Made by a program: the position numbers and the translations under genes. A DNA stretch of 49,052 bases, taken from positions 1 through 49,052 of the forward strand of contig NZ_LMAK01000009.1 in the NCBI RefSeq assembly GCF_001439665.1, in the 5' to 3' direction. Below, piece after piece: positions 1 through 49,052 of this stretch. The DNA is from Formosa algae (lineage in GTDB: Bacteria; Bacteroidota; Bacteroidia; Flavobacteriales; Flavobacteriaceae). The first letter of the stretch is position 1. The number at the start of each line of letters is the position of its first letter. The notes below the pieces were generated by a model that ran no database searches, was not told where the DNA came from, and was given only the letters and a program-made list of their open reading frames with translations.

Positions 1-1230
1 CCTGCCACTAATTTTGCTCAGATTTTAATTAATACTACAGATGAGAATACGGCAGAATCTTTGGCAGATGATTTAACGGAAAGAACCAAACATTTAATCC
101 CTAACGGAAAAACGCTTGTTCAACTCATGCAACAAGGAACACCGTATTTAGCTCCTGTAGAAATTAGAGTTTCTGGTGATGATATTAATACGATTGAAAA
201 AATAGGGTCTCAGGTTGCCGATATATTAAAACAGACTAGCGGAAGTTTAAACGTGCGAAATAATTTTCATGAGAACTATTACGGTATCGATATTAAATTA
301 AAACCTGAAGCAAGCAGATTAGGCTTTACTACAGAAAGTATTGCTAAAACCTTATATGTTGGTTTTTCTGGCGCTCCTATTAGTACCATTTATGAAGGGA
401 GCACACCAGTGAGTTTAGTGTTTAGACTAAGTGAAGATAACCGTAAAAATTTCGATAATCTAGCCAATACATATTTGCCTTCTCCAGTTACAGGAGCTTC
501 TGTTCCTCTAAGACAAATCGCAACATTAACACCAGAATGGCATACTGGCCGGATTATACGCAGAAACGGTATTAGAACAATGTCTGTTTTAAGCGACGTA
601 CAGAACAACTATTTACCTAACACCATTTTAAAAGCCTCTAAAAAAGATATTGAAAATTTAAAATTACCAAAAGGTTATAGCATTAAATACGGCGGTGAAT
701 ACGAGAACAAGAAAGAAACATTTAATCAAATGATTCTAGCTCTAAGTATAAGTATCGTGCTCATATTCCTTATTCTATTGTTTCAGTTTAAAAACATAAA
801 AGAAACATTATTAGTCATGCTTACCATTCCGCTTAGCCTATTTGGGGCCTTCTTAGGATTAGTTATTACAGGAAACGATTTCGGTTTTACAGCATTTGTA
901 GGCCTTATTAGTCTCTCTGGAGTTGTGGTTAGAAATGCTATTATTTTAATAGATTATACTAACGAATTAATTAAAAAAGGAGAAAATATTCGGGAAGCTG
1001 CTATAGAAGCTGGTAAACGCCGACTGCGGCCAATTTTCTTAACTGCAATGGCTGCTGCAATTGGTGTATTACCTATGATATTGTCAGGATCGCCTATGTG
1101 GAGCCCGCTAGCAAGTGTATTAGCTGTTGGCGTAATTTGGTCTATGTTTTTGGCACTACTTTGTATTCCTGTTCTTTATATATGGTTTATAAAACCTAAA
1201 GATTTGTCTCATCTAAATACAGCATCTTAA
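1..1230 (+). CDS. RND efflux pump inner-membrane permease, C-terminal part (5' end outside window)
   Basis: This is the end of an AcrB/MexB-like (HAE-1 type) proton-driven efflux transporter. The frame is open from base 1 with no plausible initiation site, so the gene begins upstream; the TTG at 61 is internal. The visible part holds the end of the second periplasmic porter/docking region, then a typical membrane block of about six helices from roughly position 730 to the end. The block includes the conserved segment around GVVVRNAIILIDYTNE and the GKRRLRPI loop, followed by small-residue helices. It ends 4 bases before the TolC-type gene, so the two are almost certainly cotranscribed; the periplasmic adaptor is expected upstream. 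Substrate cannot be inferred. Family assignment is secure; the HAE-1 rather than metal-exporting subclass is inferred from the motif style. Confidence 0.93.
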   Translation, partial: PATNFAQILINTTDENTAESLADDLTERTKHLIPNGKTLVQLMQQGTPYLAPVEIRVSGDDINTIEKIGSQVADILKQTSGSLNVRNNFHENYYGIDIKLKPEASRLGFTTESIAKTLYVGFSGAPISTIYEGSTPVSLVFRLSEDNRKNFDNLANTYLPSPVTGASVPLRQIATLTPEWHTGRIIRRNGIRTMSVLSDVQNNYLPNTILKASKKDIENLKLPKGYSIKYGGEYENKKETFNQMILALSISIVLIFLILLFQFKNIKETLLVMLTIPLSLFGAFLGLVITGNDFGFTAFVGLISLSGVVVRNAIILIDYTNELIKKGENIREAAIEAGKRRLRPIFLTAMAAAIGVLPMILSGSPMWSPLASVLAVGVIWSMFLALLCIPVLYIWFIKPKDLSHLNTAS

Positions 1231-1234
1231 TATT

Positions 1235-2566
1235 ATGATTAAGAATTCAACATTTTACATTTGTTTCCTATTTATAGTGTTAGGCTCTTCATTTGTTGTG
1301 AGTGCACAAACAGCGGAAATTTTATCTTTAGAAGATGCTAAAACAATGGCATTGTCTCAAAATAAATTACTCGAAATTCAGCAAGAAAAAGTCAACGAGT
1401 TACAATTCAAAAAAAATGAAGTTGGAGCCAATAGCTTACCCATGCTATATCTTACAGGAAATTATGCCCATAACTTTAATAGCGAAAACATAGTCATTCC
1501 TCAAGGTGCTTTAGGTACTATTGGAGATTACTACATTCCTGGAGAAAACTTAACGGTTTACGAAGGAAAACAAAACATGTTTATTGCAGGTGTACTCGCT
1601 TATCAACCTTTAACTCAATTATTACGTGTTAATAATGGCGTAAAAGCGATTGAAGCTCAAGCAGAAGTGGAAGATTTTAAACTAAAAGCTGCAGAATCTG
1701 AAATTAAAAACAGTATTGAAAAGCTCTATTATGCGGTAAAAATACAAGAGAAAAAACTTGAAACCGCACAAATTAATATAGATTGGGTTAAGGCTAAACT
1801 TTACGATGCAGAAAGCGCTTTATTAGCTGAAGAAACACAAGAAGTAAATGTCATTGGACTAAAAGCAGATCTCGCAGATAAAAAACACGAATACCTTTTA
1901 GAAGAAAATGCCTTAGAGAATTATATTATAGATTTAAAAACTACACTTATGCTTCCCGATAGCGTTACTCTTAAACTAGCAGAGCAACCCATAAAAACCT
2001 ATACTTTAAACTCTAAAACATATTATTTAAATCAGGCCAATAACAATAACGAATTATTGGGTGCAAAAAAACAAATCGAAGCAGCAAACTACAGTGTTAA
2101 AGCTTCTAAAAATGCGTATTTACCAGATTTAGGACTTATAGGTGGTTTCACATATCAAGATGTAATCTCAGAACTTCCTAGCACAAACTCATACCTAGGT
2201 GTAAATTTAACTTGGGATGTTTTAGGATTTGTAAAGCATAGAGCTCAGTTAGGTCAAAGTTTGTCTAAACAACATCAAGCAGAAGCCTACGCAGAACATA
2301 CATCATCTACCATACATGCCAAGATTGAAAAAGCCTATCGTAACGCCATTCAAGCACAAAAACTTATGGACGTTGCAGAGGAAGCTTACGCATTCCGAGA
2401 AGAAGAATACCGCATAAAAAAAGACGGTTTTGAAACGGGATTACTCACACAAAAAGAACTTCTAGAAACTAAATATGTTTTAGATAAAGCCAAACAAGAT
2501 GCTTTCTCTTCCCGTTTAAATTTTAATATCGCTATTCTAGATTTAAATACCTTAATCGGACAATAA
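1235..2566 (+). CDS. TolC-family outer membrane efflux protein
   Basis: Outer-membrane exit channel of the tripartite pump whose permease lies just upstream (4-base gap). The 443-residue length is normal for the family. Residues 1-24 form a signal peptide ending near VVSAQ. The remainder shows the two-fold repeated coiled-coil pattern of TolC proteins: long Lys/Glu/Gln/Ala-rich helices (about residues 30-60, 140-230, 270-300 and 345-425), with short beta segments between. The motif near the end, with GFETGLLTQKELLETKY and DLNTLIG, is typical. An ATG start is used. The next gene is 109 bases away with no clear terminator, but it is unrelated in function. Confidence 0.93.
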   Translation: MIKNSTFYICFLFIVLGSSFVVSAQTAEILSLEDAKTMALSQNKLLEIQQEKVNELQFKKNEVGANSLPMLYLTGNYAHNFNSENIVIPQGALGTIGDYYIPGENLTVYEGKQNMFIAGVLAYQPLTQLLRVNNGVKAIEAQAEVEDFKLKAAESEIKNSIEKLYYAVKIQEKKLETAQINIDWVKAKLYDAESALLAEETQEVNVIGLKADLADKKHEYLLEENALENYIIDLKTTLMLPDSVTLKLAEQPIKTYTLNSKTYYLNQANNNNELLGAKKQIEAANYSVKASKNAYLPDLGLIGGFTYQDVISELPSTNSYLGVNLTWDVLGFVKHRAQLGQSLSKQHQAEAYAEHTSSTIHAKIEKAYRNAIQAQKLMDVAEEAYAFREEEYRIKKDGFETGLLTQKELLETKYVLDKAKQDAFSSRLNFNIAILDLNTLIGQ

Positions 2567-2675
2567 TTTAGGAAACATAAACCATACCAATACACCCTTT
2601 TAATTTATAAGAATAAAAAGTATTCAATTCGTTAAAATCATAGTATATTGACAAATAAATTGACAATACCTTTTC

Positions 2676-3755
2676 ATGAAAAAATTTTTATTCATTGTTT
2701 TCATTGCGCTAAGTCACTGCATTAATGGCTATTCGCAACAACTACAAAACGATAAGACTAAAGACGTTGACAGTGTAAAACAGAAGAAATTTGATCTAAC
2801 GGTTATGCCGTTTTTAAGCTATAACAGAAATTTAGAATTCATGTTTGGTGCAATTCCAATGTTAATGTACAAGGTTAATCAGAAGGACACAATTTCACCT
2901 AAATCCTTATCAGGAATGGCTGGTGTGTACACCACAAATGGGTCTTATTTTATCTCCTTTTTCAATAAATGGTATCTTAAAGAAGATACATGGCGTGGTA
3001 AATTCTTTCTTATGACTGGCGACAAAAATTCTCAGTTTTATATGACAGATAATGAACTTCCTGGATTTTATGATTACGGTACAGATATTACTGTAGTTAG
3101 TGTTGGTGTGCAAAGAAAAATTATTGATCATTTATATGGAGGATTAACTTATACCTATGCGCATTACGATACCATTTACGAAGACGAAATTCAGCCTGAA
3201 GATGTTACACAAACAAATGCTATAGAGATAAACAGTTTATACGACACTAGAAATAGTGTATATTACCCTACAAAAGGAGTTAAAGCTCTATTGCGCTATT
3301 TGTCTTATCCTACTTGGTTTGGAAACGATGTTAAAGCAGAAAAAGTGCTCTCTGAATACAACACCTATTTCCCGATGAAAAATGGTAAAGATGTTATTGC
3401 TGCAAGATTTTCTGGTCAGTTTGGTCTAGGCGATATTGCTTTTCAACAACAAGTAACTATAGGGAGCAAAGATATTCGTGGGTATTCTGAAGGTAAATAT
3501 CGTGGAGATGGGAAAATGGCTCTTCAAGGAGAATATCGTTATAATTTTGGCGAAAAAATGGGTGTAGTAGGTTTTGCTGGTGTAGCAACAATTTATGGTT
3601 CAGATACAGAACGTTTCGATTGGAAAGCCTATCCAGGTATTGGTGTTGGTTATCGATACAGAGCTTTTGAAGCGGTTAAATTTAATATCGGTTTAGACGC
3701 AGCTGTAGGTAAAGGAGATTGGGGAATATACTTCAGAATCGGAGAATCATTTTAA
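2676..3755 (+). CDS. Omp85/BamA-TamA-type outer membrane beta-barrel without POTRA domains
   Basis: A 359-residue protein with a signal peptide (residues 1-21, cleavage near NGYSQQ). It consists of alternating aromatic/polar strands ending in a C-terminal Phe, as expected for a barrel inserted by the BAM machinery. The segment around residue 190, DTRNSVYYPTKGVKALLRY, is the characteristic strand-turn of the bacterial surface antigen (D15/Omp85) domain. A later segment with GSKDIRGYSEGKYRGD fits the conserved RGY loop 6 of that family. POTRA repeats are absent and the protein is short, so this is a stand-alone barrel of unknown cargo, as often seen in Bacteroidota. An AT-rich hairpin follows the stop codon. 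Its role (secretion, lipid handling or structural porin) cannot be decided here. Confidence 0.8.
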   Translation: MKKFLFIVFIALSHCINGYSQQLQNDKTKDVDSVKQKKFDLTVMPFLSYNRNLEFMFGAIPMLMYKVNQKDTISPKSLSGMAGVYTTNGSYFISFFNKWYLKEDTWRGKFFLMTGDKNSQFYMTDNELPGFYDYGTDITVVSVGVQRKIIDHLYGGLTYTYAHYDTIYEDEIQPEDVTQTNAIEINSLYDTRNSVYYPTKGVKALLRYLSYPTWFGNDVKAEKVLSEYNTYFPMKNGKDVIAARFSGQFGLGDIAFQQQVTIGSKDIRGYSEGKYRGDGKMALQGEYRYNFGEKMGVVGFAGVATIYGSDTERFDWKAYPGIGVGYRYRAFEAVKFNIGLDAAVGKGDWGIYFRIGESF

Positions 3756-3787
3756 AGACTTAAACGTTATTTTTTAAGTTTTTTTTC
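3756..3787 (+). terminator. Weak AT-rich hairpin after the Omp85-like gene
   Basis: ACTTAAA (3758-3764) can pair with TTTAAGT (3773-3779), followed by a T run to 3786. The stem contains a single G-C pair region and is weak, but its position right after the stop fits a terminator. Confidence 0.5.
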
Positions 3788-4071
3788 GTCTTAAAAGTAC
3801 ATATAGAGACTTAGAATGCGTTTAAATTCAGTGGTACAAATTTAACTTTGTTATTATTTTTCATTAATACTAGTAGTTTTATTATTTATAATATCGCTTT
3901 TTGAGAAAATGAAAAAAAATAACACTTAGAATATTAAATAAACAATACTTAAGTACAGCCTTAACGCGTATTTAAATAAATCTTATTTTTACTTATTACC
4001 AATCACTACAATTACATAAAATTAAAGTGATCTGGTCTATAAAGTATTAATTCCAAAACATTAAAGTATAT
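3788..4071. other. Intergenic region before the glucosidase gene
   Basis: About 280 bases, very AT-rich, with no open frame of note. No clear TAnnTTTG promoter box was found on the plus strand. The last 15 bases up to and over the start codon, TTAAAGTATATATGA, recur at the start of the gene at 8357. Confidence 0.4.
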
Positions 4072-6693
4072 ATGAGTAAAAAAACTCAGGAAGCAGAAAG
4101 ATTAGCAATTTCTGACACTTATAAAAATTGGAAAAAATGGGGACCATATCTTGCAGAAAGACAATGGGGAACCGTACGAGAAGATTATAGTGTTCATGGA
4201 CATGCATGGGATTTTGTAAATCATGAAAAAGCACGAAGTAATGCCTACAGATGGGGAGAAGAAGGCATTGCCGGTTTTTGCGATTCTAGAGAAATACTTT
4301 GTCTAGCTCCTGCCTTTTGGAATGGGAAAGATCCTATTTTAAAAGAACGCTTATTTGGACTTACAAATAACCAAGGAAATCATGGTGAAGATGTTAAAGA
4401 ACTCTATTTCCATCAAGTCTCAACTCCAACGCACTCCTATTGCAAATACCTCTATAAATATCCGCATAACGAATATCCTTATGACGATTTAGTAAATACA
4501 AAACGGAACAGAAATGAACCTGAATACGAATTACTAGATACAGAAAGTTTTAAAGACAATGCGTATTTTGACTGTTTTATAGAATATGCAAAAGCCGATG
4601 TAGACGATGTTTTAATGAAAGTAACCATTGTAAACAGAGGAAAAAAAGCAGCAGATATTCATGTATTACCTCATCTATGGTATAGAAACTTCTGGAAACA
4701 CAACAAACGTTTTACCCGCCCAAGTATAGATGCAATCTCGGAAGAATGTGTAGAAACTAAAAGTGGTAGAAACGGACGCTATTTTTTATATCACGAAAAA
4801 GGAGAACAACTGTTCTGTGAAAACGAAACCAATAATGAACGTATTTACGATGTACCTAATATTGTAGACTATGTTAAAGATGGTATAAACGATTACGTTG
4901 TAGATGATAAACCTACTATTAATCCTGATAAAAAAGGATCTAAAATGGCAGTCTGGCATAAGTTTAAATTAAAAGCAGGCGAAGAAAAGAGTGTAAGAAT
5001 ACGTCTTAGTAAAAAACCTGTTCAAGATCCATGGTCTAATTTTAATGCCATATTTGATGCTCGTATTGCAGATTGTGAAGAGTTTTACAGCGATATCATC
5101 AAAAAAGATATTCCTGAAGCTCATCAAAACATTGCAAAAAAAGCATTCTCTGGCTTATTATGGACTAAACAATTTTACTATTACGATGTCTTTAAATGGT
5201 TATTTGGAGGCCCTAAAGAAACCCCACCGCATCGTGCTGATGGCAGAAATTATAACTGGCAACATTTAACTAACAGGCATGTTATTTCCATGCCAGATAA
5301 ATGGGAATACCCTTGGTATGCTGCTTGGGATTTGGCGTTTCATATGGCATCCTTTGCCGAAATAGATCCTTACTTTGCTAAAGAACAACTTGTCTTATTA
5401 TTACAAGAAAATTACATGCATCCCAACGGACAAATTCCTGCATACGAATGGAATTTTAGTGATGTAAATCCGCCAGTACACTCATGGGCTGTTTGGAATG
5501 TTTATGAAAAAGACAAAGAACGAAATGGCACTGGAGATCTTGTGTTTTTAGAAAAATCTTTCCAAAAACTCTTAGTGAATTTTACGTGGTGGGTAAACCA
5601 AAAAGATTCTAACGGTACCGACCTTTTTGAAGGCGGATTCCTAGGATTAGATAATATTGGAGTATTCGATAGAAACCACATGCCAGAAGGTATTACAAGA
5701 ATGCAACAGGCCGATGCAACTAGTTGGATGGCCATGTTTACGCTAAATTTACTTCGCATGTCTTTAGAGTTATCTAAGACAAACAAAAATTACGAAGACT
5801 TTGCAGCTAAATTCTTTAGACACTTCTTAAATATTGCTTGGGCCATGCACCATATTGGTAAAAACAATATTTCGCTGTGGGACAATGAAGATAATTTTTA
5901 TTACGATGTTGTAGAAATGTCGTCTGGGTTAACAGACCGTTTAAAAGTAAGATCGCTTGTTGGAATTATTCCGCTTTTTGCTGTTGAGATAATTAATAAA
6001 GAACTTTTCGATTCGTTAAAAGGATTTAAAAGTAAAGTCGCAGAAATTGTACGAACTCGTCCAGATTTAGCATCATTAATATCTAGAATTGAAGAAGCCA
6101 ATGCTGATGGAAATTACCTATTTTCTATCATGCGTGGTTTCAGATTGGAGCACTTACTTAAACGCTTATTAGACGAAGACGAATTTTTATCTGAATACGG
6201 TATCCGTTCACTTTCTAAATATCACGAAAAGCATCCCTTTGTTTTTGAATATCACGGTCACCACCAGATTCAATACGAACCAGGCGAAAGTAGATCTAAT
6301 ATGTTTGGAGGAAATTCGAATTGGAGAGGCCCAATTTGGATGCCTTTAAATTATATGATTATCCAATCTTTACGTAAATATTATACTTTTTACGGTAACA
6401 AATATTTATACGAATTCCCTACAGGATCAGGCAATAAAATAAATTTAAATGAGATTGCAAACGAACTTTCAAAACGTTTAATTAAACTTTTTGAAGTCAA
6501 TGAAGACGGAAAATATCAGTATCATTCAGACGATCCGAATCATGTGTTTTCTACAAATGATGAATTTAAGGAGCAACATTTATTTTATGAGTTTTTTGAT
6601 GGCGATAATGGTAAAGGCCTTGGAGCATCTCACCAAACCGGTTGGACAGCTTTAATTGCAAATTTAATTATGGAACTCGAAGAGAACAAATAA
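4072..6693 (+). CDS. GH63-like (MGH1-type) glucosidase, cytoplasmic
   Basis: An 873-residue protein of the family usually annotated as glucosidase or MGH1-like glycoside hydrolase, related to GH63 alpha-glucosidases. It has no signal peptide, so it should act in the cytosol on an alpha-glucoside. Recognisable parts are an N-terminal all-beta region (about residues 20-330), a linker, and an (alpha/alpha)6 barrel with the segments YPWYAAWDLAFH (about residue 415), WRGPIWMPLNYMII (about 755) and GLGASHQTGWTALIA near the C-terminus. The acidic residues in the first and last of these segments are candidates for catalysis, but I did not align them to a structure. It is followed by a strong terminator, so it is probably a single-gene unit. 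It may serve glycogen, trehalose or glucosylglycerol-type metabolism, which is inference only. Confidence 0.85.
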   Translation: MSKKTQEAERLAISDTYKNWKKWGPYLAERQWGTVREDYSVHGHAWDFVNHEKARSNAYRWGEEGIAGFCDSREILCLAPAFWNGKDPILKERLFGLTNNQGNHGEDVKELYFHQVSTPTHSYCKYLYKYPHNEYPYDDLVNTKRNRNEPEYELLDTESFKDNAYFDCFIEYAKADVDDVLMKVTIVNRGKKAADIHVLPHLWYRNFWKHNKRFTRPSIDAISEECVETKSGRNGRYFLYHEKGEQLFCENETNNERIYDVPNIVDYVKDGINDYVVDDKPTINPDKKGSKMAVWHKFKLKAGEEKSVRIRLSKKPVQDPWSNFNAIFDARIADCEEFYSDIIKKDIPEAHQNIAKKAFSGLLWTKQFYYYDVFKWLFGGPKETPPHRADGRNYNWQHLTNRHVISMPDKWEYPWYAAWDLAFHMASFAEIDPYFAKEQLVLLLQENYMHPNGQIPAYEWNFSDVNPPVHSWAVWNVYEKDKERNGTGDLVFLEKSFQKLLVNFTWWVNQKDSNGTDLFEGGFLGLDNIGVFDRNHMPEGITRMQQADATSWMAMFTLNLLRMSLELSKTNKNYEDFAAKFFRHFLNIAWAMHHIGKNNISLWDNEDNFYYDVVEMSSGLTDRLKVRSLVGIIPLFAVEIINKELFDSLKGFKSKVAEIVRTRPDLASLISRIEEANADGNYLFSIMRGFRLEHLLKRLLDEDEFLSEYGIRSLSKYHEKHPFVFEYHGHHQIQYEPGESRSNMFGGNSNWRGPIWMPLNYMIIQSLRKYYTFYGNKYLYEFPTGSGNKINLNEIANELSKRLIKLFEVNEDGKYQYHSDDPNHVFSTNDEFKEQHLFYEFFDGDNGKGLGASHQTGWTALIANLIMELEENK

Positions 6694-6705
6694 TCACAAT
6701 CTTAT

Positions 6706-6760
6706 AAAGGCTTGAATAAACAGAAGTTAATTCTTCTGTGTGTTCAAGCTTTTTTCTTTT
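6706..6760 (+). terminator. Two-tier hairpin terminator after the glucosidase gene
   Basis: The outer stem GCTTGAA (6710-6716) pairs with TTCAAGC (6743-6749). The inner stem ACAGAAG (6720-6726) pairs with CTTCTGT (6733-6739) around a TTAATT loop. A T run follows directly from 6750. Confidence 0.88.
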
Positions 6761-6817
6761 AAAAATATTTATCATTTTTCAACATTGAATTAGGTCAAAA
6801 TCAAAAAAAAGTTCTTG

Positions 6818-6825
6818 TATATTTG
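6818..6825 (+). promoter_or_regulatory. Candidate -7 box TATATTTG for the serine dehydratase gene
   Basis: An exact match to the Bacteroidota -7 consensus TAnnTTTG, ending 24 bases before the ATG at 6850. I see no TTG at the expected -33 position, so confidence is moderate. Confidence 0.55.
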
Positions 6826-6849
6826 ACCCTATTCTAACCTATTTCGTAA

Positions 6850-8274
6850 ATGGAAATTATTTCAGTTTTTGATATGTTAAAGATTGGCGTTGGCCCGTCT
6901 AGTTCTCATACTTTAGGACCATGGCGTGCTGCCGAACGTTGGATTAAAGAATTAAAAGCAGACAATAAATTTAATAAGGTGGAAAGCATAACAATCGATC
7001 TTTATGGGTCTTTGTCTTTAACAGGAAAAGGTCATGCTACAGATTTAGCGATTATGTTAGGACTAAGTGGTGCAGATCCAGAATACATTCCTACAGATTC
7101 TATAGATTCTATTATTACCGCTATTAAAACTGAAAAGAAACTTCAATTTAACAATGAAAAGACGATAGATTTTAACCCAGAAACGGCTATTGTTTTCAAT
7201 AAAAAGTTCCTTCCTTTTCATTCTAACGGCTTAGCGTTTTCTGCCAGCATAAACGGACGTAAATATAAATCTACCTTTTATTCTATTGGTGGAGGTTTTG
7301 TGGTAAAAGAAGAACGCAAGAATGCAAAAGCCAATAAAATTATTTTTTATTGCACGCTTCCATATCCTATTGATAATGGTGTAAAACTACTAGAAGTTTG
7401 TCACCAATTAGAGTTACCTATTTCCGGTGTGGTCCTAGAAAATGAAAAGTCGCTTCGTGAACCAGATGTTATAGATTCCGAATTAAAGCGTATTTGGGCT
7501 ACCATGTTAGAATGCATGTACATAGGCTGCCATACAGAAGGTAATTTACCTGGCGGACTTAATGTTCGCAGACGTGCTTTTGATATGCACAAAAAACTAA
7601 TTGGAGATATGCCTTATAATTCTCCTGAAGCCTGGTTAGAAACTATTAGAGGCACAGAAGTTAAGTTTAGACAAATCTTAAAATGGGTAAGTTGTTTTGC
7701 TTTAGCTGTAAACGAAGTGAATGCGGCTCTTGGACGTGTAGTTACAGCACCTACTAACGGAAGTGCAGGCGTGATTCCTTCGGTATTAATGTATTATTTG
7801 GTTATTGAAAATCACGATGCCAATTTCGAACATATTAAAAAGTTCTTACTCGTTGCTGGTGAAATAGGAAGTTTGTTTAAAAAAGGTGCAACAATCTCTG
7901 CGGCTATGGGAGGATGTCAAGCCGAAATTGGAGTCTCTTCAGCTATGGCTGCAGGTGCATTAACAGAACTTTTAGGCGGAACTCCCGAGCAGGTTTTAAT
8001 GGCTGCCGAAATAGCCATGGAACATCACTTGGGATTAACCTGCGATCCTATTGGTGGTTTGGTACAAATTCCATGTATTGAACGTAATTCTATGGGTGCG
8101 ATTAAAGCGATCAATGCAGCCGAATTAGCCTTAGAAACAGATCCAAACAATGTTAAAGTACCTTTAGACAAAGTGATTTCTACCATGTGGGAAACCGCTA
8201 AAGACATGAATTCCAAATACAAAGAAACTTCGGAAGGCGGTTTAGCTGTAGGGGTAAATTTATCTGACTGTTAA
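6850..8274 (+). CDS. sdaA: L-serine ammonia-lyase (serine dehydratase), single-chain Fe-S type
   Basis: Converts L-serine to pyruvate and ammonia in the cytosol using a 4Fe-4S cluster. The 474-residue chain carries both the beta domain (residues 1-160, opening with [18 protein letters not shown]) and the alpha domain, as in E. coli SdaA. Three cysteines at residues 356 (GGC), 398 (TCDP) and 409 (PCIE) have spacings of 42 and 11. This matches the three cluster cysteines of the E. coli enzyme and supports an active Fe-S site. The motif [14 protein letters not shown] around residue 300 is typical. It has its own promoter box and lies after a terminator, so it is probably monocistronic. Confidence 0.96.
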
Positions 8275-8284
8275 ACTAAGCTTT

Positions 8285-8339
8285 AGTGTTGTATATATTA
8301 TATAGAGACTATATATTTATAATATTTAGCAACAACACT
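8285..8339. repeat. Nested inverted repeats between sdaA and the SGNH-MBOAT operon
   Basis: AGTGTTGT (8285-8292) is matched by ACAACACT (8332-8339). Inside it a second perfect dyad, TATATAG-AGA-CTATATA, spans 8299-8315. No T run follows, so a simple terminator is unlikely; it could be a leader structure or operator for the operon starting at 8357. Confidence 0.6.
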
Positions 8340-8356
8340 CACTGCTTAAAGTATAT

Positions 8357-9853
8357 ATGAATTATAGCCCCTTAAAAATTTGCTTAAGCATCTGCATCAC
8401 CTTATTAATTATGTTTGGGGCCACATACTTTAGCACTTCTAACACCCTACCAAACGGAAAAACAGAAGAAGGAATTACTCTTTTAGGAAGGACCATAAAA
8501 TACCCTACAACAGCATCTTTTTTAGGAACAGAGAAGTCGGAAACTTCAAAAATAAAGGTAAAAGCGGTAGATAGTATTGTACAAAATATTGAAGTGATTA
8601 TTGATGAAGAAGATGAGAATGTACAAGATATTGTAGAACAAAAAAAAGCTGTTCCAAAAATTCCAAATCTTTCTAAAATTGACACCTCTAAGATTGAGCG
8701 TATACAATACCCGAAAAATAAAGAAGCCTTTCTAACACAGTTAAAATCTCAGCTTACAGCAGATCAATGCCGGATTATTCATTATGGCGATTCTCAAATT
8801 GAAGGCGACCGTATGTCTGGTTACATCAGAAATAAATTACAAAATCTTTATAGCGGAAACGGACCAGGCTTTACGCCTATCGCACAAGTTTACGATAATA
8901 TTAGTGCGGTGGTAATAGCTTCAGAAAATTGGACGCGTCATGCGGTTTTTGATCGTACTACAAAAAAGTTTGATCATAAAATGTATGGTGCATATACTAC
9001 GTTTTCCCGTTTTACACCTTATCTAGATATAGTTGCAGATAGCATTAACACAGATACATTGCAACTTGTAAAAGCTAAAATTACGGTTAAGCCTTCAAAA
9101 ATGACGTATTTACGAATGCGCAAATACACCAACATTGGCTTTCATTATGGTAATGCCCAACTTCCAACGGCTGTAAAAGTTTTTGCAGATGGTACGCTTA
9201 TAAAAGCAGGTGACTTAATTACAGATGGTAATTATCACGATTTTAAAATACCTCTAACCGTAACACCAGACGAACTTATTTTTGAAATAGAAGGTAAAAT
9301 GAGTCCCGATTTTTACGGATTAACACTAGATGGAGACGAAGGTATTCAATTAGACAATGTGGCTATGCGAGGTTCTGCAGGGACAATTTTTGCAGGATTA
9401 AACAGTAAAAATTTCTCCCAAATGTATACGGCTTTAGATCCGAAGGTTATTATATTTCAATATGGAGGAAATTCTGTGCCTTACGTTAAAGATTCTTTAG
9501 AGGTTGAAAACTATGTAGGTTATTTAAAAAACCACATTAACTGGTTAAGGCGAAAAACAGACAATGCAAGCGTGCTTTATATTGGCCCTGCAGATATGAC
9601 AACCACAGAAAACGGACAACTAAAAACCTATCCGCTACTACCCTATTTAATAGACAGATTACAGCTTATGTGCAAAGAGAATGACATTGCCTATTGGAAC
9701 ACATTTAATGCCATGGGTGGAGAAAATTCTATGCAGTATTGGGTCGATCAGAAATTAGCAGCAAGCGATTATACACATTTTTCACTTTCGGGAACACGAA
9801 TAATTTCAGAACTATTCTTCCTCTCGTTATATATGGACTTAACAAATAAATAA
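8357..9853 (+). CDS. SGNH-fold putative O-acyltransferase/esterase, membrane-anchored, first gene of an O-acylation operon
   Basis: A 498-residue protein with one N-terminal membrane segment (residues 7-25). An acidic, low-complexity stretch (about 70-115) follows, then an SGNH/GDSL-like domain. The block I motif GDSQIEGDR places the likely nucleophile at Ser146. The C-terminal DYTH gives Asp471 and His474, and the YGGNS segment near residue 374 fits the Asn-bearing block III. An all-beta insertion (about residues 200-330) lies within the domain. The stop codon overlaps the start of the next gene (TAATG), so translation is coupled. With a second SGNH protein and an MBOAT protein downstream, the parsimonious role is periplasmic transfer or removal of acetyl groups on a glycan. 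The substrate is unknown. Confidence 0.8.
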   Translation: MNYSPLKICLSICITLLIMFGATYFSTSNTLPNGKTEEGITLLGRTIKYPTTASFLGTEKSETSKIKVKAVDSIVQNIEVIIDEEDENVQDIVEQKKAVPKIPNLSKIDTSKIERIQYPKNKEAFLTQLKSQLTADQCRIIHYGDSQIEGDRMSGYIRNKLQNLYSGNGPGFTPIAQVYDNISAVVIASENWTRHAVFDRTTKKFDHKMYGAYTTFSRFTPYLDIVADSINTDTLQLVKAKITVKPSKMTYLRMRKYTNIGFHYGNAQLPTAVKVFADGTLIKAGDLITDGNYHDFKIPLTVTPDELIFEIEGKMSPDFYGLTLDGDEGIQLDNVAMRGSAGTIFAGLNSKNFSQMYTALDPKVIIFQYGGNSVPYVKDSLEVENYVGYLKNHINWLRRKTDNASVLYIGPADMTTTENGQLKTYPLLPYLIDRLQLMCKENDIAYWNTFNAMGGENSMQYWVDQKLAASDYTHFSLSGTRIISELFFLSLYMDLTNK

Positions 9854-11148
9854 TGAAATTTAAACTTTTACTACTTTCTATTTTAATATCGACGCCCATT
9901 TTTGCACAAGATTATATTTTAGATAGTATAACACTTAAATATGGACACCTTATAAATTTTAAAGCGAACACCTTTCAATACGCTTCAGAATCACCCTATT
10001 TTAAAAAATTATTTAGCGATTTTGATAGTATTTATGCAGGCAAAAAGAAGAAGTTACACGTGTTTCATATTGGTGGATCTCACATTCAAGCCGATATTTA
10101 TTCTAATAAAATAAGAACTTATTTACAGAACATGAACGAAGTGTCTTTAGGACAACGCGGTTTTGTTTTTCCTTTTCATTTGGCACATACCAACAATCCT
10201 ACTAACTATAGAATTGAAGCTGATAACGACCAATGGCAAGGGTACAGATGTTCTGTAAGAAAAGATAGCGTAGCTTGGGGTTTAGCAGGAGTTAGTGCTG
10301 CTTTTAGAGGCACTGAAGATCAAATTTACGTTAAAGCTAATTATAAAAACTACACCAAAAAACCGTATACATTTAACACGTTGCGCGTATTTTACAATAC
10401 CTGGATGGAAGACTACGATTTAACTATTGCTGATGCGACACTAATTAAATCAGACACTACTAATTATGATGGTATGTATACAGAATTCCGCTTAAATAAA
10501 ACGATAGATTCTGTTGCTTTAAATCTTAAAATTAAAGATCCGAATTGTGTATCTCCAGAGTTTTTACTGATGGGTATGGAATTTATGAATGATGATCCGG
10601 GGATTGAATATACCAGTATAGGGGTTAATGGCGCAAGTTATGCGTGGTACGAACGTGCTGCTTATTTTGAAAAGCAATTGCAACTTTATAAACCCGATAT
10701 GTTTATTATTTCTATAGGAACTAACGATGCTTATATGCCTAAAGCCGATTTTAAAGCTGAAGAGTTTAGAGCCTATTACGAAAGTTTTATACAAATGATT
10801 CAGCGTGCCAATCCGCAATGTGCTATTTTATTAACTGTACCTAACGACGATTATTATAAGAAATCTTATGCAAATCCGAATACAGCTGTCCAACAACGTA
10901 TTATAATAGAACTGACAAAAAAATACAGAATGGCCGTTTGGGATTTATATAGTGTTATGGGCGGACTAGGATCGTCTAACGATTGGTATAACGCCAAACT
11001 CATGCCACGGGATCGTATTCATTTCACTCAATTGGGATACAGTATAAAAGCCGATTTATTTTTAAAAGCCATGGTGGACGCTTGGGCAGAATCTACAGGG
11101 AAAGACAAAACACTTTTATTAAATCATTTTAAACATTTAAATGAATAG
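9853..11148 (+). CDS. Secreted SGNH/GDSL-family protein, second gene of the O-acylation operon
   Basis: A 431-residue protein with a cleavable signal peptide (residues 1-19, ending IFAQ). The SGNH features are GGSHIQAD (Ser76), GTND (289-292) and DRIH (Asp387, His390), giving a complete Ser-Asp-His set. Block I reads GGS instead of the usual GDS; because block III and V are intact it is probably still active. It shares overall design with the preceding gene, including a beta-rich insertion (about residues 120-240), but is diverged from it. It overlaps the upstream gene by 1 base and the downstream MBOAT gene by 8 bases. It is expected in the periplasm, acting with the MBOAT partner on an envelope or exported polymer. 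Confidence 0.82.
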   Translation: MKFKLLLLSILISTPIFAQDYILDSITLKYGHLINFKANTFQYASESPYFKKLFSDFDSIYAGKKKKLHVFHIGGSHIQADIYSNKIRTYLQNMNEVSLGQRGFVFPFHLAHTNNPTNYRIEADNDQWQGYRCSVRKDSVAWGLAGVSAAFRGTEDQIYVKANYKNYTKKPYTFNTLRVFYNTWMEDYDLTIADATLIKSDTTNYDGMYTEFRLNKTIDSVALNLKIKDPNCVSPEFLLMGMEFMNDDPGIEYTSIGVNGASYAWYERAAYFEKQLQLYKPDMFIISIGTNDAYMPKADFKAEEFRAYYESFIQMIQRANPQCAILLTVPNDDYYKKSYANPNTAVQQRIIIELTKKYRMAVWDLYSVMGGLGSSNDWYNAKLMPRDRIHFTQLGYSIKADLFLKAMVDAWAESTGKDKTLLLNHFKHLNE

Positions 11149-12799
11149 GTTATACGACATATTTACCTTTTCTGAAGATTTTCCTTTAATTTTTACCCAA
11201 GTAAATTTTTGGATATTCTTTGCTGTGGCTTATTTTATATTCGCTTTAGTGTATAAAAAAGTGCCGTTAAGAAATGCGTATTTATTTCTAATCTCATTAT
11301 TCTTCTACTATAAAACAAGTGGACTCTTTATAGGGATTTTAATTTTTAGTACGCTAGTCGATTTTATTATCGGACGAACCATTTACAAAAGTGAGAGCAA
11401 AAATAAACGCCTAATATTAGTTTCTTTAAGTGTCTGTATTAATCTATTTGTACTCTGCTATTTTAAATACGCTTACTTTTTTACTGAAGCTTTCAATACC
11501 CTATTTAATACCCGATACGAAGTCTTTAATATTTTAGCACATTGGGGAAATAGTTTTAGTGATCAGAACTACTTTACCATAGATAAAATTATTCTTCCTG
11601 TGGGGATTTCATTTTACACCTTTCAGACCATAAGTTATAGTGTAGATATTTATAGAAAAAAATTAAAACCTTTAGCATCTATTTTAGACTTTGGGTTTTA
11701 CGTTAGCTTTTTTCCGCAATTAGTTGCTGGTCCCATTGTAAGAGCAGAAAGTTTTGTGCCTCAGATAGCGAAACCAACCGTATTAAGCAAACAACATTTT
11801 AATACTGGAACATTTTTAATATTAAAAGGACTGATTAAAAAAATGCTGTTTGCAGATTTTATTGCCATGCATTTTTTAGATCGTGTATTCGATACGCCAG
11901 AAATGTTTTCTGGTTTTGCAAACATTATGGCCATGATTGGATATTCGCTTCAAATTTATGGCGATTTTTCTGGTTATACAGATATTGCTATCGGACTTGC
12001 ATTACTTATGGGATTTCAGTTACCTGTCAATTTTAATTCGCCTTATAAAGCCATAAATGCTGGCGATTTTTGGAAACGCTGGCACATTTCTCTATCCACA
12101 TGGTTACGCGATTATTTATACATTCCGTTAGGAGGTAATAGAACGGGTAGTTATGCATCTTATATTATATTAAGCATCATTTTTCTTGGCGTAATGATTG
12201 CCTTTAGAAATATGATTATTGTATATAGTATTCTCCTTATTTCACTTACTTTATTCATTATATCACTCTACAATTACAAACTTAGAAACCACATTAATAC
12301 AAATATAAATTTAATGCTCACTATGTTAATTGGCGGATTATGGCATGGTGCATCTTGGAAATTTGTTATTTGGGGCGGATTAAACGGATTAGGTATTGTG
12401 GTATACAAATACTGGCGAAAAATAAGTCCTTACGAGCTCAATAACCAATGGTATGCCAAGGCATGGAAAATTTTAATCACCTTTATATTTATCACCTTTA
12501 CTCGTATCTATTTTAGAGGAGAAAGCATGGGCCATATTTCTCGTTGGTACAAACAAGTTGCACATAACATGGATTGGGCCAATGCTCTGGATTTATTAAT
12601 ACATTATCAAGCCGTTTTTTGGGTTATGTTGGTTGGTTATATTAGCCATTGGTTACCACAACACTTAAAACAAACTATTGAAGATCTATACAGTAAAAGC
12701 CCTGTAGCTCTGAAAGTTATATTAGCTGCGGGTATAGGAATTATTTGTTATCAAGCTTTTTCTAGCGATTTTCAGCCATTTATCTATTTTCAATTCTAA
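11141..12799 (+). CDS. MBOAT-family O-acyltransferase (AlgI/PatA-like)
   Basis: Polytopic inner-membrane protein of 552 residues that moves acyl groups from a cytosolic donor across the membrane, as in alginate and peptidoglycan O-acetylation. The two hallmark histidines are visible: His315 in DFWKRWHISLSTWLRDY and His402 in GGLWHGASW. The YIPLGGNR motif lies between them. Upstream motifs LPVGISFYTFQTISY and FFPQLVAGPIVR are also typical. Between GGNR and the WHG motif there is an extra hydrophobic stretch (about residues 341-380) able to form one or two additional helices, longer than the usual AlgI spacing. The start overlaps the preceding SGNH gene by 8 bases. The substrate polymer cannot be named from this window. 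Confidence 0.93.
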   Translation: MNRLYDIFTFSEDFPLIFTQVNFWIFFAVAYFIFALVYKKVPLRNAYLFLISLFFYYKTSGLFIGILIFSTLVDFIIGRTIYKSESKNKRLILVSLSVCINLFVLCYFKYAYFFTEAFNTLFNTRYEVFNILAHWGNSFSDQNYFTIDKIILPVGISFYTFQTISYSVDIYRKKLKPLASILDFGFYVSFFPQLVAGPIVRAESFVPQIAKPTVLSKQHFNTGTFLILKGLIKKMLFADFIAMHFLDRVFDTPEMFSGFANIMAMIGYSLQIYGDFSGYTDIAIGLALLMGFQLPVNFNSPYKAINAGDFWKRWHISLSTWLRDYLYIPLGGNRTGSYASYIILSIIFLGVMIAFRNMIIVYSILLISLTLFIISLYNYKLRNHINTNINLMLTMLIGGLWHGASWKFVIWGGLNGLGIVVYKYWRKISPYELNNQWYAKAWKILITFIFITFTRIYFRGESMGHISRWYKQVAHNMDWANALDLLIHYQAVFWVMLVGYISHWLPQHLKQTIEDLYSKSPVALKVILAAGIGIICYQAFSSDFQPFIYFQF

Positions 12800-12920
12800 A
12801 TTTAAATTTAATTATTCTTTAATTACCCCTATTTTTTTACACCGATTTTAAGGAATTAATAGGAATATTCTTCATTAGTTTTTAAAAACTCAGTATTTTT
12901 ACATCCTAAAATTATATAAG

Positions 12921-13739
12921 ATGTCTGCAGCACAAAAAGATTATAAAAAGGTCACAGTAAAAACATTAAGTGATATGAAAGCCCATGGAGAGAAAATTTC
13001 CATGCTTACAGCTTACGATTATACTATGGCTACAATTGTTGACGGTGCAGGCATAGATGTTATTCTTGTTGGCGATTCTGCCAGTAACGTTATGGCGGGT
13101 TACCAAACCACTTTACCTATTACATTAGACCAAATGATTTATCATGCATCGTCTGTGGTTCGTGGTGTAAGTCGTGCCTTAATTGTGGTCGATCTTCCTT
13201 TTGGTAGTTACCAGAGTGACCCTAAAGAAGCGTTACGTTCTGCCATACGAATTATGAAAGAAAGTGGAGCGCATTCTATAAAAGTAGAAGGTGGTAAAGA
13301 AATTAAAGAATCTATTAAGCGCATTTTAAATGCGGGAATTCCTGTAATGGGCCATTTAGGTTTAACACCACAATCTATCTATAAATTCGGAACTTTTACA
13401 GTGCGTGCTAAAGAAGAAGAAGAAGCTAAAAAATTAAAACAAGATGCATTAATGTTAGAAAAAGCAGGTTGTTTCGCTATTGTGCTTGAAAAAATTCCAG
13501 CAAAACTTGCTAAAGAAGTTGCCGAAAGTGTTAGTATTCCAGTTATTGGTATTGGAGCAGGAAATGGTGTAGACGGACAAGTTTTAGTTCTTCATGATAT
13601 GATTGGAATGACAAAGGAATTTCACCCGCGTTTTTTACGTCGTTATTTAAATTTATACGAAGATATGACTAAAGCATTATCTCAATACGTTACAGATGTT
13701 AAGGCTGTAGATTTCCCTAACGAAGACGAGCAGTATTAA
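12921..13739 (+). CDS. panB: 3-methyl-2-oxobutanoate hydroxymethyltransferase
   Basis: Catalyses the first committed step of pantothenate synthesis, adding a hydroxymethyl group from 5,10-methylene-THF to 2-oxoisovalerate to give ketopantoate. At 272 residues it has the family length. Diagnostic segments include [29 protein letters not shown] (Mg-binding Asp), [15 protein letters not shown] and [21 protein letters not shown]. It is separated from the MBOAT operon by 121 bases and from the next gene by 71 bases. The rest of the pantothenate pathway is not in the window. The ATG start is preceded by an A-rich leader. Confidence 0.97.
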
Positions 13740-13810
13740 TTTAATTACGATTTCATGTAAACCAATTGAATTTAAACTCATAACACAATACTTAACACCA
13801 TCTTAAATTA

Positions 13811-14509
13811 GTGGCCGAAAAAATACTATCTAATAAAAACAATCTTCAGATTTTATTTGAAGACAACCATATTATTGTCGTTAATAAACGTGCTGGTGAT
13901 ATTGTTCAAGGTGATAGAACTGGAGACAAACCCTTAAGCGATATTGTAAAGGAATATATTAAGGATACCTACAACAAGCCTGGCAATGTATATTTAGGTG
14001 TAGTACATCGTTTAGATCGTCCCACTACAGGTCTGGTTATTTTTGCAAAGACAAGTAAAGCATTAACGCGTTTAAATGCCATGTTTGTAAAAAAAGATGT
14101 CACTAAAACCTATTGGGCCGTTGTAAATAATACGCCTCCAAAACAGCAAGACACTTTAATAAATTGGCTTAAGAAAAACCCGAAAAACAACAAGTCTACA
14201 GCCTACAATAAAGAAATAAAAGATAGCAAAAAAGCAATATTACATTATACGCTTATCAAGAAATTAGAGCGCTACGTCTTACTAGAAATTGCTTTAGAGA
14301 CTGGACGGCATCATCAAATTAGATGTCAGCTTTCCAATATAGGTTGTATTATAAAAGGCGATTTAAAATATGGTGCAGATCGCAGCAATAAAGATGCGAG
14401 TATACATTTACATGCCAGACATATTCAGTTTTTGCATCCGGTAACCAAAGCAGATATTCTTATCACTGCTCCGTTACCTAAAGATCCTCTTTGGGAAGCG
14501 TGTCTATAA
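13811..14509 (+). CDS. RluA-family RNA pseudouridine synthase
   Basis: Isomerises uridine to pseudouridine in rRNA or tRNA. The 232-residue protein has the RluA catalytic motif HRLDRPTTG with the nucleophilic Asp at residue 69. It also shows GRHHQIRCQL near residue 165 and a final HARHIQFLHPVT segment, all typical. No N-terminal S4 domain is present, so it is the short form and the exact target site is unclear. The start is GTG at 13811 (a Val-Ala-Glu-Lys beginning); no in-frame ATG lies nearby upstream. It ends one base before the stop codon of the convergent histidine kinase gene, leaving no room for a terminator between them. Confidence 0.92.
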   Translation: MAEKILSNKNNLQILFEDNHIIVVNKRAGDIVQGDRTGDKPLSDIVKEYIKDTYNKPGNVYLGVVHRLDRPTTGLVIFAKTSKALTRLNAMFVKKDVTKTYWAVVNNTPPKQQDTLINWLKKNPKNNKSTAYNKEIKDSKKAILHYTLIKKLERYVLLEIALETGRHHQIRCQLSNIGCIIKGDLKYGADRSNKDASIHLHARHIQFLHPVTKADILITAPLPKDPLWEACL

Positions 14510-14510
14510 T

Positions 14511-15338
14511 TTAATTAAAACGGTAACGGTATTTAATTTCAAGCTTAACTCCTTCTTTAAGTTGTGAAGTCATTTTAAAATCGGCATCTATAAGGGCTGC
14601 TCTACTCTTCATGTTTATTAACCCAGAACCGCGTTCAATTTCAGCTTCGTCAAATCCAATGCCATCATCTTCTGCTGTTATAATTACAAAATCGGGAGTA
14701 TAATTAATTTGAACGTCTAACAGCGAGGCCTGAGAATATTTAATAGTGTTTGAGAAAAACTCTTGTAAAATTCTAAACAAAATGATACTGTCCTTCCCTT
14801 TCTGTAATAATGCTTCATTTCCTGTTACTTTTAAACTGGCATTAATTAATCCTAGTTTATTAAAACGTTCTATTTCAGAATTAACAGATTCTTGCAATCC
14901 TCTGTATACAATTACATCACTATTTAAAGATTTGGACAGCGATCGTAATTCTTGTAAACTTTCCTTTACCAAATTTTTGCTTTCGGCAAAAGAATCCTGT
15001 AAATCTGGACGTACTTGATGTGCTAACATACTAAGTTGCATATTGGCTACAGATAATAATTGGCCAACATTATCGTGTAAATCCTGACCAATATTCATTA
15101 GTGTTTGTTCTTGAATTTCTATTTGTGTTTTCGCTATTTCTTCTTCAAAAATTTGCTGCTGTTTTAATTTTTCAACTAATAATTTATTTTTCCGTTTTTG
15201 AAACACTAAAAAAAACAAAATAAGTAAGCTTACTAATACGACTAAAACACCAATCATGTATAAAAAAAAATTCTGTTGAGCATCGATAACCATAACATTG
15301 GTTTCAATCTGCGGATCGCTTAGCAAAATTAGTATCAT
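14511..15338 (-). CDS. NarL/DesK-type sensor histidine kinase, cassette copy A
   Basis: A 275-residue kinase with one membrane helix (residues 26-46), a short coiled coil (50-80), a HisKA_3-type dimerisation domain with the phospho-acceptor His88 in GQDLHDNVGQ, and an ATPase domain. The ATPase domain has its N box at FFSNTIKYS (Asn197), G1 box DDGIGFD (224-230) and G2 box GSGLINM (237-243). There is no periplasmic sensor domain, so sensing probably depends on a partner, most plausibly the 7-TM protein encoded just upstream, whose stop overlaps this start by 4 bases (ATGA). Its cognate regulator, expected to be of the NarL/LuxR type, is not in the window. It is a close paralogue of the kinase at 17026-17838. 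Confidence 0.93.
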   Translation of the reverse strand: MILILLSDPQIETNVMVIDAQQNFFLYMIGVLVVLVSLLILFFLVFQKRKNKLLVEKLKQQQIFEEEIAKTQIEIQEQTLMNIGQDLHDNVGQLLSVANMQLSMLAHQVRPDLQDSFAESKNLVKESLQELRSLSKSLNSDVIVYRGLQESVNSEIERFNKLGLINASLKVTGNEALLQKGKDSIILFRILQEFFSNTIKYSQASLLDVQINYTPDFVIITAEDDGIGFDEAEIERGSGLINMKSRAALIDADFKMTSQLKEGVKLEIKYRYRFN

Positions 15339-16060
15339 GTGCGTAATGGTTTTTCTGGTTTACAAAATACCAATGCACAAGCATAAGCCCCGTACATGAG
15401 AATATTTGAAAATAGCCGGGTTAGTCTTAATAACTTGATATATTCTAAATTCTCTATTAACACAAACTTTTGATAGAAATAAAGTGGCATGGTAACAATC
15501 CACCAAAAGAATAAGCTCATACTAATATAGAAGTATATAGATTTGTAAAATGTTAATATGACATCGCTCTGCAATACATCGATAAAATAGAGCACAATTG
15601 CCAAGAGAATAATTACAGAACCAAACAGTTTATTAAACGTAGATACGGTGTAGAAAAATTCATCTATATAAATTAAGGTATAAATACTAACACAAATAAT
15701 AAAGGCATACGTACTAATATTTAAAATATTCCGATATGTTTTATTACTGATGATTTTTTGGAAGAAAAACGACCAAAACAGCACACTACCAATAGTCCAG
15801 AATAAACCATACCACCAATAGTTAGAATAAAAAAAGCGATACTTTAGTAGGTATTGATATTCTTCTAAAGCACCTCCTGGATGTAAATTTTTTAAGGTCG
15901 AACCACCTAATTCAACCAAAACAGAGTATAGCAGAAATAAGATAAAATATTGTATGGGTGTGTTTTTAAACTTTTTAAAAGATATAAGCCCCATTGCAAG
16001 AGCCAATAACTCTACACCTTTTGTAATATTTGGACGATGCGCAAGTAAAAAATCTATCAT
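15335..16060 (-). CDS. Seven-helix membrane protein of unknown function, cassette copy A
   Basis: 241 residues, almost entirely hydrophobic, with seven predictable membrane helices (about residues 12-28, 37-54, 81-104, 109-131, 141-163, 173-196, 213-232). I do not recognise a named family. Features shared with the copy B protein are a YF-LLY-E pattern in helix 2, NYWW/NFWW-LFW-GS before helix 3, VLQSD/MLQSE-FYK between helices 5 and 6, a T-PL-FY pattern ending helix 6, and N-MY with a Cys-x-Pro-Glu tail. Overlap with the kinase gene suggests the product is a membrane receptor or scaffold for a kinase lacking its own sensor. That function is inferred from context only. Confidence 0.85.
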   Translation of the reverse strand: MIDFLLAHRPNITKGVELLALAMGLISFKKFKNTPIQYFILFLLYSVLVELGGSTLKNLHPGGALEEYQYLLKYRFFYSNYWWYGLFWTIGSVLFWSFFFQKIISNKTYRNILNISTYAFIICVSIYTLIYIDEFFYTVSTFNKLFGSVIILLAIVLYFIDVLQSDVILTFYKSIYFYISMSLFFWWIVTMPLYFYQKFVLIENLEYIKLLRLTRLFSNILMYGAYACALVFCKPEKPLRT

Positions 16061-16078
16061 AAATTATAATTGTGTGTA

Positions 16079-16648
16079 TTAATTAGGATATTTACTTCCT
16101 GGCGGTTCACCTAAATCGCCTTCATTTAAAGGTGAGCCTCCTGGAACATCAGACGATTCTAAAACAACAGTAGAAGGCAACACACTTGCCTTAGACTTTG
16201 TAGTATTATAGGTAGGAACTAAAAACACCGTTGTATAATTGGCCTTACTTTTTAAGGTCTCTGTTTTAGAGTAAGCTCCTAAATACAGACGAATACCATT
16301 CATTTGATCTTTTCCTTTTAAGATTTGATCTGTTTCATACTTGGCATATTTAATATACTTCTCTAAAGTATCTAGAGAGAACCAAACCGAACGGTTGTCT
16401 TCCATTTGAATAGACTTACTAATTAGCTCGTATCGAGGCGTGTAATTATCTGATAGTTCTATGCCACGAGACTCAGAAATTAATCCTTTAGGTTTTTCTG
16501 GTATTTCTTCTCCTTTAGTAACACCTTGTTCTGGCGTCATTTTGTTTTTTAGTTCCTCTTTTTCCGAGTTCATTTCGTTTAACTGCATTAAATGCGAGCC
16601 CAGAACCCCCATTAGTATCCCGAATAATACATACGCTAATTTTTTCAT
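16079..16648 (-). CDS. Hypothetical membrane-anchored protein, cassette copy A
   Basis: 189 residues: one N-terminal membrane segment (residues 4-20), a charged coiled-coil-like stretch (24-50), then a globular domain shared with the protein at 18524-18949. Shared motifs are PKGLIS, R-LIS-SI, DNRS-W, YAK, GIR-Y-GAY, YTT-F--PT and a C-terminal pattern LN-G--G-PP---YP. I recognise no named domain. It is the first gene of copy A, 18 bases before the 7-TM gene. The membrane anchor suggests the domain sits on one face of the inner membrane near the 7-TM protein; the fairly hydrophilic, signal-anchor-like start makes the side ambiguous. Confidence 0.82.
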   Translation of the reverse strand: MKKLAYVLFGILMGVLGSHLMQLNEMNSEKEELKNKMTPEQGVTKGEEIPEKPKGLISESRGIELSDNYTPRYELISKSIQMEDNRSVWFSLDTLEKYIKYAKYETDQILKGKDQMNGIRLYLGAYSKTETLKSKANYTTVFLVPTYNTTKSKASVLPSTVVLESSDVPGGSPLNEGDLGEPPGSKYPN

Positions 16649-16694
16649 TGTGGTTAATTATTAGTTGTTAAGTGTTAGCAAGCTTCTGCACATA

Positions 16695-16722
16695 GTTATT
16701 ACTCTATTATTAGAGTAATAAC
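16695..16722. promoter_or_regulatory. Perfect 12-bp inverted repeat with 4-base loop
   Basis: GTTATTACTCTA (16695-16706), loop TTAT, TAGAGTAATAAC (16711-16722). It lies 47 bases upstream of the first gene of copy A. The symmetry and position suggest an operator or an attenuator hairpin; flanking sequence lacks the T run of a terminator on either strand. Confidence 0.6.
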
Positions 16723-16902
16723 AGGTTTTATTAATCTTCCTTCTTATAAATAAGAAAGTACTTAACGGTAGGTATAGATTTAATACATCTGGGTTGGAAT
16801 AGAAATAACGATATACATAAGTTAGAAATAGCTGACAAAAAAGAGTTCACTAGACATATTAAGTCATCATTACCTCATAAATATATGATTTTAAAATGAT
16901 TA

Positions 16903-16910
16903 CAAAAATA
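16903..16910 (-). promoter_or_regulatory. Candidate -7 box TATTTTTG for cassette copy A
   Basis: CAAAAATA on the plus strand reads TATTTTTG on the minus strand, an exact TAnnTTTG match. No TTG at the expected -33 spacing. AT-rich surroundings make chance occurrence possible. Confidence 0.35.
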
Positions 16911-17025
16911 AAAAATAAGACAACTTATGTTTTATTAAATAAAAAACATTTAAATATTGGAAATATTAATCTTTATCGTCTAATATATGCGATACTTAAA
17001 AGATATGTTGAAGTTCTGATCGTAC

Positions 17026-17838
17026 TTAATTGGAGTTTGTACGGTAGTAATATTTAATTTCTAGCTTTACACCTTCTTTGAGTTGAGATGTTATTTTAAA
17101 ATTTGCATCAATTAGTTCTGCTCTACTTTTCATATTTATTAAGCCCGAACCACGTTCTATTTGAGCGTCATCAAATCCAACACCATCATCTTCAGCAGTG
17201 ATAATCACAAAATCTGGAGTATAATTAATATGCACTTCTAGAAGTGAAGCTTCCGAATATTTAATGGTGTTCGAGAAAAATTCTTGTAATATTCTAAACA
17301 AGATGATGCTGTCTTTCCCTTTCTGAAATAAATTTTCGTCTCCAGTTATGTTTAATTTAGCATTAATTAATCCCAATTTATTAAAACGTTCAATTTCTGA
17401 ATTTACAGATTCTTGTAAACCTCTGTATACAATAACATCACTATTTAAAGATTTAGAAAGTGATCGCAATTCTTGTAGACTTTCTTTAACCAAATCTTTA
17501 CTTTCGGTAAAAGTATCTTGTAAATCTGAACTAACCTGACGCGCTAACATACTAAGTTGCATATTAGCTACAGATAATAACTGCCCTACGTTATCGTGTA
17601 AATCCTGACCAATATTTTTTAATGTCTGTTCTTGAATTTCAATTTGTGTTTTCGCTAGTTCTTCTTCAAAGGCTTGGCGCTGCTCAATTTTGTCTAATAA
17701 CAGTTTGTTTTTACGTTTTTGAAATACAATAAAGAACACAATAATGAGTGTACACACTATAAAGAGAACACCTATCATGTAAATTAATAAATACCTTTCG
17801 GCAGCTGTGCTTACTAACGGTTCTCCGGGTTGCACCAT
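17026..17838 (-). CDS. NarL/DesK-type sensor histidine kinase, cassette copy B
   Basis: A 270-residue paralogue of the kinase at 14511-15338. One membrane helix (residues 18-39), coiled coil, HisKA_3 domain with His81 in GQDLHDNVGQ, and an ATPase domain with FFSNTIKYS, DDGVGFD and GSGLINM boxes. From about residue 43 to the end it is roughly 85% identical to copy A, including an uninterrupted identical block of over 40 residues after the phospho-acceptor region, whereas the first 40 residues differ. It overlaps the 7-TM gene by 25 bases, so translation is coupled. No sensor domain and no adjacent response regulator are present. Confidence 0.93.
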   Translation of the reverse strand: MVQPGEPLVSTAAERYLLIYMIGVLFIVCTLIIVFFIVFQKRKNKLLLDKIEQRQAFEEELAKTQIEIQEQTLKNIGQDLHDNVGQLLSVANMQLSMLARQVSSDLQDTFTESKDLVKESLQELRSLSKSLNSDVIVYRGLQESVNSEIERFNKLGLINAKLNITGDENLFQKGKDSIILFRILQEFFSNTIKYSEASLLEVHINYTPDFVIITAEDDGVGFDDAQIERGSGLINMKSRAELIDANFKITSQLKEGVKLEIKYYYRTNSN

Positions 17839-18515
17839 AATAAAGAAAAACTAAAAGTTAAATACATGAATATATTGGCTAACAAAAATATTTGCCATTT
17901 TAAAATAATAAAATTCCAATCTGAAAGGGTAAAATATATGTCATAAAATATTAAAGGCGTAGTAATTAACAGCCACATAAATACAGTGGCACTAATGAAA
18001 AATAAAGAGCATTTATAAAAATTTATAATATCTTCTGACTGCAACATTTCATAAAAATACACACTCGCTAAGAATAAAATAATAAATTCTCCAAAAATTA
18101 AGATTGAGTTTGTAAAACTAGAAAAGAATTCATCTAAATTTAAGGCAATTGTCAATAGAGAAAATACGATAAACACTACAGCTAAAATTTTTATAAAGCT
18201 TTTTATTTTAGTCGATCTTATTAATTTCAAATAAAAAAACATATAAAACAAAGGGCTTCCAACACACCAAAATAAGGTACTCCACCAAAAATTTCTTCTA
18301 AGAACTGTATCATCTAAAAAACCTAAAACACCATTTTTAATCAAATAAGGATAAAGCGAAATCGTTTCGCAAATAAATATATATAGTAAAAAATAAATGA
18401 AATATTTTGCCGTAGTATTTTTGTATTTTTTATAACAAACTAATGCTGTTATAGCTGCAACAGCTTCTACCATTAAGCTTAAAATCCAATAGTAGTTTCT
18501 TAAAAACTCTTGCAT
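17814..18515 (-). CDS. Seven-helix membrane protein of unknown function, cassette copy B
   Basis: 233 residues with seven likely membrane helices. It is homologous along its whole length to the protein at 15335-16060 but only moderately similar (around 30% by eye). The best conserved parts are the KKYKNT loop after helix 1, NFWWSTLFW-GS before helix 3, the MLQSE-II-FYK loop, T-PLIFY at the end of helix 6, and NIFMY with a terminal Cys-Asn-Pro-Glu. It has no recognised enzymatic motif. The 25-base overlap with the kinase gene supports a joint complex. A receptor role is inference. Confidence 0.85.
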   Translation of the reverse strand: MQEFLRNYYWILSLMVEAVAAITALVCYKKYKNTTAKYFIYFLLYIFICETISLYPYLIKNGVLGFLDDTVLRRNFWWSTLFWCVGSPLFYMFFYLKLIRSTKIKSFIKILAVVFIVFSLLTIALNLDEFFSSFTNSILIFGEFIILFLASVYFYEMLQSEDIINFYKCSLFFISATVFMWLLITTPLIFYDIYFTLSDWNFIILKWQIFLLANIFMYLTFSFSLLWCNPENR

Positions 18516-18523
18516 ATTCTAAT

Positions 18524-18949
18524 CTATTGTGGGTAGTTTGCCTCTGGAGGATTACCTGTATTCCCCATATTAAGACCTTCACCATCGGGTATATCTTCAC
18601 TTTCTTCCGAAGTCGATATTAAACGTTTTGTTGAACGCTTTACAGATCTACCTGTAGGCATAATAAACATGGTAGTATAACCAGCTTCTCCGTTAATTTC
18701 TGGGTAAGCGCCTTCATAAATTCGGATGCCATCTAATGTATATCCTAAATCACTTGCTTGTTGTTTAGCATAAGCTAAAAATGTTTCAATCTCTTCCAAA
18801 GCATACCATGTAGAACGGTTATCTGCTCTTTTTAAAATAGAACTACTAATTAATTTATGCCTAGAGTCGAACGCTTGATCTAGGTTTTTAGCTTGTTCTG
18901 GAGTTATTAATCCTTTAGGTGCCTGTACTTTAGAAATCTCTTTACTCAT
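18524..18949 (-). CDS. Hypothetical soluble protein, cassette copy B
   Basis: 141 residues without a membrane anchor or signal peptide; an in-frame stop 18 bases upstream of the ATG rules out a longer form. It corresponds to the globular part of the 189-residue protein of copy A: PKGLITPEQ, R-KLISSSI, DNRSTWYALEEIE, YAKQQA, LDGIRIYEGAYP, AGYTTMFIMPT and a C-terminal GNPPEANYPQ. I know no named domain for this pattern. It is 8 bases upstream of its 7-TM partner. The loss of the anchor relative to copy A suggests that the domain works in the cytosol, or that copy A gained a tether. Confidence 0.82.
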   Translation of the reverse strand: MSKEISKVQAPKGLITPEQAKNLDQAFDSRHKLISSSILKRADNRSTWYALEEIETFLAYAKQQASDLGYTLDGIRIYEGAYPEINGEAGYTTMFIMPTGRSVKRSTKRLISTSEESEDIPDGEGLNMGNTGNPPEANYPQ

Positions 18950-19075
18950 TATATATTCTTTTAAAGATTAAAGTAGGTTACAACATTCATTGTTTAAACG
19001 TGAAATGGCTGTTTAAATATACTTTAATTTTAGAATAGTACGAAAGTTTATAACTAAGATTAGATTTAGTTGTGG

Positions 19076-19105
19076 AATTATAAGGTCCGGATTTACCTTA
19101 TAATT
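19076..19105. terminator. 11-bp inverted repeat overlapping the comM stop codon
   Basis: AATTATAAGGT (19076-19086) pairs perfectly with ACCTTATAATT (19095-19105) around an 8-base loop. The stop codon of comM (minus strand, 19104-19106) lies in the stem. No T run follows on the minus strand, so termination is uncertain. Confidence 0.5.
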
Positions 19106-20642
19106 AGCCTAACCAGCCGTCACGATCTAGACTTCTATATTGAATGGCTTCACTAATATGTGCACCTTTAACAGCTTCAGAATTTTCTAAATCGGCGATA
19201 GTTCTTGCTACTTTTAAAATCCTATCGTAGGCTCTAGCCGATAAATTTAAACGTTCCATCGCTGTTTTTAATAACAGTTTAGATGCCTCATCTAACTTAC
19301 AATAAGTCCGAATGTGTTTGGTATTCATTTGGGCATTATAATGTACATTTTCAAAATCTTTGAAACGTGTGGTTTGATGCGATCTTGCTTTAGTAACGCG
19401 CTCACGAATAGTTACCGAAGACTCCCCTTTTCGATCTTCAGAAAGTTTCTCGAAAGGTACAGGTGTAACCTCTATATGAATATCGATACGATCTAACAGT
19501 GGGCCTGAAATTTTTCCTAAATACCGTTGCATTTCTGCAGGTGAAGACGTAATTGGCGCATTAGGATCGTTAAAAAAACCACTCGGACTCGGATTCATGC
19601 TAGCGACTAACATAAAACTACTTGGATAAGTAACTGTGAATTTTGCTCTAGAAATGGTCACTTCCCGATCTTCTAACGGTTGCCGCATCACTTCTAAAAC
19701 ATCGCGTTTAAACTCTGGTAGTTCGTCTAAAAATAAGACACCGTTATGTGATAGAGAAATCTCACCAGGCTGCGGATAACTTCCGCCACCAACAAGTGCT
19801 ACATTGGAAATCGTATGGTGCGGACTTCTAAACGGACGTTGAGACATTAATCCTAAATGGGCTTTTACGCGTCCAACAACTGAATGAATTTTTGTGGTTT
19901 CTAAAGCTTCATGCAAGGTCATTGGTGGTAAAATAGAAGGTAAACGTTTTGCTAGCATGGTTTTTCCTGATCCAGGCGGGCCAATTAAAATAATATTATG
20001 TCCGCCAGCTGCGGCAATTTCCATACAGCGTTTAATGCTTTCTTGTCCTTTTACATCTGCAAAATCAAACTCAGGAAAATCTAAATTTTTATAAAACTCT
20101 TCTCGAGTATTGATTATGGTTTGCTCTAATGCTTTTCCTTCTTTAAAAAAATCGATCACTTCTTTAATAGACTCTATGCCAAACACCTTTAAATCGTTCA
20201 CAATAGCGGCTTCTTTTGCATTTTGAGCTGGTAAAATAAAACCTTTAAAACCTTCTTCTCTTGCTTTTAAAGCAATAGGCAAAGCACCTTTTATGGGCTG
20301 AAGTGTACCATCTAAAGACAATTCGCCCATAATTATATAGTCTTCTAAATCTTCTGCTGGAATTTGTTTGGTCGCAGCAAGAATTCCTAATGCTAAAGTT
20401 AAATCGTATGCAGAACCTTCCTTACGTAAATCTGCAGGCGACATATTTATTATAATTTTCTTCCCTGGAATTTTATAGCCATTATTTTGAAGGGCCGCGG
20501 CTATCCTAAAGTTACTTTCTTTAATGGCGTTGTCTGGCAATCCAACCAAATGATATCCAATTCCTGAATCGACATTCACTTCAACCATAATGGTTGTTGC
20601 ATCTACACCAAAGACTGCGCTTCCAAATACTTTTTTAAGCAT
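19104..20642 (-). CDS. comM: YifB/ComM-family Mg-chelatase-like AAA+ ATPase
   Basis: 512 residues, the family length. The N-terminal lonC-like domain (about 1-170) opens with LKKVFGSAVFGVDA, and the AAA+ domain carries Walker A GPPGSGKT (221-228), SPHHTISNVALVGGG, and Walker B VLFLDELPEF. A C-terminal Mg-chelatase domain ends with the RAYDRILKVARTIADLE segment. ComM proteins are hexameric helicases that promote branch migration during integration of incoming DNA in naturally competent bacteria; the family is also widespread in species not known to be competent. ATG start. It is 81 bases downstream of tilS on the same strand. An imperfect dyad (20646-20656 with 20672-20682) sits in its leader. 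Confidence 0.95.
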   Translation of the reverse strand: MLKKVFGSAVFGVDATTIMVEVNVDSGIGYHLVGLPDNAIKESNFRIAAALQNNGYKIPGKKIIINMSPADLRKEGSAYDLTLALGILAATKQIPAEDLEDYIIMGELSLDGTLQPIKGALPIALKAREEGFKGFILPAQNAKEAAIVNDLKVFGIESIKEVIDFFKEGKALEQTIINTREEFYKNLDFPEFDFADVKGQESIKRCMEIAAAGGHNIILIGPPGSGKTMLAKRLPSILPPMTLHEALETTKIHSVVGRVKAHLGLMSQRPFRSPHHTISNVALVGGGSYPQPGEISLSHNGVLFLDELPEFKRDVLEVMRQPLEDREVTISRAKFTVTYPSSFMLVASMNPSPSGFFNDPNAPITSSPAEMQRYLGKISGPLLDRIDIHIEVTPVPFEKLSEDRKGESSVTIRERVTKARSHQTTRFKDFENVHYNAQMNTKHIRTYCKLDEASKLLLKTAMERLNLSARAYDRILKVARTIADLENSEAVKGAHISEAIQYRSLDRDGWLG

Positions 20643-20645
20643 AAA

Positions 20646-20682
20646 TTAGTTCGTTTATTTAAAAATACTAAAAACAAACTAA
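20646..20682. repeat. Imperfect inverted repeat upstream of comM
   Basis: TTAGTTCGTTT (20646-20656) and AAACAAACTAA (20672-20682) pair at 10 of 11 positions. It lies immediately upstream of the comM start codon on the minus strand and could be a leader structure or operator. Confidence 0.4.
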
Positions 20683-20723
20683 CTACCTGAATTAAAACAT
20701 ATTAAAAATTAAAATTTACACCT

Positions 20724-22046
20724 TTAAAATGATTTACATGTAATTTTTAAAATCTGTGTTGTATCTGCTGTTACCTTAAACCGATTATCGCTACGTCTAT
20801 TAATAACCCAAACAATTTGGTTGTTAGAACAGACTACCCAAACTTGCTCTTTTTCTAAAAGCGATAATTTTTCGTCTTTAAAATATTTGCTCAATTTCTT
20901 TTTACCGCGCATACCTAACGGAAAAAAATAATCGCCTTGCTCCCATTTCCTAATAATTAAAGGAAACTTCAAGACATCTTTATCTATAAAAATAGTATTG
21001 TTAGGTGCGTTTTCTAATTCTGAAACAGTTTCGAATATAAGCGTTCCAAACGTTGTTTTTATAGGATTTAAATCTTCATAAATTTCAAAATGAGATTCCA
21101 AAACCTCTTCCTGATCATCATTTATACTTAAAATTAAAAAGTCTCTATTTTTAAGTAATCTGTGTGTTGCAGAAAACACTTGTTTCCCAGACTGTGCTGT
21201 CAATAGGCTATAAATATCATCCCAAGCTGTAAACTTATACGATTTTAGTAAGGCATATAAATACGGTTTGGGGTTTGGATATTTTAATAGTTTAGAGACA
21301 TTAAATTTCATAACATCATCTTCAAAAACCACAACATCTTTATAAACTTGCGTCATATAATCATCAATCAAAACTTTAGAATCTTGTAAATGTTCTTGAG
21401 TCATTTTAAAGTTCTGAAGCCATTGCGGATTAATCTCTTTTAGTACCGGAATAACATCATGGCGCAATTTGTTTCTTAGATATTTAGTAGAACTATTACT
21501 ACTATCTTCTCTCCACTTTATATCATTTGCTTGAGCATAATCTATAATTTCGTTTCTAGAAAATGGCAATAACGGACGCACAATATAATCGTTAATTTCT
21601 GGAATTCCAGTTAATCCTTCAATTCCAGTACCACGAGATAAATTAATTAAAAATGTTTCTAAATTATCGTCTGCATGATGTGCCGTTAACACATAGTCGA
21701 AATGTAATAAATCTACCAATTCTTCGAACCAACGGTAACGCAATTCGCGTGCTGCCATTTGTATGGAAAGCTTAGCATCTTCGGCGTACTGCTTGGTATC
21801 GAAACTTTCAATAAAAAGTTCTAGGTCTAAATTATTTGCGAGATCTACTAGAAAAGCTTCATCTGCATCGCTTTCCTCGCCTCTTAAATTAAAATTACAA
21901 TGTGCTAAGGCAACATTTAATTTTAAATCGTGACATAAATATGCTAAAACAACACTGTCTATGCCGCCAGAAATTGTAAGTATTAATTTCTTGTTTTTAA
22001 GAAACGGAAGCTGTTCGTTTATATGCTTTTTAAATGTATTCACCAT
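20724..22046 (-). CDS. tilS: tRNA(Ile)-lysidine synthase
   Basis: Modifies C34 of tRNA-Ile(CAU) to lysidine with ATP and lysine, an essential decoding step. The PP-loop SGGIDS sits at residues 26-31 (numbered from the chosen start). The HHADDNLETFLINLSRGTG segment is near residue 130, and the C-terminal TilS domain includes the RKWEQGDYFFPLGMRGKKKLSKYF segment type. I chose the ATG at 22046, giving MVNTFKKH and 440 residues; the frame is open to a GTG at 22061 but that start would lie inside a promoter-like box. A TATCTTTG box ends only 4 bases before this ATG. Confidence 0.95.
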   Translation of the reverse strand: MVNTFKKHINEQLPFLKNKKLILTISGGIDSVVLAYLCHDLKLNVALAHCNFNLRGEESDADEAFLVDLANNLDLELFIESFDTKQYAEDAKLSIQMAARELRYRWFEELVDLLHFDYVLTAHHADDNLETFLINLSRGTGIEGLTGIPEINDYIVRPLLPFSRNEIIDYAQANDIKWREDSSNSSTKYLRNKLRHDVIPVLKEINPQWLQNFKMTQEHLQDSKVLIDDYMTQVYKDVVVFEDDVMKFNVSKLLKYPNPKPYLYALLKSYKFTAWDDIYSLLTAQSGKQVFSATHRLLKNRDFLILSINDDQEEVLESHFEIYEDLNPIKTTFGTLIFETVSELENAPNNTIFIDKDVLKFPLIIRKWEQGDYFFPLGMRGKKKLSKYFKDEKLSLLEKEQVWVVCSNNQIVWVINRRSDNRFKVTADTTQILKITCKSF

Positions 22047-22050
22047 AGCA

Positions 22051-22058
22051 CAAAGATA
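22051..22058 (-). promoter_or_regulatory. TATCTTTG box immediately before the tilS ATG
   Basis: CAAAGATA on the plus strand is TATCTTTG on the minus strand, an exact -7 consensus. Its distance to the ATG (4 bases) would put the transcript start at or within the start codon. It may indicate a leaderless mRNA or be chance. Confidence 0.35.
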
Positions 22059-22119
22059 CACTTTAAAAAAAACGTCTTTTTATTTATAGGCGATTAAATA
22101 TCTGAATAACGCTGAGTTT

Positions 22120-23412
22120 TTACCCCTCTAAAACATCGCGCATAGCTTTGGCTTTAATTAAACATTCCTCATACTCACTTGCCGGATTACTTTTAGAGGT
22201 AATGGCACTACCCACGGAATAAGACACATATTTTTTAGATTGATTGTAAAGGATACTTCTAATAACAACATTAAAATCGAAATCGCCTTCTGGAGTAAAA
22301 TATCCAACGGTACCCGAATACAAACCACGTTTACTTTCTTCTAAATCTTCAATAATTTTCATGGCAGAAAGTTTAGGCGCTCCCGTCATGCTACCCATAG
22401 GAAATGTTGTTTTTAAAACGTCTATTGGAGATAGTGTATCGAGAATTTTAGAAGTGACTGTAGAAATCATTTGATGCACTTGCGGAAAGCTATACACTTT
22501 ACACAACTCTTCTACATTTACCGAGCCCTTAATGGCCGTTTTAGATAAATCGTTTCGAACCAAATCGACTATCATTATATTTTCACTACGCTCTTTTTCA
22601 TTATGTTGCAAATCGTGTTTTAATTGTTCATCTTCAATTACATCTGCAGCACGTTTGGCAGTACCTTTTATAGGTTGTGAAATAATAGTTTGTCCTTCTT
22701 TTTTTATATACCGTTCTGGAGAAGCAGACATTAAAAATTTATCGTAGTGTTTTAAAAACGTAGCAAATGGCGGTTTTGATACTGAATTTAGATTTTCAAA
22801 CGTGTCTAGCGGATTAATTTCTGCATCTTCAGCATAGAACTCTTGGCAAAAATTAGCCTCATAAATATCCCCTCTATGAATATGAGCGAGCATGCTATTC
22901 ACTTTTTCAAAATAGGCATCTTTATGAATGCGTAGTTTTATTTTAACGGGATGAGTTTTAGATACTGAGTCTAAACGCTGAAGCGATGCAATCTCTGCCA
23001 AATCAGATTCAACCTCATCATCAACCATTTTTAAATACTGAATTTCAAGCTGGTTCCCTTTTATTAAAAAAAGCCTTTTGGGTTGAAAGAAGCATACATC
23101 AGAAAACTCTAAGCCGTCAAAATTTGACGATTTTAATTTTTCTAAACCATTCTTTACATCGTAAGTTAGATAACCAAAAATCCAATCTTTAGTAGATTCT
23201 TGAAATTCTTGTAACTTCTCGAAAGCATGAACATAATCGGTTTTAATACTCATAAACGCATCTACAGCTAAAATGGCATCGTAGCTAGAATAACGAGCAT
23301 CATATTGGTTTGAATCCATCCAAACGACATCATCAAACTGCTGACTCCATTGTAATAGTTGTTGTTTAAACACAACTAAATTTTCAATATATGTAGAGGT
23401 TATATGGCGCAA
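22120..23412 (-). CDS. pabB: Aminodeoxychorismate synthase component I
   Basis: Chorismate-binding enzyme of 430 residues that makes 4-amino-4-deoxychorismate for folate. The motif PIKGT (247-251) has Lys at the position where anthranilate synthases have Ala, which favours PabB over TrpE. Other signatures are NEKERSENIMIVDLVRNDL and GSMTGAPKLSAMKIIE, and the final AGSAIT-like SVGSAITSKSNP. The start appears to be TTG at 23412: an in-frame stop lies 27 bases upstream and the next ATG would remove 31 residues of an N-terminus that looks genuine. tilS follows after 73 bases on the same strand. The glutamine amidotransferase partner is not in the window. Confidence 0.92.
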   Translation of the reverse strand: MRHITSTYIENLVVFKQQLLQWSQQFDDVVWMDSNQYDARYSSYDAILAVDAFMSIKTDYVHAFEKLQEFQESTKDWIFGYLTYDVKNGLEKLKSSNFDGLEFSDVCFFQPKRLFLIKGNQLEIQYLKMVDDEVESDLAEIASLQRLDSVSKTHPVKIKLRIHKDAYFEKVNSMLAHIHRGDIYEANFCQEFYAEDAEINPLDTFENLNSVSKPPFATFLKHYDKFLMSASPERYIKKEGQTIISQPIKGTAKRAADVIEDEQLKHDLQHNEKERSENIMIVDLVRNDLSKTAIKGSVNVEELCKVYSFPQVHQMISTVTSKILDTLSPIDVLKTTFPMGSMTGAPKLSAMKIIEDLEESKRGLYSGTVGYFTPEGDFDFNVVIRSILYNQSKKYVSYSVGSAITSKSNPASEYEECLIKAKAMRDVLEG

Positions 23413-23631
23413 ACTATAAAAATTTTCAGCGTAAAGTTAGTTAGTTTCTTTAAAATAGAATCAGATTTGTATTTTTGTTTGAACCTTTTAACCAATAATA
23501 CTAATTAGTTTTAAGAAGTTGTTACTTTAACCACATTTCAGAATTTATATTATAAGTCGTTTTGTTTTTAATATCAATACCATACAAATAAAATAATTAG
23601 ACATAACCATATTATCAATACTCTTTTTTCC

Positions 23632-24522
23632 ATGTACACTTTAGAAAATGAATTATTAAAAATAGCCGTAAAACAAGCTGGAGCTGAACTTTGTGCTATA
23701 AATGCAATAAACAATACAAATCAGTTTATGTGGGATGCAAATCCAGATATATGGGAAAATTTTGCACCTAATTTATTTCCTATCATTGGAGCTTTGAAAG
23801 ATGATACGATGCATTTTGAAGGTGAACATTTTAAGATGACCAAGCACGGAATTATCCGTCATAACACCAATATAAAATTAGAGAAACAAACTGCTAACAC
23901 ATTAGCGTTCTCCTTATTATATAGTGAAGAAACTTTAAAAAAATATCCTTTTAAATTTAAGTTTACTATTCAATATGAATTGATTGAAAATAAAATTGCA
24001 GTAACGCATACTGTAGAAAATTTAGATGATAACACCTTATATTTCTCTGTTGGTGGTCATCCAGCGTTTAAATGTCCTGTATATAAAGACGAAGCGTATA
24101 CCGATTATTATTTAGAATTCGACCAAAAAGAAACCTCAGAATCTTACGCCTTAAATATGGATTTAGGATTAGTTTCAGACCATACTTTTCCTGTAATAAC
24201 CAAAGACAGTACCATACCGTTACATTACGATTTATTTAATGAAGACGCATTGATTTTTAAAGATTTAAAATCTACAAAGGTTGCTTTAAAAAGTAAAAAC
24301 AACGGGACAATTTTAACTGTAGACTATCCTGGTTTTCCCTATTTAGGCATTTGGGCAAAACCACATGCAAATTATGTATGTATAGAACCTTGGTTAGGCA
24401 TTGCAGATCATGAAAATCATAATCAAGACTTTAAAACCAAAGAAGGAATACAAACTTTAGCAGCAAAACAAACATTTAAAGCCACTTATACCATTGAAAT
24501 AGACAAAAAGCATTTAGTTTAA
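23632..24522 (+). CDS. Aldose 1-epimerase family protein (galactose mutarotase-like)
   Basis: 296 residues, with the beta-sandwich pattern of the aldose epimerase superfamily and closest in style to the LacX/YeaD branch. Conserved parts are the opening TLENELLKIAVKQAGAEL, the WENFAPNLFPIIGALKDD segment, MTKHGIIRHN, VGGHPAFKCP (likely catalytic His) and VCIEPWLGIADHEN (likely catalytic Glu). It has no signal peptide and so is cytosolic. It interconverts sugar anomers or the anomers of a sugar phosphate; the exact sugar cannot be told. It is divergent from pabB with a 219-base gap, and is followed by the helicase gene, which seems to have its own promoter. Confidence 0.9.
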   Translation: MYTLENELLKIAVKQAGAELCAINAINNTNQFMWDANPDIWENFAPNLFPIIGALKDDTMHFEGEHFKMTKHGIIRHNTNIKLEKQTANTLAFSLLYSEETLKKYPFKFKFTIQYELIENKIAVTHTVENLDDNTLYFSVGGHPAFKCPVYKDEAYTDYYLEFDQKETSESYALNMDLGLVSDHTFPVITKDSTIPLHYDLFNEDALIFKDLKSTKVALKSKNNGTILTVDYPGFPYLGIWAKPHANYVCIEPWLGIADHENHNQDFKTKEGIQTLAAKQTFKATYTIEIDKKHLV

Positions 24523-24537
24523 AAGGAATAATAGCAC

Positions 24538-24545
24538 TAACTTTG
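24538..24545 (+). promoter_or_regulatory. -7 box TAACTTTG upstream of the DEAD-box helicase
   Basis: Exact TAnnTTTG match ending 18 bases before the GTG at 24564. It overlaps the upstream alternative TTG start at 24543, arguing that translation begins at the GTG. No clear -33 TTG. Confidence 0.55.
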
Positions 24546-24563
24546 CAGACTAAATTACAATAC

Positions 24564-25916
24564 GTGACTTTTCAAGATTTAAATTTAAATACCCCATTAT
24601 ACAACGCTCTAGACGATCTAGGCTTTACAACACCAACTCCAATTCAAGCAGAAGCATTTAGTGTTGTTAGCTCTGGAAAAGATGTTGTAGGTATAGCACA
24701 AACAGGTACAGGAAAAACCTTTGCCTACATGCTTCCTATTCTTAAAAATCTTAAATTTTCTAATCAAGAAAACCCTAGAATCCTAGTTTTGGTTCCTACC
24801 AGAGAACTGGTTGTACAAGTGGTTGATGAAGTTGAAAAGCTTTCAAAATACATTAACACGCGAGTACTTGGTGTGTATGGAGGAACTAACATTAATACCC
24901 AGAAACAGCAAATCGCTCAAGGTGTAGACATTTTAGTTGCCACACCAGGACGTTTATACGATTTAGCCGTGAGCCGCGTACTGCAATTAAAATCGATTCA
25001 GAAATTAGTAATCGATGAAGTAGATGTGATGTTAGATTTAGGATTCAGACATCAGCTTATTAATATTTTTGATATACTTCCTGAACGCCGACAAAACATT
25101 ATGTTTTCGGCAACCATGACGCAAGATGTAGACGAATTAATTAATGATTTCTTTGTTACTCCAGAACGTGTTTCTATAGCGATTTCTGGAACGCCTTTAG
25201 AAAATATTGCACAAGAACGCTATAATGTTCCCAATTTTCATACTAAAGTAAACTTGCTAAATGCGATTCTTCAAGATAAAGAACGCTATAATAAAGTACT
25301 TATTTTTGTAGGTTTTAAGAGAATGGCCGATAGACTTTTTGAAGCCTTAGACGAAACCTTTAACGACGAAAGTTGTGTGATTCACTCTAATAAAACACAA
25401 AACTATCGTTTACGAAGCATCGAGCAATTTAGAAATGGAGATAACCGTATTTTAATTGCTACAGATGTTATGGCTCGTGGTTTAGATATTGATAATATAT
25501 CTCATGTTATTAATTTTGATACGCCAGATTATCCTGAAAACTACATGCATAGAATTGGTAGAACCGGACGTGCAGAACGCGAAGGTCATGCCATTTTATT
25601 TTCTACAAAGAAAGAGTTAGATGCTTTAGAACGCATTGAAACATTAATGAAGATGGAAATTCCGTTAACCGAAATTCCAGAAGATATTGAAATCTCTACC
25701 GAATTATTAGAAGAAGAACGCGATAAAATTAAAGAGCATTACAATCCGTTAAAACGTAGTGATGAAGATGCTCCTGGACCTGCTTTCCACGAAAAGAAAG
25801 AAAAAAATACTAAAGAAAATTTAGGAGGTTCTTACCGCAGAGAAATTGCAAAAAAATATAAAAAGCCAAAAACTCGAGGCGATAAGAATTACAATAAACG
25901 AAACAAGAAAAAATAA
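24564..25916 (+). CDS. DEAD-box family RNA helicase with a DEVD motif II
   Basis: ATP-dependent RNA helicase, 450 residues from the chosen GTG start (beginning MTFQDLNLNTPL). The frame is open to a TTG at 24543, but that lies within the promoter box. Motifs in order: Q motif (PTPIQAE), motif I AQTGTGKT, Ia PTREL, TPGR, motif II DEVD (151-154, in place of DEAD), SAT, and HRIGRTGR. The C-terminus (about 390-450) is a Lys/Arg-rich tail likely to bind RNA. A second helicase with a canonical DEAD motif is encoded at 36354. It probably acts in ribosome assembly or RNA turnover. The S1/P1 nuclease gene follows after 21 bases. Confidence 0.94.
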   Translation: MTFQDLNLNTPLYNALDDLGFTTPTPIQAEAFSVVSSGKDVVGIAQTGTGKTFAYMLPILKNLKFSNQENPRILVLVPTRELVVQVVDEVEKLSKYINTRVLGVYGGTNINTQKQQIAQGVDILVATPGRLYDLAVSRVLQLKSIQKLVIDEVDVMLDLGFRHQLINIFDILPERRQNIMFSATMTQDVDELINDFFVTPERVSIAISGTPLENIAQERYNVPNFHTKVNLLNAILQDKERYNKVLIFVGFKRMADRLFEALDETFNDESCVIHSNKTQNYRLRSIEQFRNGDNRILIATDVMARGLDIDNISHVINFDTPDYPENYMHRIGRTGRAEREGHAILFSTKKELDALERIETLMKMEIPLTEIPEDIEISTELLEEERDKIKEHYNPLKRSDEDAPGPAFHEKKEKNTKENLGGSYRREIAKKYKKPKTRGDKNYNKRNKKK

Positions 25917-25937
25917 CTCAAATTTTTAATTCCCCCT

Positions 25938-26729
25938 ATGAAACTAAAATTCATATTACTCTTTTGTTTTAGTCTATTTTTTTTACAACCTACACAAGCT
26001 TCTACAGTACCTGCTCCAGAATGGGGCCCGACAGGACACCGTACGGTTGGTAAAATTGCAGACACCTATTTAAAAGGAAGTACCAAACGTGCCATTCAAA
26101 AATTATTAAAAAGACATTCATTAGCATTCGTATCGACTTATGGAGATGAGATAAAATCTGATGACCGTTACAGAAAATTTGGGACATGGCATTATGTAAA
26201 TATGGAAGCGAATCAATCTTATGAAGATTCGGAAAAAAATCCTAAAGGAGATGCAGTAACTGGAGCAGAATATTGCGTTCAAGTGCTAAAAGACAAAAAT
26301 GCAAGCGATGAGGATAAAGCATTTTATTTGAAATTATTAATTCATATTATAGGAGATATTCACCAACCTATGCATGCTGGTTTAGCAGAAGATAAAGGTG
26401 GAAACGATATTAAAGTAAAATGGATGGGTAAAAGCACCAATTTACACCGTGTTTGGGATAGTGACATGATTAATGGTTTTGACATGAGCTATACAGAATT
26501 AGCAGATAATGCAGATGCCTTGTCTAAAGCACAAATTAAAGTTATTGAAGCTGGAACAATTACAGATTGGGTAAACGAAACACATACGCTAGCTAATACT
26601 GTTTATAAAGATGTAAAAACCGGAGATGACTTGGGTTACAAATACGCTTACGAGAATCTTACCTTAGCACGTTCTCAACTGCAAAAAGGAGGAATTCGTT
26701 TAGCAAAATTATTGAATGATATCTTTTAG
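25938..26729 (+). CDS. Secreted S1/P1-type nuclease
   Basis: Zinc-dependent, single-strand-preferring nuclease/3'-nucleotidase, 263 residues, exported (signal peptide residues 1-21, ending TQA). The ligand set of the family is visible: Trp29 and His34 (WGPTGH), an Asp in the YGDEIKSD region, His in GTWHYVNM, then HIIGDIHQPMHAG and HRVWDSDM. In P1-type enzymes the mature chain starts with the ligand Trp; here the predicted signal cleavage leaves about seven residues before it, so a different cleavage or further trimming is likely. It probably salvages nucleotides or phosphate outside the inner membrane. It may be cotranscribed with the helicase; a strong terminator follows. Confidence 0.93.
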   Translation: MKLKFILLFCFSLFFLQPTQASTVPAPEWGPTGHRTVGKIADTYLKGSTKRAIQKLLKRHSLAFVSTYGDEIKSDDRYRKFGTWHYVNMEANQSYEDSEKNPKGDAVTGAEYCVQVLKDKNASDEDKAFYLKLLIHIIGDIHQPMHAGLAEDKGGNDIKVKWMGKSTNLHRVWDSDMINGFDMSYTELADNADALSKAQIKVIEAGTITDWVNETHTLANTVYKDVKTGDDLGYKYAYENLTLARSQLQKGGIRLAKLLNDIF

Positions 26730-26758
26730 ATCCCATAAAAACCTATAAAATTAACAGT

Positions 26759-26792
26759 ACGTCGATGTAATTCTTACATCGACGTTTTTTTT
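26759..26792 (+). terminator. Strong intrinsic terminator after the S1/P1 nuclease gene
   Basis: Perfect 12-bp stem ACGTCGATGTAA (26759-26770) with TTACATCGACGT (26774-26785), 3-base loop, then an eight-T run. Confidence 0.95.
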
Positions 26793-26947
26793 GACAATTT
26801 ACAAAAGATAACCCCCTCTTATTAAGCATTTAACAAATAAATTACTTAACTTAACGTAGGCGAACATAAAAAAGACAATTTAATTCGTAATAATGTAAAA
26901 ATTTAATACTTAACACTTTACACTATATAATTATAATTTAAACTTAG

Positions 26948-26955
26948 TATCTTTG
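26948..26955 (+). promoter_or_regulatory. -7 box TATCTTTG for the SpoIIAA-like gene
   Basis: Exact consensus match, 50 bases before the ATG at 27006 and downstream of a terminator, where a new promoter is required. -33 TTG not evident. Confidence 0.6.
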
Positions 26956-27005
26956 CCGACTATTTTTTCGAATAAAACAGGAAATATTACTTTAGATATA
27001 TTAAG

Positions 27006-27401
27006 ATGAAACGTTTACTTACATACGATTTTGGCTCCTTAAAACTATACGGAAATTATGTTTTAGCTGAGATAAATGAAGGCGCAACAATTACTGTTAA
27101 AGATAATGCGATTTTAGTTAATGTTGCCGAAAATTATTATGAAGGTAGACCTTTTGCGTATATCTCTTACAGAAAATATTCTTACGCAGTAGACCCTGCA
27201 GTTTATATAGAAGCTAGTAAAATAGAAAACTTAATCGGATTTGCTATTGTTACAAATATTCCTACTGCAATCAATAACACCAAGATTGAACGCTTATTTT
27301 CTAAAAAACTTCATAAGACTTTTGAGGTTATTTCTGAAGCTAAAATTTGGGCTAATTTTATCGTAAAGAAATATAAAAAAGCAAAAAAGCATGCCATCTA
27401 A
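27006..27401 (+). CDS. Small hypothetical protein, SpoIIAA/STAS-like
   Basis: 131 residues, soluble, no signal peptide. The pattern of a charged start, a central segment YYEGRPFAYISYR--SYAVDP and a later IENLIGFAIVTN block resembles the SpoIIAA-like (STAS/SEC14) small proteins common in Flavobacteriaceae. A Lys-rich tail ends the protein. Function is unknown. It has its own promoter box and stands alone between two terminator/promoter-bounded units. The family call is by pattern only and should be regarded as tentative. Confidence 0.7.
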   Translation: MKRLLTYDFGSLKLYGNYVLAEINEGATITVKDNAILVNVAENYYEGRPFAYISYRKYSYAVDPAVYIEASKIENLIGFAIVTNIPTAINNTKIERLFSKKLHKTFEVISEAKIWANFIVKKYKKAKKHAI

Positions 27402-27530
27402 CACCATTAAGATCTTCTAAAAAATTTATATATTTAGACTAAATCTATCTTCTGTATTTTATAATTATAATTTTTCAATTACTTCCTACAAATGGTTAAA
27501 TTCGCAGATATATTCGAATTCTAACTGCAT

Positions 27531-28298
27531 ATGGATGCTTCAAAAGAATTAATAAACGAAACCAACCTTCTTTTAGACATTGCTTCACTTTTAATGGTTT
27601 CAGGAGCAAACACAAATCGCGTAAACCTCAGCATTAAACGCTTCGCAGATAGTATTGGTTACAACGCTTCCTTTTTTATCAGTCAGAAAAGTTTAATTAT
27701 GACGTTATACAAAGAAGATTCGGCTGTGAGTTGTACGCGGGTTAAAAATATACCTGGACTAGCACTTAATTTTACTATAATTTCAGCAATTAGTAAAGCT
27801 AGTTGGAAGGCTCTTGCCAACAATTGGGACTACAATCAGATTTCTGAAGAAATAACTCGTATTAAACAGGTAAAGCGGTATCCGCAAATACTAGTTACCA
27901 TTGCGGTAAGTCTAGCAGGCGCAGGATTTTGTAATATTTTTAAAGGTGATTATTTAAATATGCTTGTCGCTTTTGTCAGTACGTTTATTGGTTTACTCGT
28001 TGTACAATGGTCGCATAGAAGAAACTATAATGTATATCTTAGAATTTTTATTGGGTCGTTAATTGCTTCGTCTCTTGCAGCTATAGGTGTTAAATTAAAC
28101 ATTGGAGAAAAACCAGCAACTGCCTTAGCAACCTCTGTATTATATTTGGTTCCTGGGGTGCCTCTAATCAATTCATTTACAGATTTTCTCGATAATAATA
28201 TTATAAACGGATTAGTTCGGTTTACTACCGGATCTATGATGGTACTTGCAATTGCGCTAGGTTTATTTATTTCAATGTTAATCTTTAATTTAATATAA
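27531..28298 (+). CDS. Threonine/serine exporter, N-terminal half (ThrE/DUF1212 type)
   Basis: 255 residues of a two-part exporter related to Corynebacterium ThrE. The N-terminal soluble part (1-110) holds the conserved MVSGANTNRVNLSIKRFA segment, and five or so membrane helices follow (about 120-255), including the LVPGVPLINSFTDFLDNN motif characteristic of the family. It is followed after 7 bases by the second half, so the transporter is encoded as two subunits rather than one chain. Probable role is proton-driven export of threonine or serine; substrate is by family only. ATG start. Confidence 0.92.
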   Translation: MDASKELINETNLLLDIASLLMVSGANTNRVNLSIKRFADSIGYNASFFISQKSLIMTLYKEDSAVSCTRVKNIPGLALNFTIISAISKASWKALANNWDYNQISEEITRIKQVKRYPQILVTIAVSLAGAGFCNIFKGDYLNMLVAFVSTFIGLLVVQWSHRRNYNVYLRIFIGSLIASSLAAIGVKLNIGEKPATALATSVLYLVPGVPLINSFTDFLDNNIINGLVRFTTGSMMVLAIALGLFISMLIFNLI

Positions 28299-28305
28299 AT
28301 TAATT

Positions 28306-28788
28306 ATGACCGACATACTATTAAAACTACTAGAAGTCTCTATTTGGTCTGGAATTGCAGCACTAGGATTTGGTATATTATTTAACATCCCTAAAACAAC
28401 AATTATTACCGTATTCGCATTAGGGTTTCTAGCAGGTATAATAAAGTTTACTTTAATTCATTTTGGAGTCAGTATTATTTTAGCCACTTTTTTAGGTGTG
28501 CTTCTTGTTGGGTGTTTGGGTATCCCAATAGCTCATAGAATTCATCATCCGCCAGTCGTGTTTTGCATTCCGCCATGTATTCCCATGATTCCAGGATATT
28601 TTGCTTACGAAACCATTTTAGCGATAATGAACTTTCTTATTCTAGAAGAAGACGCTTCAAAAAAAGCCGCTCTAATAATCGATATGGTTTCAAACGGCTT
28701 CACTATGGTTTTTATATTAATTTCTATTGCCATTGGAATTTCATTACCCTTAATACTATTACGGAAAAGCACAGTAAAAAAAGTGTAA
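28306..28788 (+). CDS. Threonine/serine exporter, C-terminal half (DUF3815 type)
   Basis: 160-residue polytopic membrane protein with about five helices and the conserved HHPPVVFCIPPCIPMIPG segment (residues 79-96), which mirrors the pore motif of the DUF1212 partner encoded 7 bases upstream. The two are expected to assemble into one exporter. A bidirectional terminator separates it from the convergent ExbB-like gene. Confidence 0.92.
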   Translation: MTDILLKLLEVSIWSGIAALGFGILFNIPKTTIITVFALGFLAGIIKFTLIHFGVSIILATFLGVLLVGCLGIPIAHRIHHPPVVFCIPPCIPMIPGYFAYETILAIMNFLILEEDASKKAALIIDMVSNGFTMVFILISIAIGISLPLILLRKSTVKKV

Positions 28789-28795
28789 TATCTAT

Positions 28796-28833
28796 AAAAA
28801 AAGATCTCAGTGCTAATATTGAGATCTTTTTTT
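28796..28833. terminator. Bidirectional terminator between the exporter and ExbB-like genes
   Basis: A run ending in AGATCTCA (28802-28809) pairs with TGAGATCT (28820-28827), flanked by A and T runs, so it can serve both convergent transcripts. Confidence 0.9.
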
Positions 28834-28855
28834 AGTTTGGACAAGAACAACAGTT

Positions 28856-29254
28856 TTAAAATTTATACATCCATTTATAAATTAAAATTCCTATTCTGGA
28901 GATTACAAAAGTTAAGGTTCCAAACAAGGTCGTTAAAAAAGACACTTTTAATCCGCCAGCTAACATTCCTGAAGAAATAGAATTCATACCTTCAATCGCA
29001 TCAAAGGCTGTTATTAATCCGATAATTGATCCTAAAAAACCTATAACAAGTCCTAATAAGCTAGACTCAGACACGAGGCTAATCATTTTTCTAGATTTTA
29101 TCTCATTCTTATGGACAAGGTAGAAACCACTAATTAAAAAGAATACAGAAAGTATAAAACAAATTAAGATTAAAGACATAAACGTCCCGCCTTCACTAAA
29201 ACGATTAGACAATTGTGTAAAAAATCCTTGTTGTTGAATCAATAAAATATGCAT
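28856..29254 (-). CDS. Orphan MotA/TolQ/ExbB-family proton channel protein
   Basis: 132 residues with three membrane helices (about 27-48, 65-85, 97-127). The family motif is spread over helices 2 and 3 (GLVIGFLGSIIGLITAFDA and GLKVSFLTTLFGT). It is shorter than classical ExbB/TolQ (about 220-240 residues) and lacks the large cytoplasmic loop. No ExbD/TolR or TonB gene is adjacent on either side, so its partner is unknown. A TAGTTTTG box lies about 30 bases upstream on the minus strand. Confidence 0.85.
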   Translation of the reverse strand: MHILLIQQQGFFTQLSNRFSEGGTFMSLILICFILSVFFLISGFYLVHKNEIKSRKMISLVSESSLLGLVIGFLGSIIGLITAFDAIEGMNSISSGMLAGGLKVSFLTTLFGTLTFVISRIGILIYKWMYKF

Positions 29255-29282
29255 AGTAAATAGTATTATTGTTAGTAGACTT

Positions 29283-29290
29283 CAAAACTA
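29283..29290 (-). promoter_or_regulatory. -7 box TAGTTTTG for the ExbB-like gene
   Basis: CAAAACTA on the plus strand, an exact TAnnTTTG match on the minus strand, 28 bases before the ATG at 29254. Confidence 0.5.
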
Positions 29291-29443
29291 CTTTCAAATA
29301 GCGCATCATTATATTTAATGCGACAGATTACCAATTTAAGTCTTTTTTTAACCGACCTGTTAAATCGGTTGCTAAATCTGTAATTCGTCTATAAAACACC
29401 TTAGCAGTTCAAAAATATAGTATTATTGTATAGCATTGAAATT

Positions 29444-30514
29444 ATGGTGACACCACATACTATTTTAAAACAGTTAGGCCGACTAGGTTTACATCTCCTT
29501 TTTTGGAGCGGTGTTTTACTGTTTTATACTTACTTTTTTGGATCTGGAAGTGATAATATGAGTTACGTTCTCTCCTTCTCCATCTTTTTAATGCCCATCA
29601 CCATTGCAACAACTTACGTTTTTATTTACAAACTCATACCTGATTATTTAATGCTGAAAAAATATGCATTATTTGGTTTGTATAGTCTGTATACCTTTAT
29701 CATTTCGTCTTACCTTATTATACTTTCCATTTTTTACGGGCTGATTTATTTATCGCATTTTGAATACAATAATATGGCGCCTGTAAGTCAGAATTTATTA
29801 TTTGTTATGATTGGTGTGTATTTGGTAACCACCATAGTGAGTGCTTTTAAATTATTAAAGTTGAATTTAAAACAGGTTGAAAACACGAGTAAATTAGAGC
29901 ATAAAATTCTTGAGACCCAACTGAAGTTAAAAGAACAAGAATTACAGTATTTAAAGATGCAGATTCATCCGCATTTTCTTTTTAACACCTTAAATACCAT
30001 GTATGGTTTTTCATTAAAAAAAGCAGATGAAACGCCCGAAATGATTTTAAAACTTTCTAATTTATTGGATTATTTACTCTATCAAATAGACAAACCTTTT
30101 GTATTGTTGAAAGATGAAATTAATCATATCGAAGACTATATTGCTCTTGAAACATTGCGATTTAACAACACCTTAAAAATAGATTTTAATACAGAAAACA
30201 GTTCTGAACATACTAAAGTTGCTCCCATGTTGTTTCTGCCATTTATAGAAAATAGCTTTAAACATGGCGTTTTAAAACAAGGACAATTAACTATTAAAAT
30301 TAATCTAGCTTTTAAAGACCATATTGTTTATTTTGATATTGAAAACTCAAGTGTACCAAACAGTAAAAGTCAAACTGGAATTGGATTAGAAAACATAAAA
30401 AAACGTTTAGACATTTTATATCCTAACGCCTATACACTGTCTATTTTAAATAATTCAGAGACTTTTAAAGTCCATTTAACTTTAAATACAAAAGAAGCCT
30501 TTGCAAACCAATAA
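29444..30514 (+). CDS. LytS-type sensor histidine kinase
   Basis: Four N-terminal membrane helices (about residues 10-140), a coiled-coil linker, then a His_kinase (PF06580-like) domain with HPHFLFNTLN containing the phospho-acceptor His, and an ATPase domain with N box FLPFIENSFKHG and G box TGIGLENIKKRL. I start at the ATG at 29444 (MVTPHTILK), 356 residues; the frame is open to a TTG 18 bases upstream. It overlaps the LytTR response regulator gene by 14 bases, forming a two-component pair. The stimulus is unknown; the membrane part has no named sensor domain. Confidence 0.93.
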   Translation: MVTPHTILKQLGRLGLHLLFWSGVLLFYTYFFGSGSDNMSYVLSFSIFLMPITIATTYVFIYKLIPDYLMLKKYALFGLYSLYTFIISSYLIILSIFYGLIYLSHFEYNNMAPVSQNLLFVMIGVYLVTTIVSAFKLLKLNLKQVENTSKLEHKILETQLKLKEQELQYLKMQIHPHFLFNTLNTMYGFSLKKADETPEMILKLSNLLDYLLYQIDKPFVLLKDEINHIEDYIALETLRFNNTLKIDFNTENSSEHTKVAPMLFLPFIENSFKHGVLKQGQLTIKINLAFKDHIVYFDIENSSVPNSKSQTGIGLENIKKRLDILYPNAYTLSILNNSETFKVHLTLNTKEAFANQ

Positions 30515-31217
30515 AAACATATCGTGTCTAATTGTAGACGATGAATTAATTGCAAGAGAGGTTATTGCGACACACTTATCTAAAATTAATAATATTACAG
30601 TGGTTGCAAGCTGCGGTTCGGCCATAGAAGCATTTAACCAAATAAGTAATCACGATATAGATTTAGTGTTTTTAGATATTAACATGCCCGAAATGTCTGG
30701 TATTTCTTTTGCTAAATCCATAAACCCAAGCATAAAAATAATTTTCACAACCGCCTATCGCGATTATGCTGTTGAAGGATTTGAACTTCAAGCCGTAGAC
30801 TATTTACTAAAACCCATCCCTTTTGAACGTCTTTTAAAAGCTGTAAATAATTATTTTGAAGTTTATACCGATTCGCATCATGATACCCTAACAACTTCAG
30901 AAATTTCAGACTTCATGTTTGTTCGTGCAGATCGTAAAATGATAAAAGTAGATTTTGAAGCTATTGTGTATATTGAAAGTTATAGCGACTATATAAAAAT
31001 TCATTTGCAAGATTCTACCATAGTAACTAGAGAAACCATTAGTGCTATAGAAGTCAAACTTCCTCCAAAACAATTTTTAAGAATTCACCGGTCTTATATC
31101 ATTTCTGTAAAAAACATCATCTCGTTTACTAATGAACACGTTACCATTTTAGATAAAGCGTTGCCTATTAGCAGAAGTTATAAAAAGGAGGTTTTAGAGA
31201 AATTAGAGCATTATTAA
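30501..31217 (+). CDS. LytTR-type response regulator
   Basis: 238 residues: receiver domain (about 8-125) with the acidic pair DD at 13-14, phospho-acceptor Asp59 in FLDINMPEMSG and a TTAYRDYAVEGF segment, then a LytTR DNA-binding domain (about 136-235) with RADRKMIKV, IVYIESYSDYIKI and FLRIHRSYIISV. It starts with TTG inside the end of the kinase gene (14-base overlap); no ATG is available before the receiver domain, so translation is probably coupled to the kinase. Target genes are unknown. A lrgA/lrgB-like pair, the classical target of LytSR in Firmicutes, lies 12 kb downstream. Confidence 0.94.
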   Translation: MQTNKNISCLIVDDELIAREVIATHLSKINNITVVASCGSAIEAFNQISNHDIDLVFLDINMPEMSGISFAKSINPSIKIIFTTAYRDYAVEGFELQAVDYLLKPIPFERLLKAVNNYFEVYTDSHHDTLTTSEISDFMFVRADRKMIKVDFEAIVYIESYSDYIKIHLQDSTIVTRETISAIEVKLPPKQFLRIHRSYIISVKNIISFTNEHVTILDKALPISRSYKKEVLEKLEHY

Positions 31218-31288
31218 AGTTTTCATCGCTCCATTATAAAGCTGCTTCACTCCTCACTGAATGACTCGTTATACTAGATATTAAAATA

Positions 31289-31323
31289 GAAAAGGCTTCC
31301 CAATACTATGGAAAGCCTTTTTA
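31289..31323. terminator. Bidirectional terminator between the response regulator and lpdA
   Basis: AAAAGGCTTCC (31290-31300) pairs with GGAAAGCCTTTTT (31310-31322) with one bulged base; T-rich flanks on both strands serve the convergent genes. Confidence 0.85.
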
Positions 31324-31343
31324 ATATATTTTAAAATACAGTC

Positions 31344-32744
31344 TTAAATATGTAAAGCTCGATCTCCAGTCGCTGCTAAAGCCGCTTCTTTAATCGCTTC
31401 TGTAAATGTTGGGTGTGCATGAGACATTCTAGACACGTCTTCTGCACTAGCACGGTATTCCATTGCTACAACTGCTTCTGCAATCATATCGGCAGCACGA
31501 GCACCAACCATATGTACACCTAAAATCTCATCTGTAGATTTATCTGCAAGAACTTTTACAAATCCATCTAAATCCATACTTGCTCTACTTCTACCTAAAG
31601 CACGCATAGGGAAAGATCCTACTTTATATTCTACTCCAGCTTCTTTTAATTGCTCTTCTGTTTTACCAACAGTTGCCACTTCTGGCCATGTGTAAACTAC
31701 ACCTGGGATTAAGTTATAATCGATATGTGGTTTTTGTCCAGCAATAGTTTCAGCTACAAATGTACCTTCTTCTTCTGCTTTATGAGCTAACATAGCACCT
31801 TTAACAACATCTCCAATAGCGTAAATGTTTGATGCACTTGTTTGTAAATGCTCGTTCACTTCAATTTGTCCGCGATCTGTAAGTTTCACTCCAGCAGCTT
31901 CTGCATTTAAACCATCTGTATATGGACGACGTCCCACAGACACTAAACAATAGTCTCCTTTAAATTCTACTTCTTCGCCTTTTTTATTATCAGCCTTTAC
32001 AATAACTTCATCGCCAACACGCTCTACAGATTTTACTTTGTGAGAGGCATTAATTTTGAATTTTTGTTTCTTTAAGACTTTGTTTAATTCTTTAGATAAA
32101 CCAGCATCCATCGTTGGGATAATGCGATCCATGAATTCTACCACAGAAACTTCTGCTCCTAAACGTTTGTAAACCTGACCTAATTCTAAACCAATAACAC
32201 CACCACCAATTACGATTAAGTGTTTTGGAACTTCTTTAAGCTTTAACGCTTCTGTAGACGTAATGATGCGTTCTTTATCGATATCGATAAATGGTAAACT
32301 AGACGGTTTACTTCCTGTAGCGATAATGGTATTTTTTGCTTCAATCTCGGTAGTTTCTTCTCCAGAGATAGTAATGTGTGTTGCATCTTTAAAAGCACCA
32401 ATCCCTTGATAAACATCAATGTTATTTTTCTTCATTAAGAAGTCAATACCACCAGTAGTTTGATCGACCACAGATTGCTTACGTGCAATCATTTTTTCTA
32501 GGTTCACTTTTACTTCACCAGGAATTTCAATCCCATGTGTTTCAAAATGCTTAATTGCATCATCGTAATGGTGAGATGAATCTAGTAAGGCTTTACTTGG
32601 AATACAACCTACATTTAAACAAGTTCCTCCAAGTGTTGAATATTTTTCTATAATTGCAGTTTTCATGCCTAGTTGTGCGCAACGAATCGCTGCTACATAT
32701 CCTCCAGGTCCTGATCCGATAATGGCTACATCGTATGAATTCAT
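31344..32744 (-). CDS. lpdA: Dihydrolipoyl dehydrogenase (E3)
   Basis: FAD-dependent E3 component that reoxidises lipoamide in the 2-oxoacid dehydrogenase complexes and the glycine cleavage system. 466 residues. FAD-binding GSGPGGYVAA at 10-19; redox disulphide Cys42 and Cys47 in GGTCLNVGCIPSK; NAD-binding GGGVIGLELGQVYKRLG; the second FAD motif with YAIGDVV; and the C-terminal HAHPTFTEA with the catalytic His-Glu pair. No E1 or E2 gene is adjacent. Two consensus -7 boxes lie about 35-50 bases upstream. Confidence 0.97.
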   Translation of the reverse strand: MNSYDVAIIGSGPGGYVAAIRCAQLGMKTAIIEKYSTLGGTCLNVGCIPSKALLDSSHHYDDAIKHFETHGIEIPGEVKVNLEKMIARKQSVVDQTTGGIDFLMKKNNIDVYQGIGAFKDATHITISGEETTEIEAKNTIIATGSKPSSLPFIDIDKERIITSTEALKLKEVPKHLIVIGGGVIGLELGQVYKRLGAEVSVVEFMDRIIPTMDAGLSKELNKVLKKQKFKINASHKVKSVERVGDEVIVKADNKKGEEVEFKGDYCLVSVGRRPYTDGLNAEAAGVKLTDRGQIEVNEHLQTSASNIYAIGDVVKGAMLAHKAEEEGTFVAETIAGQKPHIDYNLIPGVVYTWPEVATVGKTEEQLKEAGVEYKVGSFPMRALGRSRASMDLDGFVKVLADKSTDEILGVHMVGARAADMIAEAVVAMEYRASAEDVSRMSHAHPTFTEAIKEAALAATGDRALHI

Positions 32745-33104
32745 AAAGTTTTTTTTGATTCTTTTTTAAAATGGTTAACAAAAATACAAATTTAGAAGGC
32801 TTTAGTAAGTTAAGATCATTAAAATTTTAAGGTTTTTTTTCTTAAATGTTTAGCAAATATTTACTTCCGCATCATATCTAAGTATAATTTAATCAAACAT
32901 TGCATATCTTGTTTGTATAGGTAGTGTGTTTATACCTAAATTAAATGACTATCAAATCAATAGCATTAGGTTTAAGAAACTCCAATACTAGACCTATATT
33001 ATTATAGTTGTAGAAAATGAACGAAATTTAGCTTGAAAAAATTAAAATATGTTGAATGAAAAAAATATAGTAGTTTTACCTCATTATTTCTTTATAATAT
33101 ATTG
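32745..33104. other. Divergent intergenic region lpdA / small membrane protein
   Basis: 360 bases. The left part carries the lpdA promoter boxes at 32779-32794. The remainder is AT-rich with no open frame and no convincing plus-strand TAnnTTTG box near 33105. Confidence 0.5.
32779..32794 (-). promoter_or_regulatory. Twin -7 boxes upstream of lpdA
   Basis: On the minus strand TAAATTTG (32794-32787) is followed directly by TATTTTTG (32786-32779), both exact TAnnTTTG matches. The second has TTA 19 bases upstream in place of the -33 TTG. Confidence 0.55.
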
Positions 33105-33473
33105 ATGAAAAAAATTTTATTTTTAGTCTTACTAGGCTTAGCAATTATCGGTTCTGCATACATGGCATTTGTTTACTACGTACCTTATAGTACAGGAACA
33201 CGCGCTGGCGAACTTATAAAAATCAGTCAAAAAGGTATGCTTTTTAAAACTTGGGAAGGCGAAATTAGTCAAGGTATTAGTGGTGCACAAATATTTTCGT
33301 TTTCTATTATGGATGATGATAAAGAAGTAATTGAAAAACTAAACGAATTACAAGGTCAATACGTTAAATTAAAATACACCGAACGCTACAAAACCTTCTT
33401 TATATGGGGAGATAGCAAGTATTTTGTTACTGAAGTTGTACCTGAAAAATCACCTCACATAGACAAACGTTAA
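33105..33473 (+). CDS. Small membrane-anchored protein of unknown function
   Basis: 122 residues from the ATG at 33105 (an in-frame TTG lies directly before it). One N-terminal helix (residues 3-22) is followed by a beta-rich extracytoplasmic domain with GTRAGELIKISQKGMLFKTW, a GISGAQIFSF motif, and RYKTFFIWGDSKYF. I recall relatives in Flavobacteriaceae being labelled 6-phosphogluconate dehydrogenase, but the protein is far too short and has no NADP-binding motif, so that name would be wrong. Function unknown. Confidence 0.85.
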   Translation: MKKILFLVLLGLAIIGSAYMAFVYYVPYSTGTRAGELIKISQKGMLFKTWEGEISQGISGAQIFSFSIMDDDKEVIEKLNELQGQYVKLKYTERYKTFFIWGDSKYFVTEVVPEKSPHIDKR

Positions 33474-33563
33474 TCTAAATAACGTCTATTAAACCTACGC
33501 CATATAATTTAGGCTTTATCTTTTATTTTTCATAACTTTAAAACAATCAGATATTTAAAAGTT

Positions 33564-33959
33564 ATGGAAACGACTATTCAAAGATTACAACTTCATACAC
33601 AAAACGAAATTCTGGTATTAAACGAACCAGAACAATTCGCAGAGCTTACTAATAATCTAAATTGCTCTATTATTGGATCGCTCTTAAAAACCTCTAGCGT
33701 GTCTTGCGCTGTCTTGTTTGTAACGACAAAACAAGATTTATTTAATCAAATGATTACTCTTTTTCCAAAGCTTACAGACGATTCTATACTTTGGATTGCA
33801 TACCCTAAACAAACTTCCAAATCTTATATTTTAGAATTATACAATCATGAAGCTTGGGAAGAAATTAAAGATTATAGTTTACAACCCGTTCGTAAAATAG
33901 AACTCTTAGACCGTTGGAATGCACTGAGATTTAGAAAGATTGAATACCTAAAAAACTAA
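33564..33959 (+). CDS. Hypothetical protein, DUF3052-like
   Basis: 131 residues, soluble, no signal peptide. The central ILWIAYPK motif and the later W-x(n)-RPVR-like LQPVRKIE, followed by a terminal W-ALRFRK, resemble DUF3052 proteins. Its function is unknown. A TAACTTTA sequence at 33533-33540, one mismatch from the -7 consensus, lies 23 bases upstream. It is not clearly linked to its neighbours. Confidence 0.75.
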   Translation: METTIQRLQLHTQNEILVLNEPEQFAELTNNLNCSIIGSLLKTSSVSCAVLFVTTKQDLFNQMITLFPKLTDDSILWIAYPKQTSKSYILELYNHEAWEEIKDYSLQPVRKIELLDRWNALRFRKIEYLKN

Positions 33960-33969
33960 CATAATTATG

Positions 33970-33999
33970 TTGAAATAATAGTTTTGTAAGTTATCTTTA
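33970..33999 (+). promoter_or_regulatory. Promoter for the FUSC-family gene: TTG, 19 bases, TATCTTTA
   Basis: TTG (33970-33972) and TATCTTTA (33992-33999) have the exact 19-base spacing of Bacteroidota vegetative promoters; the last base of the -7 box deviates. The predicted leader before the ATG at 34016 is about 10 bases. Confidence 0.6.
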
Positions 34000-34015
34000 C
34001 TCATGAAATACGCAC

Positions 34016-36265
34016 ATGGTAAAGGACTATTTAAAATCAATCGAATTATTCTTTAAAGGATCTAATTTTTATAGAGGTCTCCTTTTAACGTTTTCTATCC
34101 TTATCCCATTATTATTATTTTACACTATTGGCATTTTTGCTTATGCACCTTCTGTAGCTATTGGTGTGTTTTTAAATGCACCAAGTGATATTCCTGGAAG
34201 TTTAAGACGTAAAATAAACGGTATTTTATTAAGCGTAATTATCACTACAATCACTACAGGGATTGTACTTTTCGCTAAGCCATTTTTACCCGTATTAATT
34301 ATACTGCTTACCATATTAACCTTATGTATTTCGTTAATATCTGCCTATGGTTTTAGAGGCTCTTTAATTGCGTTTTCTGGATTATTAGCTATAGTTATTG
34401 CATTGGGGGTAAAGAAAGAAACACCTTCAGAAATTTTGATTCATACTGCTTTAACAGCTTGTGGAGGATTGTGGTATTTACTATTTTCATTGTTTTCACA
34501 TTGGATAAATCCTAAAAAAGATGAAGATCAAGTTATTTCCCAAACCTTACTTTTAACAGGGCAATACCTTAAAATTAGAGCAAAACTAATCACTAAAAAA
34601 TCGAAACGAACAGAGCTCCAAAACAAATTATTTTCACTTCAAACTCAAATTAGTGAAAAGCATGAAACACTAAGAGAAATGTTGCTTACAGAACGTAAGC
34701 GTTCGGGACGATCTCATTTTGATGAAAAGCGATTACTTATTTTTATCTCTTTAGTCGATATTTTTGAATTGGCATTAGCAAACAATCTAGATTACACCAA
34801 AATAAACGCCCATTTTAGCGAGCGCAAACAGCATTTAAAACCTTTTAAGAATTTAAATTTTGTAATGGGAAATCATCTCATCATGCTTTCCGAATCGGTT
34901 ATAAAAGGTGGAAAAATTCCAACTAAAAACAAATTACTTAAAGCATTAAACAAGGCTTCTAAAGGCATTAAACATTATGTAGATGATGTACAGTTGCCAA
35001 AAGCCCGTGAAGGTGCTATGATGCTTCATAACTTATACGATTATCAGAAAAAATTGTTATACGAAATACGTTCTATAAGACGTGTTATGGCCAATGTAAA
35101 CAACGCATCTAATTTAAAATTGAAATCGGCAGAAGCGGCACAATTTATCACGCATCAAGAGTATTCGATTAATATTTTCTTTGAAAATATCAGTTTAAAA
35201 TCGCCTATTTTTAGACATACGCTGCGTTTAACAATTTCAATTTTAGTAGCTTTTTTATTGGGTCAGTTTTTTGAAATTAGAAATGCCTATTGGATTATTT
35301 TAACCGTAATCGTTATTATGCGTCCTAATTATGGTTTAACTAAAGAACGTACAAAAAACAGAATTTTAGGGACACTTATTGGTGCCATATTTGCTATTGC
35401 CATTATTATGCTAACGTCAAATCCGGCTGTTTACGCCGTTTTAGCAGCGGTATCTTTAATGTTTGGTTTTTCCCTAATCCAGCAAAACTACAGAGTGGGC
35501 GCTACGTTTATTACCACCTACATTATATTTGTGTATGCCTTACTAGACCCCAACGCCATGAGCGTTATTAAATTTAGAGTATTGGATACGCTAATTGGAG
35601 CGTTAATTTCGTTGTGTGCTACCTATTTTTTATGGCCTAATTGGGAGTATAAAAAATTAAACGATGTTATTGAATCGGTCATAAAAAACAACACCATTTA
35701 TTTGTTAGCAACAAAAAACCTGTATCACAGCAAAAACACAGATAACATTAATTATAAAGTTCCAAGAAAAGAAGCCTTTTTAGCAGTAGCCAATTTAAAT
35801 GCAGCCTTTCAGCGCATGACTCAAGATCCGAAATCTAAACAAATAGAGTTAGATTTAATTTACAATATCGTCACTTTAAATCATACGTTTTTAGCAGCCG
35901 TAGCTTCATTAGGGAGTTTTATTCAGCATCATGATACACGAGATGCATCAAAACAATTTGATGTCTTCATCAATCACATTAAAACAAATTTAGATTATAC
36001 TTTTGCTATTCTAACTAAACAAAACCCACCACTCTTAGATAAGAATTCTACCATTTCTGATGCCGAAGATCAATTGTTATACAACTTTCAAAAGCTATCA
36101 AAAAAACGAAATAAAGAAATTGAAAAAGGCATAACCACTATAGATAAATCTTTACTTAACGATTTACAAGAAGCGCATTTAATTTATAACCAACTCCTTT
36201 GGTTAAAAGGGCTCTCTGAAAATTTAAAAAAATCGACCGAAAAATATGTGACCATTTTTAATTAA
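34016..36265 (+). CDS. FUSC-family inner membrane protein (YccS/YhfK-like)
   Basis: 749 residues with the duplicated architecture of the fusaric acid resistance/aromatic acid exporter family: an N-terminal group of about six helices (residues 20-165), a long soluble helical region (about 170-395), a second helix group (about 400-545, with FFEIRNAYWIILTVIVIMRP and the conserved TKERTKNRILGTLIGA loop), and a C-terminal soluble helical domain (545-749). The family is thought to export hydrophobic or aromatic compounds, but no substrate is inferable here and no adaptor protein is adjacent. The helicase gene begins 88 bases downstream with its own promoter box. Confidence 0.9.
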   Translation: MVKDYLKSIELFFKGSNFYRGLLLTFSILIPLLLFYTIGIFAYAPSVAIGVFLNAPSDIPGSLRRKINGILLSVIITTITTGIVLFAKPFLPVLIILLTILTLCISLISAYGFRGSLIAFSGLLAIVIALGVKKETPSEILIHTALTACGGLWYLLFSLFSHWINPKKDEDQVISQTLLLTGQYLKIRAKLITKKSKRTELQNKLFSLQTQISEKHETLREMLLTERKRSGRSHFDEKRLLIFISLVDIFELALANNLDYTKINAHFSERKQHLKPFKNLNFVMGNHLIMLSESVIKGGKIPTKNKLLKALNKASKGIKHYVDDVQLPKAREGAMMLHNLYDYQKKLLYEIRSIRRVMANVNNASNLKLKSAEAAQFITHQEYSINIFFENISLKSPIFRHTLRLTISILVAFLLGQFFEIRNAYWIILTVIVIMRPNYGLTKERTKNRILGTLIGAIFAIAIIMLTSNPAVYAVLAAVSLMFGFSLIQQNYRVGATFITTYIIFVYALLDPNAMSVIKFRVLDTLIGALISLCATYFLWPNWEYKKLNDVIESVIKNNTIYLLATKNLYHSKNTDNINYKVPRKEAFLAVANLNAAFQRMTQDPKSKQIELDLIYNIVTLNHTFLAAVASLGSFIQHHDTRDASKQFDVFINHIKTNLDYTFAILTKQNPPLLDKNSTISDAEDQLLYNFQKLSKKRNKEIEKGITTIDKSLLNDLQEAHLIYNQLLWLKGLSENLKKSTEKYVTIFN

Positions 36266-36322
36266 ATGCGTACACTTTTCACGGAATTAGTACAAAGTCT
36301 CCATTTCTCATGGCTTTTACAC

Positions 36323-36330
36323 TATCTTTG
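36323..36330 (+). promoter_or_regulatory. -7 box TATCTTTG for the second DEAD-box helicase
   Basis: Exact TAnnTTTG match, 23 bases before the ATG at 36354. No TTG at the -33 position. Confidence 0.6.
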
Positions 36331-36353
36331 TCCCAATCTTATTTATTAAATCT

Positions 36354-37592
36354 ATGTCGTTTAAAGACTTACAACTTAACAGACCGCTATTACGAGCAAT
36401 TGCAGAATCTGGTTATAATGAACCTACTTTAGTTCAAGAAAAAACGATTCCTTTTGTTTTAGAAGGCAGAGATGTAATTACATCTGCACAAACAGGAACT
36501 GGAAAAACAGCTGCGTTTGCGTTACCGATTCTTCAATTATTTTTTGATAATCAAGATGCGCCTAAACGTGGAAAAAAAATTAAAGCGTTAATTATAAGTC
36601 CGACAAGAGAATTAGCCATTCAGATTGAAGATAATTTTAAAAAGTATAGTAAATACACGAACTTAAGAAGTACAGTTATATTTGGTGGCGCGTCTATAGA
36701 ACCTCAAATTGAAGTCTTAAAAAAAGGGGTAGACATTTTAATAGCAACTCCTGGACGCTTATTAGATTTACATAAACAAGATATTGTTAACTTAGATTTT
36801 GTTGAAACTTTAGTATTGGATGAAGCCGACTTGATGTTGGATATGGGATTTATAGACGATGTTAAAAAAATTGAACGTCTTTGTCCAGACGAAAAACAAG
36901 TCTTATTATTCTCGGCAACCATGCCTTTTAAAGTAGAACAGTTAGCAAACACCATTTTAAAAAACCCTGAACGTATTGAGGTTTCACCGACTTCTTCTGC
37001 AGCAAAAAGCGTATCGCAATTATTATTTTACGTACCAAAACCTAAAAAGATAGAATTGTGTTTACACCTTTTAAGAAATACTATTAAAGGTAATATGCTA
37101 ATTTTTAGACGTACCAAATATGGCGTAGAAAAGTTAGAACAGACGTTATTAAAAAACGGTTATAAAGTAGAAAGCTTTCATGGCGATAAAACTCAAAGCG
37201 ACAGACAAGCAGCTTTAAACCAATTTAAAAATGGTGAAGCTAACATTTTAATCGCTACAGATGTTGCTGCTCGCGGAATTGATATCGATGATTTAGATGC
37301 TGTTATTAATTTCGATATCCCAAATATTCCGGAAACTTATGTGCACCGTATAGGAAGAACAGGTCGTGCAGGAAAATCAGGTATGTCGTATTCGTTTTGC
37401 TCTGCAGACGAGAAAACGTATATAAAATCTATTCAGCAATTAATTCAAAAAGAAATTGCTATTGAAGAAGAACACCCGTACCTTCTTGATCCTAAAGCAA
37501 AACCAGAAGTTCATAAAAAACAAGGTGGCAGTAAACACAAAAAAGGCAGAAAATCTGAAGCTTCTAAAAAGAAAAAGAAACGCTGGTATTAA
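36354..37592 (+). CDS. DEAD-box RNA helicase
   Basis: 412-residue ATP-dependent RNA helicase. Q motif (PTLVQEKT), motif I AQTGTGKT (about 45-52), PTREL, TPGR, motif II DEAD (156-159), SAT, and HRIGRTGR are all intact. A short Lys-rich basic tail (about 385-412) follows the core; there is no DbpA or CsdA-type RNA-binding domain, so it belongs to the RhlE-like group. It probably takes part in rRNA maturation or cold adaptation, based on family only. The downstream region is highly structured (37599-37710). Confidence 0.95.
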   Translation: MSFKDLQLNRPLLRAIAESGYNEPTLVQEKTIPFVLEGRDVITSAQTGTGKTAAFALPILQLFFDNQDAPKRGKKIKALIISPTRELAIQIEDNFKKYSKYTNLRSTVIFGGASIEPQIEVLKKGVDILIATPGRLLDLHKQDIVNLDFVETLVLDEADLMLDMGFIDDVKKIERLCPDEKQVLLFSATMPFKVEQLANTILKNPERIEVSPTSSAAKSVSQLLFYVPKPKKIELCLHLLRNTIKGNMLIFRRTKYGVEKLEQTLLKNGYKVESFHGDKTQSDRQAALNQFKNGEANILIATDVAARGIDIDDLDAVINFDIPNIPETYVHRIGRTGRAGKSGMSYSFCSADEKTYIKSIQQLIQKEIAIEEEHPYLLDPKAKPEVHKKQGGSKHKKGRKSEASKKKKKRWY

Positions 37593-37598
37593 ACCCCA

Positions 37599-37710
37599 TT
37601 AGAATAAAACGACATCTGTTATTCTTAATGAGCATGTGCTCTTTTACAATGATAACAGAAGTCGATTTGCGGTCATTCTAATTTAACGCATTCTAAAGCG
37701 AGATTAGAAT
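37599..37710. repeat. Nested inverted-repeat region downstream of the DEAD-box helicase
   Basis: The outer pair TTAGAAT (37599-37605) and ATTCTAA (37675-37681) enclose CGACATCTGTTAT (37610-37622) and ATAACAGAAGTCG (37652-37664), which pair at 12 of 13 positions, and a central GAGCA-TG-TGCTC (37630-37641). A second dyad, ATTCTAA (37690-37696) with TTAGAAT (37704-37710), follows. It could be a structured 3' UTR, a REP/MITE-like element, or a small RNA. Confidence 0.6.
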
Positions 37711-37815
37711 ATAAATCGTATAGAAATGCAACCTCAGACGTTATTTCTGAAACACTATAATTTTCTAAAACATCTATTTATTGGATACAAGATTACACCT
37801 TCACCAAGTCATAAT

Positions 37816-38481
37816 TTATTCAACAGGAAAGTTGAAATATTGATTTTTAAAAGGTTCATTTCTTAGCGTAAAATGCCACCACTCTTTGCTATAGCTTCTA
37901 AATCCGTGTTTTTGCATCACACGTTGCAATAACATTCTATTCTCTTTTTGTTTATTGGTTAATTTAGAATAAGCCACCCATGACGGTTCTCCAAAATAAT
38001 CGAATGGCGATCCCATATCTAAATTCTCACCTGTTTCTGTGTTTACAATCGTTAAATCGACTGTACTACCACTGCTGTGTCTAGATTTTGAAGCAATATA
38101 ACCATCTCTAAACAGATAACGTTTATCCACATTCGGATAAAAATCTGTTTTCATCAAAGTATCATTTATGTCTTTGGCCCAGGTTATAAAATGATTTACG
38201 GCTTCTTGCGGTCTGTAGGCATCGTAAATTTTAAGAGATAAGTTTTTTGTTTCAAGCTCTTCTTGTACCGCTTTTAAAGCCTCTGCCGTTTCAGAAGTCG
38301 CAATGCCCACGGCATTATGATAACCATAAATAGATTCGCCAACAAAATTATAATCTGTACAATATCTTAATTCTAACTGTATACTTGGTATAACATCTTG
38401 TATATATACAAAGCCTTTTGGTAATTGAGCAAAGATAGAACTACTAATTAGCAAACATAAAAAGGCAACTTTAAATTTCAT
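37816..38481 (-). CDS. Exported D-alanyl-D-alanine dipeptidase (VanX/DdpX type, M15D)
   Basis: 221 residues with a signal peptide (1-19, ending IFAQ). The zinc ligands and catalytic residues of VanX-like peptidases are all present: Arg90 in YDAYRP, His135 and Asp142 in SRHSSGSTVDLT, and Glu200 and His203 in EWWHF. Being periplasmic, it is more likely to recycle D-Ala-D-Ala than to confer glycopeptide resistance, which needs a cytosolic enzyme and vanHA partners absent here. It is divergent from the DoxX-like gene, sharing a 44-base intergenic gap with a perfect palindrome. Confidence 0.93.
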   Translation of the reverse strand: MKFKVAFLCLLISSSIFAQLPKGFVYIQDVIPSIQLELRYCTDYNFVGESIYGYHNAVGIATSETAEALKAVQEELETKNLSLKIYDAYRPQEAVNHFITWAKDINDTLMKTDFYPNVDKRYLFRDGYIASKSRHSSGSTVDLTIVNTETGENLDMGSPFDYFGEPSWVAYSKLTNKQKENRMLLQRVMQKHGFRSYSKEWWHFTLRNEPFKNQYFNFPVE

Positions 38482-38490
38482 GACATCGGG

Positions 38491-38504
38491 ATTTAGCGCT
38501 AAAT
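38491..38504. promoter_or_regulatory. Perfect 14-bp palindrome in the dipeptidase/DoxX divergent promoter gap
   Basis: ATTTAGCGCTAAAT, fully self-complementary, sits centrally in the 44 bases between the two divergent start codons. The location is ideal for an operator controlling both genes; no regulator gene is adjacent. Confidence 0.55.
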
Positions 38505-38525
38505 TAGATAAAATTATTTTCCCTT

Positions 38526-38885
38526 ATGTTGTATCCTTGGCATTTATATCTCATGGCTATTTTATATGTAGTGGCAGGAATTTTACATTTTGTAAAGCCA
38601 AAAACATACTTAAGAATCATGCCCGATTACTTACCTAACCACAAACTACTTGTACTATTAAGTGGTTTATTTGAAATGGCATTAGGTATTTGCATCTGTA
38701 TTCCTAAATTAAAAACGGTTGCTATTTATGGTATAATAGCCATGCTATTGGTGTTTTTACTCGTTCATTTTTATATGCTGAAAAATGAAAAAACAGCAGC
38801 AGGAATTCCTAAATGGATTCTCATTTTACGGATTCCTATGCAATTTGTTTTAATGTACTGGGCTTATAGTTATTTAAATGTATAA
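38526..38885 (+). CDS. DoxX/MauE-like small membrane protein
   Basis: 119 residues forming four membrane helices (about 5-21, 41-60, 65-84, 97-116) with the pattern VVAGILHFVKPKTYLRIMPDYLP typical of DoxX-like proteins. Function of this subgroup is unclear; relatives are linked to redox processes or quinone-dependent oxidation. Two bases separate its stop from the ATG of the AlkB-like gene, so the two form an operon. Confidence 0.85.
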   Translation: MLYPWHLYLMAILYVVAGILHFVKPKTYLRIMPDYLPNHKLLVLLSGLFEMALGICICIPKLKTVAIYGIIAMLLVFLLVHFYMLKNEKTAAGIPKWILILRIPMQFVLMYWAYSYLNV

Positions 38886-38887
38886 GT

Positions 38888-39484
38888 ATGTTATTTAAAA
38901 ATGAAGTCATTCCTTTACAGATGCCAGATGCAGAGGTTATATACTATCCTTCATTCTTCTCGCAATTGGAAACAGATCAATTATACCAAGATCTGTTACA
39001 AACTATAGCTTGGCAGCAGGACGACATTACCCTATTTGGAAAAACAGTTCCTCAACCTCGACTAACGGCATTATATGCCAATAATAACAAGCCTTATTCG
39101 TACTCTGGAATAGACATGTATCCAAAACATTTTAATCCAACGTTATTAAAAATTAAAAATAAGGTTGAAGATGAAACAGAACATACTTTTACAAGTTGCT
39201 TGTGTAATTTATATAGAAACGGACAAGACAGCAATGGTTGGCATTCAGATAACGAAAAGGAACTTGGAGAACGCCCTATAATTGCATCTGTGTCTTTTGG
39301 TGCAGAACGCATTTTTCATTTTAAACATAGACGAGATTCAAGTTTAAAACAAAAATTAATTTTAAATCATGGTAGTCTACTTATAATGAAAGGAGATACA
39401 CAGAAACATTGGTTACATCAGCTTCCAAAAACTAAAAAAGACATCGGTAATCGAATAAATTTAACATTTAGAATAATCTATTAA
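38888..39484 (+). CDS. AlkB-family 2-oxoglutarate/Fe(II) dioxygenase
   Basis: Removes alkyl lesions from nucleic-acid bases by oxidative dealkylation. 198 residues. The iron ligands are His119 and Asp121 in NGWHSDNE and His177 in HWLHQLPK; the 2-oxoglutarate-binding arginines Arg189 and Arg195 are in RINLTFR. The NLYRNGQDSNGWHSD segment is typical of the AlkB-like proteins of Bacteroidota and of the ALKBH2/3 type. It is encoded directly after the DoxX-like gene. No Ada-type regulator is nearby. A hairpin follows the stop codon. Confidence 0.94.
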   Translation: MLFKNEVIPLQMPDAEVIYYPSFFSQLETDQLYQDLLQTIAWQQDDITLFGKTVPQPRLTALYANNNKPYSYSGIDMYPKHFNPTLLKIKNKVEDETEHTFTSCLCNLYRNGQDSNGWHSDNEKELGERPIIASVSFGAERIFHFKHRRDSSLKQKLILNHGSLLIMKGDTQKHWLHQLPKTKKDIGNRINLTFRIIY

Positions 39485-39487
39485 ATA

Positions 39488-39519
39488 AGAAAACCAAGGT
39501 CCCTCAACCTCGGTTTTCT
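39488..39519 (+). terminator. Hairpin terminator after the AlkB gene
   Basis: AGAAAACC and AGGT (39488-39500, one mismatched base) pair with ACCT and GGTTTTCT (39507-39519) around a 6-base loop. The T run is interrupted. Confidence 0.75.
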
Positions 39520-39841
39520 ATTATTTGCAATCTATATAATGTAGTTAGATTTGGGAATCCAGTATTAACAACATAATGCAAATATTAATTAATTAATCCT
39601 TACTAAATATTTCTAGTACACTCAAATTTAAAATTTAATTTTAAAAACACAGACAAACAACTCATTTAATCGATGAAATACATATTTTTTTAACACATAA
39701 CGACATTATTTCCCTGAGAAGATCAGTTTATACACCTAATAATTTACAGATATAATTTATAGAATACTATCTAGCGAACAGTTATTAGTTTAAATTTGGT
39801 TCTAATAGCGACATCTAATCATCACAAATTATAAAACGAAT
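39520..39841. other. Intergenic region before the alpha/beta hydrolase gene
   Basis: About 320 bases of AT-rich sequence with no open frame of note. It holds a consensus -7 box TAAATTTG at 39791-39798. Nothing else is recognisable. Confidence 0.5.
39791..39798 (+). promoter_or_regulatory. -7 box TAAATTTG for the alpha/beta hydrolase gene
   Basis: Exact TAnnTTTG match, 43 bases before the ATG at 39842. Confidence 0.55.
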
Positions 39842-40771
39842 ATGAGACCTATTATTATATTACTTTTATTTCTGCTTACAGGCATTACACAAGCACAAGA
39901 ACAAAAATTTAATTCTGAAGATTTAGCTATTACACAACTTATCGATGGCACACTTTTAACGCCATTAAATATTGAAAAGCTCGATCTTGCAATTATTATT
40001 GGAGGATCTGGACCAACAGACAGAAACGGTAATCAGAATTTCTTAAAGAACAATTCACTAAAAAAACTAGCAGAACAGCTAACTTTACAAAATATTGCAA
40101 CCTTTAGATACGATAAGCGTATTGTGAAGCAATTAAAAATGAAACAAGTAGATAAATCGATTAAATTCGACGACTTTATTTCTGATGCTGAAGATGTGTT
40201 GGATTATTTTAAAGCCAAAAACACTTTCAATAAAATTTATGTGATTGGCCACAGTCAAGGCAGTTTAATAGGAATGATTATTTCTAAAGATAAAGCAGAT
40301 GGTTTCATTTCAATCGCTGGTCCTGCAGAAACAATAGACACCGTAATTATAGAGCAACTTACTACAAATGCTCCAATCTATTTAGAAGATTCTAAATCGG
40401 TATTCGCAATTTTAAAAACAGGAAAAACAACAACAGATTATCCTGCTGCTTTAGAGTCGATCTTCAATTTAGATGTACAACCCTTTATCGCAAATTGGAT
40501 GACTTACAATCCGCAAGACGAACTTAAAAAGCTAGACATTCCTATTTTAATTATAAACGGTACGAAAGATTTACAAGTTTCGGTAAAAGCTGCAGAAACT
40601 TTAAAAACGATAGCGCCTAAAGCCAAGTTACAATTAATAGAAAACATGAATCATATCTTTGTACCTATTACCGGAGATCGCTTAGAAAACACCAAGTCTT
40701 ACAACGAATCTGCTCGTGAGATTGCTCCAGAACTAACAACAAGTATTGTAGATTTTATACAGACAAATTAA
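39842..40771 (+). CDS. Exported alpha/beta hydrolase
   Basis: 309 residues with a signal peptide (1-18, ending TQAQ). The alpha/beta-hydrolase nucleophile elbow is GHSQGS with Ser138; the acid is probably the Asp in INGTKDLQV and the base the His in NMNHIFVPI. The oxyanion region GGSGPTDRNGNQ is typical of the exported hydrolases often annotated as dienelactone hydrolase-like. The substrate is unknown. It has its own promoter and terminator, so it is monocistronic. Confidence 0.92.
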   Translation: MRPIIILLLFLLTGITQAQEQKFNSEDLAITQLIDGTLLTPLNIEKLDLAIIIGGSGPTDRNGNQNFLKNNSLKKLAEQLTLQNIATFRYDKRIVKQLKMKQVDKSIKFDDFISDAEDVLDYFKAKNTFNKIYVIGHSQGSLIGMIISKDKADGFISIAGPAETIDTVIIEQLTTNAPIYLEDSKSVFAILKTGKTTTDYPAALESIFNLDVQPFIANWMTYNPQDELKKLDIPILIINGTKDLQVSVKAAETLKTIAPKAKLQLIENMNHIFVPITGDRLENTKSYNESAREIAPELTTSIVDFIQTN

Positions 40772-40778
40772 GTCAAAA

Positions 40779-40806
40779 AAAAAGCATCCTCTAGGGATGC
40801 TTTTTC
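40779..40806 (+). terminator. Hairpin terminator after the alpha/beta hydrolase gene
   Basis: GCATCC (40784-40789) pairs with GGATGC (40795-40800) with flanking A and T runs ending in five Ts. Confidence 0.88.
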
Positions 40807-40979
40807 ACTAACTAACCAACCAATATGAAAAATTATTACTAAAATATTAAAGTAACCACACTCTAATATTTATCATTATAATAATTGAGTTATAAAAAGC
40901 AATCATCGTGCCAAACTTTAAGTTCGCACCCTTTTTTTTAATGCTCAAAATTGCTAATTTGCGACTTTAACAATTTTTT

Positions 40980-42245
40980 ATGGAAAACACACCCCTGATT
41001 ACTAATGATGCCATTGTATTTGGTATTTTAATGCTTGCATTAGGCTTTGTATTTTATACAGAAGCTTTAAAAAACAAGTTTTGGAAAACATTTTATAAAT
41101 ACATTCCTGGACTGTTAATGTGTTATTTAATTCCTGCCATTTTTAATTCTTTAGGAATTATCTCTGCAGACACTTCTCAAACCTATTTTGTGGCGAGTCG
41201 CTATTTTTTACCAGCCGCTTTAGTATTAATGACTATTAGTATAGACTTAAAAGCCATTTTTAATTTGGGTTGGAAAGCATTAATTATGTTCTTTACAGGA
41301 ACTATAGGAATAGTAATTGGCGGACCATTAGCCATATTAATTATCGCGACGTTTTCTCCAGAAACAGTTGGCGGTGCTGGGTTCGATGCTGTGTGGCGTG
41401 GACTGTCTACTCTTGCAGGAAGTTGGATTGGTGGTGGACCAAATCAGGCGGCCATGTTAGAAATTTATCAATTCAATCAAGAATTATATGGTGGTATGGT
41501 TTTAATAGACATTGTAGTCGCCAATATATGGATGGCTTTAATTTTACTAGGTATAGGTAGACGCCAAAGCATAGATAATTGGTTAAAGGCAGATAATACT
41601 GCGATAGAAGAATTACAGAAAAAAGTACAAAGCTTTAGCGAAAAGATCACTAGAATTCCAACACTTACGGATTATATGATGATTCTAACATTTGCTTTTG
41701 TAGCTGTGGGATGCGCACATCTGGGTTCAGAATATATCTCATCGTTTTTAACGTCTCATTTTGATGCTGTGAGTGATCCTAAAAGTCCGCTATCTTCTTT
41801 CGGGAGTGGTTTCTTTTGGTTAATTACTTTAGCAACTATTATAGGTATCTTATTATCTTTTACTAAAGCCAAAACATATGAAGGTGCTGGAGCAAGTAAA
41901 ATTGGTAGCATTTTTATTTACATATTAGTAGCCACTATTGGTATGAAAATGGACTTAACAAAACTATTCGAAAATCCAGGGTTAATATTAATTGGGTTAG
42001 TTTGGATGACTATTCATGCCTTACTACTTATTCTAGTCGCTAAACTTATTAAAGCTCCTTATTTTTTCTTAGCTGTAGGAAGTCAGGCCAATGTAGGAGG
42101 TGCAGCCTCTGCTCCTGTTGTCGCCGCAGCATTTCATCCGTCTTTAGCCACTGTAGGAGCTCTTTTAGCAGTGTTTGGCTATGTGGTAGGAACCTATGGC
42201 GCTATTCTTTGTACAGAGCTTATGAAAATCGTAGCTGTAGACTAG
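40980..42245 (+). CDS. DUF819-family membrane transporter-like protein
   Basis: 421 residues with ten or more membrane helices and a central hydrophilic loop (about 200-225). The segments SWIGGGPNQAAMLEIY (residues about 140-155) and GSQANVGGAASAPVVAAAFHP (about 365-385) are the paired Gly-rich signatures of DUF819, in which two inverted halves each contribute a broken helix. The fold suggests a secondary transporter, but the substrate is not known. It follows a terminator and is itself followed, 49 bases on, by the DUF4369 lipoprotein gene. Confidence 0.9.
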   Translation: MENTPLITNDAIVFGILMLALGFVFYTEALKNKFWKTFYKYIPGLLMCYLIPAIFNSLGIISADTSQTYFVASRYFLPAALVLMTISIDLKAIFNLGWKALIMFFTGTIGIVIGGPLAILIIATFSPETVGGAGFDAVWRGLSTLAGSWIGGGPNQAAMLEIYQFNQELYGGMVLIDIVVANIWMALILLGIGRRQSIDNWLKADNTAIEELQKKVQSFSEKITRIPTLTDYMMILTFAFVAVGCAHLGSEYISSFLTSHFDAVSDPKSPLSSFGSGFFWLITLATIIGILLSFTKAKTYEGAGASKIGSIFIYILVATIGMKMDLTKLFENPGLILIGLVWMTIHALLLILVAKLIKAPYFFLAVGSQANVGGAASAPVVAAAFHPSLATVGALLAVFGYVVGTYGAILCTELMKIVAVD

Positions 42246-42294
42246 TATTTAACAAATAATTATAAGATATTTGCCCTCCAAAATTTAATTATAA

Positions 42295-42984
42295 ATGAAA
42301 AACTTATCTATTTTATTCCTTTTATTAATCGTAGTGTCTTGCGGAACAGATCAAGGAAACTTAACAGTAAATGCACATGTTAAAGGCTTAAAAAAAGGAA
42401 TGGTGTACCTTCAGAAAATAGACGATTCACTTTTAGTGTCTTTAGATTCTATAAAAGTGAATGGAAATGAAAATTTTGAATTACATGCACAAGTAGATTC
42501 ACCAGAAATTTTTTACTTGGTATTAAATAAACATGACAAATCTTACGAACGTATTCCATTCTTTGCTGAAGCAGGATTGATTGATATTAAAACCACTCTG
42601 AAGCATTTCGTAGTCGATGCAGACATTACAGGGTCTAAAAATCAGACCCTTTTAGATGAATATAATGTGTTAAATACAAGAATTAAAAATGCACGTTTAG
42701 ATTTAATCAAAGAAAATTTTGAAGCTGCAAAAGCTAAAGATTCAATTAAAATAGATAGTATAAACAAAGTAGATGAAAGCTTAATTAAACGTAAATATTT
42801 ATTCACTGTAAATTATGCTATAAACCATAAAGACTCTGAAGTTGCTCCATATTTAGCATTATCTGAAATTTATGATGCAAACATTAAATGGTTAGATACT
42901 ATAAACGTTTCACTAACTCCAGAAGTTAAAGCCTCTAAATACGGAAAACAATTACAATCTTATATTGAAGATATAAAGAAATAA
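42295..42984 (+). CDS. DUF4369 domain-containing lipoprotein
   Basis: 229 residues. The signal peptide ends in a lipobox (LLIVVSC, Cys16), so it is lipid-anchored. The N-terminal half (about 22-115) is the DUF4369 domain, seen as a beta-rich module with LTVNAHVKGLKKGMVYLQKI and VDSPEIFYLVLNK; the second half is helical and charged. In larger relatives DUF4369 precedes a thioredoxin-like domain, but no CxxC is present here, so this is the domain without the redox partner. A strong bidirectional terminator follows. Confidence 0.9.
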   Translation: MKNLSILFLLLIVVSCGTDQGNLTVNAHVKGLKKGMVYLQKIDDSLLVSLDSIKVNGNENFELHAQVDSPEIFYLVLNKHDKSYERIPFFAEAGLIDIKTTLKHFVVDADITGSKNQTLLDEYNVLNTRIKNARLDLIKENFEAAKAKDSIKIDSINKVDESLIKRKYLFTVNYAINHKDSEVAPYLALSEIYDANIKWLDTINVSLTPEVKASKYGKQLQSYIEDIKK

Positions 42985-43004
42985 ACCTATTCTTTTTCTA
43001 TTAT

Positions 43005-43037
43005 AAAAAAAGCTTCACCAATTGGTGAAGCTTTTTT
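43005..43037. terminator. Bidirectional terminator between the DUF4369 and lrgB genes
   Basis: AAGCTTCACCA and its complement TGGTGAAGCTT form a near-perfect palindrome (43010-43032) flanked by seven As and seven Ts, serving both convergent genes. Confidence 0.93.
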
Positions 43038-43073
43038 TGTGAAAGTATATTTTAAATTCAAATCTGGTCTATT

Positions 43074-43781
43074 CTAAAAATCGATCCAAATACCTAAAAA
43101 GGAAATTATATAAGGTGCTAAGAAGGCGGTAAAAATACCGTTCACAATTAATCCAATACTAGATAACGCTCCAAAATTCCCACTAATTTCCATAGATTTT
43201 GATGCTCCCAAGACGTGAGCTGCCGTTCCCATAGAAATACCTTGTGCTATAGTACTTTTTATGCGTGATATTTTCATGATTTCATAGCCAAAGATAGACC
43301 CTATAATACCAAATAAAACAACAACAGATGCTGTTAATGGTGGAATACCACCTAAAGTTTTAGAGACTTCCATAGCTATTGGTGTGGTTACAGATTTAGG
43401 GGCTATAGAAAAAATAATTTCTTTTGGTGCTCCCATTAATTTTGCGATTAGTACAACAGACACCACACCTGCAATACAACCTACCAATTGCGATACAATA
43501 ATAGGAATAGCTTGTTTTTTAATTTTTCCTAATTGCTGATATAATGGTACGCCCAATGCAATAATCGCTGGTTTAAGTAAAAATTCTATCATTTTACTTC
43601 CTTGTTTATAAGATTCAAAATCTATTTTAAACACGGTTAGAAAACCAATAATTAAAACAATTGCAACCAATACGGGATTAAGAAAAAGCATCTTAGTTTT
43701 TCGTTGTAAACTTTGCGCGACAAAATAAGCGGCAAACGTTAAGCTGAGAATAAAAATTTCTGAGTGTAATATAGCATTCAT
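43074..43781 (-). CDS. lrgB: LrgB/CidB-family membrane protein
   Basis: 235 residues with about six to seven helices. The conserved core includes VLFLNPVLVAI-like FLNPVLVAIVLI, KPAIIALGVPLYQQ, SIAPKSVTTPIAMEVSK and GTAAHVLGASKSME, all diagnostic of LrgB. In other organisms LrgA and LrgB work together and affect cell death, murein hydrolase activity, or export of small organic acids such as glycolate or pyruvate. It is the second gene of the pair, 9 bases after lrgA. Confidence 0.95.
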   Translation of the reverse strand: MNAILHSEIFILSLTFAAYFVAQSLQRKTKMLFLNPVLVAIVLIIGFLTVFKIDFESYKQGSKMIEFLLKPAIIALGVPLYQQLGKIKKQAIPIIVSQLVGCIAGVVSVVLIAKLMGAPKEIIFSIAPKSVTTPIAMEVSKTLGGIPPLTASVVVLFGIIGSIFGYEIMKISRIKSTIAQGISMGTAAHVLGASKSMEISGNFGALSSIGLIVNGIFTAFLAPYIISFLGIWIDF

Positions 43782-43790
43782 AATCTAAAA

Positions 43791-44153
43791 TTAAGATGGC
43801 TTATTTTTTTTAAAGGTTTTCTTATGCTTTATAAACAATTGATGAGTCCAACCTGTACATGCAAAAACAATAACTGTCCCTAAAGTAGAGGCTACAATTA
43901 TTGGCCAAAACGAAGCTTTAATAAGATCTAAATATAGCATAATAGCCACACCGGGAGGTACAAAGAAGAAAGCCATATTTTTAGTTAAAAAGTTACTAAT
44001 CCCTTTAACCCACTCTAATTTTATCCAGCCCATTTCTAAAGACAAGGTTAAAAGTAACATGCCAATTATACTAGAAGGCATTTTAATTCCGGTGAGATAT
44101 ACCACGAATTCGCCAAAAAGCAAACACCCCATTATTATTACAACTTGTTTCAT
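43791..44153 (-). CDS. lrgA: LrgA/CidA-family membrane protein
   Basis: 120 residues with four helices. The segments GIKMPSSIIGMLLLTLSLE and LTKNMAFFFVPPGVAIM are the family signature. It is the first gene of the lrgA-lrgB pair. Start ATG at 44153. About 75 bases upstream (44228-44262) lies an 8-bp inverted repeat that might be a regulator site, but no minus-strand TAnnTTTG box was found. Confidence 0.94.
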   Translation of the reverse strand: MKQVVIIMGCLLFGEFVVYLTGIKMPSSIIGMLLLTLSLEMGWIKLEWVKGISNFLTKNMAFFFVPPGVAIMLYLDLIKASFWPIIVASTLGTVIVFACTGWTHQLFIKHKKTFKKNKPS

Positions 44154-44524
44154 ATATTATTTAAATTATATTAAGCAGTAAGCATAATCAATAGATAAGC
44201 GTGCTAACCATTCTTAATTAAACTTTTATCATCACCTAAAATTATCATTTATGAGTGATGATTTTACACCTCAAAAATACCGATTAATTGACTAAAAATA
44301 GAGAGAAACCCAATTGATTTACCTTGATTTTACAATGCATTTACAAATGATTCTAAATTTTAATTATCTTCAATTTAAAGGACTTTCAATTTTATTTTTC
44401 TCTAAATTTTAAAACAATTTGTACTGTAATCGTATTTAATTTTCATAGTTTCTGTTAGATAAAAAAATATCTTTGTAAGAACAATACATTATCAAGTATA
44501 GATAATTAAACAGAAACGAGTGCT
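44154..44524. other. Divergent intergenic region lrgA / PH-domain gene
   Basis: 371 bases, AT-rich. It contains an inverted repeat, ATCATCAC (44228-44235) with GTGATGAT (44255-44262), and a consensus plus-strand -7 box at 44468-44475. No open frame is of interest. Confidence 0.5.
44468..44475 (+). promoter_or_regulatory. -7 box TATCTTTG for the PH-domain gene
   Basis: Exact TAnnTTTG match, 49 bases before the ATG at 44525. No -33 TTG at standard spacing. Confidence 0.55.
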
Positions 44525-44902
44525 ATGGGAATATTCAATAAAATATTAGGAAATGCTTCTGAGGTATCTCCTGAACAATTAAACCAAAAATACAGCAGAT
44601 TACTTATTGATGGTGAACATGTAGAATTAGGATTTAAGCTCTTACGAGACACTTTTATGTTTACAAATAAGCGATTAATTTTAATAGATGTCCAAGGATT
44701 AACTGGAAGTAAACAAGAGTACAGATCTATGCCTTACAAGAGCATTTCCAGATTTTCCTTAGAAACAGCAGGAACATTTGATTTAGATGCCGAATTAAAA
44801 ATTTGGATATCTAGCGAGAACTTACCTTCTGTGAGTAAAAAGTTTAACAAAAGTATAAATGTATACGAAGTTCAAAAATATTTAGCGCAGAAAGTGATGT
44901 AA
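44525..44902 (+). CDS. PH-domain-containing protein (bacterial bPH type)
   Basis: 125 residues, soluble. The pattern matches the small bacterial PH-domain proteins of the YvbH/bPH_1 kind: an N-terminal helix (about 1-25), DGEHVELGFKLLRDTFMFTNKRLILIDVQGLTGSK, YRSMPYKSISRFSLETAG, and a closing helix. It is monocistronic with its own promoter box and terminator. Its cellular role is unknown. Start is ATG at 44525. Confidence 0.92.
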   Translation: MGIFNKILGNASEVSPEQLNQKYSRLLIDGEHVELGFKLLRDTFMFTNKRLILIDVQGLTGSKQEYRSMPYKSISRFSLETAGTFDLDAELKIWISSENLPSVSKKFNKSINVYEVQKYLAQKVM

Positions 44903-44935
44903 ACATCTAAATAATTCAATTTATTAAGAAATAAC

Positions 44936-44970
44936 AAAGGCATCAAAAACTTAAGTTTTTTGATGCCTTT
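44936..44970. terminator. Bidirectional terminator between the PH-domain gene and the surface lipoprotein gene
   Basis: AAAGGCATCAAAAA-CTTAAG-TTTTTTGATGCCTTT forms a long palindromic stem with A/T-rich ends on both sides. Confidence 0.92.
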
Positions 44971-44991
44971 ATTGTACTGTTCAGACTTTAA

Positions 44992-46119
44992 TTATTCTAA
45001 TAAACTAATATCTGCTGCACCTTTAATTTCAGTTGATAATTCGCCTAACCAACCTAAATCTGCTTGCACTCCAGTTTGAATTTTAATAAAATCGATTCCG
45101 CTTAAATCAACGGCTTCACCTGCTTCATTAATAGCATCTGCAATATCTATAGCATCTCCGCCACTAGTATTGTCGGCATACCCATAATCAAATGCTAAAC
45201 TTTTTACAAAAGAAGGATTACTTAAATCTACGTTCTCGTCAGATAAAAGTGTTCCTGAAACGCTATAAGAATCTTCTGTTATCCATGCTGGAAAATAAGC
45301 TTGACTATGGAATGCATTCTTTTTTACTATGCCAGTAGCACCTTCACTATCTTCCCAAGACACATCATCGTCATCTGTTGCGGGTTTAAAATATGTTATA
45401 CTATAATTACGACTTGTGCCTTCTAAATCGTGACCACTTCCTTTAATTTCATACCAAGTGTCGTCGGCAATTCCATTCGCATTTTCATCTTGCATCACCC
45501 AAATAATTCCTGGTTCAGCGGCACTAGAAAATGCATTTCCATACACTATAAAATCTGTATCATCTGCAGCATTTAAAACTGTATGATCAAAACTTAAAGT
45601 TATAGAACCACCCCAAGCGCCTAAACTCACCAAACCACTACTACCTCCTACTACAGTTGCTGCACCAATATCATTTCCTAAATTTGTATTAATAAATTGA
45701 CCAGGACCTGGCACATAATCTATTAACTCTGAAATGTATGCCGTACTAGTAGTAGTGGTTGGACGAATGTAAGCATCAACAGTAATATCGTAATTGAAGG
45801 TAAAATCGCCACTTGCATTATAAGCGTGATATGTTAATTGATATGCTCCAGAAGTTTCTGGAACAAAACTGTAAATCGTTTCTGAAGACACTAAGCTGTC
45901 TCCAAGGCTCCATTCTGTAATATAATCGTCGTCGTTTAAATTATAAGATTCAAAAGACTTGGTGTCTCCCATAGTCATTTCTATCGCTTGATTAGTTACA
46001 GAAAGTTCTATTTCTGGAGCTTGTAATGCATCATCGTCATTAGAACACGATAGAGATAGCACGCTACAGCCAATTAATAAAGCTACTTTGTTTGTTGTTA
46101 AGTAATGTAATGTTTTCAT
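44992..46119 (-). CDS. Surface lipoprotein with a PKD-like domain, corrinoid-locus type
   Basis: 375 residues. Signal peptide with a lipobox ending at Cys25, followed by Ser-Asn-Asp-Asp-Asp, an acidic stretch like those that direct Bacteroidota lipoproteins to the cell surface. Residues about 35-115 resemble a PKD/Ig-like fold (GAYQLTYHAYNASGDFTFNYDITV). The rest is a beta-rich domain with VPGPGQFIN, LGAWGGSITLSFDH, FIVYGNAFSS and DDTWYEIKGSGH. Such proteins occur beside BtuB and BtuG-like genes in Bacteroidota. It is the third gene of the minus-strand unit, 20 bases after the propeller gene. A role in corrinoid capture is inferred from context. Confidence 0.85.
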   Translation of the reverse strand: MKTLHYLTTNKVALLIGCSVLSLSCSNDDDALQAPEIELSVTNQAIEMTMGDTKSFESYNLNDDDYITEWSLGDSLVSSETIYSFVPETSGAYQLTYHAYNASGDFTFNYDITVDAYIRPTTTTSTAYISELIDYVPGPGQFINTNLGNDIGAATVVGGSSGLVSLGAWGGSITLSFDHTVLNAADDTDFIVYGNAFSSAAEPGIIWVMQDENANGIADDTWYEIKGSGHDLEGTSRNYSITYFKPATDDDDVSWEDSEGATGIVKKNAFHSQAYFPAWITEDSYSVSGTLLSDENVDLSNPSFVKSLAFDYGYADNTSGGDAIDIADAINEAGEAVDLSGIDFIKIQTGVQADLGWLGELSTEIKGAADISLLE

Positions 46120-46139
46120 TGTCTTCTTCTATTTTTAAT

Positions 46140-47276
46140 TTATTCTGGTTGATATACAAATTGAATTTTGGCAGGAATATCGCCTGTTACCACCTTCCAC
46201 TTAAACTCTCCGTCTGAATCGAAACAATACAAATCGCCTGGCGACACGTAATCTTTAGCATCGGTGATATAAATATCTTCGGTATCTGGATTTATGGCAA
46301 TACCATAAGGAATTTGAATAAGATCTTCGTTCCCTTCGGCTATAAAAGAGTCGTCTAAAATAGTTTCTGTTGTGGTATCTAGCTTATTGTAAGAGATTAC
46401 ATTTTCTCCTGTAAAATAATTAAAAGCGGTACTGTAGATATAGGCGATATCATTATGAATAGTCATATTACTAACAGCCAAATCGAATTCTTTTTTAACT
46501 GTTTCTGTAGCTGTATCTATAACGTATAGTTTTGAAGGTGTTTCAAAATAATCTCCTCGAGAAGACACATATAAATCGCCTTCACTATCAATCTTTAATC
46601 GGTGTAGATTTATGGCAACCTCTATACGATTGGTTTCTGTAAAACTTTCGATATCGATAACCGAGATGGTAGATTCGTAATCTGGCGGACTATAACCACC
46701 TGAATTGGCCACATATATTTTATTATTATAAGCCACTAATTCTTCGGGTTGGCGTCCCACATCTACTCTACGAGTTATGCTTAAGCTTGTGGTATCTATT
46801 TCGTGTACCTGACCTTCGGTTGCACTATAATCTCCAATTTCTCCCAAGTAAGTACTTAAATACGCTTTGCCATTATAAAACGTAATATAGCGGCAATTAT
46901 TAACGTCTATTTGCTTTAGTTTAACGCCGGTTTCGGCATCTAAAACCTCAACTTTATTAGATGCATTTACAACCACATACATTTTGGATCCATATATACC
47001 AATATCATTTCCGACATCGCCTAAACCACCAACTTCTAAAGGATTTGCTGATGTAAAACGATCGTGAGTATATTCTCCAGTTTCAAAATCCATATAATCT
47101 AGGGATGCTTTGTTCATAGACATATTCCCTTCATTTAAAAGATAAAATCCTTTTAAAACATTCTCTGTATCGGGTTCTGCAGGTTGTTGTGTATCCTCAT
47201 CTACTGTAATTGGATCGTCAGACCTGCAGGAAAAAAAGAATAAAAGTGACGCTAGAATAAGTACTTGTTTTTTCAT
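46140..47276 (-). CDS. YncE/BtuG-like beta-propeller lipoprotein
   Basis: 378 residues. Lipobox ending at Cys17 (LLFFFSC) with Arg-Ser-Asp-Asp after it, then a low-complexity linker (about 20-40). The body is made of repeated propeller blades with the pattern of YVTN/YncE proteins, for example KVEVLDAETG, HEIDTTSLSITRRVDVG, PEELVAYNNKIYVANSGG, STISVIDIESF and KLYVIDTATETV. In Bacteroides, BtuG propellers sit on top of BtuB and bind vitamin B12 with very high affinity; the neighbouring TonB receptor here supports the same role, without proving the ligand. 18 bases separate it from the receptor gene. Confidence 0.88.
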   Translation of the reverse strand: MKKQVLILASLLFFFSCRSDDPITVDEDTQQPAEPDTENVLKGFYLLNEGNMSMNKASLDYMDFETGEYTHDRFTSANPLEVGGLGDVGNDIGIYGSKMYVVVNASNKVEVLDAETGVKLKQIDVNNCRYITFYNGKAYLSTYLGEIGDYSATEGQVHEIDTTSLSITRRVDVGRQPEELVAYNNKIYVANSGGYSPPDYESTISVIDIESFTETNRIEVAINLHRLKIDSEGDLYVSSRGDYFETPSKLYVIDTATETVKKEFDLAVSNMTIHNDIAYIYSTAFNYFTGENVISYNKLDTTTETILDDSFIAEGNEDLIQIPYGIAINPDTEDIYITDAKDYVSPGDLYCFDSDGEFKWKVVTGDIPAKIQFVYQPE

Positions 47277-47294
47277 AAGTATGCATTAAAAAAT

Positions 47295-49052
47295 TTAAAG
47301 TTTATAATTGAGTGTAAATCGATATGAGCGACCTGGCATGGGAAAATTCTTGATCACAGCGTATTGCTGATCTAAAACATTATTAACTTCTAGACCAAAT
47401 TGGAGTGATTTTTTAAATAAACGCAGGTTATAGTTTGCAGATAAATCGTGTGTATACCAAGGCTCTAAATAATTAGAATTTATATTGGCTTTCTGGCTAT
47501 AGCGTCCACCTGTATAAATAAAACTATAGTTGAATTTAAAATCTTTAAACATGGCCATAACCGTGGCACTTCCGCTATGTAATGGAATGTATGGAATTTG
47601 GTCGCCGTACGTATTACTGTCTGGCGTAACATCTATAGCTTCTTGGTAAGTGTAGTTTACCTTTGAAGTTAGGTTGAATTGATTGGATAATTTGAAAGAC
47701 GATTTTAAACCAACTTCTAGCCCAGTGGTTTCAACAGTATCTAAATTTAGCATGGTCCACCTAAACAAATTTGTTCCTGGTACGGCGACTATTTTATCTG
47801 TAATCCAGATTTTATACACATCTGCTTGAACTTCAAAAAAAGACTGTTGTTTAGCATGTTGGTATGAAAACCCAAAATTTATTTGCTCTGAATATTCTGG
47901 TTTTAAATACGTATTTCCTACAAAAGTGTAATACAAATCATTAAAAGTGGGCATTCTAAAACTGTTTTTATAAAAAGCACGCAGTCTTAGATCGGGAGTT
48001 TTTAAAGGTTGTACATTTACCATTACAGAAGGTGTAAATTCCTGGAGATCGTCTGCTGTATCGTAAGCCTCTACCGTTTCATTTACAGTAGTACTTAACA
48101 CACTTAACTGCACGTTTAAACCTTTAAAATAAAGATTACTCGCCAAGGCATTTAGCATAGAAAAACGCTTAGGGTAAGCAAAACGATACAAATTAGCATC
48201 TAATGTATTTTCCTCAAAATCTGATGCTAATGAGATCTCCCAAAATGGTTTTATTTTTAAGGTATTTACAACAGAAGCATAATACGTCTTCTGAAAATAT
48301 TTATTATCCAATATCCCATCTAAAGACACAATTTCGGGATCGACATAACGTGAGTGATCGCTAGCATATTTTCCTCGAATAACAAAGAAATAGGAGTCGT
48401 TCACTTTGTGTTTAAACTCGCCTTGTATAAAATTATTCTGATCCCAAAGCCGTTGTGGTCTACTAAACACATTAGCCACTATAGCTCCGGGCAGTCCGCG
48501 TTCTGAATCGAAATGGTAATATTTTATATGCCAACTGCTTTTACCTGATGGGTTGCCATATAAAGCGGCCTCTACGCGATACGATTTAATGTCTGCATTT
48601 TCGCGAACCGCAGTTGTATCGTAACTTCCGTTGGTGTATTGAAATTCATATTCACCATCTGCAGATACCATCTCTGCACTTACTCGGGCTGCAATATTAT
48701 CGTTAAGTTTATAGTCTACAGCGAGTGACGGATTAAATAAGCCGAAAGATCCTGTTTTAACAGTAGCTTCTGCTTCATAATTTTTAAGATTGGAAAACTT
48801 TGGTGTTTTAGACTTTAAATACATTGTATTGGCCGAAGCATAACCGTTAGCAGACTGGTCTAAATCTGTACGTTGCCCTTGGTACAGACTTATTTCCTCC
48901 ATATTATTTAAGGAATATTTCCCTAAATCTACTTGGCCGTTTTGCGCATTTCCTAAGCGCACACCGTCATAAAACACAGCAGTATGTTGCGAGCCCATAC
49001 TCCTAATGTTAACCGTTTTTAAACCGCCAACACCGCCATAATCTTTAAGCTG
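47295..49052 (-). CDS. TonB-dependent outer membrane receptor, BtuB-like (5' end outside window)
   Basis: The 3' part of an outer-membrane receptor. The frame stays open to the window end; the first visible residues (QLKDYGGVGGLKTVNIRSMG) belong to the plug domain, so the start codon lies beyond base 49052 and the ATG at 48998 is internal. The visible part covers the end of the plug (FYDGVRLGNAQNGQ, VDLGKY, the Tyr-Gln-Gly-Gln motif) and a beta-barrel with alternating aromatic strands, including FRMPTFNDLYYTF and a C-terminal GRSYRFTLNYKL strand. With BtuG-like and PKD lipoproteins downstream it fits a corrinoid uptake receptor. Any B12 riboswitch would lie outside the window. Confidence 0.92.
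   Translation of the reverse strand, partial: QLKDYGGVGGLKTVNIRSMGSQHTAVFYDGVRLGNAQNGQVDLGKYSLNNMEEISLYQGQRTDLDQSANGYASANTMYLKSKTPKFSNLKNYEAEATVKTGSFGLFNPSLAVDYKLNDNIAARVSAEMVSADGEYEFQYTNGSYDTTAVRENADIKSYRVEAALYGNPSGKSSWHIKYYHFDSERGLPGAIVANVFSRPQRLWDQNNFIQGEFKHKVNDSYFFVIRGKYASDHSRYVDPEIVSLDGILDNKYFQKTYYASVVNTLKIKPFWEISLASDFEENTLDANLYRFAYPKRFSMLNALASNLYFKGLNVQLSVLSTTVNETVEAYDTADDLQEFTPSVMVNVQPLKTPDLRLRAFYKNSFRMPTFNDLYYTFVGNTYLKPEYSEQINFGFSYQHAKQQSFFEVQADVYKIWITDKIVAVPGTNLFRWTMLNLDTVETTGLEVGLKSSFKLSNQFNLTSKVNYTYQEAIDVTPDSNTYGDQIPYIPLHSGSATVMAMFKDFKFNYSFIYTGGRYSQKANINSNYLEPWYTHDLSANYNLRLFKKSLQFGLEVNNVLDQQYAVIKNFPMPGRSYRFTLNYKL

Follow-up and report, generated by a model that had tools for sequence, protein, structure and literature searches.

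Two tandem cassettes at the locus

The window, which is the whole 49,052-nucleotide stretch of Formosa algae DNA that we analysed, carries two head-to-tail cassettes on the minus strand of positions 14511-18949. Each cassette reads, in order, a small protein, a 7TM (seven-helix) protein, and a one-helix histidine kinase of the HisKA_3 type. On the minus strand copy B comes first, followed by copy A:

18524..18949, minus strand: small protein, copy B, 141 aa, leaderless (structure model m068818e5c49c)
17814..18515, minus strand: 7TM protein, copy B, 233 aa (structure model m9ee5e77037eb)
17026..17838, minus strand: one-helix HisKA_3 histidine kinase, copy B, 270 aa
16695..16722, minus strand: perfect inverted repeat with 12-bp arms and a 4-base loop, within the 377-base gap before copy A
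16079..16648, minus strand: small protein, copy A, 189 aa, with an N-terminal hydrophobic anchor
15335..16060, minus strand: 7TM protein, copy A, 241 aa
14511..15338, minus strand: one-helix HisKA_3 histidine kinase, copy A, 275 aa

All six ORFs, their order, and their coupling agreed with the preliminary description of this DNA: the small and 7TM genes are separated by 8 bases in copy B and 18 bases in copy A, and the 7TM and kinase genes overlap by 25 and 4 bases, respectively. It had also reported no adjacent response regulator, and indeed none adjoins the two cassettes; downstream of them follows a 232-aa ORF, encoded on the opposite strand. The inverted repeat is possibly not part of the cassette system. 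The segment 16649-16760 around it had a folding z-score of -4.07 and contains more than one hairpin.

The two copies have diverged to different degrees, with identities of 41% for the small proteins, 34-36% for the 7TM proteins, and 79% for the kinases. Within the kinases, 36% of residues are shared in the first 25 aligned codons, compared with 76-100% in codons 51-150.

Protein families of the cassette

The kinases had been described as one-helix and sensorless, and Pfam and NCBIfam scans together with the helix count bore this out. They scored 46.5 and 47.6 bits for HisKA_3 (Pfam cut-off 24) and 33.6 and 33.9 bits for HATPase_c (cut-off 26.4), no other family exceeded its cut-off in these scans, and each has a single strong hydrophobic helix. 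The phosphoacceptor histidine and the N/G-box residues were invariant.

No Pfam or NCBIfam family fitted the small or the 7TM proteins of the window, as had been suspected for the small ones. When 49 relatives of the small protein were searched singly, no Pfam family was matched by more than one member, and up to 4 of the 49 weakly touched lipoprotein-type models of NCBIfam. The sequence pattern proposed for the small proteins (DNRS-W, GIR-Y-GAY, YTT-F--PT, G-PP---YP) is genuine and was found throughout the family. The N-terminal hydrophobic stretch is present in copy A and absent in copy B, as noted before, but other members vary in the same way: the family comprises anchored, lipoprotein-like, and leaderless forms, and five operons (L199, L200, L204, L214, and L229) contain both anchored and leaderless members. 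The predicted structure of small protein B has a folded core (mean pLDDT 85). Tail residues G132, P134, P135, Y139, and P140 were among the most conserved, counted over the rows that have a residue there, and the tail at 131-141 was modelled with low confidence (pLDDT 54-67); this conserved C-terminal tail (G.PP...YP) is perhaps flexible.

For the 7TM proteins, 38 relatives were likewise searched singly, and no Pfam family matched more than one. The one row that matched DUF6064 is probably a false member, and L184, which we infer to be this row, was excluded from the profile used for hhalign. Seven helices were seen in the predicted structure of copy B, whereas a plain hydropathy count gave three helices for copy A and five for copy B. 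The charges of the loops were compatible with an N-out/C-in topology.

Seven-helix portions of bacterial signalling proteins are known as 7TMR-DISM_7TM (PF07695) and HisKA_7TM (PF16927). Neither family was matched in Pfam by the 38 7TM members, and neither has a member in the window's own genome. Profile comparison with hhalign gave at best 12.2% (E 0.0024), then 2.9 and 0.4%, against 7TMR-DISM (22 of 25 fetched loci used) and 0.5-1.7% against HisKA_7TM (14 of 20 used), while near and distant members of the cassette 7TM family matched each other at 99.5%. We therefore rejected membership in either family on the lack of Pfam matches and the low hhalign values. They share seven helices with the cassette protein, but their matches above cut-off lie in long open frames of 455-980 aa, where the seven-helix parts are probably fused to output domains, and the cassette 7TM protein is encoded by a free-standing gene.

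Distribution and conservation of gene order

A first set of 59 genomes included the window's own; 23 of them were matched by the small-protein profile, which hit 27 places beyond the window. For these places 26 regions were retrieved, and in every one the gene order was small-7TM-kinase; 12 of them add a response regulator, which in two is of the LytTR type next to a His_kinase-type kinase. The window pair is not a chance pattern, because its genome holds just two small genes by profile search, both within the window, and the same order recurs in 26/26 relative regions.

A second set comprised 395 genomes across the phylum, with the two window copies included in the counts and with neighbouring kinases and regulators called by profiles built in this analysis. 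The small profile matched 54 places in 39 genomes, all in the window's class, which we take to be Bacteroidia; the 7TM profile matched 81 places in 56 genomes, two of which lie outside this class. Every one of the 54 small places was followed on its strand by a 7TM place no more than 1080 bases away. The kinase near the small places was HisKA_3-type in 49 and LytS-type in one, with none in range in four. At the 81 7TM places, a small match lay upstream in 53, a kinase was near in 70 (none in range at 11), and a regulator lay downstream in 56. The expected co-occurrence thus held in one direction, in that none of these 54 small matches lacked a 7TM match, but the 7TM family is wider than the modelled small family, since 28 of its 81 matches had no small match upstream, most of these having another same-strand gene there. 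Small-7TM pairs with no kinase nearby were seen in 3 of 45 phylum regions (L104, L106, and L112).

Closer to the window, a contig scan yielded 66 named loci, for example in Gelidibacter, Winogradskyella, Bizionia, Mangrovimonas, Xanthomarina, and Formosa. They overlap partly with the first genome set, and six identical ones were removed from the distance analysis below. The 7TM gene was present in 65/66, the kinase in 63/66, and the complete small-7TM-kinase order in 63/66; the incomplete loci (L210, L233, and L248) stop at the contig or locus end.

The genes might be held together by locus-level inheritance only, as a coincidental operon and not as a single signalling unit. Among the relatives of the window, the downstream neighbours are indeed well kept: of 61 single-copy loci, 50 have a counterpart of ORF 12921-13739 (presumably panB-like) and 55 one of ORF 13811-14509 (presumably rluA-like). 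However, 50 of 71 regions lacked these two and the 19104-20642 neighbour, and 46 of those 50 still kept the small, 7TM, and kinase genes; the cassette was also found with two different kinase-regulator classes. A coincidental operon is hence hardly credible.

In L046, L048, and L101 a LytTR regulator and a kinase of the His_kinase family (PF06580, LytS-type) take the place of the usual kinase-regulator pair. Since the same inputs occur with this other pair in three loci, the input block moves as one. The link to the HisKA_3 type has few exceptions, but the type is not fixed.

Of the 45 phylum regions, 37 contained a regulator; that of L130 goes with another kinase, leaving 36 in which it directly follows the cassette kinase. 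Downstream of the 54 small places we counted 40 NarL-type regulators and one LytTR. Since 41/54 small places have a regulator nearby, the complete system comprises four genes in one operon. Among the 66 named relatives of the window no regulator followed the cassette (three loci end before the kinase), and its absence is a trait of the window's clade. The unit of three genes in the preliminary description does recur, but it is incomplete. Its broader suggestion of a modular, duplicated, and maybe undescribed receptor system held for the modularity and the unnamed families, and needed correction in that there are four genes and the kinase type varies. Open-licence PMC full text contained, among the matches listed, no description of such a receptor unit. 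From their sequences, the cassettes look like a recurring and so far unnamed receptor system.

Evolution and apparent exchange of the input genes

The 7TM gene is the fastest-evolving part of the cassette. Over 45 single-copy loci, the mean pairwise distance was 1.46 for the 7TM protein, 0.80 for the small protein, 0.71 for the kinase core, and 0.30 and 0.14 for the flanking genes.

The two window copies resemble single copies of different relatives within the genus. 7TM protein A is 68% identical to that of G002, with which it groups at 100* support in the 7TM tree, far from copy B, and 7TM protein B is 59-65% identical to those of G003, G001, and G005. Among the small proteins, A shares 53% identity with its G002 counterpart and B 69% with that of G003. 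Quick trees of the kinase core and the 7TM protein conflict: both window copies with G002 and G003 form a starred clade in the kinase-core tree, which was rejected on the 7TM tree (p-AU 0.0014), as were the kinase-core groupings of three Bizionia (p-AU 0.0015) and of the genus (p-AU 0.010) when forced on it. Recombination would explain this conflict.

Changes of identity along the locus were also visible between related loci. L194 and L202, from two named species, are 95% identical to just beyond the first 7TM gene and 72-79% thereafter, and in the Bizionia pair L220 and L223 identity is 88% through the small gene and 84% after the 7TM gene, most of which does not align between them. In 19/66 named loci the small or the 7TM ORF was present more than once, with L232 counted as two 7TM ORFs although it is apparently one gene split across two frames. 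In L225 several inputs precede one kinase (SM-7TM-SM-7TM-7TM-7TM-kinase). As read from these sequences, the 7TM gene is exchanged or multiplied ahead of a conserved kinase core.

Such variability would also fit a pherotype-like arrangement comparable to ComX-ComP of Bacillus, in which the 7TM protein would be the matched receptor for a signal, secreted or displayed, that consists of the small protein or of its C-terminal tail. The inputs are highly variable and the kinase core more conserved, related species carry distinct input types at the same site, and kinases A and B diverge at the N-terminus; ComP likewise has a variable N-terminal membrane part and a conserved cytoplasmic part (PMC4008528). 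Yet 7TM distances correlated with those of the kinase (partial r 0.41, p 0.0005; 45 single-copy loci) and not with those of the small protein (partial r 0.04, p 0.28; same loci, with 7TM distances near saturation, which weakens the test). This lack of co-divergence counts against a private ligand-receptor pair. So do the small genes of L220 and L223, which are alike despite their different 7TM genes, the conservation of the tail, which is the most plausible signal and behaves in reverse to ComX, and the leaderless members, for which no export route is known. We regard a ligand-receptor pair as quite unlikely.

Alternatively, the small protein could itself be the sensor, as a ligand-binding lipoprotein of the periplasm or surface or, when leaderless, in the cytoplasm, with the 7TM protein a mere transducer. 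Many members have lipobox-like or anchored N-termini, the core is folded, and the small gene lies upstream of the 7TM gene in 54/54 places. Nevertheless, the small protein changes at a lower rate than the 7TM protein, leaderless members occur, and some 7TM-kinase loci have no recognisable small gene, which makes this explanation unlikely, if somewhat less so than the previous one.

At 7TM-kinase loci with no small match, the gene immediately upstream was usually a short same-strand ORF. Some of these ORFs end like the family tail: NGKLCPPDKTC (L163), DFGQGCCPPQ (L169), and NDGVKCPPTCQF (L175). Against a profile built from 121 small proteins they gave 91% for L175 and L163, 49% for L166, 18% for L171, 13% for L181, 7% for L167, 2.5-4.5% for L185, L168, and L173, and 0.1-1.6% for L165, L169, L176, L177, and both L178 ORFs. 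The controls were 25 random ORFs, two of which were by chance test rows (L171 and L181); the 23 true controls all stayed below 2%. The upstream gene of L170 appears unrelated. Judged by these matches, the small family extends beyond the search profile used here.

Comparison with known systems

In E. coli, the HisKA_3 kinase of the UhpC-UhpB-UhpA system works with a NarL-type regulator and receives its signal from a separate membrane receptor, UhpC, a transporter homologue with 12 helices. The cassette resembles it in having a separate membrane protein and a HisKA_3 kinase; UhpABC is not known to have a small protein or receptor arrays. The window kinases scored 73.1 and 80.3 bits against the UhpB equivalog model, far under its cut-off of 408, and we rejected the cassette as a UhpABC system.

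LiaFSR is similar in having an accessory protein next to a kinase and a regulator. The accessory family of LiaFSR differs from those of the cassette. Scores against the LiaS equivalog model were 70.8 and 74.9 bits (cut-off 450), and this assignment was likewise rejected.

ComQXPA combines a HisKA_3 kinase (PF07730) and a response regulator with a small protein encoded upstream; ComX is made as a precursor of 52-73 residues whose C-terminus is most variable (PMC4008528). It shares with the cassette this gene content and a variable input before a conserved kinase part, but ComP has its own membrane sensor part and there is no separate 7TM gene, and the tail of the cassette small protein is conserved where that of ComX varies most. 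The cassette was rejected as ComQXPA on the missing fused membrane sensor, its kinase being one-helix and its 7TM protein a separate gene. Among the multi-part systems tried, the cassette belonged to none beyond being a two-component system with a HisKA_3 kinase.

Proposed mechanism

We propose, with a probability of about 0.7, that the cassette encodes a split-sensor two-component system with a 7TM receptor and a small accessory subunit, in which inputs are exchanged before a conserved kinase core. It would work like UhpC-UhpB-UhpA. The 7TM protein is the natural receptor candidate, because it is fastest evolving, exchanged, multiplied, and mostly beside a kinase. Lying N-out/C-in in the inner membrane, it would recognise the stimulus and pass a lateral signal to the single membrane helix of the sensorless HisKA_3 kinase. 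The small protein would join them in a physical complex as an accessory subunit, its conserved C-terminal tail docking on a constant part of it. Duplication and recombination of input units ahead of the kinase core would retune sensing.

Judging from their N-termini, leaderless small proteins should be cytoplasmic and the anchored or lipoprotein-like ones outward-facing; one docking site for all is therefore not simple, which counts against this mechanism. The small-7TM pairs seen with no kinase nearby and the 11 of 81 7TM places with none in range are further points against it. The 7TM protein could also be a regulator or transporter-like partner instead of a receptor. A bolder form of the split-sensor reading, which we put forward tentatively and hold to be somewhat doubtful, is a bacterial receptor repertoire, in which a large and still unnamed family of free-standing GPCR-like seven-helix receptors is paired with small constant-tailed co-receptors and a common kinase, and whose ligand specificity is diversified by duplication and recombinational swapping at a fixed locus, sometimes onto another kinase class.

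Bacterial kinases often lack a recognisable sensor. For one such group the likely missing input would now be identified, namely a 7TM protein that is encoded separately, evolves fast, and has a small partner. Because different inputs occur naturally on one common kinase, the series could be used for ligand finding, and the two unnamed protein families could be annotated across the class.

The split-sensor reading also calls for a phosphorylation target. The kinase would phosphorylate a NarL-type regulator, whose gene is adjacent in most loci of the class and would lie elsewhere in the window's clade. The orphan NarL-type gene G000:C41 was the best regulator match in its genome but is present in only 4 of 6 genomes of the genus; for the window cassettes it is a tentative candidate regulator.

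Output of the cassette in related genomes

The cassette is not tied to one kind of output. In three fetched loci (L046, L048 and L101), a LytS-type kinase (His_kinase) and a LytTR regulator were found behind the same small-protein and 7TM families, and the output class is thus swapped in these cassettes.

Small-7TM pairs with no kinase at all were observed in three further loci (L104, L106 and L112), one of which has two 7TM genes. These pairs occupy one common site, whose neighbours resemble rho and rpsT genes.

A regulator with no adjacent kinase was also found, with 70-75% identity to its counterparts in three other genomes of the genus:

L257 1483-2154, orphan NarL-type regulator, 223 aa

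Surroundings of the cassette in the window

An inverted repeat precedes copy A of the tandem cassettes:

16695-16722 (-), inverted repeat with perfect 12-bp arms around a 4-base loop, 46 bases upstream of copy A

No T run follows this repeat in the window sequence. The interval 16649-16760, which contains more than one hairpin, gave an RNA folding z-score of -4.07.

Elsewhere in the window lies a row of three ORFs, one of them without a Pfam match at E 1e-5, which is perhaps an uptake locus:

44992-48998 (-), TonB-dependent receptor, DUF5074 protein and the ORF without a match

Variant small proteins

Input arrays of L233, L239 and L243 contain small ORFs of just 87-92 aa, in which the N-terminal half is missing and the conserved C-terminal tail is retained. 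They may be shortened functional forms or decaying copies.

One of the loci lies outside the class:

L174 2368-5871, short ORF, 7TM gene, second short ORF, further ORF and longer kinase, in this order

One of its two short ORFs carries a GIRMY motif.
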